A stretch of 39,969 nucleotides of DNA from Phycisphaerales bacterium (GTDB lineage: Bacteria; Planctomycetota; Phycisphaerae; UBA1845), in contig JABFSN010000046.1 of the NCBI GenBank assembly GCA_013140575.1, positions 1 through 39,969 on the forward strand, written 5' to 3'. Position numbers and translations under genes: made by a program. Under the pieces are notes generated by a model. It made no database searches and was not told where the DNA came from. It saw nothing but the letters and a program-made list of their open reading frames with translations. Position 1 is the first letter of the stretch; each line of letters starts with the position of its first letter. This document shows positions 1 to 39,969 of this stretch, piece after piece.

Positions 1-1
1 G

Positions 2-3000
2 TGCAGCTGCGTGGCGGCGCTGGCGGCGGCCGCGGGGTGGGCGGGTTGTGATTCGATCAGCCAGCCGGAATTTGTGACCGGGGCCAGCGTGACGGACAAC
101 GTCGCGCCCAATCTGACGATCATCAATCCGGACGCGAACCTGTCGATCAGCCAGGGGGCGAACCTGGTGATCGAGTGGATCGATACGGATCGGGACGACA
201 ACGCGCGGATCGCGTTCCGATTGACGAGTGTGGAGGACCCGTCGGTTTCGTTTCCGCTGGTGGACACCATCGAGGAGAACGGGGGCACGGACCAGTTCAC
301 GGTGAACACGCAATTGCTGCCGCTGGGGATGTACAACCTGCGGGGGACTATCGATGACGGGGTGAACCGGGCGGTGTCGGCGGTGGCGACGAACCGGCAG
401 GCGGGTCTGGGCGAGGTGGTGATCCGGATCGTGCCATCGGGCGGCACATCGATTTCGAATTTGCCGCCGCAGGTGTTCGTGCGCGATCCGGCGTTCAACC
501 TTTCGGTATCGCAGGACGACGTCATCACGGTGCGGGTGCAGCCGACGTCCCGTGATCCCAATTTAGACCCGCAACGCGGGCCGATCATCGACGACGCCTA
601 CGACATCGACAGCACGGCGCGGTTGTTCATCGCGCTGGACCTGGACCACGACCCGCTGAACGACAACGTGATCGCGCCGACGGCGGACGAGTTGATCGTG
701 CTGGTGGGCGGGACGGCGGGCGAGGAGATCGTGCTGGGGGATCCGGCGGCGCGGACGTTTTCGATTGCGGTGGATATCAGCCGGGTGCCGATCCGGGAGG
801 ACGGGTCGCCGTATCGCATCCGGGCGACGATTTCGGACGGTCAGAATCCGCCGGTGCATACCTATGCGGCGGGGACGATCAACGTGGTGCGGGCGGCGGC
901 GTCGCTGACGACGGATTTGCGGTTGATGGGCAAGACGCTGAGCGGGGCGACGTTCCGGGGGTTCAATCCGGGAGCGCGCCTGTCCACGCGGATGTTGAAC
1001 ATCCGTGATTTCGATCTGGACGGGGTGGACGATTTCGCGCTGGTGGCGCGTTTCGGGAACCCGCGGAATTTCGGGAACATCGGCGAGGCGTACGTGATTT
1101 ACGGTTTGCCGGGTCAGCGGTTCGGCGGGGAGATCAACGTGAACAGCACGTCGACTTCGGTGCCGGGGTTCATCGTCGAGGCGCCGCCGCCGCGGCAGGA
1201 GTTCCGATGCGGCGGGTTCATCAACGTGCAGACTCCGCGGACGGAAGGCATCACGGACGTTAGCTTCATTCCCGATTTGGACGGTGACAATCGGCCGGAG
1301 ATCATGGTGGGCTGCGCGCACGTGGACGGGGTGGCGACGATGCGGGACGACGACCCGGGGGATAACGCGCCGTCCGGCGACGAGACGGTGGCGGTGGATA
1401 TTTCGTTGCGGCAGGGCACGTCGGAATTGACGGAGGAGGCTGAGCCGGACGACATTCAGATTGATTTCGCGTATTTCCAGATGGAAGACCTGGTGATCGA
1501 CGAGGCCGAACCGAACACGAATTTTCGATCGGCGGACTTGAGCTGGATGAACGCGGGCGCGGGGACGCGGCGCTGGTCGATGGTGAAGTTTCGGAACGTC
1601 CTGCAGCAGTTCCCGGATCAGGATACTCCGGATCGGGTGCAGGAGCTGAGCGGGGATATGACGTTTCGGGTGCTGGATCCGGGCGGTCGCGCGACGGTTC
1701 ACGAGTTGTTCCGCGATTTCAACGAGGCGGGAGATACGTTTAATTCGTTCGGGGCGCCGGTGCCGATCATCGACTACGACGAGGACGAACTGGGCACGAT
1801 CAACGCGGACGATTCGGGGGCGGTGTCGCGGGTGGACATCGCACAGTTGTTGCAGCGTCTGCTGTTCGGCGGGCTGGGGGCGTCGAACAACGAGATTCGG
1901 CTGATCTTCGTGCCGGGCGACCCGGCCAACGACGAGGAGGCGATGAACCCGGCGTCGGTGGCGTCGAAGGAATTCGGGCTGGACGAGCGCGACCGCCCGA
2001 CGATCGAGATTTCGTACGAGCGGGAGCTGCTGGGGTCGGCGTTGGGATGTTATCCGGACCGTTTTCCGAATAATTTTTCCGACCGGATGAATCTGGACAA
2101 CGGATGCAACGAACGGAAATTCGAAGCGCTGGGATTCGTGACGGTGATTTCGAGCACGAATCGCGACGCGGCCGTTCGGGTGGATCCCGAACGACTGGAC
2201 GAGCCGTTGCCCGACCGGCTGGAGAACACGGTGGTGTCGCTGGAAGTGGTGGGGATGCGGCCGGCGGACAGCTTGGAATTCGAGATCGCGGCGTTCGCGA
2301 CGGCGATCGGACGGGAAGCGGGGCGTACGGGCGGGTGGCGGGCGACGCCGGGGCAGTACGATTTTTTTGACGACAAACGCCAGGGGCAGCCGCCGCTGCA
2401 GGGGTTGTTCGGGCAGAACGTGTCGTGGATGCCGGACATCAACCTGGATGGATTCGCGGAGATCGTGATTTCGTCGCCGCGGAACGAGCGCGATTACCTA
2501 GATTCGCTGGCGATTCCCGGATCGACGCACGAGGCCGGGCGGATCCACTACGGCAGCATCACGGTGATCCCGGGCGGGGACCACGACGTGGACACGCTGC
2601 GTGACAAATCGGGGGCGACGACGGGGACGAGTTCGATTCCGTTTCTGGGAGACACCAACGATACGACGGGATGCGAGACGGGGCAATGTCCGACGATGTC
2701 GCGCTGCGATAGATTCGGAGTGATCGGGACGTGGGAGATTTTCGCGGAAGGTCCGGACGATCTGCTGGGCGGGGCGAGTTCGCCGGGCGATTTTAATCTC
2801 GACGCCGTGCCCGATATGATCTGCGGGGCGCCGCGGAACGACCGGTCGGTGGACCTTGCGGATACGGGGGCGATGTACGTGATCTACGGACGATCGCCGG
2901 TGGGGAGCGTGTTTTTAAACCTGGCCGATGATCCGGACCGGCGGGCGCCGATGCTGCGTGTGCGCGGGGAGCGACCGGGCGATCAGATCGGGTGGCGGCA

Positions 3001-3835
3001 GGTGACGGTGAGCGACGTGAACGGGGACGGGATCGATGACGTGCTGTTCTCGTCGCCGAGCGCGGATTTCATCGTGCCGCGGCCGGAATGTTCAAACCCT
3101 GATTTCGAGGGGGCGCTGAGCTTGGGCTTTTTCAATGCGTGTCGTGACATGGACGAGGTGTTCATGGACGACACCTGCAAGAATTTTGACTACAACAACG
3201 ACCGGGTGGTGAATGACGACGATCGCGACGTGTTTGACTGCCTGGTGGCGGGGGGCACGGACTGTTGCCCGGTGGACAACGGGTATGCGGGGGTGATCTT
3301 CGGGGGGACGAACCGCCGAGGCGACCGGGTGATCAGTCAGTTGGGGACGGAGGAATTCGGCGGCGTGGCGTTTTACGGATCGAACGCGGGCGACCGGGCG
3401 GGTTACGACGTCAGTTCGGCGGGCGATTTCGACAAGGACGGTTTCGGGGACATCCTGATTTCGGCGCCGGGCGAAACGCGCACGGATGTCAACGGGCGCC
3501 TCCGCATGGGGGTGACCTATCTGGTGTTCGGCGGGCCGCATCTGGAGACGCAGGAAGTTCCCATCGAATTGTCGGAAGTCGGCGATCGCGTGCAGGGGAT
3601 GATCTTCCTGAGCCCCTATCCGGCGGGCGCGCCGGATGAGGCGCCGACCGATTTCGTCGGGTTTCTGGGGGACATCAATGATGATGGTTTCGGGGACATC
3701 GCCATCGGCGTGAGCATGGCCGATCTGATCGACCCCGATTTTCCGCAGGGCGGCGGGTCGTCGAACGAAACCGGGCGGCTGCCGAACCAGGGTGACGCGT
3801 ACCTGGTGTACGGGAACAACATCGGGCAGCGGTGA
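2..3835 (+). CDS. FG-GAP repeat lipoprotein, 5' partial
   Basis: Large exported surface or periplasmic protein; the frame is open to the window edge, so the N-terminus may be missing (a GTG at 11 would give 1274 aa). The visible start is an Ala-rich hydrophobic stretch followed by WAGC, a plausible but imperfect lipobox with Trp at -3. Residues about 33-295 hold two related Ig/cadherin-like units, each opening with a DPxxNLSxSQ-type motif. After that come seven FG-GAP/calcium-loop repeats (DxDxDGxxD type), near residues 329, 420, 806, 925, 999, 1136 and 1218. This fits one seven-bladed integrin-like propeller. Blades 2 and 3 are separated by about 380 residues, part of which resembles a DNRLRE beta-sandwich. 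Blade 5 contains a Cys-rich insert with a dockerin-like Asp/Asn calcium loop near residue 1060. Function is unknown; adhesion or binding is inferred from the fold. No sorting tail is seen at the C-terminus. Confidence 0.8.
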   Translation, partial: CSCVAALAAAAGWAGCDSISQPEFVTGASVTDNVAPNLTIINPDANLSISQGANLVIEWIDTDRDDNARIAFRLTSVEDPSVSFPLVDTIEENGGTDQFTVNTQLLPLGMYNLRGTIDDGVNRAVSAVATNRQAGLGEVVIRIVPSGGTSISNLPPQVFVRDPAFNLSVSQDDVITVRVQPTSRDPNLDPQRGPIIDDAYDIDSTARLFIALDLDHDPLNDNVIAPTADELIVLVGGTAGEEIVLGDPAARTFSIAVDISRVPIREDGSPYRIRATISDGQNPPVHTYAAGTINVVRAAASLTTDLRLMGKTLSGATFRGFNPGARLSTRMLNIRDFDLDGVDDFALVARFGNPRNFGNIGEAYVIYGLPGQRFGGEINVNSTSTSVPGFIVEAPPPRQEFRCGGFINVQTPRTEGITDVSFIPDLDGDNRPEIMVGCAHVDGVATMRDDDPGDNAPSGDETVAVDISLRQGTSELTEEAEPDDIQIDFAYFQMEDLVIDEAEPNTNFRSADLSWMNAGAGTRRWSMVKFRNVLQQFPDQDTPDRVQELSGDMTFRVLDPGGRATVHELFRDFNEAGDTFNSFGAPVPIIDYDEDELGTINADDSGAVSRVDIAQLLQRLLFGGLGASNNEIRLIFVPGDPANDEEAMNPASVASKEFGLDERDRPTIEISYERELLGSALGCYPDRFPNNFSDRMNLDNGCNERKFEALGFVTVISSTNRDAAVRVDPERLDEPLPDRLENTVVSLEVVGMRPADSLEFEIAAFATAIGREAGRTGGWRATPGQYDFFDDKRQGQPPLQGLFGQNVSWMPDINLDGFAEIVISSPRNERDYLDSLAIPGSTHEAGRIHYGSITVIPGGDHDVDTLRDKSGATTGTSSIPFLGDTNDTTGCETGQCPTMSRCDRFGVIGTWEIFAEGPDDLLGGASSPGDFNLDAVPDMICGAPRNDRSVDLADTGAMYVIYGRSPVGSVFLNLADDPDRRAPMLRVRGERPGDQIGWRQVTVSDVNGDGIDDVLFSSPSADFIVPRPECSNPDFEGALSLGFFNACRDMDEVFMDDTCKNFDYNNDRVVNDDDRDVFDCLVAGGTDCCPVDNGYAGVIFGGTNRRGDRVISQLGTEEFGGVAFYGSNAGDRAGYDVSSAGDFDKDGFGDILISAPGETRTDVNGRLRMGVTYLVFGGPHLETQEVPIELSEVGDRVQGMIFLSPYPAGAPDEAPTDFVGFLGDINDDGFGDIAIGVSMADLIDPDFPQGGGSSNETGRLPNQGDAYLVYGNNIGQR

Positions 3836-3855
3836 CGGGGACCGACACGGTCCGT

Positions 3856-4034
3856 CCGCCCTCCGGGCGGAAGAGGTTTGCGGCATCGACCAGGGACTGA
3901 AGTCCCTGGCTACGGTCGTGCGCCCTACGGGCGAAGAGATGGCGGGTGGAACCCGCCCTACGGTGGGAAGAGGCGGGTGAAACCCACCCTACGGCCCGGG
4001 CGAGGGGATGGCGGGTGAAACCCGTCCTACGGTC
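3856..4034. repeat. Intergenic cluster of hairpin repeats, copy A
   Basis: This fills most of the gap between the lipoprotein gene and the TatD-like gene. It contains a run of perfect or near-perfect inverted repeats: CCGCCC-tcc-GGGCGG at 3856-3870, CCAGGGACT-ga-AGTCCCTGG at 3890-3909, CGCCC-tac-GGGCG at 3921-3933, and GGCGGGT-gga-ACCCGCC at 3941-3957. The last type is then repeated twice in imperfect form near 3972-3988 and 4010-4026. The same order of hairpins recurs at 5368-5697, so this is a repeat family rather than chance. It may act as a bidirectional terminator or be a non-autonomous mobile repeat; no transposase is visible. Confidence 0.85.
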
Positions 4035-4132
4035 GGGTCCGACGGTCAATCGGGTGACGCTCGCACGGCGGTCCGCTGAACAGCTACGTACAATCGAGAT
4101 CGCGGGAAGACGCCCCGGCGCGTGACGGCATC

Positions 4133-4957
4133 ATGGATTACATTGACCCGCACATTCACATGGTGTCCCGGGTCACGGATGACTACGAGCGTCTGGCGCG
4201 ATCGGGCTGCGTGGCCGTCTCGGAACCGGCGTTTTGGGCGGGTTTTGACCGTGGATCGGCCGCGGCGTTCGCCGACTACTTCCGTCAACTGACCGAATAT
4301 GAACCCCGGCGGGCGGCGCAGTTCGGCGTGCAGCATTTCTGCTGGCTGTGCATCAACGCCAAGGAGGCGGAAAACGTTGCGCTGTCCCGCGAAGTGATCG
4401 CGCTGATACCGCAGTTTCTGGATCGTCCCAATGTGCTGGGGATCGGCGAGATCGGGCTGAACAAGAATACGCGGAACGAAGTGACCATTTTCACGGAACA
4501 GGCGGCACTCGCCGCCGACGCCGGCGAACTGGTTCTGGTACACACGCCGCATCTGGAAGACAAGTACCTGGGCACGCGGATGATCCTCGATGTGCTGTCG
4601 AGGAACACGGCGATGCCGCCGGAGCGGGTGCTCATCGATCACGTCGAGGAACACACCATTCGCCCGGCGCTGGAGGCCGGTCACTGGTGCGCGATGACGT
4701 TGTACCCGGTGACGAAGTGCACGCCGGCCCGGGCCGCGGACATGATCGAGGTACACGGCGTCGAGCGGGTCATGGTCAATTCCGCGGGGGACTGGGGGGT
4801 CAGCGACCCGACGGCCGTGCCCAAGTTCGTGGCCGAGATGCGGCGGCGCGGGCACGATGAAGAGACCATCCGCACGGTGGTGTATGACAATCCGGTGCGC
4901 TTTTTCGCGCAGTGCGGGCGCTTCCGATTCACGCCGCGCGGCGTTCAGCCCGGGTAG
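4133..4957 (+). CDS. TatD-related metal-dependent hydrolase (EboB-like)
   Basis: A 274-aa amidohydrolase/TatD-superfamily protein, predicted cytoplasmic with no signal peptide. Metal-ligand motifs occur in the expected order: DPHIH near residue 5, GEIG near 105, VHTPH near 139, LIDHVEEH near 166 and SAGDWGVSD near 218. The spacing and the opening DPHIHMVSRxTDDY match the TatD-like hydrolase found in ebo-type clusters (EboB family) better than the TatD nucleases. No UbiA-like or sugar isomerase neighbours of an ebo cluster are present. The substrate is unknown. ATG at 4133 was chosen because the HxH motif follows within a few residues; no strong ribosome binding site precedes it. It is flanked on both sides by hairpin repeats, so it is probably monocistronic. 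Confidence 0.8.
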   Translation: MDYIDPHIHMVSRVTDDYERLARSGCVAVSEPAFWAGFDRGSAAAFADYFRQLTEYEPRRAAQFGVQHFCWLCINAKEAENVALSREVIALIPQFLDRPNVLGIGEIGLNKNTRNEVTIFTEQAALAADAGELVLVHTPHLEDKYLGTRMILDVLSRNTAMPPERVLIDHVEEHTIRPALEAGHWCAMTLYPVTKCTPARAADMIEVHGVERVMVNSAGDWGVSDPTAVPKFVAEMRRRGHDEETIRTVVYDNPVRFFAQCGRFRFTPRGVQPG

Positions 4958-5016
4958 CGGTGCGAAGTTGCACGTGCGTTTCCGGTCGTGGGCGGCGTGC
5001 GAATCGACCCACCGGC

Positions 5017-5241
5017 TCACCCACACCGAACCGTGGTCGTCGTCGCCGTGTTTCCGGGGCATGGGCTCGGAATGGTTTCGCCGTTTTCCAATCGGTCGGC
5101 CAGGACGCGAAGGGCCAGCGCTTCCGCGCCGGCGATGGCCTGGTCCCGTGAAACTCCATAAACCAGGACGCCGGGGAACTCGGGAACCTCGGCGATCCAG
5201 CGCCCGTCGTCCTCCTGCTCGACTTCAAGGGTCAGCTTCAT
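5017..5241 (-). CDS. Solitary HicB-like protein
   Basis: A 74-aa protein whose first 55 residues match the HicB antitoxin fold: an MKLTLEVEQEDDGRWIAEVP strand pair, then PGVLVYGVSRDQA and a helix ending in ADRLENGE. Family members either neutralise the HicA RNase or exist alone. No HicA-like (dsRBD-type) reading frame was found directly downstream or upstream. The C-terminus (PSPCPG followed by four Thr) does not resemble the usual short hydrophobic tail, so the end may have drifted by frameshift. It lies convergent to the TatD-like gene with a 59-bp gap. It could be a remnant or an orphan regulator. Confidence 0.7.
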   Translation of the reverse strand: MKLTLEVEQEDDGRWIAEVPEFPGVLVYGVSRDQAIAGAEALALRVLADRLENGETIPSPCPGNTATTTTVRCG

Positions 5242-5373
5242 ATCGATGCATCCTACCCGCGCGAGCCCCTACCACCAACGCCCCCGGTAACAGGTCAGCC
5301 AATGGCAGTGCCGCGATAATCAAGACACCGGTAATGCCGATGTGTAGAGCGGCTCGTACGCGTCGTTCGCCCT
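5242..5373. other. Intergenic, no gene seen
   Basis: Sequence between the HicB-like gene and the tandem repeat. No convincing reading frame is visible. A short hairpin, CGCCC-tcc-GGGCG at 5368-5380, marks the entry into the repeat region and matches the first hairpin of copy A. Confidence 0.5.
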
Positions 5374-5535
5374 CCGGGCGAGAACGAAGAAGAAGAGATA
5401 ATAGAGGGTGCGGTCACCAGGGACTGAAGTCCCTGGCTACAATCGTGCGCCCTGCGGGCGAAGAGCTGGCGGGTGAAACCCGCCCTACGATCAGGTCTGT
5501 CGGGCGATCTGGTGACCGCGGCATTGCAGATGGCT
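5374..5535. repeat. 162-bp tandem repeat, unit 1 (multi-hairpin element)
   Basis: First of two adjacent 162-bp units. Inside it, an outer inverted repeat GCGGTCACCAG (5410-5420) / CTGGTGACCGC (5509-5519) encloses three hairpins: CCAGGGACT-ga-AGTCCCTGG at 5417-5436, CGCCC-tgc-GGGCG at 5448-5460, and GGCGGGT-gaa-ACCCGCC at 5468-5484. The outer stem shares its CCAG with hairpin 1, so the two are partly alternative. The whole can fold as a multi-branched structure on either strand. The three inner hairpins are those of copy A near 3890-3957. Confidence 0.9.
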
Positions 5536-5697
5536 CCGGGCGAGAACGAAGAAGAAGAGATAATAGAGGGTGCGGTCACCAGGGACTGAAGTCCCTGGCT
5601 TCAATCGTGCGCCCTGCGGGCGAAGAGATGGCGGGTGAAACCCGCCCTACGATCAGGTCTGTCGGGCGATCTGGTGACCGCGGCATTGCAGATGGCT
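5536..5697. repeat. 162-bp tandem repeat, unit 2
   Basis: Direct repeat of 5374-5535 at an offset of exactly 162 bp. By eye only two substitutions separate the units: ctggctac versus ctggcttc after hairpin 1, and gagctggc versus gagatggc before hairpin 3. Neither affects a stem. The low divergence implies a recent duplication. The unit has the same outer inverted repeat and three inner hairpins. Confidence 0.9.
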
Positions 5698-5900
5698 GAA
5701 CAGTTACGCGCCCCCGACGACGGAACTCGATTGGGGCCTTTATTGAGCAAAAACCCGGACGACAAGACTGGAGACCGGCGTGGCGCGACGGGAGGGTCTC
5801 AGGACGAAAAAGCAAGAGCGCCGTGTGACCGGGGCATTGGGTGTAGTGGCGACGCCCTTGGTCAACCGGACGCGGTTCGGGCGATGGCACGGTCGTCGAA
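5698..5900. other. Intergenic downstream of trpE, nothing recognised
   Basis: About 200 bp between the tandem repeat and the end of trpE. No convincing gene or clear rho-independent terminator was found for the trp operon. The hairpin repeats just beyond may serve that role. Confidence 0.4.
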
Positions 5901-7334
5901 CTACATGCGGGAGCGGGCGTCGGCGCGGGCGTATTGGACGGCGCGCATCAGGGCGCGGGCTTTGTTGAAGGTTTCGGCGTATTCCCTTTCGGGGATGGAA
6001 TCGGCGACGATGCCGGCGCCGGCCTGGATGCAGCCGCGGCGACCGTCGAGGACCATGGTGCGGATGGCGATGCACAGGTCCATGTCGCCGAGGAAGCTGA
6101 TGTAGCCGATGGCGCCGGCGTAGATGCCGCGGGCGACGGGCTCCAGTTCGGCGATGATTTCCATGGCCCGGATTTTGGGGGCGCCGGAAACGGTTCCGGC
6201 CGGAAACGTGGCGGCGAGCAGATCGAACGCATCACGATCGGTGCGGAGCATGCCCTCGACGTTGGATACGAGGTGCATCACGCGGGAATAGCGTTCGATT
6301 TGGAGCATGTCCGTCACGGCGATGGAGCCGGGGCGGCACACGCGGCCGATGTCGTTGCGGGCGAGATCGACGAGCATGATGTGCTCGGCGCGTTCCTTGT
6401 GGTCGGCGCGTAGTTCGTCGGCCAGGGCGCGATCGAGTTCGGGCGTGGCGCCGCGGGGGCGGGTGCCGGCAAGCGGGCGGGTGGTGACGCGGCGGCCGTT
6501 CAGCTTGACGAGCATTTCGGGTGATGAACCCAGGACGTTCAGGCCGTCGAGATTCAGGTAGTACATGTAGGGCGACGGGTTGGTGACGCGCAGGGCGCGG
6601 TACAAATCGAGGGGCGGGACGGGCAGGTCGAAATGAAAGCGCTGGGACAGGACGACCTGGAAGACGTCGCCGGCGAGGATGTAGTCCTTGGCGCGGGCGA
6701 CGGCGCGGATGAATTCGGATTCGGTCATGTTGGATTGGAAGGGGACGTCGGCGGCGGGCGGCTCGTCGACGGGACCGCGCGGATCGTCATTGCCGGGTTC
6801 GCAATCGGCGAGTGCGCGGACGATTTCGGCGATGCGATCGTGCGGGCGGTCGCAGCCGTACAGCAGGATGTGAACGACTTCGTGGGGGTGGTCGATGACC
6901 AGTATTTCGCCGGGGAACATGAAATAGACGTCGGGGTGATTCAGGTCGTCGGGCTTGTCTCGCGGAACGGATTCGAAACAGCGGACGACGTCGTAGCCGA
7001 AATAGCCGACGGCGCCGCCGGGAAACGTGGCGATGGGCGGTGCGTCGTTGTAGACGGCGAGCATGTCGCGGAGCGCGGCGATCGGGTCGCCGGTGGAGCG
7101 TTGCGTCATGGCGCCGACATCGATGGTGATCGAATCGCGTTTACTCTTCAGAACGGCGAACGGGCGGGCGCCGAGAAATGAATAACGGCCGGCGGCGCCG
7201 TGGGCTTCCAGCGATTCATACAGGAACGCGTGGGGTTCGTTGGGATACAGCCGTTGGAAGACGGTCAACGGGACGGCCCGCGTCAGGACGCGGCGGTGCA
7301 CGGGGGGCAGGCCGCGTGGAACGCGTTCGATCAT
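5901..7334 (-). CDS. trpE: Anthranilate synthase component I
   Basis: Converts chorismate to anthranilate, using ammonia from a TrpG partner, in the first committed step of tryptophan synthesis. The 477-aa product has the chorismate-binding signatures: LAGTRPRG, DELRADHKERAEHIMLVDLARND, the YSRVMHLVSNVEG segment, FPAGTVSGAPK and GIYAGAIGY, and it ends with QAGAGIVADS and EREYAETFNKA. An N-terminal YESLEAHG segment corresponds to the region that binds feedback tryptophan. The ATG at 7334 overlaps the aroF stop as ATGA, which fixes the start; the frame stays open further upstream only by chance. It is the last gene of the trp operon. No trpG is fused to it or adjacent, so the glutaminase subunit must be elsewhere. 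Confidence 0.95.
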   Translation of the reverse strand: MIERVPRGLPPVHRRVLTRAVPLTVFQRLYPNEPHAFLYESLEAHGAAGRYSFLGARPFAVLKSKRDSITIDVGAMTQRSTGDPIAALRDMLAVYNDAPPIATFPGGAVGYFGYDVVRCFESVPRDKPDDLNHPDVYFMFPGEILVIDHPHEVVHILLYGCDRPHDRIAEIVRALADCEPGNDDPRGPVDEPPAADVPFQSNMTESEFIRAVARAKDYILAGDVFQVVLSQRFHFDLPVPPLDLYRALRVTNPSPYMYYLNLDGLNVLGSSPEMLVKLNGRRVTTRPLAGTRPRGATPELDRALADELRADHKERAEHIMLVDLARNDIGRVCRPGSIAVTDMLQIERYSRVMHLVSNVEGMLRTDRDAFDLLAATFPAGTVSGAPKIRAMEIIAELEPVARGIYAGAIGYISFLGDMDLCIAIRTMVLDGRRGCIQAGAGIVADSIPEREYAETFNKARALMRAVQYARADARSRM

Positions 7335-8356
7335 GTCGCGACCTTTTCTCCGCGGCGGACGGCGTGGGCGATGGTGCGGAGGTCGTCCATCAGCTCCGCG
7401 AACATGGGCGGGGTGAGCGCTTGCGGGCCGTCGGACAGGGCGCAGGCGGGGTTGGGGTGGACCTCGACGATGACGCCGTCGGCGCCGGCGGCGATGGCGG
7501 CGCGGGCCATGGGGATGACCAGGTCGCGCCGTCCGACGGCGTGGCTGGGATCGACGATAATGGGCAGGTGGGACATTTTCTTGATCTGCGGCACGATGCT
7601 GATGTCCAGCGTGTAGCGCGAGTAGTCGCTGAACGCGCGGATGCCTCGCTCGCACAGGACTACCTGGCGGTTGCCCTCGGCCATGATGTACTCGGCCGCG
7701 AGCAGAAACTCCTCGAGCGTGGCGGACATGCCGCGTTTTAGTAGAACGGGTTTGGGCGATCGTCCGGCGCGGCGGAGCAATGAATAGTTCTGCATGTTGC
7801 GGGCGCCGATCTGGATGACGTCGACGCTGGCCTCGACGAGGTCGAAACTTTCCACGTCCATAACCTCGGACACGACGGGCAGGTTGGTCTCGCGGCGGGC
7901 GCGTTCCAGGATTTTCAGGCCCGGCGGGCCCAAACCCTGAAACGAATAGGGCGACGATCGCGGCTTGTAGGCGCCGCCGCGGAGCATGTCCGCGCCCAGT
8001 TCCTTGACGATGCGGGCGGTGTCGATGGTCTGGTCGGCCGATTCGACCGAACAGGGACCGGCGATGACGGTGATGCCCTCGCCGCCGATCTCGACGCCGT
8101 TGACGCGGACGACGGTGTCTTCCGGCTGCATTTCGCGGCTGGTCAGTTTGTAGGGCTTGGTGACGCGGATGATGTCCACGACACCGGGCAGCATGGCCAG
8201 GCGTTGGGGGTCGACGGGGGTCAAATTGCCGGTGATGCCGATGGCGACGCGTGTCTGTCCGGGAATGGGGTGGGGCATCAGACCCATTTCGGAGACGGCG
8301 CGGCACACCCGGGCGACGTCGGCTTCAGACGCGTCCTTTTTCATGACCACGAGCAT
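7331..8356 (-). CDS. aroF: 3-deoxy-7-phosphoheptulonate (DAHP) synthase
   Basis: Condenses phosphoenolpyruvate and erythrose 4-phosphate, the entry step of the shikimate pathway. The 341-aa protein is of the type I-beta class: an N-terminal ferredoxin-like domain of about 70 residues (regulatory in Thermotoga-type enzymes) precedes the barrel. Barrel motifs are AGPCSVES, KPRSSPYSFQG, IGARNMQN, LLKRGM, DPSHAVGR and VEVHPNP...SDGPQ. The start at 8356 (MLVVMKK) overlaps the end of trpA by 32 bp; an internal ATG at 8344 is a less likely alternative. Its place between trpA and trpE puts the shikimate entry enzyme under the tryptophan leader. Confidence 0.93.
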   Translation of the reverse strand: MLVVMKKDASEADVARVCRAVSEMGLMPHPIPGQTRVAIGITGNLTPVDPQRLAMLPGVVDIIRVTKPYKLTSREMQPEDTVVRVNGVEIGGEGITVIAGPCSVESADQTIDTARIVKELGADMLRGGAYKPRSSPYSFQGLGPPGLKILERARRETNLPVVSEVMDVESFDLVEASVDVIQIGARNMQNYSLLRRAGRSPKPVLLKRGMSATLEEFLLAAEYIMAEGNRQVVLCERGIRAFSDYSRYTLDISIVPQIKKMSHLPIIVDPSHAVGRRDLVIPMARAAIAAGADGVIVEVHPNPACALSDGPQALTPPMFAELMDDLRTIAHAVRRGEKVAT

Positions 8357-9124
8357 GGTTCACACTCCGCGTCGCCTGTTTCAGCGACGATACCAGTTCA
8401 TCGAGCGGTTCGTGATCGCGAACGGCCTCAATGAAACGGCTGCCGACGACGACGGCGTCGGCGTGGCCGTGCAGTTGACGAATCTGTTCCGGCCGCGAGA
8501 TGCCGAAACCGACGGCGACGGGCACGGGCGACGACGCGCGGAGGGCGTCGAGCGCGGCGGTCAGTCCGTCGGGCAGGCGGTCGCGGCCGCCGGTGGTGCC
8601 GGTGACGCTGACATAGTAAACGAAAGCGGTCGATTTATCCGCAATGCGGCGGATGCGGTCGGGCGTGGAGGTGGGCGCGACCAGGTGAATGATGTGGATG
8701 TCGGACGCGCGGGCGGCGTCGATCCAGCCGTCGGCTTCGGTGATGGGCAGGTCGGGGACGATCAGGCCGACGATTCCGACGTCGCGCATGCGGTGGAATA
8801 GCCGGTCGCGATCCCATGCCAATAGCGGGTTCAGGTAGGACATGGCCACGACGGGGCGGTCGAATCGGGCGGCGCGGAGCGCGTCGAGGAGGTCGGACAA
8901 ACGGAATCCGTGGTCCAATGCGTTTTTGGAGGCGAATTGAATGGTCGGGCCGTCGGCGATGGGGTCGCTGAACGGGATGCCGATTTCGAGAATGTCGGCG
9001 CCGTTTTCGGCGAGACGGCGCATGTTGTCGATGGATGCGTCCAATGTGGGAAAACCGGCGGTCATGTAGGCGATCAGCGCGGCTTCATCGCAGGGGCGCA
9101 GCGTTTGAAACACGGATTCGAGCG

Positions 9125-9128
<4 letters not shown>
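8325..9128 (-). CDS. trpA: Tryptophan synthase alpha chain
   Basis: Cleaves indole-3-glycerol phosphate to indole and glyceraldehyde 3-phosphate within the TrpA2B2 complex. The product is 267 aa, the usual length. The catalytic region reads [15 protein letters not shown], holding the conserved Glu and Asp. Further family signatures are [32 protein letters not shown] and VVVGSRFIE. Its ATG at 9128 overlaps the trpB stop as ATGA, as is normal for the paired subunits. Confidence 0.96.
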
Positions 9129-10318
<1,190 letters not shown>

Positions 10319-10408
10319 CGTTCGAACGATCATAGGCCACCGGCGTACCAATCAGCACGTCCAGCGCCGCAACAACGACCAAAACCGACAATTGCATCAC
10401 CTATCCAT

Positions 10409-11233
10409 TCATGAATTCGCATGCCGGTCGGCGCGGGGCGACAAGCGCCCCGCGCGTTGAACGTCCGGCCCGGTCAGTTCGGCGATCTTCGCGGCCGGGT
10501 CATCGGCGGTCATCAGCGTTTCGCCGATCAGGACGGCGTCATAACCGGCGTCGCGCATTCTGGTCATGTCCTCGCGTGAATGGATGCCGCTTTCCGCCAC
10601 GGCGACGCAGTCCATTGGAATTTGGGGACGCAATCGGGTGGCCGTACCGGTATCCACGTTCAGGGTGTCGAGATCGCGATTGTTGACGCCGATGATGCGC
10701 GCGCCGGCGTCGATGGCGCGGTCCAGTTCCCGCTCGTCGTGGACCTCGACCAGCGCGGTCATGCCCGACGCGGCCGCGGCGTGGATGAATTCGCGGAGTG
10801 CGGCATCGTCGAGAATTCGGGCGATCAACAATACTGCATCGGCCCCGATGGTTTGCGATTCCTGGAGTTGGAACACATCGATCAGGAAATCCTTGCGCAG
10901 GACGGGCAGACCAACCGTGCGTTTCACGGTCGTCAGATCGGCGGCGACGCCGCCGAACCAGGTGGAATCGGTCAGGACCGACACGGCCGACGCGCCGGCG
11001 CGTTCATACACGGTCGCCACGGTCGCCGGATCGGCGTCGGCACGGATCAGGCCGCGGGACGGCGATCGGCGCTTGAATTCGGCGATGACGGACAGGCCCG
11101 GGCCGCGCAATGCCGCGGCGAAATCGCGGGGTGGCGGCAATTCCGCATCGCGCGACGCCGCCGGCGACGCACGGCGTCTGGCCGCGGCCACTTCCTCGCG
11201 CTTGCGGCGAATGATTGTTTCCAGAAGGGTCAC
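10409..11233 (-). CDS. trpC: Indole-3-glycerol phosphate synthase
   Basis: Closes the indole ring from carboxyphenylaminodeoxyribulose phosphate. The 274-aa barrel has EFKRRSPSRG (catalytic Lys), LRKDFLID, LVEVHDERELDRA, IGVNNRDLDT and VAESGIHS. There is no fused TrpF domain, and trpF is not in the cluster. The start is GTG at 11233, overlapping the trpD stop as GTGA. The last 20 residues are Arg-rich and not conserved in the family. Confidence 0.95.
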   Translation of the reverse strand: MTLLETIIRRKREEVAAARRRASPAASRDAELPPPRDFAAALRGPGLSVIAEFKRRSPSRGLIRADADPATVATVYERAGASAVSVLTDSTWFGGVAADLTTVKRTVGLPVLRKDFLIDVFQLQESQTIGADAVLLIARILDDAALREFIHAAAASGMTALVEVHDERELDRAIDAGARIIGVNNRDLDTLNVDTGTATRLRPQIPMDCVAVAESGIHSREDMTRMRDAGYDAVLIGETLMTADDPAAKIAELTGPDVQRAGRLSPRADRHANS

Positions 11234-12267
11234 GACATGGCACTCCGCGTCCCGGCGCGCAGCGCGTCCAGCTTGGCGATCGCCCGCCCGGAATCGATGG
11301 ACTGCCTGGCCAATTCCAGTCCGTCGCGAATCGATGGGGCGACGCCGGCCACGTAAATGGCGGCGGCGGCGTTCAGGACGACGATTTCGCGGCCGGGTCC
11401 CGGTTGGCCGCGCAACACCTCCTGAACGATGCCGGCGTTGACCGTCGGGCTGCCGCCGCGGAGCGCTGCGGGATCAGCACAACACAAACCCAACGATGCC
11501 GGATCGAGCCGATAGGACCGAACCCGATCGTCCACCAGCTCGGCGACGGTGGTTCGGCCGCACAACGTGATTTCATCCAGACCATCCTCGCCGTGCACGA
11601 CCATGCCCCGAACGGCGCCTAGGCGGTGCAGGACGGTCGCGACCGGTTCGGTCAGTCGTTCGTCGAACACGCCGATCAATTGCCTCTTCGCGCCGGCCGG
11701 GTTCGTCAACGGACCCACGATGTTGAATATGCTGCGGATGCCGATGTCGCGTCGCGGCTCGGCCGCGTGCCGGGCGGCCTGATGGTACATGGGGGCGAAC
11801 AGGAATCCGATGCCGATGTCGCGGATGGCGGCGGCCGTCATTTCCACGGGCATTGCCGTGTCCACGCCCAACGCTTCGAGCACGTCGGCGCTGCCGCATC
11901 CGCCGGAAACGGATCGGTTGCCGTGCTTGGCGACCCGGCAGCCGGCGCCGGCGGCCACGAATGCCGCGGCCGTCGAGATGTTGAAGGTCCCCGAACCGTC
12001 CCCGCCGGTTCCGCAGGTGTCGATTAGCGAATCGCCGTCGATGTTCAGCGGGGTGGCGTGGGCCCGCAGGGCGCGGGCGAATCCCGTGATTTCATTGACG
12101 GATTCGCTTTTCATGCGCAAGGCAACGAGCAGGCCGGCGATCTGGCCGGGTGACGCCTGTCCCGACATGATTTCGCCCGCGACATCGTGGGCGTCGCTCG
12201 CGGTTAGACTACGTCCGGAAACAACCACACGGATGGCGTCCTGGATGATTGCGGTCCGCGTTTGCAT
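11230..12267 (-). CDS. trpD: Anthranilate phosphoribosyltransferase
   Basis: Transfers phosphoribosyl from PRPP to anthranilate. The 345-aa product contains the PRPP-binding IDTCGTGGDGSGTFNIST, the KHGNRSVSGGCGSADVLEALG segment, FLFAPMYHQA, IFNIVGPLTNPA and the acidic HGEDGLDEIT. The ATG at 12267 begins MQTRTAIIQDAI, where the family normally begins. The longer open frame upstream runs back through the leader region and is not a coding extension. It is the first structural gene after the attenuator. Confidence 0.95.
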   Translation of the reverse strand: MQTRTAIIQDAIRVVVSGRSLTASDAHDVAGEIMSGQASPGQIAGLLVALRMKSESVNEITGFARALRAHATPLNIDGDSLIDTCGTGGDGSGTFNISTAAAFVAAGAGCRVAKHGNRSVSGGCGSADVLEALGVDTAMPVEMTAAAIRDIGIGFLFAPMYHQAARHAAEPRRDIGIRSIFNIVGPLTNPAGAKRQLIGVFDERLTEPVATVLHRLGAVRGMVVHGEDGLDEITLCGRTTVAELVDDRVRSYRLDPASLGLCCADPAALRGGSPTVNAGIVQEVLRGQPGPGREIVVLNAAAAIYVAGVAPSIRDGLELARQSIDSGRAIAKLDALRAGTRSAMS

Positions 12268-12294
12268 TCCGGTCCTTGGACGAGCAACGCCCAT

Positions 12295-12328
12295 AAAAAA
12301 AGCCCCCGGCGTTCGTCGCCGAGGGCTT
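12295..12328 (-). terminator. trp attenuator terminator
   Basis: In the transcript, AAGCCCUCGGCG (12328-12317) pairs with CGCCGGGGGCUU (12311-12300) around a 5-nt ACGAA loop. This is a 12-bp stem with a single U-G pair. Seven U residues (12301-12295) end the structure, two of them within the stem. It lies between the leader peptide and trpD, 28 nt before the trpD start. Confidence 0.92.
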
Positions 12329-12347
12329 GGGTTCATCCGTGTGCTGG

Positions 12348-12434
12348 TTACGACGCGAGGAAACCCGGACCATCGGCGCAAGGATGATGCCAGCGCCAAT
12401 CCACCCGGGTCGGTTGCGTCGTCCAATACAACAT
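12348..12434 (-). CDS. trpL: trp leader peptide
   Basis: A 28-codon frame from ATG at 12434 to TAA at 12350-12348, with Trp (TGG) at codons 4, 13 and 15. Three Trp in 28 residues is strong enrichment, and codons 13 and 15 sit just before the alternative hairpin segments, as attenuation requires. The ATG begins six bases after the -10 box, so the predicted transcription start is the A of the ATG and the gene would be leaderless, with no ribosome binding site. The peptide presumably serves as a Trp-tRNA sensor; a separate role for the peptide or the short leader RNA cannot be judged from sequence. Confidence 0.88.
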   Translation of the reverse strand: MLYWTTQPTRVDWRWHHPCADGPGFLAS

Positions 12435-12440
12435 GCACGC

Positions 12441-12469
12441 ACGATACCGGCACGACCGGCGCCTGTCAA
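12441..12469 (-). promoter_or_regulatory. Sigma70-type promoter of the trp operon
   Basis: On the minus strand a consensus -35 box TTGACA (12469-12464) is followed by a 17-bp spacer and a -10 box TATCGT (12446-12441, four of six consensus bases). The predicted start site, seven bases past the -10, is 12434, the first base of the leader peptide ATG. Confidence 0.8.
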
Positions 12470-12610
12470 GCGGGTCGGCGATTGACCGTAATAACTGCGA
12501 CAACTTCCTAAAGGCGGGGGTTTACCCGGACGAATCAGACGACGGGCCGACGCATCGGCTCGTCCGTCGTTATCGGCCGGAACGGTTCGGCTCGAACGAA
12601 CAGGTGCCGC

Positions 12611-12919
12611 ATGAAGATCGTGACGCATTCCGACGAAACGCCCGTACGGCTGGAATTGCACGGGAAGCTGATCGGCAAGGCCGCCGGCGCGGTCCACGAT
12701 GCCGTCGAGACCGTGGTGGCGAAGGGCGGGCAGCACATTGAATTGGATCTGCACGCATTGGCCGTTGTGGACAGCGCGGGGCTGGAAGCGCTGCTGGCCT
12801 GTCACGAGCGTTGCGCCGCTGCGGGCGGCCGATGCACGTTGACGGGGGTCAGCGGCAAGATCGAACGGATTCTGCGCATCACCCGGCTGGACCGGGAATT
12901 GGAATTCGTGCCGGGTTGA
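12611..12919 (+). CDS. STAS-domain protein (anti-sigma factor antagonist type)
   Basis: A 102-aa single STAS domain, cytoplasmic. The LALHxLAVVDSAGLEALL-like segment near residue 60 contains the conserved Asp-Ser pair; the Ser is the usual phosphorylation site in SpoIIAA-type proteins. No kinase or anti-sigma partner is next to it. AGGTG lies about five bases before the ATG. It is the first gene of the pilus/secretion operon, 20 bp before pilB, and divergent from the trp promoter. A role in partner-switch control of the pilus genes or in complex assembly is inference from position. Confidence 0.82.
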   Translation: MKIVTHSDETPVRLELHGKLIGKAAGAVHDAVETVVAKGGQHIELDLHALAVVDSAGLEALLACHERCAAAGGRCTLTGVSGKIERILRITRLDRELEFVPG

Positions 12920-12939
12920 CCGGCGCGACGTGGCGGCTG

Positions 12940-14691
12940 ATGGCGACAATGACGGCGACGAAAACCCAATCGCTCGGCGCAATGCTGATCGAACAGCGCG
13001 TGATCACGCAGGCGCAGCTCGAGGAGGCGCTGGCGTCGCAGAAATCGCTGGGGTTGCCGTTGGGAGAAACGTTGATCCAGTTGCAGTTCGCAACCCCGTC
13101 GCAAATTTTTCCCGTGCTTGAATCGCAGATGAACGTACCGTGGGTGGATCTGTCGGACGGGTCGGTCGACCCCCGTGTGGTGCCGACCATACCGCAGGAA
13201 AAGGCGGAACGTCACGGGGTGTTGGCGTTGTTCCGCGTCCGCGACCAACTGACCGTGGCCATGTGCGACCCGCGGGCCATTTTCGTAATCGATGAACTGG
13301 AACAGGAAACGGGGTTGCGGTTGCTGCCGGTGCTGGTGTCGCAGACGGACGTGCGGCGGGCCATCGCGCGTTATTACGCGGAAACGGCATTCGACGAAAA
13401 CGTGGAAAGCCCACCACCGGCCGTGGGCGAGAAGCCGGCGGAATCGTCGTTGTCGGACCCGTCGTTTCGAGCGGCCAACGTCGGCGAGGTGGGCGGCGAT
13501 GCCAGCCCGCTGGTGAATCTGGTGAACGTGATGCTGTGCAACGCGGTTCGTGAACACGCGAGCGATGTTCATGTGGAGCCGGGGCTCGAGCACATCAGCG
13601 TGCGTTACCGAATCGACGGCGAGCTGCACGAGGTGATGACGCCCAAATTGTCGCTGCACGCGGCGTTGATTTCGCGGCTGAAGGTCATGACCCGGATGGA
13701 CATTGCCGAGCGCCGCCGTCCGCAGGACGGTCGCACGATGGTCGCGGTGGAGGGGCGGCAGATCGACGTGCGGGCGTCGTGCATGCCCACGGTCCGCGGC
13801 GAGAAGATGGCGTTGCGGCTGCTGGACCGCGAGAGCGCGACGCTGGATTTCGAACGGTTGGGGATGGGCGAACAGATTCGCGTCACGTTGCGGGAGCTGC
13901 TGGCCAAACCAAACGGCATGATCCTGGTGACGGGACCGACCGGGTCGGGCAAGACGACGTCGCTGTATGCCATGCTGAACGAGTTGCGCGGGGTGTCGCA
14001 CAACGTCGTCAGCGTCGAAGACCCCGTCGAATACGAATTGGAATACGTCAATCAGGTCCAGGTCAACGAGCCAATCGGTCTGACGTTCGCGTCGATTCTG
14101 CGGACGATTCTGCGGCAGGATCCGGATTACATCATGGTGGGGGAAATCCGCGATCTGGACACGGCCAAGATGGCCATTCAATCGGCGCTGACCGGTCATC
14201 TCGTTCTGACGACGCTGCACACCAATGACGCGGTCAGCGCGGTGACGCGGTTGATCAATATCGGCGTGGATGCACACATGGTCGGGGCGTCGCTGAACGC
14301 GGTGATGGCCCAGCGGCTGGTGCGGACGGTGTGTCCCAAATGCGCAGCGCCCGATCCGCCGGCGTCTGAATTACTGACCCGATGGGGTCTGAATCCGAAC
14401 GGCAAGTACCAATTTCGGCGCGGCGCCGGTTGTCCCCATTGTTACGGAACGGGACTACGCGGCCGGGTGGGCGTGTACGAATTGCTGGTGCTGGACGAGA
14501 CGCTGCGCGCGGCGGTGGCCCGCGACGAGGGATTGGAAAGCCTGCGGAGACTGGCGCGGCGGTCGGGCATGGCGGAAATCGCGGCGGAGGGAATCGCGTT
14601 GGCGGCCGCGGGGCGTACGACGATGAATGAAATCCTCTCGGTCATTACCGTCGACGCACCGGTGCATTTGGAGCCGGCCGGAAAGGAATAG
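12940..14691 (+). CDS. pilB: Type IV pilus/type II secretion assembly ATPase (PilB/GspE)
   Basis: Hexameric cytoplasmic ATPase that powers pilin or pseudopilin extrusion. With ATG at 12940 the product is 583 aa. Residues about 8-150 are the GspE N-terminal (MshEN-type) domain. Walker A is GPTGSGKTTS near residue 330, the Asp box is EDPVEYELE, Walker B is DPDYIMVGEIRD, and the His box is TGHLVLTTLHTNDA. A tetracysteine zinc motif (CPKC...GCPHC) lies near 465-505. All catalytic residues are intact. An alternative ATG at 12949 is only three codons downstream; the open frame before 12940 overlaps the STAS gene and is not conserved. Confidence 0.95.
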   Translation: MATMTATKTQSLGAMLIEQRVITQAQLEEALASQKSLGLPLGETLIQLQFATPSQIFPVLESQMNVPWVDLSDGSVDPRVVPTIPQEKAERHGVLALFRVRDQLTVAMCDPRAIFVIDELEQETGLRLLPVLVSQTDVRRAIARYYAETAFDENVESPPPAVGEKPAESSLSDPSFRAANVGEVGGDASPLVNLVNVMLCNAVREHASDVHVEPGLEHISVRYRIDGELHEVMTPKLSLHAALISRLKVMTRMDIAERRRPQDGRTMVAVEGRQIDVRASCMPTVRGEKMALRLLDRESATLDFERLGMGEQIRVTLRELLAKPNGMILVTGPTGSGKTTSLYAMLNELRGVSHNVVSVEDPVEYELEYVNQVQVNEPIGLTFASILRTILRQDPDYIMVGEIRDLDTAKMAIQSALTGHLVLTTLHTNDAVSAVTRLINIGVDAHMVGASLNAVMAQRLVRTVCPKCAAPDPPASELLTRWGLNPNGKYQFRRGAGCPHCYGTGLRGRVGVYELLVLDETLRAAVARDEGLESLRRLARRSGMAEIAAEGIALAAAGRTTMNEILSVITVDAPVHLEPAGKE

Positions 14692-14694
14692 CCT

Positions 14695-15750
14695 ATGGCG
14701 ACGTTGAAGGACATTCTGGCGGTGGCGACACGGCGCGGCGCGTCGGACGTGGTGTTGGTGTCGGAATCCGCGCCGTTCATGCGCGTGGAGGGTGAATGGC
14801 TGCCGGTGCCGTCGATCGATCGGTCGGCGTTTGACAGCGAAACGACGGTGCTGTCCCTAATTCCGGAAGATCGTCTTGCGGTCATGCGTGACGAGAGGGA
14901 AATGAATTTCTCGCGGGAGCTGCCGCCGTTCGGACGACTGCGGTTCAATCTGCACTATCAGCGCGGCTCGCCGGCGGCGACGATTCGGCTCATCTGGCCC
15001 ACGGTACGCTCGATCGACGAGTTGGAACTGCCGCGCGCATTGCCGGAAGCCGCGCTGCGGCACCAGGGCTTGATTCTGGTCTGCGGCCGGGCGGGTTCCG
15101 GCAAGTCGACAACGCTGGCCGCGATCGTGCAATACATTCTGTCGAAGCGCCGAGCGCACGTCATTACCATTGAAGACCCCATTGAATACGTGCATGGCAA
15201 CGGGCAGGGGGTCTGCGAACAGCGGGAGCTGCACAGCGATACGTTGAGCTGGGACGCGGCGCTCAAAAACGTTCTGCGGCAGTCTCCAGACGTCATTGTC
15301 ATCGGGGAGTTGCAAGACCGCGCGTCCATTGCCACGGCCGTGTCGGCCGCGGAAACCGGTCACCTGGTACTGGCCAGTCTGCACGCGCAGAACGCCGTGC
15401 AGTGCGTGACGCGCATCGTCGACTCGTTCCCGGGCGATCAACAGCCGCAGATACGGGTGCAACTGGCCAACAGTCTGGTGGCCGTGCTGGCGCAGGAATT
15501 GGTGCCCTCGACGCGCGAGGGTGGGCGGGTGCTGGCGACCGAATTCATGCTGGTCAATCCGGCCATCCGCAACTTGATCCGTTCGAATGAATACGCGCAA
15601 ATCCACAATGCGATTCTGACCGGACGGGGAGTGGGGATGCACACGCTGCAGGACTCACTGGAACAGCATCTGGCCCGCAAGACGATTTCCGAACAGGAAA
15701 TGCTGTGCCGTCTGACGGACAGTCGATTGGCGTGTGCCGTGGGCGCGTGA
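14695..15750 (+). CDS. pilT: PilT-like retraction ATPase, divergent
   Basis: A 351-aa PilT-family ATPase. Its presence argues for a retractile pilus rather than a pure type II secretion system. Family marks are Walker A GRAGSGKSTTLAAI near residue 130, the Asp box VITIEDPIEYVH, AETGHLVLASLHA, and the C-terminal PAIRNLIRSNEYAQI typical of PilT. Three usually invariant places differ: GPTGSGK reads GRAGSGK, the Walker B GEMRD reads GELQD (Arg to Gln), and LHT of the His box reads LHA. The core Lys and Glu remain, so activity is possible, but it may behave like an accessory PilU-type ATPase. It begins 3 bp after pilB. Confidence 0.9.
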   Translation: MATLKDILAVATRRGASDVVLVSESAPFMRVEGEWLPVPSIDRSAFDSETTVLSLIPEDRLAVMRDEREMNFSRELPPFGRLRFNLHYQRGSPAATIRLIWPTVRSIDELELPRALPEAALRHQGLILVCGRAGSGKSTTLAAIVQYILSKRRAHVITIEDPIEYVHGNGQGVCEQRELHSDTLSWDAALKNVLRQSPDVIVIGELQDRASIATAVSAAETGHLVLASLHAQNAVQCVTRIVDSFPGDQQPQIRVQLANSLVAVLAQELVPSTREGGRVLATEFMLVNPAIRNLIRSNEYAQIHNAILTGRGVGMHTLQDSLEQHLARKTISEQEMLCRLTDSRLACAVGA

Positions 15751-15771
15751 CCACGAAGGCAACCGTGTTGT

Positions 15772-16992
15772 ATGGCGACGCTCAGCTACAAGGCGCGATC
15801 GGTCCACGGACAAACGCTTCACGGGCGAATCGACGCTCCGTCGGCGCGCGAGGCGTTGCGGCGTCTGCGGCGCGATGGGGTGCGGGTGGTGAGCATCGCG
15901 GAGGCCCGCGGCCTGCGGGCCATGATCGCGACTCGCGCGGCGCGGTTTTCGGCGGTCCGCGTTCGAACCCGCGACATTCTGAACATGATCGCTCAACTGC
16001 AACTGCTGATCGAATCGGGCACGGGTCTGGACGACGGTCTGAAAGTGCTGGGCGAGGCGACCGTCAATCCCCGCCTCCGAACGGTCATTGCCGATGTTCG
16101 CGAACGAGTCAAGGCGGGTGAATCTCTTTCGGCGGCATTGTCATCACATAACGACGTCTTTGATACGGTAGTCACCAGCATGATCGCCGCGGGAGAGGCC
16201 AGCGGCACGCTGGCCCGCATGTTGGGCACGATTCACGACATGCTCTTGCGGCAGGATCAACTGCGGCGCTCGATTGTGACGGCGCTCGCCTATCCGGCCA
16301 TACTCCTGTCCGTGGCCGGTGTCGCGTTGCTGGTGCTGTTCGTCTGGGTGTTGCCGAAATTCGCGCAGGTGTTCGCGGAGGTTGGGGCGGAACTTCCCCA
16401 GATCACGCAGATTGTGCTGGCATTTAGTGAATTCGTCAAATCGCACAAGTACCTGTTGTTGATCGGCGGCATCTCGACCGCGATTGGGCTGCGATGGATG
16501 CTGACCATTCCGGCGGTGCGAATGGCGGTACACCGCGGTCTGCTGCGCACTCCGCTGGTTGGTCGACTGATCCGCAGCGCCAATACCGCACGATCGACGC
16601 ACGTGATGGGAACACTATGGCGCAGCGGGCTTCCGGTCATGGAAGTGATCCGTCTGACCGCCGGCACGATTCGCAATCCGATTTATCGGGCGTTCCTGGA
16701 AACCCTGCGGCAGGATCTCGTCGACGGAAAACGCATGACCGCGACATTCGAGGCCAGCGGACTCTTCCCGCCGACGGTGGCGCCGCTGATCCGCACTGGT
16801 GAAGAGACCGGTAATACGACGAGGGTTCTGGAGGCGCTGGCGTCGTACCACGAAAGAGAGACGGCCGGACTGATTAAGACGATGATAACACTATTGGAAC
16901 CGGCGATCATCGTGGTGATGGCCGCCGGCGTGGGGCTGATCGCCATTTCGGTGGTCGTGCCTCTCTTCCGGCTGTCCAGCGCCGTTCACTAA
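15772..16992 (+). CDS. pilC: Inner-membrane platform protein PilC/GspF
   Basis: A 406-aa polytopic platform protein that couples the assembly ATPase to the growing pilus. Two GspF cytoplasmic domains are visible, each with the E(T/E)GxLxxxL-type signature: IAAGEASGTLARML near residue 145 and IRTGEETGNTTRVLEAL near 345. Hydrophobic segments lie near 180-205, 225-245 and 375-400, the standard three-helix topology. A short N-terminal domain (YKARSVHGQTLHGRIDA) matches the family start. ATG at 15772 follows pilT by 21 bp. Confidence 0.95.
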   Translation: MATLSYKARSVHGQTLHGRIDAPSAREALRRLRRDGVRVVSIAEARGLRAMIATRAARFSAVRVRTRDILNMIAQLQLLIESGTGLDDGLKVLGEATVNPRLRTVIADVRERVKAGESLSAALSSHNDVFDTVVTSMIAAGEASGTLARMLGTIHDMLLRQDQLRRSIVTALAYPAILLSVAGVALLVLFVWVLPKFAQVFAEVGAELPQITQIVLAFSEFVKSHKYLLLIGGISTAIGLRWMLTIPAVRMAVHRGLLRTPLVGRLIRSANTARSTHVMGTLWRSGLPVMEVIRLTAGTIRNPIYRAFLETLRQDLVDGKRMTATFEASGLFPPTVAPLIRTGEETGNTTRVLEALASYHERETAGLIKTMITLLEPAIIVVMAAGVGLIAISVVVPLFRLSSAVH

Positions 16993-17016
16993 GCGGGACG
17001 ATTGCGAATTTCGGCC

Positions 17017-18111
17017 ATGCCTCGATACACGCCCATCGGAGTGGATGTCGGCTCCAGCAGCGTCAAATTGGCCCAGCTTGTGGCCGTGGATGACGAATGG
17101 GCGCCGAGCGCACTGGTGCAGGAGCCGTGGCAGAATGGCGACGGAGATCAGTTACAGTTGGGCGAAACATTGGTTGACGCGGTTCGGAAGGCGGTGGGGC
17201 GCGGCCGATTCAGGAACCGCCGGGCGGTGGCTATTGCTCCGACATGTCTGGCCGACGTGCGTCCCACGTCTGTTCCGGTGGCCGAGGGAATCGACCTGAT
17301 GACGTATGTCCAGTCGGAACTCGCGGAGCGGCATGGCGAGCGGGCGCACGAGTTCGTGGTAGACTTCTGGATTGCCGGTGACAGGCTCGAGCACGGTGAA
17401 ACAAAACTGGAACTCTACACCGTGGCGATGCCGAGACAGAGCGTCGTCGATCTGGTGGGGGCAGTGGAGAAGGCGGGCCTCGTCGTCACCCGCGTGGACA
17501 TCGCCGCGACGGCGGTGGCGACGGCGTTGTCGTACGCCCACGGCGGCGGCGACGAACCGTTGCCGGTCAACGTGGACATCGGCGATCGCCGATCGTTGCT
17601 ATTCGCCGCGAGTGCGGAGGGGATCAGCTTTTGCCGAGTGATTAAGTGGGGCGGCAGGCAGGTGACTGATCAGATCCGACAGGCTCTTCACGCCGACTTT
17701 GAGGGGGCGGAGCAGATCAAAAAGGAATGGGGCCTGCGGCCGATCGGCGGCGCATCGAACGCAACCGGCAAAACGCTGCATTCACGGCAGCAGATCATCA
17801 ACGACAGCATTGAACAATCGTTGCGGGGACTGGCGTTGGAGATCGGCCGATCCCTGGCCTATCACGCCCGCGGGCAGACCGGCAACGACATACAGAGCGT
17901 GGGTCTGATGGGCGGCGGGGCGCGTCTCAAGGGGCTCCCGGAATACATCAAGGATGCGCTACGGCTGGGCGTGACGGCCCCGGCCGTTTTGCGAAAGCCT
18001 GACCGTTGGCCGACCGCGTCGCGGGAGCTCGCCGATGCGGAGCCGCCGGATCTCTACGGCGCGGCGATCGGCGCCGCCCTGTCGGGAGTGAATGTTCCAT
18101 GCAGGCGTTGA
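17017..18111 (+). CDS. pilM: Actin-like pilus assembly ATPase PilM
   Basis: A 364-aa cytoplasmic protein of the PilM/FtsA-like fold. The N-terminal phosphate loop reads IGVDVGSSSVKLAQL. An inner ATP-binding segment, VNVDIGDRRSLLFAA, lies near residue 190, and a C-terminal adenosine motif, SVGLMGGGARLKGL, lies near 300. PilM recruits PilN and bridges to the assembly ATPase. ATG at 17017 was chosen over a TTG at 17002. The 3' end overlaps pilN by 13 bp, so the two are probably coupled in translation. Confidence 0.92.
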   Translation: MPRYTPIGVDVGSSSVKLAQLVAVDDEWAPSALVQEPWQNGDGDQLQLGETLVDAVRKAVGRGRFRNRRAVAIAPTCLADVRPTSVPVAEGIDLMTYVQSELAERHGERAHEFVVDFWIAGDRLEHGETKLELYTVAMPRQSVVDLVGAVEKAGLVVTRVDIAATAVATALSYAHGGGDEPLPVNVDIGDRRSLLFAASAEGISFCRVIKWGGRQVTDQIRQALHADFEGAEQIKKEWGLRPIGGASNATGKTLHSRQQIINDSIEQSLRGLALEIGRSLAYHARGQTGNDIQSVGLMGGGARLKGLPEYIKDALRLGVTAPAVLRKPDRWPTASRELADAEPPDLYGAAIGAALSGVNVPCRR

Positions 18112-18815
18112 ATCTGATGCCGCCGGAGATGCGCCGGCGTCGCTTCTTGATCGACCGCGCCAAGAGCTGGGGCACGCTCTTGGGCATTGCCGTGGCTTCC
18201 CTGGCGGGCAGCGGTTTCGCGTTGCAGTCGCGCGCCGCGGTGCTGCGGACTCGATGTGCGGTCGGTGACACACTGGCCGAGGACTTCGCCCGCGCCCGGG
18301 TGCGCACGGAGCAATTGAAGAGCCGTCAGGCGGCGTTCGTGGACAAGCAGCGGGCGCTGAATGATTTGGTTCGAAGCAAACACTGGTCCGACGTCGTGCG
18401 CCGCGTGGCCGGGGCGGCCGATGACGCGATCTGGTTGTGGGAATTGCGACTGCACCACGACGCGAAGCCGTCCGGCGGGGGGGGGAGTGGCGCAGGGTTT
18501 ACAAACGGCGTCGGAGGCGAATCGGCGGAGGAGAGCACATTGCCATCGGCGCGGCTGGTGCTGTCCGGGTTTGCGGTCAACAATTCGGAATTCGCATCTT
18601 TTCTGTCGCGGCTCAATAACATCGCGGGCATTCGAAGCGCGGAGCCGAAGCTGGTTCGGACCGGTTCGCTGTTGAACGGAACCTTGCTTGAATTCTCCAT
18701 CGCGGCAGTCGTCGACCCGGCGAAGGGCGCACGCGAGACGCGCGCGATGCTTGCGCCCGCAACGGCCGAACGACTGGCCTTTGCCGGCGATCGACGGCCG
18801 GGGGCGGCTCCATGA
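18099..18815 (+). CDS. pilN: Pilus assembly protein PilN
   Basis: A 238-aa bitopic membrane protein. It opens with MQALNLMPPEMRRRR, the PilN N-terminal motif that binds PilM, followed by a single transmembrane helix at about residues 26-45. The periplasmic part has an Arg/Ala-rich coiled region and then the ferredoxin-like domain, where LVLSGFAVNNSEFASFL is the recognisable strand-helix signature. A Gly/Ser-rich loop near 125-140 interrupts it. PilN pairs with PilO in the alignment complex. Confidence 0.88.
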   Translation: MQALNLMPPEMRRRRFLIDRAKSWGTLLGIAVASLAGSGFALQSRAAVLRTRCAVGDTLAEDFARARVRTEQLKSRQAAFVDKQRALNDLVRSKHWSDVVRRVAGAADDAIWLWELRLHHDAKPSGGGGSGAGFTNGVGGESAEESTLPSARLVLSGFAVNNSEFASFLSRLNNIAGIRSAEPKLVRTGSLLNGTLLEFSIAAVVDPAKGARETRAMLAPATAERLAFAGDRRPGAAP

Positions 18816-19402
18816 GGCTCCTTTCGCGATTGCGCCTGACCGGCGCCGACTGGGCGTTCGTCACCGTTCTGCTGGTGGTGACCGGCGGAACGGCCTGGCG
18901 GTGGCATGCGCCGGCTGTTGCAGAGATCGCGGAATTGACGGAGCGAATCGTCGAGCGGGACAACGAGCGGGCGGCGCTGAGTCGCCTTCAGACGGAGATT
19001 GAGACTTCCGACGCGGCAACGGCCTCTTTGGAGACGCGTCTGGCGGCTTACGAGCATGCGGCATTGACCTCTTCGACGAACAGCGACTATCTCGGGGTTG
19101 TGTCGCGGCTACAGGAAGAGTGCCGGTTGACGATCAAGCAATTGTCGCCCGGACCCACGCGATCGGAGGCCGGGTACGATGTTCGTCCGGTGGAGATCGT
19201 GGCGACCGGCGACTTCGGCGACGCGCTTTGCTTTTTGGAGGCGCTCGATTTGTCTTTTTCGGCGGGGCGGATGGCCGGTCTTCGCCTCTATGCGGAAGCG
19301 GACAAGCCAAACTGTGAGCTGTCGGTCGGTCTCGAGCTGTATGTAGCGCCGGCCGCCGCAGTGCCCGACGCGACTGATCGGGAACCTGAAGCGGGCGATT
19401 GA
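18812..19402 (+). CDS. pilO: Pilus assembly protein PilO
   Basis: A 196-aa bitopic protein overlapping pilN by 4 bp (ATGA). One hydrophobic helix at residues 13-30 is followed by a Glu/Arg-rich coiled coil (about 35-80) and a periplasmic ferredoxin-like domain (VEIVATGDFGDALCFLEAL near residue 130). This arrangement and its place after pilN identify PilO. Sequence conservation in the family is low, so the call rests on architecture and gene order. Confidence 0.85.
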   Translation: MRLLSRLRLTGADWAFVTVLLVVTGGTAWRWHAPAVAEIAELTERIVERDNERAALSRLQTEIETSDAATASLETRLAAYEHAALTSSTNSDYLGVVSRLQEECRLTIKQLSPGPTRSEAGYDVRPVEIVATGDFGDALCFLEALDLSFSAGRMAGLRLYAEADKPNCELSVGLELYVAPAAAVPDATDREPEAGD

Positions 19403-19403
19403 A

Positions 19404-20129
19404 ATGCATCGTGGCCGAAGACAATGGGTGCTTGTCGGCGTGCCGGGCGTTGTTCTTGTCGGGGTCGCCGTGTATCGCTTGCAAGACGGAGGAACGCCCC
19501 CGGTATCCGAGGCGGCGAGCATTGACGCGCCGTTCGGTTCGACGGTTTCCTACGAAACGATCCGTTCGCCGCACATGGACAAGGCGTGGCGATTGCCCAT
19601 GCCTGAAGAGTTCGTCGAGGCGCGCAGCGGCGTCTATGCACGGCCATTGAACGATCCATTTGTTCTTTCGGACCGCATCCGCCGTGCCGTTCAGGGAGCG
19701 AGCGGCGCCGCGAAGGACGACCGCTCGTCGCCCATTGCTCCGCCTGTAATCGAAGGCCCGCCGCCTGCCGTGCGCAGTTGTTTCGAGACTGGAGGAGAGT
19801 GGTTCGCGGAAATCGGCGGGCGAATCCACCGGGTCGGGGACACGGTGATCGGTTTTCGCATTACGCGAATCGACCGGAATGCCGTGGCATTCATACCGAC
19901 TGGTGCAGGGGACGCATCATCATCGGCCGGCGACGATCCGGCGTGTCTCTTGCGGGTGGGTCCGATGACCCTGCGATTAGTCGGTGGTCGGTGGGTGGCG
20001 CCCGGGGACAGCCAGAGTGCGTTTACGTCTCCTGTCGGACTGAATGAGTCGCTCGGCGCGACCGCGCCGTATGTGATTGATCCGGGAACGGGAATCGTGG
20101 AGGTGCGAGTCGGTGAGGGCTATGAATAG
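19404..20129 (+). CDS. PilP/GspC-like periplasmic connector
   Basis: A 241-aa protein with one N-terminal transmembrane helix (about residues 8-23) and a mostly periplasmic body rich in Pro. Near residues 132-165 the sequence GEWFAEIGGRIHRVGDTVIG and the following strand VTRI-like segment resemble the HR beta-domain of PilP and GspC, which contacts the outer-membrane secretin. Gene order after pilO supports this. It starts 1 bp after pilO and its end overlaps the first pseudopilin gene by 8 bp. No secretin gene is present in the window. Confidence 0.65.
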   Translation: MHRGRRQWVLVGVPGVVLVGVAVYRLQDGGTPPVSEAASIDAPFGSTVSYETIRSPHMDKAWRLPMPEEFVEARSGVYARPLNDPFVLSDRIRRAVQGASGAAKDDRSSPIAPPVIEGPPPAVRSCFETGGEWFAEIGGRIHRVGDTVIGFRITRIDRNAVAFIPTGAGDASSSAGDDPACLLRVGPMTLRLVGGRWVAPGDSQSAFTSPVGLNESLGATAPYVIDPGTGIVEVRVGEGYE

Positions 20130-20679
20130 ACGATGCAATGGTGCCTGCCGGGTGCTTTGGCCGCGAGGACTGGCCTTTTCGCTCGTGGAGATCGTGACGG
20201 TTATTGTCATTCTTAGCATTTTGACGCTGATTGCCGTGCCGCTCATCGGCAACGTCAACACGTCAACCGGTGAAGCGGCTCTTCGCGGCAACATTGCCGC
20301 GCTGCGGAATGCCATCGAGTTGTACGCCAATCAGCACAACGGTCTGTATCCCGCGGCGGCCGGCGACGGGTCCAATGCCCTGGGGACGGAGGCCGCGTTC
20401 ACGGCCCAGTTGACCAAGTACTCCAACGCGGCGGGCGCCGTCTCGGCGTCGAAGAGTGCGTCGTACCCCTACGGGCCGTATCTGAAACAGGGTATACCCT
20501 CCGTGACGGCCGGACCGCTCGCTGGAAATAGTCAGGTTAGCGTGACCAATAGCGGCACGGCGTTGAGCGCCGACGGCTCGCCGACCAGCGCGTGGAAATA
20601 CAGCTACGTGACGGGTCAAGTGATCTGCAATTCGAGCGCGGCGTCCTCGGACGGCGTGACGACGTATGCACAATTCTAG
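20122..20679 (+). CDS. Major pseudopilin/type IV pilin (GspG/PilA-like)
   Basis: A 185-aa prepilin. Eighteen N-terminal residues precede the cleavage region LA-FSLVEIVTVIVILSIL, where Glu+5 is present but the residue before the cleavage point is Ala instead of the common Gly. The mature part is a hydrophobic helix followed by AALRNAIELYANQHNGLYP, the GspG-type spine. The C-terminal half is Ser/Ala/Tyr-rich and has a YPYGPYLKQGIP segment typical of GspG-like pilins. ATG at 20122 overlaps the upstream gene by 8 bp. Confidence 0.88.
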   Translation: MNRRCNGACRVLWPRGLAFSLVEIVTVIVILSILTLIAVPLIGNVNTSTGEAALRGNIAALRNAIELYANQHNGLYPAAAGDGSNALGTEAAFTAQLTKYSNAAGAVSASKSASYPYGPYLKQGIPSVTAGPLAGNSQVSVTNSGTALSADGSPTSAWKYSYVTGQVICNSSAASSDGVTTYAQF

Positions 20680-20693
20680 AGCGGGGACGACGC

Positions 20694-21236
20694 ATGGCAC
20701 CCAGCGTTGATCGGTGTGCAAGACCCCGCGGTCGCCGGGCGCGAGCCGCCGGTCGGTCGTCGGCGTTCACGCTGGTGGAGATGACCGCCGTCCTGTTCGT
20801 CATGGCGATTCTGGTTCTGCTGGTGCTGCCGGACGTGGCCTCGTCAAATCGGACGTATCGCCTGCAGTCCGCGGCCCACGAGGTACTGGCGGCGCTGCAG
20901 TTCGCGCAGTCGCAGTCAATTCAGACCGGGACGAGTTACGGGTGCGAAACGTCGATGAGCGCGAACACGATGCGGTGCTTTCAGGTGGTCGGGGCGCCGC
21001 CCTATCCGACGGTCAATCATCCGGTGAAGAAGACCTCTTATGCGGTCGATTTCGACACGCTGCCCGGGCATGGGGGGATTTCCATCACGGCCAGCACGTT
21101 CGCGTCCGAAACGGTGACTTTTGATTCACTGGGCAGCCCCAGCAGCGGCGGGTTCATCACCGTGTCGTTGAGCGGGTATTCCAGAAGGACCAATGTGTCG
21201 GCCATTACCGGCCGGATGGAGTTCAGCGATCCATGA
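20694..21236 (+). CDS. Minor pseudopilin GspH-like
   Basis: A 180-aa prepilin-like protein with a long Arg-rich leader of about 26 residues, then SSA-FTLVEMTAVLFVMAIL. Glu+5 is conserved, and Ala again precedes the cleavage site. The segment LQSAAHEVLAALQFAQSQSI just after the helix is the GspH/FimT signature. The C-terminal domain is beta-rich (Thr/Ser). ATG at 20694 lies 14 bp after the preceding gene. Confidence 0.85.
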   Translation: MAPSVDRCARPRGRRARAAGRSSAFTLVEMTAVLFVMAILVLLVLPDVASSNRTYRLQSAAHEVLAALQFAQSQSIQTGTSYGCETSMSANTMRCFQVVGAPPYPTVNHPVKKTSYAVDFDTLPGHGGISITASTFASETVTFDSLGSPSSGGFITVSLSGYSRRTNVSAITGRMEFSDP

Positions 21237-21604
21237 CTCGATGCCGTTGTATGTCACTGATTGACGCCATTGCGACACTGGTCGTGCTGGCGGCCGTGAC
21301 CGTGCCGATTGCGACGGGCGTCGCGTCGCTGTCGCGGGGAAGCATGCAGAACTACCGCGCCATGTCTGTGCGTTGCGAACTGGTTCGACAGGCCGAGGGG
21401 CTGCGGGCGGCGGCGTTTGACGACATCAACGTTGGCGCCACGACGGTTCCGATCAGCCTGCCGGGCGGGTCGGCCGATCTGACGACGACGGTGTCGCTGG
21501 CCGACTACGATGCCGACGCGGCAGTCGACGCGTCGTTCAAGCTGATTGTGATCGCGCTGGAAGACCGTGAAATTCGGTTTTACCGGAGTGATTGGAAGGA
21601 ATAG
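21233..21604 (+). CDS. Minor pseudopilin, GspI-like, atypical
   Basis: A 123-aa protein overlapping the GspH-like gene by 4 bp. It has a short basic leader and one hydrophobic helix (about residues 7-28), but the usual FTLxE motif is degraded to CMSLIDAIATLVVL, with Asp where Glu+5 would be expected. The position between GspH-like and GspJ-like genes, and the single helix with a small beta domain, suggest a GspI/PilV-type tip subunit. It may not be processed by the standard peptidase. Confidence 0.6.
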   Translation: MTRCRCMSLIDAIATLVVLAAVTVPIATGVASLSRGSMQNYRAMSVRCELVRQAEGLRAAAFDDINVGATTVPISLPGGSADLTTTVSLADYDADAAVDASFKLIVIALEDREIRFYRSDWKE

Positions 21605-21611
21605 CCGGGCG

Positions 21612-22010
21612 ATGATCGTATCTGGCAACATCGCGTGTCGATGCCGGGTCCGGGAAATGCGTAAACCGCGACGCCGGGCATCGATGAGCATCATGATCGT
21701 CATCCTCGCGGTGTCGGCCTCGCTGATCATCGCGTCGTCACTGGCATTGACGACGGGCGCCGCGGCCGTTCAACGAGGGGCCATGAATCGGGAGCAGGCG
21801 ACGTTTCTGGCGGACGCGGGATTCGAGCACGCCATGATGCGATTGAAGAGCGACCCCACCTGGCGTGCCGGATTCACGAATCAATCGCTGGGCGGCGGCA
21901 CGTACACCGTAACGCTGGTGGACGACACGGGGGACGTTATCGTGACCAGCACGGGCGTCGTGGGCACGATCAGCGTGCAAGTGATCAATCGAGTGGGATG
22001 GGGGTCATGA
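21612..22010 (+). CDS. PilX/GspK-type minor pilin-like protein
   Basis: A 132-aa protein with an Arg-rich N-terminus and a hydrophobic helix (MSIMIVILAVSASLIIASSL). The following segment, NREQATFLADAGFEHAMMRL, is the spine signature of the PilX/GspK N-terminal family. No classical GFTLVE site is visible. ATG at 21612 follows the previous gene by 7 bp with GGAAGGAA upstream; an ATG at 21657 would give a shorter leader and is possible. Confidence 0.68.
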   Translation: MIVSGNIACRCRVREMRKPRRRASMSIMIVILAVSASLIIASSLALTTGAAAVQRGAMNREQATFLADAGFEHAMMRLKSDPTWRAGFTNQSLGGGTYTVTLVDDTGDVIVTSTGVVGTISVQVINRVGWGS

Positions 22011-22780
22011 GCGCGATGCGGCGGCATCACCGCGGATTTACGCTGGTCGAGGTCATCGCAGCGGCCGTCGTGTTGGCGGCGATTTCGGCGGTGTCGTCGG
22101 CGTTGCTCGTCGGCGTGTTGCAGACCCAGCGGGCGGTGCTGGAGCAGCAGCGGCTGGACCGCATGGCCACGATCGCGTTGTTGCGAATGGAGTCGCACAC
22201 GCGGGAAGCGGCGGCGTTGTTCATTCCCAACGCCCATAACGTGACGCGTTCCATTCTGGCGGTGGCCTATCGATTCGACGATGACGGAGACGGTTTGTTT
22301 GACGAGGATCCGGCGGGGTCGGCCGACGCAAGCTGGGGCGTTACCGGATTCGACGACGACGGTGATGGCGCCGTTGACGAAGGGTTGCCGCTGGATGACG
22401 ACGAAGACGGCGCGGTAGACGAGGATCCGTTCAACGGCGTCGATGACGATAGCGACGGATGCGTCGACGAGGATTTCGGAACGGACATGGATGGTGTCGG
22501 CGTCGCGGACGATGACCTCGATCTGGCTGTCAACGAGGATGGCCACGATGCGATTGTGTATTACCTGGACGGCACCGATCTTTACGAATGGCATCCCGAC
22601 CTCGGCGGCAACGTCGTGGCCCAAAACGTATCCGGCTTGACGGTAACTTATGAAGCGCCTGCCGATGTACTTGCCTTGCCATCAGTTCTGATCCAACTCA
22701 ACCTGACCGCGGCGTCCGGCGACACACGAACTTTTCGGACGCGGTCCACGCTGCGAAACAACGGTCTGTTTGGTCAGTAA
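22007..22780 (+). CDS. GspJ-like minor pseudopilin with Asp-rich calcium-type insertion
   Basis: A 257-aa prepilin; ATG at 22007 overlaps the previous stop as ATGA. The cleavage site is canonical (RG-FTLVEVIAAAVVLAAI). After the helix and a GspJ-like domain (LRMESHTREAAALFI), residues of about 85-185 contain a series of DDDGDG, DDDEDG and DDDSDG loops separated by 10-20 residues. These have the spacing and Asp content of calcium loops like those in thrombospondin type 3 or dockerin repeats. The GspJ-like fold then resumes (IVYYLDGTDLYEWHP) to the end. This is the last gene of the operon. The insertion is unusual and would make the tip subunit calcium dependent, if it is folded as inferred. 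Confidence 0.85.
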   Translation: MSAMRRHHRGFTLVEVIAAAVVLAAISAVSSALLVGVLQTQRAVLEQQRLDRMATIALLRMESHTREAAALFIPNAHNVTRSILAVAYRFDDDGDGLFDEDPAGSADASWGVTGFDDDGDGAVDEGLPLDDDEDGAVDEDPFNGVDDDSDGCVDEDFGTDMDGVGVADDDLDLAVNEDGHDAIVYYLDGTDLYEWHPDLGGNVVAQNVSGLTVTYEAPADVLALPSVLIQLNLTAASGDTRTFRTRSTLRNNGLFGQ

Positions 22781-23016
22781 ACCACCGGATTGAGTTCGAG
22801 TACCTCGGTCGAAATCCGCCTTCCCAAATCTAATTTGGTCGAATCCTGGCGACGTTGTTGCGGCGGTTGTCCGTCTGGCACGTGAATTGCTTGCAGTTCC
22901 GATGTTGGTAAGGTTCGGGGCCGGGCGCGTTCGGCGTGTTGTCGAATCATCCCCATGAAGCGAATGGCCATGAAACGAAGCCGCGCCCGATTCCCGTTGG
23001 ATGTGGAGCACGCGAC
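22781..23016. other. Intergenic between pilus operon and cytochrome genes
   Basis: About 236 bp with no gene. A short inverted repeat, CCAAAT-cta-ATTTGG, lies just after 22826. No strong terminator or promoter is seen, although a promoter for the cytochrome genes is expected here. Confidence 0.4.
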
Positions 23017-24945
23017 ATGAACGGTTCGAGGCTGGCACTCTGGCGAAACACGACCACGTTGGTCGGCGCGGTGATCCTCGCCGGGGCGGTTTTGTTCATT
23101 GTCAGCTTTCTTTTTTTCGACATCTTGTCGCCTACGCCCAGTCCCTACCTAGGTCTGTTCACGTACCTGATTCTGCCCGGCGGGGCGGTAATCGGTGGAA
23201 TGATGATTGTGATCGGTTTGCTGGCGGCGCGGCGACGGTTGCGACGGGATCACGGCGACGAATCGCGGGCTGAATTCTATCCGCGAATCGACCTGAACAA
23301 TCGGCGGCATCGCCGGGCGCTGGCGACGGTGGGCATCGCCACGGCGGTCGCCCTGCCGGTCATCGGTCTGTTGAGTTACGAGGGGTATCACTACACAGAT
23401 TCCAACGAATTCTGCGGGCTGGTGTGTCACACGGTGATGACGCCGCAATACACGGCTTATCTCCAATCGCCGCACGCCCGCGTGTCGTGCGCCGAATGCC
23501 ACATCGGGGCGGGGGCGAGCTGGTACGTGAAGTCGAAATTGTCGGGCATCCGGCAGGTGCTGGCCGTCGCTACGGATTCGTTTCCGCGTCCGATCCCGCC
23601 GGCGATCCGGGAGTTGCGTCCGGCGACGGAGACGTGCCGCCAGTGCCATTGGCCGTCGAAATTCTACGGCGACCAACTCGTTCACAAGACCTATTTCGCA
23701 TCGGACGAAGCGAACAGTCCGCGGCATCTGCGCATGCTGATCCGCACGGGCGGCAGCGACCCGACCACGGGGCCGCCGTCGGGCATTCACTGGCACATGG
23801 CGCTGGGTTTCACCATCGAATACGTGGCCATTGACGATCTGCTGCAGGAGATTCCGTGGGTTCGGGTGACGGATCATGGCACCGGACGGAAGACCATCTA
23901 TCGTTCCGATGGAGCGGGCGTCACGGACCCGCCGCCGACCGGCATCCAGCGGACCATGGACTGCATGGACTGCCACAATCGCCCGACGCATATCTTCCGG
24001 GCGCCCGACGTCGCCGCAAACGTCGCGCTCAACGTTTATCCCAGCCTGCGGACGCTGCCCTACGCCAAACGGGAGATGGTGGCGGCACTGACGGCGTCTT
24101 ATCCGTCGCAGGACGAGGCCATCGTCGGGGTAATCCACCGTCTGCGACGTTTCTATCAGGAAACGATGCCGGAAGTGTGGCGAGCACGACACGACGACGT
24201 CGAAGAGATCGCGGCAACGACGGCCGAAATCTATAAGTCCAATTTTTTCCCGGAGATGAATGTTTCGTGGCAAACGTATCCCGACAACATCGGCCACAAG
24301 TTGTTTCCCGGCTGCTTTCGTTGCCACGAGGGCAATCACATTGACGAACGCGGCACGGCGATCAGCCACAACTGCGCTTCGTGCCACGAGTTTCTGACGC
24401 CGCAGGACGGCGAGACGTCTTCGCTGGTGGCGATCGGTGAGTTCGCCCATCCGGTGCCATTGGAAGGCATTCATGCGACATTGCGCTGTAATCTGTGTCA
24501 TTCGGGCGGCGCCGCGCCGCCCGCGACCTGTGACGGATGCCACGAAAACGTCTCCGCGTTGCGGGCGGGGAGCACGGTTCGATTCCAGCCGTTCAAGATT
24601 GCGGCCGATCCCATGGCGGCCGCAGTGAACTGCGACGGCTGTCACGACTTGTCCGTCCCGTTGAATGTCGCCACGATGGACGCGACTTGCGTCGACTGTC
24701 ACGAAGACGAGGCCGACGTTTACGGCGGAATGTTGCAGAAATGGCATGACGAACTGGAGCCGTCGTGGCAGACCGCCTACGACCGGGCGAATTCCGACAT
24801 ACGCTCGATTCTCGATGAATTGAAGGGCGCGGGCATGTACCATAATGTTGAAGCCGCGCGGGCGGTCATTCGCGGCGGATCCGGCGGCGCGGCTACGGCG
24901 GATCAAAACGCCGCAGTGGGAGAATCGAGTCGCAAACAGGATTAG
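23017..24945 (+). CDS. NapC/NirT-type membrane-anchored decahaem cytochrome c
   Basis: A 642-aa exported cytochrome. Hydrophobic helices lie near residues 14-35, 48-72 and 108-126. Ten CxxCH haem sites follow, at about residues 133, 158, 207, 316, 433, 453, 491, 505, 539 and 558. The first four, with the segment FCGLVCHTVM and CAECHIGAGASWYVKSK, resemble the tetrahaem NapC/NirT quinol dehydrogenase module. The last six form a second multihaem region. ATG at 23017 has GGAG eight bases upstream; the open frame begins earlier without a signal. It ends 5 bp before the next cytochrome gene. It is inferred to move electrons between the quinone pool and a periplasmic partner; the terminal substrate is unknown. 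Confidence 0.88.
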   Translation: MNGSRLALWRNTTTLVGAVILAGAVLFIVSFLFFDILSPTPSPYLGLFTYLILPGGAVIGGMMIVIGLLAARRRLRRDHGDESRAEFYPRIDLNNRRHRRALATVGIATAVALPVIGLLSYEGYHYTDSNEFCGLVCHTVMTPQYTAYLQSPHARVSCAECHIGAGASWYVKSKLSGIRQVLAVATDSFPRPIPPAIRELRPATETCRQCHWPSKFYGDQLVHKTYFASDEANSPRHLRMLIRTGGSDPTTGPPSGIHWHMALGFTIEYVAIDDLLQEIPWVRVTDHGTGRKTIYRSDGAGVTDPPPTGIQRTMDCMDCHNRPTHIFRAPDVAANVALNVYPSLRTLPYAKREMVAALTASYPSQDEAIVGVIHRLRRFYQETMPEVWRARHDDVEEIAATTAEIYKSNFFPEMNVSWQTYPDNIGHKLFPGCFRCHEGNHIDERGTAISHNCASCHEFLTPQDGETSSLVAIGEFAHPVPLEGIHATLRCNLCHSGGAAPPATCDGCHENVSALRAGSTVRFQPFKIAADPMAAAVNCDGCHDLSVPLNVATMDATCVDCHEDEADVYGGMLQKWHDELEPSWQTAYDRANSDIRSILDELKGAGMYHNVEAARAVIRGGSGGAATADQNAAVGESSRKQD

Positions 24946-24950
24946 ACGCC

Positions 24951-27002
24951 GTGCGTGAATTGGCCCTAATTATCCTGCGAATTCTTCTACTGGCGCCGGG
25001 GCAGACCGACACCCCGGCCCGCACCTGCACGGACTGCCACGTGGGCACGGCGGCGATGACCGCGCCCGCGGAATTGTTGACCGGTTCGGTCCATCGCACG
25101 CTGGATTGTACGGCGTGCCATGAATCGATCGTCATGGAAGACATTGATCCGGCGTCCGCACGTCCGCATGGCGCCGCAATAGAGCCGGTGAAGTGCGGCG
25201 AATGTCACGAAGACGCGGCCGCCGCCTACGTGCGCCACGGGCGTCACCCGGTGGGCTCGGATCCCGATCTGCCGACGTGCACGAGCTGCCATGGCGGGCA
25301 CGATGTACTGGCGGCGGGCGATCCATTGTCGCGGGTTCACCCCATTAATCTGCCCGACACCTGCCGTGTGTGCCATACGAACGTCAATCTGATCAAGAAG
25401 CACGACATGCTGCGCCAGGAACCGATTGAGCTGTACGAGAGCAGCGTACACGCGCGGGCCAGTCGGCGCGGGCTTTATGTCGCGGCGACGTGCAACGACT
25501 GTCATTCCGCGGCGGCCGACGACGGGCGGCGGACGGCACACCGCATCTTCAGCGCGGCCGACGCCGATTCGTCGATCTATCACTTCAACATTCCCGTAAC
25601 CTGCGGCCGCTGCCACGATCGCGTTACCAAGGACTTCTGGGACGGCATACACGGGCAGCGTGTGGCCGCGGGACGCGTCGACGCGCCCGTCTGCACGCAT
25701 TGTCACGGCGAGCACGGCATCATATCGCCGTCCGACCCGCGATCGCCGGTCAGCGCCGCCCGCGTGGCGGAGGCGACGTGCGCGCCTTGTCATGAATCCC
25801 AGGTGCTGAATGAGAAATACGGCGTACCCGCGGGCCGGCTGCGCACTTATATCGACAGTTACCACGGGCTCAAGAGCAAGGCGGGTGATGTTCACGTCGC
25901 CAACTGCGCTTCGTGCCACGGCGCCCATCGGATTCTGCCGCACACCGACTCCACGTCTTCCATTCATCCCGCCAACCTGAAGAACACCTGCGGAGAATGT
26001 CATCCGGGCATTTCCGCGGAATTAGCCGGGACACCCATTCACGAGACCGCCACGGGCATCTACACCGGCTGGCCGCACTTTTTCACGGTGTTCTATTTAT
26101 GGATGATCGGGGTGACGGTCGGGTTGATGCTGCTTCACAACATGGCCGACTGGTTCCGCAAAGTGCGCCGCATGCGCATGCAACCATTTGTCATTCGGAT
26201 GACGGCGGGCGAGACGATTCAGCACTGGGTGTTGATGATTTCGTTTATCGTCCTGGTCATATCGGGGTTCTCGTTGCGATTTTCAGAAGCATGGTGGGTT
26301 CAGCTGCTGTTTGGATGGGGCGGGGGGCAGGGGTTCTTGATTCGCGGGACGGTGCATCGTGTCGCCGGGGTCGTGTTTATCATCTACACGGTCTGGCACA
26401 TCGTGTATCTGTTCACGCAGCGCGGACGACGGTGGGCTCGTGACATGCTTCTCAGCACGCGGGACTTCACCAATGTCAAGGAGAACGCGTTGTTCTTTCT
26501 CGGCCGACGAGACGAGCTGCCGTCATTCGGTCGGTTCACGTATATGGAGAAGTGCGAGTACTGGGCGCTGGCGTGGGGCGCCATCATCATGATCGGAACC
26601 GGAATACCGCTGTGGTTCGAGGACTACTTCGTTCAACGCTGGGGGCTTCCCCAGGGCGTCCTGACGGTGTTGTCCGTGATTCACTATTATGAGGCGTGGC
26701 TGGCCACGCTCGCCATTGTGGTCTGGCATCTTTACAGCACCGTTTTCAATCCCGGCGTTTATCCGATGAATCCGTCCTGGCTGGCGGGACGAATGCCCCG
26801 GGACATGTACGTGCATGAACATCCCGACGGTCCGAAACTCAAGGCCCGCGTCTATCGGGCTCACTATGAGGACGAGGAGGAGAGCTTGGCCCGATCCGAC
26901 CGGGTGGCGGCATCGTCCGATCATTCCGCGCCCCCCGCGCAGGGCGCCGATCCGCCGTCGCAGGCAGGCCACAATGCGAAATCGGATCTCCCGAAAACCT
27001 GA
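24951..27002 (+). CDS. Undecahaem cytochrome c fused to cytochrome b561-like membrane domain
   Basis: A 683-aa protein with GTG start at 24951. A short hydrophobic N-terminus (LALIILRILLL) probably exports it. Eleven CxxCH sites occur at about residues 26, 53, 82, 110, 138, 181, 218, 248, 277, 319 and 347. From about residue 375 there are five hydrophobic helices of the dihaem cytochrome b561/formate dehydrogenase gamma type. Candidate b-haem histidines are in LLHNMAD, QHWVLM, VHRVAG, WHIVYL, IHYYEAW and WHLYS. The tail is charged and Pro/Ser-rich. The fusion lets electrons pass directly between membrane quinone and a chain of c haems. It is in operon with the decahaem protein. The direction of electron flow and the partner are not shown by sequence. 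Confidence 0.88.
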   Translation: MRELALIILRILLLAPGQTDTPARTCTDCHVGTAAMTAPAELLTGSVHRTLDCTACHESIVMEDIDPASARPHGAAIEPVKCGECHEDAAAAYVRHGRHPVGSDPDLPTCTSCHGGHDVLAAGDPLSRVHPINLPDTCRVCHTNVNLIKKHDMLRQEPIELYESSVHARASRRGLYVAATCNDCHSAAADDGRRTAHRIFSAADADSSIYHFNIPVTCGRCHDRVTKDFWDGIHGQRVAAGRVDAPVCTHCHGEHGIISPSDPRSPVSAARVAEATCAPCHESQVLNEKYGVPAGRLRTYIDSYHGLKSKAGDVHVANCASCHGAHRILPHTDSTSSIHPANLKNTCGECHPGISAELAGTPIHETATGIYTGWPHFFTVFYLWMIGVTVGLMLLHNMADWFRKVRRMRMQPFVIRMTAGETIQHWVLMISFIVLVISGFSLRFSEAWWVQLLFGWGGGQGFLIRGTVHRVAGVVFIIYTVWHIVYLFTQRGRRWARDMLLSTRDFTNVKENALFFLGRRDELPSFGRFTYMEKCEYWALAWGAIIMIGTGIPLWFEDYFVQRWGLPQGVLTVLSVIHYYEAWLATLAIVVWHLYSTVFNPGVYPMNPSWLAGRMPRDMYVHEHPDGPKLKARVYRAHYEDEEESLARSDRVAASSDHSAPPAQGADPPSQAGHNAKSDLPKT

Positions 27003-27292
27003 CATTCTTCTCAAGTGTCGCACCCGCCGTGCAGACATATCGTAGTTTGAAGGTAACGCCAACGTACCGGCCTGCGCGAGAACGGTGTGCCTTCGCAACT
27101 GCGGTTTCAAACAGTCGGTGTGTACCTCTACATAACGCCGCGGGCCGGGCAATAGCCGGAAATTACGGAGACTTTCGGACCACGTCGAGTACGTGGAATT
27201 CCAGATCGGCGGTTGCGAGGCCGCGCCGTGCGTCAGGAGAGCGCCGCGCGAGCCGGGGCGCGACGGACTGTTGAGGGAGGCGCAGAAGCGTT
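27003..27292. other. Intergenic, nothing recognised
   Basis: A 290-bp stretch after the cytochrome operon. No convincing gene, terminator or repeat was found. A purine-rich gagggagg about 13 bases before 27293 could serve the next gene. Confidence 0.4.
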
Positions 27293-27733
27293 GTGATTAC
27301 AGCCAATGAAATCGCCAGACACGTGCATCGCAAGCGGGCCGCGGCCGTACTGGGCAAGCGTGCCGAGTACCAATGGTTGGTCGATCGCGCGGAGATCCTG
27401 GACGAGCTGGGCCGAATCGACACGGACTACGCGCTTCTGGTGGCGGCCAAGCGGCTCTGCGAACTCAAGCCGCCCACGACGGAAGCGATCGAGATCATCC
27501 GCCGGCACAAGGAGTTCAATCGATTGGCCGACGAGATCATTCACGCGGTCAACGACTACACACGCCGTCATCCGGGCACCAGCCGGGTCGATATTCTGCG
27601 GGCTCTTGAGGCGGCCGGGAGCCTTCTCGCGGGCGTGGATGGCGAGAACAAGCCGGGAATACACCAATATCTTTTCAAGGCGGGCAAGACCGTCGCGACG
27701 GTCCCGGTCGTAGCGCCGCGCGTTCAGACGTGA
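27293..27733 (+). CDS. Hypothetical protein, helical
   Basis: A 146-aa soluble protein that I do not recognise. It starts with GTG at 27293. Composition is charged and helix-forming throughout, with no Cys pairs, signal peptide or membrane helix. A central stretch, EIIRRHKEFNRLADEIIHAV, looks amphipathic. Codon use resembles the neighbours. It is convergent with the E1 gene, 28 bp apart. No function is proposed. Confidence 0.6.
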   Translation: MITANEIARHVHRKRAAAVLGKRAEYQWLVDRAEILDELGRIDTDYALLVAAKRLCELKPPTTEAIEIIRRHKEFNRLADEIIHAVNDYTRRHPGTSRVDILRALEAAGSLLAGVDGENKPGIHQYLFKAGKTVATVPVVAPRVQT

Positions 27734-27761
27734 AATCCGTTCGCCGCCCCGGCCGCGAGCA

Positions 27762-30002
27762 TTATCGTCGGCACAGTAGACGCGCGGATTCGACGATCTG
27801 GCTCTCGCTGGGGAGCACAAGTCTGGCCGCCGGTCCCAGCGGGGTGTAGGTATCCAATCCGGTCACGCGCGCCATGCGCGGAACCGGATCGCAATTTTCG
27901 ACCAGGGACGTGAAGACGCCCTCGGCCACGCCGCCCGTCCGGCGGCATTCGTCGACCACCAAGACCCGGCCGCAGGCGCTCCCGTGCGCGGCGATCGCTT
28001 CGTGATTTAACGGGTTGAGCCAGCGCAGATCGACAACCCGGGCACGGATGCGATCTTCATTTAGCATTGTGCGCGCCGCGCGCAGCGACAACGGCACGCC
28101 GTTGGCATACGAGATGATCGTCAGGTCCGTCGCAGCCTCGTCGTAGACCCTCGGTTGACCCAATGGAACAAACCAATCCGCGGACGGATACGCCGTCTGC
28201 CACAGTCCATCGTCCGGTTCATAAAGGTCCCGGGTCATGTATAACGCGATGGGCTCCAAATAAGCCACGACCCGACCGTCCGCTTTCGCCAGTGCCAGCG
28301 CCGTCCGCAACATACCCGCGGCGTCGTCTCCGCGGGACGGCGCGGCCACGATCAATCCCGGGATATCCCTCAACGCGGCCACGCTGTTGTCGTTGTGAAA
28401 ATGTCCGCCGAATCCCTTTTGATAGCCGAAGGACGCAATCCGCACGACCATGGGGTTGCGGTATTGGTCCGTCGAAAAATACTGAAGTGAACAGGCCTCG
28501 CCGCGAATCTGGTCTTCCGCATTGTGGAAATAGGCCAGGTACTGAAGTTCCGGGACCGGCAACATGCCCATTGAACCGAATCCCTGGGCGATTCCCAGAA
28601 TTGTCGTCTCATCGAGCAGCGTATTAAAAACCCGGGCCGGACCGAACTGCTTCAATAGACCCTTCGTGACGTAGTAGACGCCGCCCTTGTGCGCCACGTC
28701 CTCGCCGAATATCAGCATGTCATCGTACTTGATCATCAAATCCGTCAGGGCGCGATTAATCTGCACGGCCAGGTGGCGCGGCGGGCTCTGTTCCGGCAAT
28801 TGCGCTTCGCCGCCGAAGAACTGAACGCGACGTTCGCGTTCCGGCGCTCGCGACGCTTCAGCGGACACGGCGTCGGCGTGATAGGGCGCCAGCGGGGCGA
28901 TGATCTGCGACGCGCTGGTCAGTTTCGGGCGTTTGAGAGCATTCTCGGCGGCGGCCGCGACAGATAGACGAACGGCTTCGTAGCGCGCGGCGATCTCCCC
29001 GGGACGCAAGACTCCGCATTCGATAGCGGTGCGGGCCGTGGCGAGAACCGGATCCATGGCCTCGGCGGCTTCAATCTCCGCCATGGTGTGATATTCAAGC
29101 TCGAAATCCGTACCCGCGTGGCCCAACAGACGCACCGTCTGCAGATGCAGGAACACGGGAGCCCGATGGAGACGGCAGTGTTCAATGGCCTCACTTGCCG
29201 TCCGGAACGCATCCACGACGTCGAGTCCGTTGCCCGCAATGTACTTCAACCTTGCACGACGCGAGTAATTGTGCTGAACCCAGCCGGGCGTGGTATGCAC
29301 CGAAATACCGATGCCGTTGTCTTCGCAGACGAACAGAATGGGAATCGCCTGGCCGGAGTAAAAGGCATAACATGCCGCATTAAACGCGGTCTGGGCCACG
29401 GCGTGGTTCGTGCTCGCATCGCCGAACGTACAGACGACGATACTGTCTTCGGGAATCGGCAGGGGAATACGCAGGCGCTTCGCCCGTGAAATGGCCAGGG
29501 CGGCGCCCACGGATTTCGGCAGATGGCTGGCGATCGTGCTGGTCTGCGGGAGCACCCACAGCGCCTTGCTGCCCCAGACCTTGTGCCGGCCGCCGGAAAT
29601 GGGATCGTCGGCGCTGGCCACCTGGCTCAGGACGGTGTCGCGGATGACGTCCTGATCGGGCAGCTTCCGGGCCCGCTCGGCCATGAACGCCCCGCTGCGG
29701 TAGTGCAGGAATGCCGGATCCGTGTGCCGGGTTAGACGCCCCAAAACGGCGTTGCCCTCATGTCCCGAACTGCCGATGGTGTAATACGACTTTTCTTCGG
29801 CCCGCAGCTTGCGCGCGATCAGATCCAGATGCCGCGACACGATTTGCGATTCCAACAGTTCGACCAGGTCCGTTCCCGTTAATGCGCAGTCCGCCCGAAC
29901 GGGCATGCGCGGATCGATCGGTTCAGGCACCGGCGCGGCATATTGCGCCACCGTCGTCACGAACTGGCGATCGATTGCCTCAGCCCGATTAAATCTTTGC
30001 AT
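27762..30002 (-). CDS. 2-oxoacid dehydrogenase E1, fused alpha and beta subunits
   Basis: Thiamine-diphosphate enzyme that decarboxylates a 2-oxo acid (branched-chain or pyruvate type) and passes the acyl group to an E2 lipoyl domain. In the 746-aa product, the N-terminal half is E1 alpha, with the thiamine-diphosphate motif GDASTN (Ala in place of the usual second Gly) ending at FVCEDNGIGISV. The C-terminal half, from about residue 400, is E1 beta (MLIFGEDVAHKGGVYYVTKGL, LLDETTILGIAQGFG). Fused forms are known in Bacteroidetes and some other phyla. ATG at 30002 was chosen; a TTG at 30077 would add 25 residues. No E2 or E3 gene is nearby. It may be cotranscribed with the acyl-CoA dehydrogenase gene upstream (gap 168 bp), linking them to amino acid or acyl-CoA breakdown. 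Confidence 0.9.
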   Translation of the reverse strand: MQRFNRAEAIDRQFVTTVAQYAAPVPEPIDPRMPVRADCALTGTDLVELLESQIVSRHLDLIARKLRAEEKSYYTIGSSGHEGNAVLGRLTRHTDPAFLHYRSGAFMAERARKLPDQDVIRDTVLSQVASADDPISGGRHKVWGSKALWVLPQTSTIASHLPKSVGAALAISRAKRLRIPLPIPEDSIVVCTFGDASTNHAVAQTAFNAACYAFYSGQAIPILFVCEDNGIGISVHTTPGWVQHNYSRRARLKYIAGNGLDVVDAFRTASEAIEHCRLHRAPVFLHLQTVRLLGHAGTDFELEYHTMAEIEAAEAMDPVLATARTAIECGVLRPGEIAARYEAVRLSVAAAAENALKRPKLTSASQIIAPLAPYHADAVSAEASRAPERERRVQFFGGEAQLPEQSPPRHLAVQINRALTDLMIKYDDMLIFGEDVAHKGGVYYVTKGLLKQFGPARVFNTLLDETTILGIAQGFGSMGMLPVPELQYLAYFHNAEDQIRGEACSLQYFSTDQYRNPMVVRIASFGYQKGFGGHFHNDNSVAALRDIPGLIVAAPSRGDDAAGMLRTALALAKADGRVVAYLEPIALYMTRDLYEPDDGLWQTAYPSADWFVPLGQPRVYDEAATDLTIISYANGVPLSLRAARTMLNEDRIRARVVDLRWLNPLNHEAIAAHGSACGRVLVVDECRRTGGVAEGVFTSLVENCDPVPRMARVTGLDTYTPLGPAARLVLPSESQIVESARLLCRR

Positions 30003-30170
30003 GGGCGCCTCTATAACCCGGCCATCGTGTCCGGCGGCAGACCGCTCTGCATTGATGATGGCCTGACCGATGGACAAGGGCGTGGAATCAGGTCAACAAC
30101 TCCCGCCGTCGGACGGCTGCACACGGACCGTGCTGCTCGAGGGGTCGGATTCGGACGGGATGCGCGCATG

Positions 30171-31334
30171 TCAGAATGCGGCCACACCGGTCAGTTCCCG
30201 TCCGACGATCAGTTCGTGAATGGTCTCGGTTCCTTCATAGGTGATGACGCTCTCGAGATTGAGCATGTGCCGGATGGGGCAGCATTCCACGGTGATGCCG
30301 GCGGCGCCCAGCAGATCACGCGCGTCCCGGGCCACGTCCAGCGCCATGCGGCAGTTGTTCCACTTGGCCATCGAAACCTGGGCGTGGTGCATGTTGCCCG
30401 CGTCTTTCAATCGCCCGAGTTGCAACGCCAGCAATTGGGCGGTCGTAATCCGCCGGGACATGTCGGCCAGGCGCCGTTGAATCGTCTGTGTGTGGCTCAA
30501 CGGGCGGCCGAACAGCACCCGTTGCTTGGCGTAGGCGAGGGCCTCGCGATAGCACGCAATGGCCGACCCGACCACGCCCCACGAAATGCCGTAGCGTGCC
30601 TGCGTCAGGCACGATAATGGCGCCCCCAGTCCCTCACCACGCGGCAGTCGGTTGGCGTCGGGCACCCGGACGTTTTCGAAAAATAACTCCGACGTGACCG
30701 ATGCACGCAGCGAGAATTTGCGTTTGATCTCCCGCGTGGTGAATCCCGGCATGCCCTTTTCCACGATGAACCCGCGTATCCCATCGTCGGTCATCGTCCA
30801 GACGATGGCCAGATCGGCCAGGTCGCCGTTGGTGATCCACATTTTCGCCCCGTTGATGATCCAATCGCCTCCGTCGCGTTTGGCGATCGTCTTCATGTTG
30901 CCCGGGTCGCTGCCGCCGTCAGGCTCGGTCAGCCCGAAACAGCCCAGTTTTTCCCCCCGGGCCATCGCCGGCAGCCATCGCCGCTTCTGCTCCTCGCTGC
31001 CCATCGACGCGATGGGGTGCATGCACAGGCTGCCCTGCACGGATACGAAACTGCGCAACCCGCTGTCACCGCGTTCCAGCTCCTGACAGACCAGCCCGTA
31101 GCAGACGTTGTTTAGACCCGCGCAGTCGTAGCCCTGAATGTTGCAGCCCAGCAATCCCAGCGACGCGATTTCGGGAATCAACTCCCGCGGAAAACGGTCG
31201 TGCTCGAACGCCTCGCCGATGATCGGCAGAACCCGTTCATCCACGAAACGAGCCACCGTCTCCTGCACCTGGCGTTCGTCGTCGCTCAACAACTCGCGAA
31301 CGCGGAACAAATCGGACGGGTCCAAACCCTGCAT
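30171..31334 (-). CDS. Acyl-CoA dehydrogenase, glutaryl-CoA dehydrogenase-like
   Basis: FAD flavoenzyme of 387 aa, the normal family length. FAD and substrate motifs are FGLTEPDGGSDPGNMKT and KMWITNGDLADLAIVW. The catalytic Glu is in ITYEGTETIHELIVGRELTG, the position used by glutaryl-CoA dehydrogenases. The LRSFVSVQGSL segment with its Arg also matches that subgroup, which oxidises and decarboxylates glutaryl-CoA in lysine and tryptophan degradation. Substrate identity is inference; another short acyl-CoA is possible. It is divergent from the GH20-like gene. Confidence 0.88.
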   Translation of the reverse strand: MQGLDPSDLFRVRELLSDDERQVQETVARFVDERVLPIIGEAFEHDRFPRELIPEIASLGLLGCNIQGYDCAGLNNVCYGLVCQELERGDSGLRSFVSVQGSLCMHPIASMGSEEQKRRWLPAMARGEKLGCFGLTEPDGGSDPGNMKTIAKRDGGDWIINGAKMWITNGDLADLAIVWTMTDDGIRGFIVEKGMPGFTTREIKRKFSLRASVTSELFFENVRVPDANRLPRGEGLGAPLSCLTQARYGISWGVVGSAIACYREALAYAKQRVLFGRPLSHTQTIQRRLADMSRRITTAQLLALQLGRLKDAGNMHHAQVSMAKWNNCRMALDVARDARDLLGAAGITVECCPIRHMLNLESVITYEGTETIHELIVGRELTGVAAF

Positions 31335-31454
31335 CGCATGACCCCCTCTTCGATTCCAACACCCACCCCACGCCGCCCAGCCGCCCGGGCACGAACCGCA
31401 TGCGGCGGCGTCCCCGGTCGACGGGCAACGTGACGACGACCGGTCGAGCGGATT

Positions 31455-33371
31455 ATGTTACGCCATCCGCGACCGTTCCCGCAACGGCACGATCCCGTGC
31501 CGCGGCCGGGACCGGCGCGCGTTCGAGGTCCGGCAACATTGGTTCCGAATTCGCTACTCCCCGCGCCGTCGCGTGATAACCCCACCAACGGCCACCTCGA
31601 GCTCGTCGAACCGATCGTGTTTACCGTTCAAGCACGTGATCCACGGGTCGCCCGCGCCGCCGCACGCTGCACCCCGTTTCCCGCCGTCGTGGCTCAAGCC
31701 GGCGAGCCGCGGCCCGCGCATGGCGGAACCCCGGTCCACGTCCGCGTGACCGACGATTCGTCGCCGGCGGAATCCTATTCACTTGCGATCAACGCGGAAG
31801 GCGTCTCGATTCGCGGCCACGGACGGGCAGGTGCGTTTTACGGTCTCCAAACGCTGCACCAGATTTCCCGCACCGATGGACGCCGCTGGCGATGCCGGAT
31901 CATCGACGACCAACCCGACCTGCCGTTGCGTGGGTTGTCGCTGGACGTTTCCCGCGGGAGAATCCCGACGTTGGAACGTCTGTTCGGCCTCGTCGACCGC
32001 CTCGCCGCGGTCAAGATCAACCACCTGCAACTGTACGTCGAACACACCTTCGATTTCCAATTCGACCCCGACATCGCCCGCAGCTGTTCACCGTTGACCG
32101 ACGACGACATTCGCGCCCTCGACGCGTTTTGCCGCGACAGGTTCATCAACCTCGTGCCGTCGTTGGCCACGTTTGGCCACATGGGCCGCATTCTTGGACT
32201 GCCGCGGTACGCCCATTTAGCCGAAATCCCGGCCGCCGCACCATGGGAATCGCAACCCTGGCCGACGCGAATTCGCGGCCTGACCATCGACGCCCGAAAT
32301 CCCGACGCCCGTTGTCTGATCGAATGCATGTTGGACGAATACCTGCCGCTTTTTTCGTCCGACCTCGTGAACGTCAACGCCGACGAAACGCACGACCTCG
32401 GCCGGGGTCGGAATGCGGACTACTGCAAACAAGTCGGCCGTGGCCGGCTCTACGTGGACCATTTGAATCTCCTGATCGACGCCTGCCGCCGCCGCGGGAA
32501 ACGGGCCATGTTTTGGGGCGACGTCATCCGCAATCACCCCGATCTGCTTCCCGAACTGGATGGCGATGCCGTGCTGCTCGACTGGGGCTACGACGCGGAA
32601 TCCGATTTCCCTGCGGTTCGATCGCCGGAACGCGTCGCACGTGACGTCATCGTCTGTCCCGGCACCAGCGGTTGGAATCGCGTGTTGAACGGGCTGAACA
32701 CCGCCGACGCCAACATCACCCGCGCCGCCCAAACGGCATCGGAACACCGCGCCGCCGGGATGGTCGTCACCGACTGGGGCGACGATGGTCATTTCAATCT
32801 CCTGGCCTGTTCGATGCCCGCGATTCTCCGCGCGGCGGCCCTCGGTTGGAACGCCGGCTCGTCCGCATCAGACATTGACTTCGGAATCGAGCACTGTCTG
32901 TTCGGTCCCGACGCCGCCGGATTGCTCGATTTGATCCGCGACGCCGGTCGCCCCGGCGACCGGCACCTAACCTGGCGACTGCTGTATCAACCGTGGACCG
33001 CCGACGCGTGGGCCGGGATCCATGCGTCGTTCCAACACGACCGCATCGTCGATTCCGTCGAACGAGCCCGGTCCGCGCTGTCTCGTGCGCCCGTCGCCGA
33101 TGCCGGCGATCGGCGCGAGTGGAATGTGGCACTCGATGCCGGCCTTCTTTTCGCGAAAACGACCGAACTGACCGCCCCGACCACGTTGGTTTCCCGCGAT
33201 GCGACGGCGTTGACCGCGGCGTTCCGTTCGCACGTTCACCGATTCGCCGAGGAATACGCGGCCGTCTGGAACGCCCACAACCGCCCCCATCGCCTTCACG
33301 ATATCATCACGAAGCTGAACGACCTGTCCGACCCGGCGCGCATCGGGCCGCCCACGCCGCCGCCCAATTGA
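31455..33371 (+). CDS. GH20-type beta-N-acetylhexosaminidase-like glycosidase
   Basis: A 638-aa protein from ATG at 31455. The first 28 residues are Pro/Arg-rich and fit no domain; a TTG at 31539, just before NSLLPAPSRD where GH20 proteins usually begin, may be the true start. Residues about 40-140 form the small alpha/beta GH20b domain. The barrel follows from GLSLDVSRGRIPTLE, with LVNVNADETHDLGRG near residue 310 holding the Asp-Glu pair used in substrate-assisted catalysis. There is no signal peptide, so action is probably cytoplasmic, for example on imported amino-sugar oligomers. A distinct C-terminal helical region extends beyond the barrel. Confidence 0.8.
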   Translation: MLRHPRPFPQRHDPVPRPGPARVRGPATLVPNSLLPAPSRDNPTNGHLELVEPIVFTVQARDPRVARAAARCTPFPAVVAQAGEPRPAHGGTPVHVRVTDDSSPAESYSLAINAEGVSIRGHGRAGAFYGLQTLHQISRTDGRRWRCRIIDDQPDLPLRGLSLDVSRGRIPTLERLFGLVDRLAAVKINHLQLYVEHTFDFQFDPDIARSCSPLTDDDIRALDAFCRDRFINLVPSLATFGHMGRILGLPRYAHLAEIPAAAPWESQPWPTRIRGLTIDARNPDARCLIECMLDEYLPLFSSDLVNVNADETHDLGRGRNADYCKQVGRGRLYVDHLNLLIDACRRRGKRAMFWGDVIRNHPDLLPELDGDAVLLDWGYDAESDFPAVRSPERVARDVIVCPGTSGWNRVLNGLNTADANITRAAQTASEHRAAGMVVTDWGDDGHFNLLACSMPAILRAAALGWNAGSSASDIDFGIEHCLFGPDAAGLLDLIRDAGRPGDRHLTWRLLYQPWTADAWAGIHASFQHDRIVDSVERARSALSRAPVADAGDRREWNVALDAGLLFAKTTELTAPTTLVSRDATALTAAFRSHVHRFAEEYAAVWNAHNRPHRLHDIITKLNDLSDPARIGPPTPPPN

Positions 33372-33431
33372 CCCGACCGCTCCATAGGCGTTAGATTCGG
33401 TTCGCGAAGTGCAATGGGGTGACCCGATCAC

Positions 33432-34316
33432 ATGCCGACCGATACCGAAATCGCCATACAGGGTTGCGGCATCGTGACCCCGTTCGCGGCCGGACCCGCG
33501 TGCGACGTGTTGTCACGCGCCGGCCTGCCGCCGCAGCCCCCGGAATCGGGCTACTGGCCCGTTCCCGATTCCACGCTCGACCGATATCCATCCCTCGACG
33601 ACGAACTGAAACGCGAACGCGCCGGATGGATCGCGGCCGCCGCGCTCCTGTACGCCTGCGAAGACGCCCGACTGTCGCTCGATCAATTCAAACCCGATCG
33701 CATCTGCCTGGTCATCGGTTGCACGTTTTCCGGACAGTTGGGGATGCTCCAGTTCGCCGACGAAGTTCGCCAACAATCCGCTCGATTCGTCAGCCCCATC
33801 CACTTCCCGCAAACCGTCGGCAACTACGTGGCCGGCGCGCTTTCACGGGCCTTCAAAATCCAGGGCCCGAATCTGACCGTCGCCGACGGTCCAACATCCG
33901 GATTGAGCGCCGTCCGCACGGCGTGCGATCTGCTCGCCGAGGACGCCGCCGACGTGGCCATCGCCGGCGGCGCCGAAACCCTGTCCGACACGATCGTGCG
34001 CGGTTTGACCGCCGGACCCCACCGCGGCCCCGGCGCGCCGGCGCCGGCCGAGGGCGCGTGCCTGTACGTTCTCCGCCGCGCCGACCGCATCGACGCGACG
34101 CACTCGCGGGCCATCATCACCACATGGTCGAACGACGGATCAGCGGCGCCCGATTCCTATTCCGTTGCAGCGCGCGTCGGTTTCAGTTTCGCCGCGGAAA
34201 GCGCCATGCGTCTCGCAGCGGCTATTCAGTCGGTCGAACCTGACCTCGTGCGGACCGTCGTCCACACCGGCAACGGGTCAACCGGCCAAACCATGGTCGT
34301 TCGTGTTCACGCGTAG
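33432..34316 (+). CDS. Shortened beta-ketoacyl synthase-like protein lacking the active-site Cys
   Basis: A 294-aa thiolase-fold protein, whereas active KAS enzymes are about 410 aa. The N-terminal half is recognisable: IAIQGCGIVTPFA, then FPQTVGNYVAGALSRAFKIQ and GPNLTVADGPTSGLSAVRTA. In the last motif the residue aligned with the nucleophilic Cys (TACASS in the family) is Pro. AIAGGAETLSD follows. The segment with the two catalytic His is missing, while the very C-terminal end (HTGNGSTGQTMVVRV) resembles the family end. It is therefore unlikely to condense acyl chains. It may be a partner or chain-length-factor-like subunit, or a decaying gene. No acyl carrier protein or other KAS is adjacent. 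Confidence 0.72.
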   Translation: MPTDTEIAIQGCGIVTPFAAGPACDVLSRAGLPPQPPESGYWPVPDSTLDRYPSLDDELKRERAGWIAAAALLYACEDARLSLDQFKPDRICLVIGCTFSGQLGMLQFADEVRQQSARFVSPIHFPQTVGNYVAGALSRAFKIQGPNLTVADGPTSGLSAVRTACDLLAEDAADVAIAGGAETLSDTIVRGLTAGPHRGPGAPAPAEGACLYVLRRADRIDATHSRAIITTWSNDGSAAPDSYSVAARVGFSFAAESAMRLAAAIQSVEPDLVRTVVHTGNGSTGQTMVVRVHA

Positions 34317-34354
34317 CTGTCGAGGAATGCACGGGCACTGCAGGATAACCCGAA

Positions 34355-34624
34355 TCAGGAATTGCACACCGGTCGCGTACCGGACTCGAATCGCAACCGC
34401 CGAAACAGGCGAAACCATCGCGTTGCCAGCCGTTTCAACGTCGCGACATCCGCCGCGTAGGCGTCCGCGGATTCGGTGCAACACCATTCCATCAAGACGT
34501 GCCAGCCCGCGACGGTGGTCAGGTCGGTTTTCGTGCTTCGCGGCAGGCGATCCAACAGCGCCCGGGCCTCGGTGATCAGCGTTTCCATTTCCCGTCGCAC
34601 GTGATTGGATACGTTTGTGGACAC
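34355..34624 (-). CDS. Small hypothetical protein
   Basis: A probable 89-aa gene from GTG at 34624, with high GC at third codon positions as in its neighbours. The protein is helical, with Trp, Cys and Arg-rich segments (VLMEWCCTESADAYA, RWFRLFRRLRF), and has no recognised domain. It follows the lipid kinase gene on the same strand after 65 bp, so it may be the last gene of that operon. The longer open frame upstream is read-through of the kinase gene in another frame. Confidence 0.5.
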   Translation of the reverse strand: MSTNVSNHVRREMETLITEARALLDRLPRSTKTDLTTVAGWHVLMEWCCTESADAYAADVATLKRLATRWFRLFRRLRFESGTRPVCNS

Positions 34625-34689
34625 CGGTGATTCCCCGTCGGCCTTCCGACGACATGCACAATACCAGCCGGTCCGCCCGCGTCCAGCGG

Positions 34690-35622
34690 CTACGATTCTT
34701 CGCTCGAACCGCGCGGCATGATCACCTGTACCGCCCCCGGGATCGCCTCGATCGTAATCGGCAGCGTCCCCATCGGCTCGCCGTCGGCCCAAACCTCCAT
34801 CGGGCCATTTCCCTCCGCCGTTGCGATCCGAATCGTTCGCGTGTTCATCATCGTCACCTGCGACAACCGCGTATGCCGGCCGGCCATAACCCGCGGCAGC
34901 AACGGAATCACCTGCCATCGCGCAATCCGGGTCACCAGACAAATGCGCAACCAACCGTCAAATGGACTGGCGTCGGGAGCGATGCGCATCGCCCCGCCGT
35001 AACTCGACGTGTTGCCCGATGCCGCCAGAAACACCGGCCCCTCGTAGACCCCGAAATCCCCCGACAACACCATCTCCGCCGTGCGATAGCTCCACAACGC
35101 ACGCAGCGTTGCGAATACGTAGGCCGACGTCCCCCGCAACGGCAGCCGGTGGTCGTTCACGTAACGCGAAACCACCGCGTCAAATCCCACGGCCGCCACC
35201 GTGCAAAAATACCGCCCCCCCGCACGTCCCAAATCGACCGACCTCGTCTCGCCGCCCAGCAGCGATCGCCCGGCCGCGGCTGAATCCGATGGAATGCCCA
35301 ACGCCCGCGCGAAGTCGTTGCATCGGCCCGCCGGCAGGATCCCCAATATCGCGGGCGCCGCTCCCGCCGACAACAGACCGTTCACCACCTCCTGAACGGT
35401 TCCGTCCCCGCCGCACGCCACCACGCACGTTTCCGCACCGTCCATCGCCGACCATCGTGCCGCGATTTCCTCCGCGTGGCCATGCCCGTGTGTCGCGACC
35501 GATTCCGCGTGTCGATCCCCCTCCTGAAGAATCCGCACGGCATGCTCCGCCGCCCGCGCCGCTCGCCGCCCGCCGGCCGCCGGATTGTAAATAATGACAA
35601 ATCGCCGTTCGTCGCCCATCAA
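34690..35622 (-). CDS. Diacylglycerol/YegS-like lipid kinase
   Basis: A 310-aa cytoplasmic or membrane-associated lipid kinase that phosphorylates diacylglycerol or a similar lipid. Motifs are IIYNPAAGG near residue 10, VVACGGDGTVQEVVNGLL near 68 (nucleotide-binding GGDGT) and ILPAGRCNDFARALGIP near 95, where GTxND is replaced by GRCND. The C-terminal beta-sandwich follows, with IAPDASPFDGWLRICLV and MEVWADGEPMG. It starts 10 bp after the LarA-like gene ends and is probably cotranscribed. Confidence 0.9.
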   Translation of the reverse strand: MMGDERRFVIIYNPAAGGRRAARAAEHAVRILQEGDRHAESVATHGHGHAEEIAARWSAMDGAETCVVACGGDGTVQEVVNGLLSAGAAPAILGILPAGRCNDFARALGIPSDSAAAGRSLLGGETRSVDLGRAGGRYFCTVAAVGFDAVVSRYVNDHRLPLRGTSAYVFATLRALWSYRTAEMVLSGDFGVYEGPVFLAASGNTSSYGGAMRIAPDASPFDGWLRICLVTRIARWQVIPLLPRVMAGRHTRLSQVTMMNTRTIRIATAEGNGPMEVWADGEPMGTLPITIEAIPGAVQVIMPRGSSEES

Positions 35623-35632
35623 CGCAACCGTG

Positions 35633-37279
35633 TCACGTCACGTCGCACATCAGAATCGGCGGACAATGGAAATACGTGATCTGCGCCTGATCGCCCGGCA
35701 TCCCCAGAAAATCCCGCGCCTGCTCGATTGCCCGATTCAAACTGGGCGCCGTATGAAAACCGATCCGGCTGGCCGCGGGCTCGCTGCGCGGCGCGACCGC
35801 TATAACCCGCCCCAAATGATCCATCCCGTGGCAGCCCCAATACCACATATACATCGGGTGCACGCCGTGATAGGCGTACGTCGTGCGGTACAGGTGGATA
35901 TAGCGTTCGTTCTCCGCGTATCGTTTTTCGAACCGCTGCTCGATTTCCGCGGGCACGCGCGTCTCCGGCAGAACCTCCTCGAAAAAATCCGCGTACGACG
36001 GGTGGTGTACTGAATGAAACTTGTATTCCAACGGATGCACTACGATCATGACGCCGCCCTTGCGCACCAATGGCTTGCCCCGGTAGAAATTGAAGAAATA
36101 CCCCGCCGCCATGCAATAGACCAGAATGGGGTTCAGTATCGAATCGACGCTGTACGGACCGATCGACGGCAGACCCACCAGCACAATATCCGCCTGGCCG
36201 TTGATCTGTATGCATTGTTGTCGGTGTACCGCATCCAGCGTCTTCTCGTGTACCGGTCCCGTTCGCCCCGCATGCACGCCGGTCAGACCGTACGGCGCGG
36301 GCAGTCCGTGATAGACCTTCCGACGGATCGGCGGCGGCAATAATCCCAATACCGCATTATTCACGCGCCGGTTCAAACGATCGTACGCCGTCCATTGCGA
36401 TTCGCGCTTCTGAAGAAAACCCAGCATATGCGCGAACGTGTCGCTGTTGAGCGTCGTCTCGATGGTGAACAAATTGACGTGTTGCGCGACGATCTCGCCC
36501 ATCCGATCGCACGACCGGTGAAAACTGCTCGTAGCCGGGTCCATGTAACTCCGCGACGTCATCAACGTCTGCACGTTATGATGCGCCCGCACGCTGCGAT
36601 ACGTCGCCAGACCCACCGGCACCGACTTGTGCCCCCCGTCCATCGTCACCAGATTGATATTGACGTAAATCAGCAAATCGGATTCGGCCGCCCGCCGGTT
36701 GATCTCCACGATTTCCCCGTGACCCGTTTCGCCCAGCAGTGTATTGCCATTCGGGTCTTCGGCATCGTGGTTATACAACCGATCCGGCCAGAATCGCCGG
36801 AACACCCGCGGTCCCACCATCCGCTTCAATTCCGCGGGCGTCACCCGCCGATGCAGGCAAATGGCGCAGATCAAATGAATGTCGGTGATGCCCGCTGCGT
36901 CCAATCGTTCCATCACCGACTCGATGATCGTCTGTCGAATGTCCGGCCGGCGCATCCGTGGCAACGGCAACGAAATATCGTCGAATGCAATCGTAACCGT
37001 CATTCCCGAACTCAAATGGGCCGACAACGGTTCGCACCCCAACGGGTGATCGATCGCATGGGCGACCGCGCCCCGCGTGTCCGCGATCCCCGGCAACGGC
37101 GGCCGCGGATAGATCACCCGCGTCCCCGTCGGCAGTCGATGCGTCTGAAACGATTCTCCGCAGTGAAACAAAAAAGGTGGATCATCCGGCCCTGCGTGGT
37201 GAATGAATGACGAATCGTTCGCCGCGATCGACGGACGTGCCGTGTCTGCCGCGCGCGTGTCAGTCATTGATGCCGTCAC
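35633..37279 (-). CDS. LarA-like (DUF2088) nickel-pincer racemase family protein
   Basis: A 548-aa member of the lactate racemase LarA family, which uses a nickel pincer nucleotide to racemise or epimerise 2-hydroxy acids. Recognisable parts are FDDISLPLPRM near residue 98, corresponding to the family's DDxxRPxP but with Leu for Arg; ICLHRRVTPAEL near 140 (conserved His); a NHD segment near 168; and GGHKSVPVGL near 217. It is longer than LarA (about 425 aa), with an extended C-terminal part. GTG at 37279 overlaps the upstream stop as GTGA; ATG at 37267 is the alternative. No larB, larC or larE cofactor genes are in the window. Substrate is unknown. Confidence 0.75.
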   Translation of the reverse strand: MTASMTDTRAADTARPSIAANDSSFIHHAGPDDPPFLFHCGESFQTHRLPTGTRVIYPRPPLPGIADTRGAVAHAIDHPLGCEPLSAHLSSGMTVTIAFDDISLPLPRMRRPDIRQTIIESVMERLDAAGITDIHLICAICLHRRVTPAELKRMVGPRVFRRFWPDRLYNHDAEDPNGNTLLGETGHGEIVEINRRAAESDLLIYVNINLVTMDGGHKSVPVGLATYRSVRAHHNVQTLMTSRSYMDPATSSFHRSCDRMGEIVAQHVNLFTIETTLNSDTFAHMLGFLQKRESQWTAYDRLNRRVNNAVLGLLPPPIRRKVYHGLPAPYGLTGVHAGRTGPVHEKTLDAVHRQQCIQINGQADIVLVGLPSIGPYSVDSILNPILVYCMAAGYFFNFYRGKPLVRKGGVMIVVHPLEYKFHSVHHPSYADFFEEVLPETRVPAEIEQRFEKRYAENERYIHLYRTTYAYHGVHPMYMWYWGCHGMDHLGRVIAVAPRSEPAASRIGFHTAPSLNRAIEQARDFLGMPGDQAQITYFHCPPILMCDVT

Positions 37280-38565
37280 GTGTTGAATCCAAATACGGAC
37301 TTGACCGTTCCGCTACCGCCGGTGAATAACGCCGAACGCAACGCACTGCGGTAGTCTTCCACGGCATGCGGACGCCCCACCAACGCCGTTAGACGTTCGC
37401 CCCACGTCGCCAGCATGTCCAACGCCAATGCACAACTGGGACGGTGCGAACCATCCGCCGACCCATTCGTCTGTTCGGCCCCATAGGCGTACGCCGCTTG
37501 AACGGTCAACGACTTGAACCAGATCGCCGTCCAGTCCACGCCTCGCGGAACGCCCGGCATCCCCACCAGCACCATCGTGCCTCCCGCTGCCGTGACCCGG
37601 ATGGCCATGTCAAGGCTTGAAGACGTCGCGATGCATTCAAACGTCAGATCAACCCCGCCCATGATCGTCGGCGGTCCCAGCTCCGGATAGTGCGCCTCCG
37701 CGTCGAACGCCGCCAGCCATTCGACAAACCGCTTGCGATGGCGCGCTGCGGGCGGCGGATCGATCACCACATCTGCGCCCAATTCCGTCGCCAGTCTCTT
37801 CTGATGGGCATACTTGGCCGACGCGATCACGCGCGCCCCGCTACCCAGAAACCGCAACGCCGCGATGGTCAACAAACCGATCGTCCCGCAGCCCATTACG
37901 AACACCGTCGCCGCATGCCGCCAGTCGGCCTTCAGCACCCCGTGCAGCACGCACGCCAGCGGCTCCGTCAACACCGCCGCACGATCCTGGATCGCGTCCG
38001 GCACCCCATGCAATTGCGACCGGTGACACACGAAATTCGACGACCACGCCCCACCCGTGTCCCGGCAATACCCCGTCTGAATGCCCGCCGATATCACGCC
38101 GCGTGTCACGTTCCGGCACAACGCCGCCTGCCCGCGCCCGCACGCCGCGCACATCGGCCGTATGCCCCGAACCCGGCATCCCAGCGCCGGCTCTAAAACC
38201 ACGCGATCCCCACAGGCCAACGCCGTCAATCGCTCCGCGGTTTCATACCTCGCCACGTCGCCGCCCAGTTCGGTCACGTCGCCGACCACCTCGTGCCCCA
38301 GCACGAATGGCACCGACGTCAACGGCGAAAAATACGTGCTCCCCTTCCCGCAGATCACGCTCAAATCCGACCCGCAGATTCCCGCCAGCCGCGGCGCCAC
38401 CCGCACCCATTCACCGTTCGGCAGCGGCTTTGCCTCCACATCTTGAACCGACACCGGGCACAAAACGCCCCATCGGCCCGTCGCCGACCGCGCGCATCGA
38501 CCCGCCCCGGCAACCTTCATCGCCACGTACCGCGGAATGCTCTTCTCGAACACGATCGCCTTCAA
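37276..38565 (-). CDS. Zinc-dependent alcohol dehydrogenase (MDR family)
   Basis: A 429-aa medium-chain dehydrogenase/reductase. The start is TTG at 38565, overlapping the HAD gene's stop as TTGA with GAGGAA seven bases upstream; it gives the expected MKAIVFEKSIPRY-type N-terminus. Catalytic zinc ligands are in GICGSDL and LGHEVVGD. The structural zinc site is GCRVRG...MCAACGRGQAALC. The Rossmann motif is VMGCGTIGLLTI, and FECIATSSSLDMAI follows. It presumably oxidises or reduces a hydroxy compound handled by the neighbouring HAD and LarA-like proteins; substrate is unknown. Confidence 0.88.
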   Translation of the reverse strand: MKAIVFEKSIPRYVAMKVAGAGRCARSATGRWGVLCPVSVQDVEAKPLPNGEWVRVAPRLAGICGSDLSVICGKGSTYFSPLTSVPFVLGHEVVGDVTELGGDVARYETAERLTALACGDRVVLEPALGCRVRGIRPMCAACGRGQAALCRNVTRGVISAGIQTGYCRDTGGAWSSNFVCHRSQLHGVPDAIQDRAAVLTEPLACVLHGVLKADWRHAATVFVMGCGTIGLLTIAALRFLGSGARVIASAKYAHQKRLATELGADVVIDPPPAARHRKRFVEWLAAFDAEAHYPELGPPTIMGGVDLTFECIATSSSLDMAIRVTAAGGTMVLVGMPGVPRGVDWTAIWFKSLTVQAAYAYGAEQTNGSADGSHRPSCALALDMLATWGERLTALVGRPHAVEDYRSALRSALFTGGSGTVKSVFGFNT

Positions 38566-39326
38566 CCGCGATTCCTCGGCAACGACCACGTCACGCACGA
38601 CCACCCGCGCCGATGGGCGATCGCCCTTAACGCCCGACGCGGATTCACCGCCGTCGCGTGTCCGACGCACCCCATCATGGGCACGTCGGCCACGCTGTCA
38701 CCGTACGCGCAACTCCGCGCCAGGTCGATCCCCACGCGCTCTGCATACGCCGCCAGTTCCCGCGCCTTCTCCGATTCGCCGAGCGGCGCTCCATCCAGCT
38801 CCCCCGTGAACCGCCCGTCGCGAACCACCAGCGTCCGCGCCACCACGTCAATCCCCGCCTTGCAGCCGCACACTTCCCGCAAATGGCCCGCCAGCGGTTC
38901 GATCAGAAAATCGATCGACCCCGTCACCAGCACAATGCGATGCCCCCGTCGAACGTGATCCGTGACGCACGCCAACGCCTCGCGGTATAGGTTTGGACGC
39001 AACACCCGTTCCAGACAATCCCGTGCCGCCTCGCGCACCCGTTTCGCATCCAGACCCGCATAATTCCGGTAAAACGCGATGTTCATCCGCGTCCGGCTAA
39101 CCCGATCGAGATACGCATAACGCAGACATCGCGCGTAGAAAAACGCAAGCCACAGCCGAAACCGCCAGTCACCCCCCCCCGCCAACCATCGGCGAACATG
39201 AACGAACTGATGGACGATGTGCGTCGCGACCAGCGTGCCGTCTACGTCGAAAAACGCCGCTTCCCGCCCCGTCGCATCGGCCGCGATCGCCCCACCCGGC
39301 ACTTCACGACGCGGCACGGGATGCAC
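38562..39326 (-). CDS. HAD-IB family phosphatase
   Basis: A 254-aa haloacid dehalogenase-type hydrolase. The nucleophile motif is FFDVDGTLV near residue 25. A helical cap with many Arg/Tyr (WLAFFYARCLRYAYLDRV) comes next, then motif II IVLVTGSIDFL near 134, and motif III/IV as EKARELAAYAERVG and CAYGDSVADVPMM near 210. The SerB/HAD-IB subgroup is commonly found beside PlsC acyltransferases, as here. GTG at 39326 overlaps plsC by 23 bp; a GTG at 39302 is a plausible shorter start. Confidence 0.85.
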   Translation of the reverse strand: MHPVPRREVPGGAIAADATGREAAFFDVDGTLVATHIVHQFVHVRRWLAGGGDWRFRLWLAFFYARCLRYAYLDRVSRTRMNIAFYRNYAGLDAKRVREAARDCLERVLRPNLYREALACVTDHVRRGHRIVLVTGSIDFLIEPLAGHLREVCGCKAGIDVVARTLVVRDGRFTGELDGAPLGESEKARELAAYAERVGIDLARSCAYGDSVADVPMMGCVGHATAVNPRRALRAIAHRRGWSCVTWSLPRNRG

Positions 39327-39969
39327 CCGGCTTGCCCAGCGACTCCACCGCCCGCTGCGCCGTGGACGTCAACTGTTGGTACGCCTGATAACGCGACGAA
39401 AAATCACCGTGCTCAGAAATGTCTCCCATTGGCACCGGCCGGCCGAACGTCACCCGCACCACGCCCGGTCGCACCAGCACCCGTCCCTTCGGCAGCAGGT
39501 CGTACGTGTTCTCGATGTGCACCGGCACGATCGGCGACTTCGCCTCCAGCGCCAGCACCGCCACCCCCAGCTTGAACGGTTGAATCTCGCCCGTCAGCGA
39601 CCTCGTCCCCTCGGGAAACAGCAGCAGCCCCTGCCCCGATGCCAGCGTCTGGGCGCATCGCCGCAGCCCCTCCATCCCGTCCGCGTTGCGGTCCACCGGA
39701 ATCGTGTCGCACAGCGATCCGAACACCCACGACTTCACCCGGTTGTTGAAAAAATAATCCGCCGCCCCGGCGATATAAACCCGCCGCCCCGCCTCCCGAA
39801 TCGCCGGCGCCACCGCCGTCAACACCGCCGCCGAATCCAGATGCGACGAGTGATTCGCCGCCAGGATGAACGGTCCTTCTCGCGGAATGTGTTCCAATCC
39901 CCTCGCCTCGACCCGCACCCAACTGTGAAAAAACAGCCCCACGCCCCCACGCACCGCCCAGCGCAGCGG
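39304..39969 (-). CDS. 1-acyl-glycerol-phosphate acyltransferase (PlsC-like), 5' partial
   Basis: Membrane-associated acyltransferase. The frame is open to the window edge, and the only start seen, GTG at 39954, may be internal. Catalytic motif I is NHSSHLDSAAV, motif II is the DTIPVDRNAD segment, motif III is LLLFPEGTRS, and motif IV is SPIVPVHIE. It probably makes phosphatidic acid or a related acylated intermediate. It is the first visible gene of the set leading to the HAD phosphatase, dehydrogenase, LarA-like protein and lipid kinase. Confidence 0.88.
   Translation of the reverse strand, partial: PLRWAVRGGVGLFFHSWVRVEARGLEHIPREGPFILAANHSSHLDSAAVLTAVAPAIREAGRRVYIAGAADYFFNNRVKSWVFGSLCDTIPVDRNADGMEGLRRCAQTLASGQGLLLFPEGTRSLTGEIQPFKLGVAVLALEAKSPIVPVHIENTYDLLPKGRVLVRPGVVRVTFGRPVPMGDISEHGDFSSRYQAYQQLTSTAQRAVESLGKPGASRAAS

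Follow-up and report, generated by a model that had tools for sequence, protein, structure and literature searches.

The trp gene cluster trpD-C-B-A-aroF-trpE in the analysed window (the whole stretch of 39,969 nucleotides) is preceded by a short leader region. With a probability of about 0.93, we consider this region a transcription attenuator of the classical ribosome-mediated type that responds to tryptophan.

Tryptophan leader and gene cluster

The features of the attenuator lie on the minus strand at 12469-12295; the -35 box opens this region and the U tract closes it:

12464..12469, minus strand: -35 box TTGACA (sequence)
12441..12446, minus strand: -10 box TATCGT, with a 17 bp spacer and the ATG 6 nt downstream (sequence; geometry conserved)
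12348..12434, minus strand: trp leader peptide ORF, MLYWTTQPTRVDWRWHHPCADGPGFLAS and stop, 28 codons, ATG at 12434 (translation; Trp-rich frame kept in relatives)
12390..12398, minus strand: candidate stall codons Trp13-Arg-Trp15, TGG CGC TGG (sequence; aligned with WWW, WRW and WYW of relatives)
12340..12430, minus strand: 1:2 pause hairpin, predicted to form without a ribosome on segment 1 (RNA folding)
12317..12378, minus strand: 2:3 antiterminator, CGCCGA.GGU..GGGUUU / GAACCC..GCC.UCGGCG (nascent folding, shuffles, pairing across nine leaders)
12295..12328, minus strand: 3:4 intrinsic terminator and U tract (folding; consensus fold)

This anatomy had been proposed in an earlier note on the same DNA, and its parts were all recovered. 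The 28-codon peptide is encoded on the minus strand and has tryptophan at codons 4, 13 and 15. It is followed by the terminator AAGCCCUCGGCG-acgaa-CGCCGGGGGCUU with a U7 tract ending at 12295 (-23.6 kcal/mol). The three alternative pairings, 1:2, 2:3 with a nested helper helix, and 3:4, fold as had been claimed. The position of the -10 box, just 6 nt from the ATG, had been missed.

The trpD start (12267) lies 27 nt beyond the U tract. The genes follow in the order trpD-C-B-A-aroF-trpE:

11230..12267, minus strand: trpD, first gene of the cluster (NCBIfam TIGR01245, 404.7 bits)
10409..11233, minus strand: trpC (NCBIfam NF001377, 308 bits)
9125..10351, minus strand: trpB (NCBIfam TIGR00263, 639 bits)
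8325..9128, minus strand: trpA (NCBIfam TIGR00262, 237 bits)
7331..8356, minus strand: aroF-type DAHP synthase (NCBIfam NF006421 / TIGR01361)
5901..7334, minus strand: trpE, last trp gene of the cluster (NCBIfam TIGR00564, 545.6 bits)

The extension of the cluster through aroF (DAHP synthase) and trpE had also gone unnoticed before. The trpC-trpB junction (10409-10351) does not contain trpF; in most relatives about 0.6 kb or more separates the two genes.

Folding of the leader and predicted mode of regulation

The window leader has a folding z-score of -4.2, and none of 200 dinucleotide shuffles is equally stable. Without a ribosome, the 1:2 hairpin folds first (-43.8 kcal/mol for the RNA up to leader nucleotide 100), followed by the terminator. 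A stalled ribosome was modelled by letting the free RNA begin roughly 15 nt downstream of the first base of codon 13 or codon 15. In this model segment 2 is freed, as proposed earlier, and in the nascent RNA ending with segment 3 the 2:3 helix and its nested helper form together at -27 to -29 kcal/mol, a fold better than that of about 98% of shuffles. The 2:3 antiterminator thereby captures the 5' arm of the terminator. In silico, the antiterminator and the terminator are mutually exclusive, and the former is freed by a ribosome on the Trp codons; the effect is weak in the leaders L006 and L034 of relatives. With segment 4 fully transcribed, the terminator wins at equilibrium even if the ribosome is stalled (-35.8). 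Antitermination would thus have to depend on kinetics, which is usual for attenuators of this class and is assumed in the standard model.

From the observed parts and folds, and from their conservation described below, the following regulation is predicted. RNA polymerase would start at the leader ATG or a few nucleotides from it, with the ribosome loading on the 5' end of the RNA in the absence of a Shine-Dalgarno site. If Trp-tRNA is in short supply, the translating ribosome would stall at Trp13/Trp15 and cover segment 1. Segment 2 could then pair with segment 3, the 5' arm of the terminator, before segment 4 exists, and the polymerase would continue into trpD-C-B-A-aroF-trpE, which is the predicted extent of the transcript. 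When Trp-tRNA is plentiful, the ribosome would reach the stop codon and cover segment 2, the 3:4 hairpin would form, and transcription would end near 12295. If the leader is not translated, 1:2 would form first, so that 3:4 would again terminate transcription.

Leaders of relatives with the same type of TrpD

A TrpD search over 114 genomes of the order yielded 12, including that of the window, that share the same TrpD type at E <= 1e-93. These TrpD proteins form one clade (SH-aLRT 92), separate from the main TrpD clade of the order. Trp leaders were found in 8 of the 11 relatives (9 of 12 with the window); the layout is retained and the peptides differ. No recognisable leader was observed in L032 and L004, which belong to the same clade, and the available sequence of L037 is too short for a judgement. 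The Trp runs of the nine leaders are WRW, WWW, WRWFW, WW, WYW, WRW, WSWW, WWW and WWW, and their terminators range from -15 to -27 kcal/mol. The segment capturing the terminator 5' arm begins just past the modelled ribosome and is GCCGG.GGU-like in most leaders.

In eight of the nine leaders, the folding energy of the stalled nascent RNA ranks among the top 6% of its shuffles. The 2:3 helix is weak in L006, where 12% of shuffles do equally well; in L034, with 5.5%, it is moderate. In the alignment of the nine leaders 87.7% of cells in this helix are paired, compared to 30-58% when the arms are slid, so the register is specific. Such a comparison had been proposed in the earlier note, together with a test for covariation. 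The former bears out the attenuator reading, since in the relatives the sequence has diverged but a Trp-rich frame, a terminator and an antiterminator are retained. The latter was positive for the terminator, in whose consensus fold three pairs have changes in both partners; the 2:3 helix also has three such pairs, but the shuffle control of its covariation is modest (23/500).

A terminator and antiterminator pair would look the same if the ORF were incidental and the sensor were not the ribosome but, for example, a T-box, a TRAP-like protein or some other aptamer. However, what the leaders have conserved is the run of Trp codons and its spacing from segment 2, and no conserved aptamer was observed. 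No Rfam family, T-box included, reaches the gathering score in the window, and no T-box is present among Rfam matches to E 10 in the leader. We consider such a sensor extremely improbable and retain ribosome-mediated attenuation.

In the same TrpD clade outside the order no attenuators were found, save a look-alike in bacterium FK4.bin83 (L126). There, MIGFSLSVISENNNWWWYRTRC and a terminator upstream of trpD form a further candidate trp attenuator.

Covariance model and a second type of trp leader

A covariance model built from the nine leaders was run over the order. It recovered all nine with scores of 67-85 bits and blindly found a tenth leader in G314 (52 bits, E 2.9e-9). The latter encodes MKRRNLSNFTWWWPTDIDAGG and precedes trpD-C-B-A-aroF-trpE, with a TrpD that is only 41% identical. 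Weaker matches in G012 and G013 were situated directly upstream of trpE. Inspection of these two and of four similar trpE genes revealed six WWW leaders before trpE (L302-L307). Their terminators run directly into the U tract in all cases but L304, where the U tract lies a few nucleotides further. In L305-L307 the capturing segment would be GGGUGGGCC-like, against GGACCCACC, and the sequence differs from that in the window. Judging by these sequences, the WWW leaders of six further genomes of the order are a second, sequence-unrelated type of candidate attenuator. In a phylum-wide search with the model outside the window's genome, the best matches were at 7e-6 or weaker and had no Trp frame in the loci that were inspected, which do not include three of them.

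Under identical criteria, a Trp leader followed by a terminator was found in 7 of 9 attenuated trpD leaders, none of 27 other trpD regions, 1 of 30 standard trpE regions, and none of 37 cysH upstream regions. The single trpE match overlaps an apparent rpmB reading frame, and we judge it to be due to chance. The candidate L172 (VWVWW before trpE) was discarded because of its overlap with an apparent ribosomal L28 (rpmB) frame.

In this order such a leader is absent from the majority of trpD and trpE genes, and thus attenuation is not essential there. This would agree with the hairpin being a constitutive terminator or pause site, the Trp-rich ORF a product of chance, and the trp genes controlled otherwise or not at all. 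However, independent leaders with differing peptides keep the Trp codons, the promoter spacing, the antiterminator and the terminator. Moreover, the blind match of the model is situated before trpD, and a second type of attenuator occurs at trpE. A constitutive terminator is thus very unlikely, and attenuation by the translating ribosome remains the preferred reading.

Cysteine leaders and promoter geometry

The window's genome was scanned for the pattern TTGAC-N-TANNNT-N5-8-ATG, which produced 35 matches compared to 6 in the reversed control. Among them were the trp leader and, upstream of cysH (phosphoadenylyl-sulfate reductase), an ORF MLMRQGFGGQVARWVDTACICCCPSRESS with a terminator. With a ribosome on the Cys run, the segment CCUGACGGU can pair with the terminator arm ACCGCGGG.

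Homologues of cysH are present in 62 of 114 genomes of the order. Under strict criteria, poly-Cys leaders followed by terminators were found in 26 of 37 tested cysH upstream regions and in none of 66 trp regions. Examples are CCCCCCC and CACCCCCC; the loci are L272 / L199 (G000:C75:54706 and downstream), L273-L301 and L311-L318. In the cross-control Trp leaders occur at trp genes and Cys leaders at cysH, with none swapped. The poly-Cys leaders before cysH are likely cysteine attenuators, mostly leaderless or nearly so. The Cys-like ORF of L208 was dropped, as no terminator follows it.

The box TTGAC(A/T/C) with a spacing of 17-18 bp is found in 15 of the 16 Trp leaders. A promoter was recognised for 15 Trp and 30 Cys leaders; in 13 and 26 of them, respectively, the -10 box is followed after 4-10 nt by the first in-frame start codon. 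At this distance the peptides are predicted to be leaderless or nearly leaderless. This suggests leaderless initiation as the favoured means of synchronising the ribosome and the polymerase in these leaders.

Comparison with known attenuators

The window leader shares with the trp attenuators of E. coli and other enterobacteria a leader peptide with Trp codons, four alternative segments, a U-tract terminator and predicted kinetic control by the ribosome. The differences from E. coli are that trpD comes first, the predicted start is near-leaderless, and the cluster includes DAHP synthase and has trpE as its last trp gene. The sequence is unrelated to the Rfam family RF00513 Trp_leader (12.5 bits compared to the gathering score of 41). 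In the trp attenuators of Corynebacterium and Streptomyces (PMC1262725), UGG runs in a short leader and a GC-rich terminator are found as well, whereas the phylum, operon order and sequence differ.

In S. meliloti the 5' end of the terminated leader RNA coincides with the trpL ATG, so the leader peptide is leaderless (PMC7298713); here this start site is predicted. The S. meliloti leader precedes the single-gene operon trpE(G) of an alphaproteobacterium, whereas here it precedes a six-gene cluster in Planctomycetota. The terminated product of the window leader would be, by its geometry, a small leaderless mRNA like rnTrpL. Attenuation might then be accompanied by an action of this RNA or its peptide in trans, as with rnTrpL/peTrpL of Sinorhizobium meliloti (PMC7298713). 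However, the peptide diverges strongly outside the Trp codons, and we consider this addition to the attenuator improbable.

Mycobacterial leaderless short ORFs with poly-cysteine are Cys-responsive attenuators, according to the title of the study (Canestrari 2020, cited in PMC9031893). As far as that title goes, they parallel the cysH leaders in being leaderless and having Cys runs, and differ in phylum and target; the cysH leaders described here have an intrinsic terminator.

Phylum and implications

The 16S rRNA of the genome contains the exact EUB338-II target and has two mismatches to PLA46 and PLA886. The EUB338-II probe marks Planctomycetes. This supports the assignment of the genome to Planctomycetota, which the earlier note had called probably planctomycete-like.

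Attenuators have been described in Proteobacteria and Actinobacteria (PMC1262725, PMC4833913). The author of the earlier note was not aware of a case outside the well-studied phyla. This is borne out in part, as no amino acid attenuator in Planctomycetes was found in the open literature searched; subscription surveys, such as the broad one of Lopatovskaya 2010, are outside this scope. The mechanism itself is standard and the leaderless form is known elsewhere (S. meliloti trpL and, by title, the mycobacterial poly-Cys ORFs), and it is the lineage that is apparently new. The range over which ribosome-mediated attenuation has been described, mainly Proteobacteria and Actinobacteria, would thus widen to include Planctomycetota, where the leaders are of more than one independent type. 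Additional interest comes from the lineage, from the companion cysteine system and from the leaderless geometry being the rule.

We lean, with some reserve, towards the view that ribosome-mediated attenuation with leaderless peptides is a general amino acid sensing device of this order, used widely for cysteine at cysH and for tryptophan at two unrelated operon types, and that transcription and translation are hence physically coupled there. Since the mechanism needs the first ribosome close behind RNA polymerase, such leaders provide a genomic test of this coupling. Planctomycetota were once claimed to keep transcription and translation apart, which is debated (the Gemmata debate). The 5' leaders of uncultured planctomycetes become readable as an annotation of what the cell senses.

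Other genes with similar promoters

In the window's genome, TTGAC promoters were also observed in front of small HTH-like genes of 70-76 aa, at a distance of 6-8 nt (L187, L190, L194, L200, L211). Most of these have an inverted repeat similar to GATATC/GATATA, and the HTH-like genes are possibly autoregulated. A leaderless ORF (M..PS.GRP..) is present in three nearly identical copies that share the same promoter (L201, L203, L189) and represent a repeated element in the genome.

Follow-up and report, generated by a model that had tools for sequence, protein, structure and literature searches.

A putative leaderless trp attenuator in a Phycisphaerales bacterium and a similar leader layout upstream of cysH across its order

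A Trp-containing leader ORF precedes a trpD-first operon

The window (the whole 39,969-nt stretch of DNA analyzed here) belongs to a 5.05-Mb genome in 268 contigs (G000), with no other member of its genus among the genomes listed for the family. Its minus strand carries a trp operon in the order trpD–trpC–trpB–trpA–DAHP synthase–trpE, headed by a promoter-like sequence, a short Trp-containing ORF and a terminator hairpin. The features, in the direction of transcription, are as follows.

12464–12469, minus strand: –35 hexamer, TTGACA (read from the sequence; TTGAC followed by A, T or C is common to all nine related trp leaders)
12441–12446, minus strand: –10 hexamer, TATCGT, separated from the –35 by a 17-nt spacer
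12435–12440, minus strand: 6-nt gap between –10 and ATG, GCGTGC, without room for a Shine–Dalgarno (SD) site
12348–12434, minus strand: trp leader peptide ORF of 28 codons, with ATG at 12434–12432 and a TAA stop
12389–12411, minus strand: region 1, holding Trp13 and Trp15, predicted partner of region 2 when no ribosome is present
12360–12378, minus strand: region 2, predicted antiterminator partner of region 3
12317–12333, minus strand: region 3 (predicted), which includes the terminator 5′ arm (12328–12317)
12300–12328, minus strand: intrinsic terminator hairpin of 12 pairs with a loop of 5, followed by a T-run
11230–12267, minus strand: trpD, first structural gene (TIGR01245, 404.7 bits), with an alternative in-frame ATG at 12294
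10409–11233, minus strand: trpC (NF001377, 308 bits)
9125–10351, minus strand: trpB (TIGR00263, 639 bits), whose start may be internal to the ORF
8325–9128, minus strand: trpA (TIGR00262, 237 bits)
7331–8356, minus strand: 3-deoxy-7-phosphoheptulonate (DAHP) synthase (NF006421, 495 bits; TIGR01361, 396 bits)
5901–7334, minus strand: trpE (TIGR00564, 545.6 bits)

Neither trpG nor trpF was seen among the operon ORFs searched, and the DAHP synthase gene (7331–8356) is placed between trpA and trpE. Beyond the operon, the translation of the ORF at 4857–5699 contains ∼55 residues twice in tandem, near-identical, reflecting a DNA repeat. On the other side, a divergent small gene at 12611–12919 resembles an anti-sigma factor antagonist (TIGR00377, just under the cut-off) and adjoins type IV pilus genes.

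The leader ORF (12434–12348) translates to MLYWTTQPTRVDWRWHHPCADGPGFLAS followed by TAA, with Trp codons at positions 4 (12425–12423), 13 (12398–12396) and 15 (12392–12390). TTGACA-N17-TATCGT matches the consensus at 10 of 12 positions and was the sole promoter-like site in a consensus scan of 2.5 kb (11000–13500), for which shuffling gave an expectation of 0.3 sites (mean; sd 0.6). Its score was unmatched in 200 shuffles of the 190-nt segment 5′ of the tandem Trp codons. No SD-like 4-mer occurs in the 20 nt upstream of the leader ATG, and Rfam covariance families, trp leader families included, gave no match in the window at gathering score. In the usual σ70 geometry, a 6-nt gap after the –10 element places +1 at the next base. 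Because the gap here is six, the predicted +1 is 12434, the A of the leader ATG, although the exact base is something we infer. A leader RNA ending in the T-run TTTTTATGGG, which follows the terminator stem (12328–12300), would be about 142 nt long. A sequence-only reading of this DNA had put the promoter six bases from the ATG and the terminated transcript at about 140 nt; coordinates re-read on the minus strand agree with the former, and the computed length is close to the latter.

Trp leaders in related genomes share the short promoter-to-ATG gap

The order is represented by 114 genomes. On protein markers, its phylum is probably Planctomycetota: genomes of one family in the phylum (f70), several of them closed, encode one or two ORFs of 809–831 aa with the HZS_alpha domain, which fits hydrazine synthase alpha of anammox bacteria in both size and copy number. 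Other proteins across the phylum contain this domain too, and Pfam PF07596, a planctomycete marker, gave no match anywhere. TrpD was found at E ≤ 1e-60 in 87 of them and at ≥50% identity in 12, the window included. Nine of these 12 trpD loci have a Trp-rich ORF and a terminator upstream (G000, G040, G022, G016, G002, G110, G054, G078 and G099). Two others (G075 and G029) show no recognizable Trp leader upstream, and the twelfth (G063) lies at a contig end. We considered the G029 upstream region as a leader and rejected it: a hairpin resembling a terminator is present there, but a clear Trp leader is not. The trpD gene of that genome (L004/L128, G029:C24) has one in-frame TAG, and may be a decaying copy or contain a sequencing error.

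The region upstream of trpD was scanned in 41 genomes of the family and 18 others of the order, counting the 12 above and two without usable sequence; no leader with a terminator beyond the nine was found among the more distant trpD loci scanned. The Trp leader of one distant record (L106) shows an AAGGTGG stretch and a gap of ordinary length (17 nt), and two weak Trp-leader matches (L176 and L188) were seen elsewhere in the phylum. We also looked for a trp leader 5′ of trpE. It was absent from 29 of the 30 trpE loci listed, out of 80 genomes with a match; the remaining locus has a weak Trp-containing ORF, without leaderless geometry.

To measure the gap, the promoter was picked by score alone, blind to the ATG, and the number of bases between –10 and the first in-frame ATG was recorded. 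The nine trp leaders gave gaps of 6 (window), 10, 7, 6, 6, 7, 22, 7 and 7 nt; that is, 6–7 nt in seven and ≤11 nt in eight. When promoter positions were permuted among loci, a mean of 2.89 out of nine fell at ≤11 nt, and the observed eight was reached in 26 of 20,000 permutations, which supports the sequence-only proposal that the trp leader is leaderless. In seven of the nine leaders, the 20 nt preceding the ATG are also free of SD-like 4-mers. The exceptions are G016, with GAGG upstream of the predicted start and a gap of 6 nt, and G054, with GAGG and AAGG and a gap of 22 nt. Since G054 combines an ordinary gap with an SD-like stretch, leaderlessness is, on this comparison, not obligatory among the relatives.

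These data bear on two other explanations. GC-rich DNA often contains short ORFs, so the leader might be a meaningless ORF that happens to lie beside a promoter-like match. But nine genomes share the combination of Trp codons, terminator, trpD and promoter spacing, a comparison that refutes the chance reading and leaves it a negligible probability. The second explanation keeps the classical trp attenuator but gives it a minimal, still SD-free 5′ UTR (∼1–5 nt), so that +1 is not exactly the A. Transcription start points scatter over a few bases, and the gap is 10 nt in G040 and 8–11 nt in many of the cysteine leaders described below. Given a gap of 6 nt in the window and 6–7 nt in most of the trp leaders, we regard such a 5′ UTR as unlikely here, if quite conceivable.

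Predicted folding is that of a transcription attenuator

The window leader folds with z = –4.04. To follow folding during transcription, we folded the RNA only as far as the terminator loop, with a ribosome at chosen codons. Upstream pairing of the terminator 5′ arm was then predicted at 0.05 when no ribosome was present, at 0.74 for a ribosome positioned at Trp13 or Trp15 and at 0.01 for one at the stop codon. The leader regions are thus predicted to pair alternatively, and the predicted folds correspond to pairings 1:2, 2:3 and 3:4 of the classical attenuator. Relative to composition shuffles of the upstream part, pairing in the stalled state appears only moderately elevated (3 of 60 shuffles were as high at Trp13, and 8 of 60 at Trp15).

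In all nine leaders, the terminator 5′ arm is predicted to pair more when the ribosome is at a tandem Trp codon than when it is at the stop, with values of 0.74–0.90 at the best tandem Trp codon versus 0.01–0.70 at the stop. Sequestering of region 2 by region 1 in the ribosome-free state was predicted for three of them (G000, G022 and G002; 0.05, 0.09 and 0.15, respectively) and not for the other six (0.57–0.86). At equilibrium with the complete terminator, the terminator wins at all ribosome positions in eight of the nine leaders, the window included. The switch must therefore be kinetic, resting on the order of folding. Antitermination by folding order is usual for attenuators.

A cysteine leader with the same geometry precedes cysH

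We searched G000 for the strict pattern TTGAC-N17–19-TANNNT-N5–7-ATG and obtained 26 matches; substituting GTA for ATG gave 8, and reading the pattern backwards gave 5. One of the 26 is a poly-cysteine leader, MLMRQGFGGQVARWVDTACICCCPSRESS, followed by a hairpin, a T-run and cysH (L225/L243; G000:C75, 53530–54234, minus strand; NF002537, 231 bits). Within the order, cysH was found at E ≤ 1e-40 in 52 of the 114 genomes, and all 52 loci were examined. A Cys-run ORF with a T-run behind it is present at 45 of them. Three loci (L271, L275 and L286) have a Cys-run ORF without a clear T-run, two (L285 and L292) have no Cys-run ORF, and two (L268 and L291) are too short to judge. Among ten cysH loci from outside the order, a Cys-run ORF is present in two (G295 and G355) and absent from eight.

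With the promoter again chosen first, the gap is 6–11 nt in 39 of the 45 cysteine leaders, and 6–8 nt in 20 of these; for the other six, it is 41–116 nt in five, and one has no ATG. In 10,000 permutations, the number of leaders with a gap of 6–11 nt averaged 6.8 and never exceeded 16, versus the 39 observed. The promoter outscored 30 shuffles in 41 of 45 cases. A hairpin lies 25–53 nt beyond the stop in 43 of the 45, and its 5′ arm has a predicted pairing of 0.78 with the ribosome in mid-run versus 0.30 with the ribosome at the stop, pairing being higher in the stalled state for 41 of the 43. The G000 cysteine leader shows a smaller contrast (0.81 versus 0.46), without ribosome-free sequestering.

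The recurrence of this arrangement in eight of nine trp and 39 of 45 cysteine leaders, the lack of any second promoter-like site in the 2.5 kb around the window leader and the missing SD-like 4-mer at its ATG all argue against an undetected upstream promoter, which would give the leader ORF an ordinary 5′ UTR and make the –35/–10 match a chance or secondary one. Not all promoters fit the σ70 consensus and SD-like sequences do precede other genes of this genome (see below), but we hold such a promoter to be very improbable.

Proposed mechanism

The promoter, leader ORF, terminator and operon order are apparent from the sequence and its comparison with relatives, in which the arrangement recurs. 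We conclude that the window very probably contains a ribosome-mediated trp transcription attenuator, with its leader peptide translated from an RNA that is leaderless or close to it. The leaderless reading is backed by the 6–7-nt gap in seven of the nine trp leaders, by the lack of an SD in the same proportion and by the matching geometry of the cysteine leaders.

In the proposed mechanism, RNA polymerase would start at, or a few bases from, the leader ATG, and we infer both that the ribosome binds the 5′-terminal AUG without an SD site and that the system responds to Trp-tRNA. With ample Trp-tRNA, the ribosome would reach the stop codon and cover region 2, and the terminator would end the leader RNA. 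With scarce Trp-tRNA, the ribosome would stall at Trp13/Trp15 and mask region 1. Region 2 could then capture region 3 while the terminator 3′ arm is still to be transcribed, and the polymerase would go on into trpD and the genes beyond it, through to trpE.

Comparison with known leaders

The trp leader of the window is of a kind already known from Sinorhizobium trpL; what gives it broader interest is that it recurs and has a cysteine counterpart. In Sinorhizobium meliloti, the 5′ end of rnTrpL coincides with the ATG of trpL, according to the accessible text of PMC7298713, so the Sinorhizobium comparison made in the sequence-only reading is apt. The available part of PMC3616915 reports 171 leaderless start sites in that organism. 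Both systems have an RNA that begins at the leader ATG (predicted for the window), tandem Trp codons and a short terminated RNA. They differ in that S. meliloti trpL precedes trpE(G) and encodes a 14-aa peptide, with RNA and peptide both acting in trans, whereas the window leader precedes trpD of a trpD–C–B–A–DAHP synthase–trpE operon and encodes 28 aa. By analogy, the terminated RNA or peptide in the window might also act in trans, like rnTrpL/peTrpL: the short RNA would have the leader AUG at its 5′ end, a feature of rnTrpL in the portion of PMC7298713 consulted. Yet the leader peptides diverge widely between relatives except around the Trp codons, and we think an additional trans role improbable.

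E. coli trpL, unlike the window leader, is preceded by a 5′ UTR containing an SD site. The trp attenuators of Enterobacteriaceae, Corynebacterium and Streptomyces, as presented in the accessible sections of PMC1262725, resemble that of the window in their tandem Trp codons, competing hairpins and terminator before the trp genes; those sections do not discuss leaderlessness in treating the actinobacterial attenuators.

For cysteine, the closest parallel is in mycobacteria, where poly-Cys leaderless ORFs are cysteine-responsive attenuators (Canestrari et al. 2020, as cited in excerpts of PMC9031893 and PMC9094748), an idea first suggested, from the text available, in PMC4633059. The cysH leader likewise combines a leaderless-type ORF, consecutive cysteine codons and a sulfur-metabolism gene downstream. 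Unlike the mycobacterial leaders, it occurs in another phylum, has an intrinsic terminator after the ORF, precedes cysH and is predicted from sequence. Species of Planctomycetes and of some other phyla in which few genes have an SD are described, in the part of PMC5397173 consulted, as showing a nucleotide bias typical of leaderless mRNA and/or of S1 use. We found no leaderless trp or cysteine attenuator reported for Planctomycetota in the literature searched, most subscription papers lying outside its reach, and no description in the searchable literature of leaderless initiation as the standard layout for attenuator leaders in this order.

Leaderless initiation elsewhere in the genome and its possible role in attenuators

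To gauge how common such starts are, we made a simple gene call on 336 kb (the window plus ∼296 kb of other contigs), yielding 203 genes with approximate starts. TANNNT elements 5–8 nt before these approximate starts formed no clear peak (7 of 203, at most a slight excess). SD-like 4-mers preceded 70 of the 203 genes versus 29 in a control window, indicating that SD initiation exists in the genome; this count also favors, to a degree, an ordinary 5′ UTR for the trp leader. Given the 26 strict matches and the lack of a peak in the sample, leaderless genes seem to be present but not dominant.

We lean toward the view that leaderless initiation is this order's standard design for amino-acid attenuators (those of the trpD operon and cysH), unlike the case for most genes. 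If so, a 5′-terminal AUG would let the ribosome load as the RNA emerges, fixing its timing relative to RNA polymerase, and such a timing constraint could select for leaders of this type across unrelated phyla (alpha-proteobacteria, actinobacteria and the one studied here). Because two amino-acid leaders share the layout in a third, distant lineage, alongside Sinorhizobium (trp) and mycobacteria (cysteine), and the cysteine layout occupies most cysH loci of the order, these data suggest convergent use of 5′-AUG initiation where ribosome and polymerase need synchrony. The order would then offer dozens of natural variants, with gaps from 6 to 22 nt, bearing on how leaderless loading relates to attenuator response. 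The pattern also marks small ORFs missed by annotation.

By eye, several of the 26 strict matches open long or recognizable ORFs. One further poly-Cys ORF among them (L233) was rejected as a leader, its CCC being an out-of-frame reading of a lipoprotein signal peptide, again judged by eye. Three matches (L219, L227 and L229) are copies of a near-identical promoter-like repeat that ends in TATGTTAGGTTATG and lies before short or unrelated ORFs. Six others (L217, L220, L222, L226, L236 and L240) appear by eye to encode small helix-turn-helix-like proteins of 70–76 aa with leaderless promoter spacing, and GATATC-like half sites in several of their promoters hint at self-repression.
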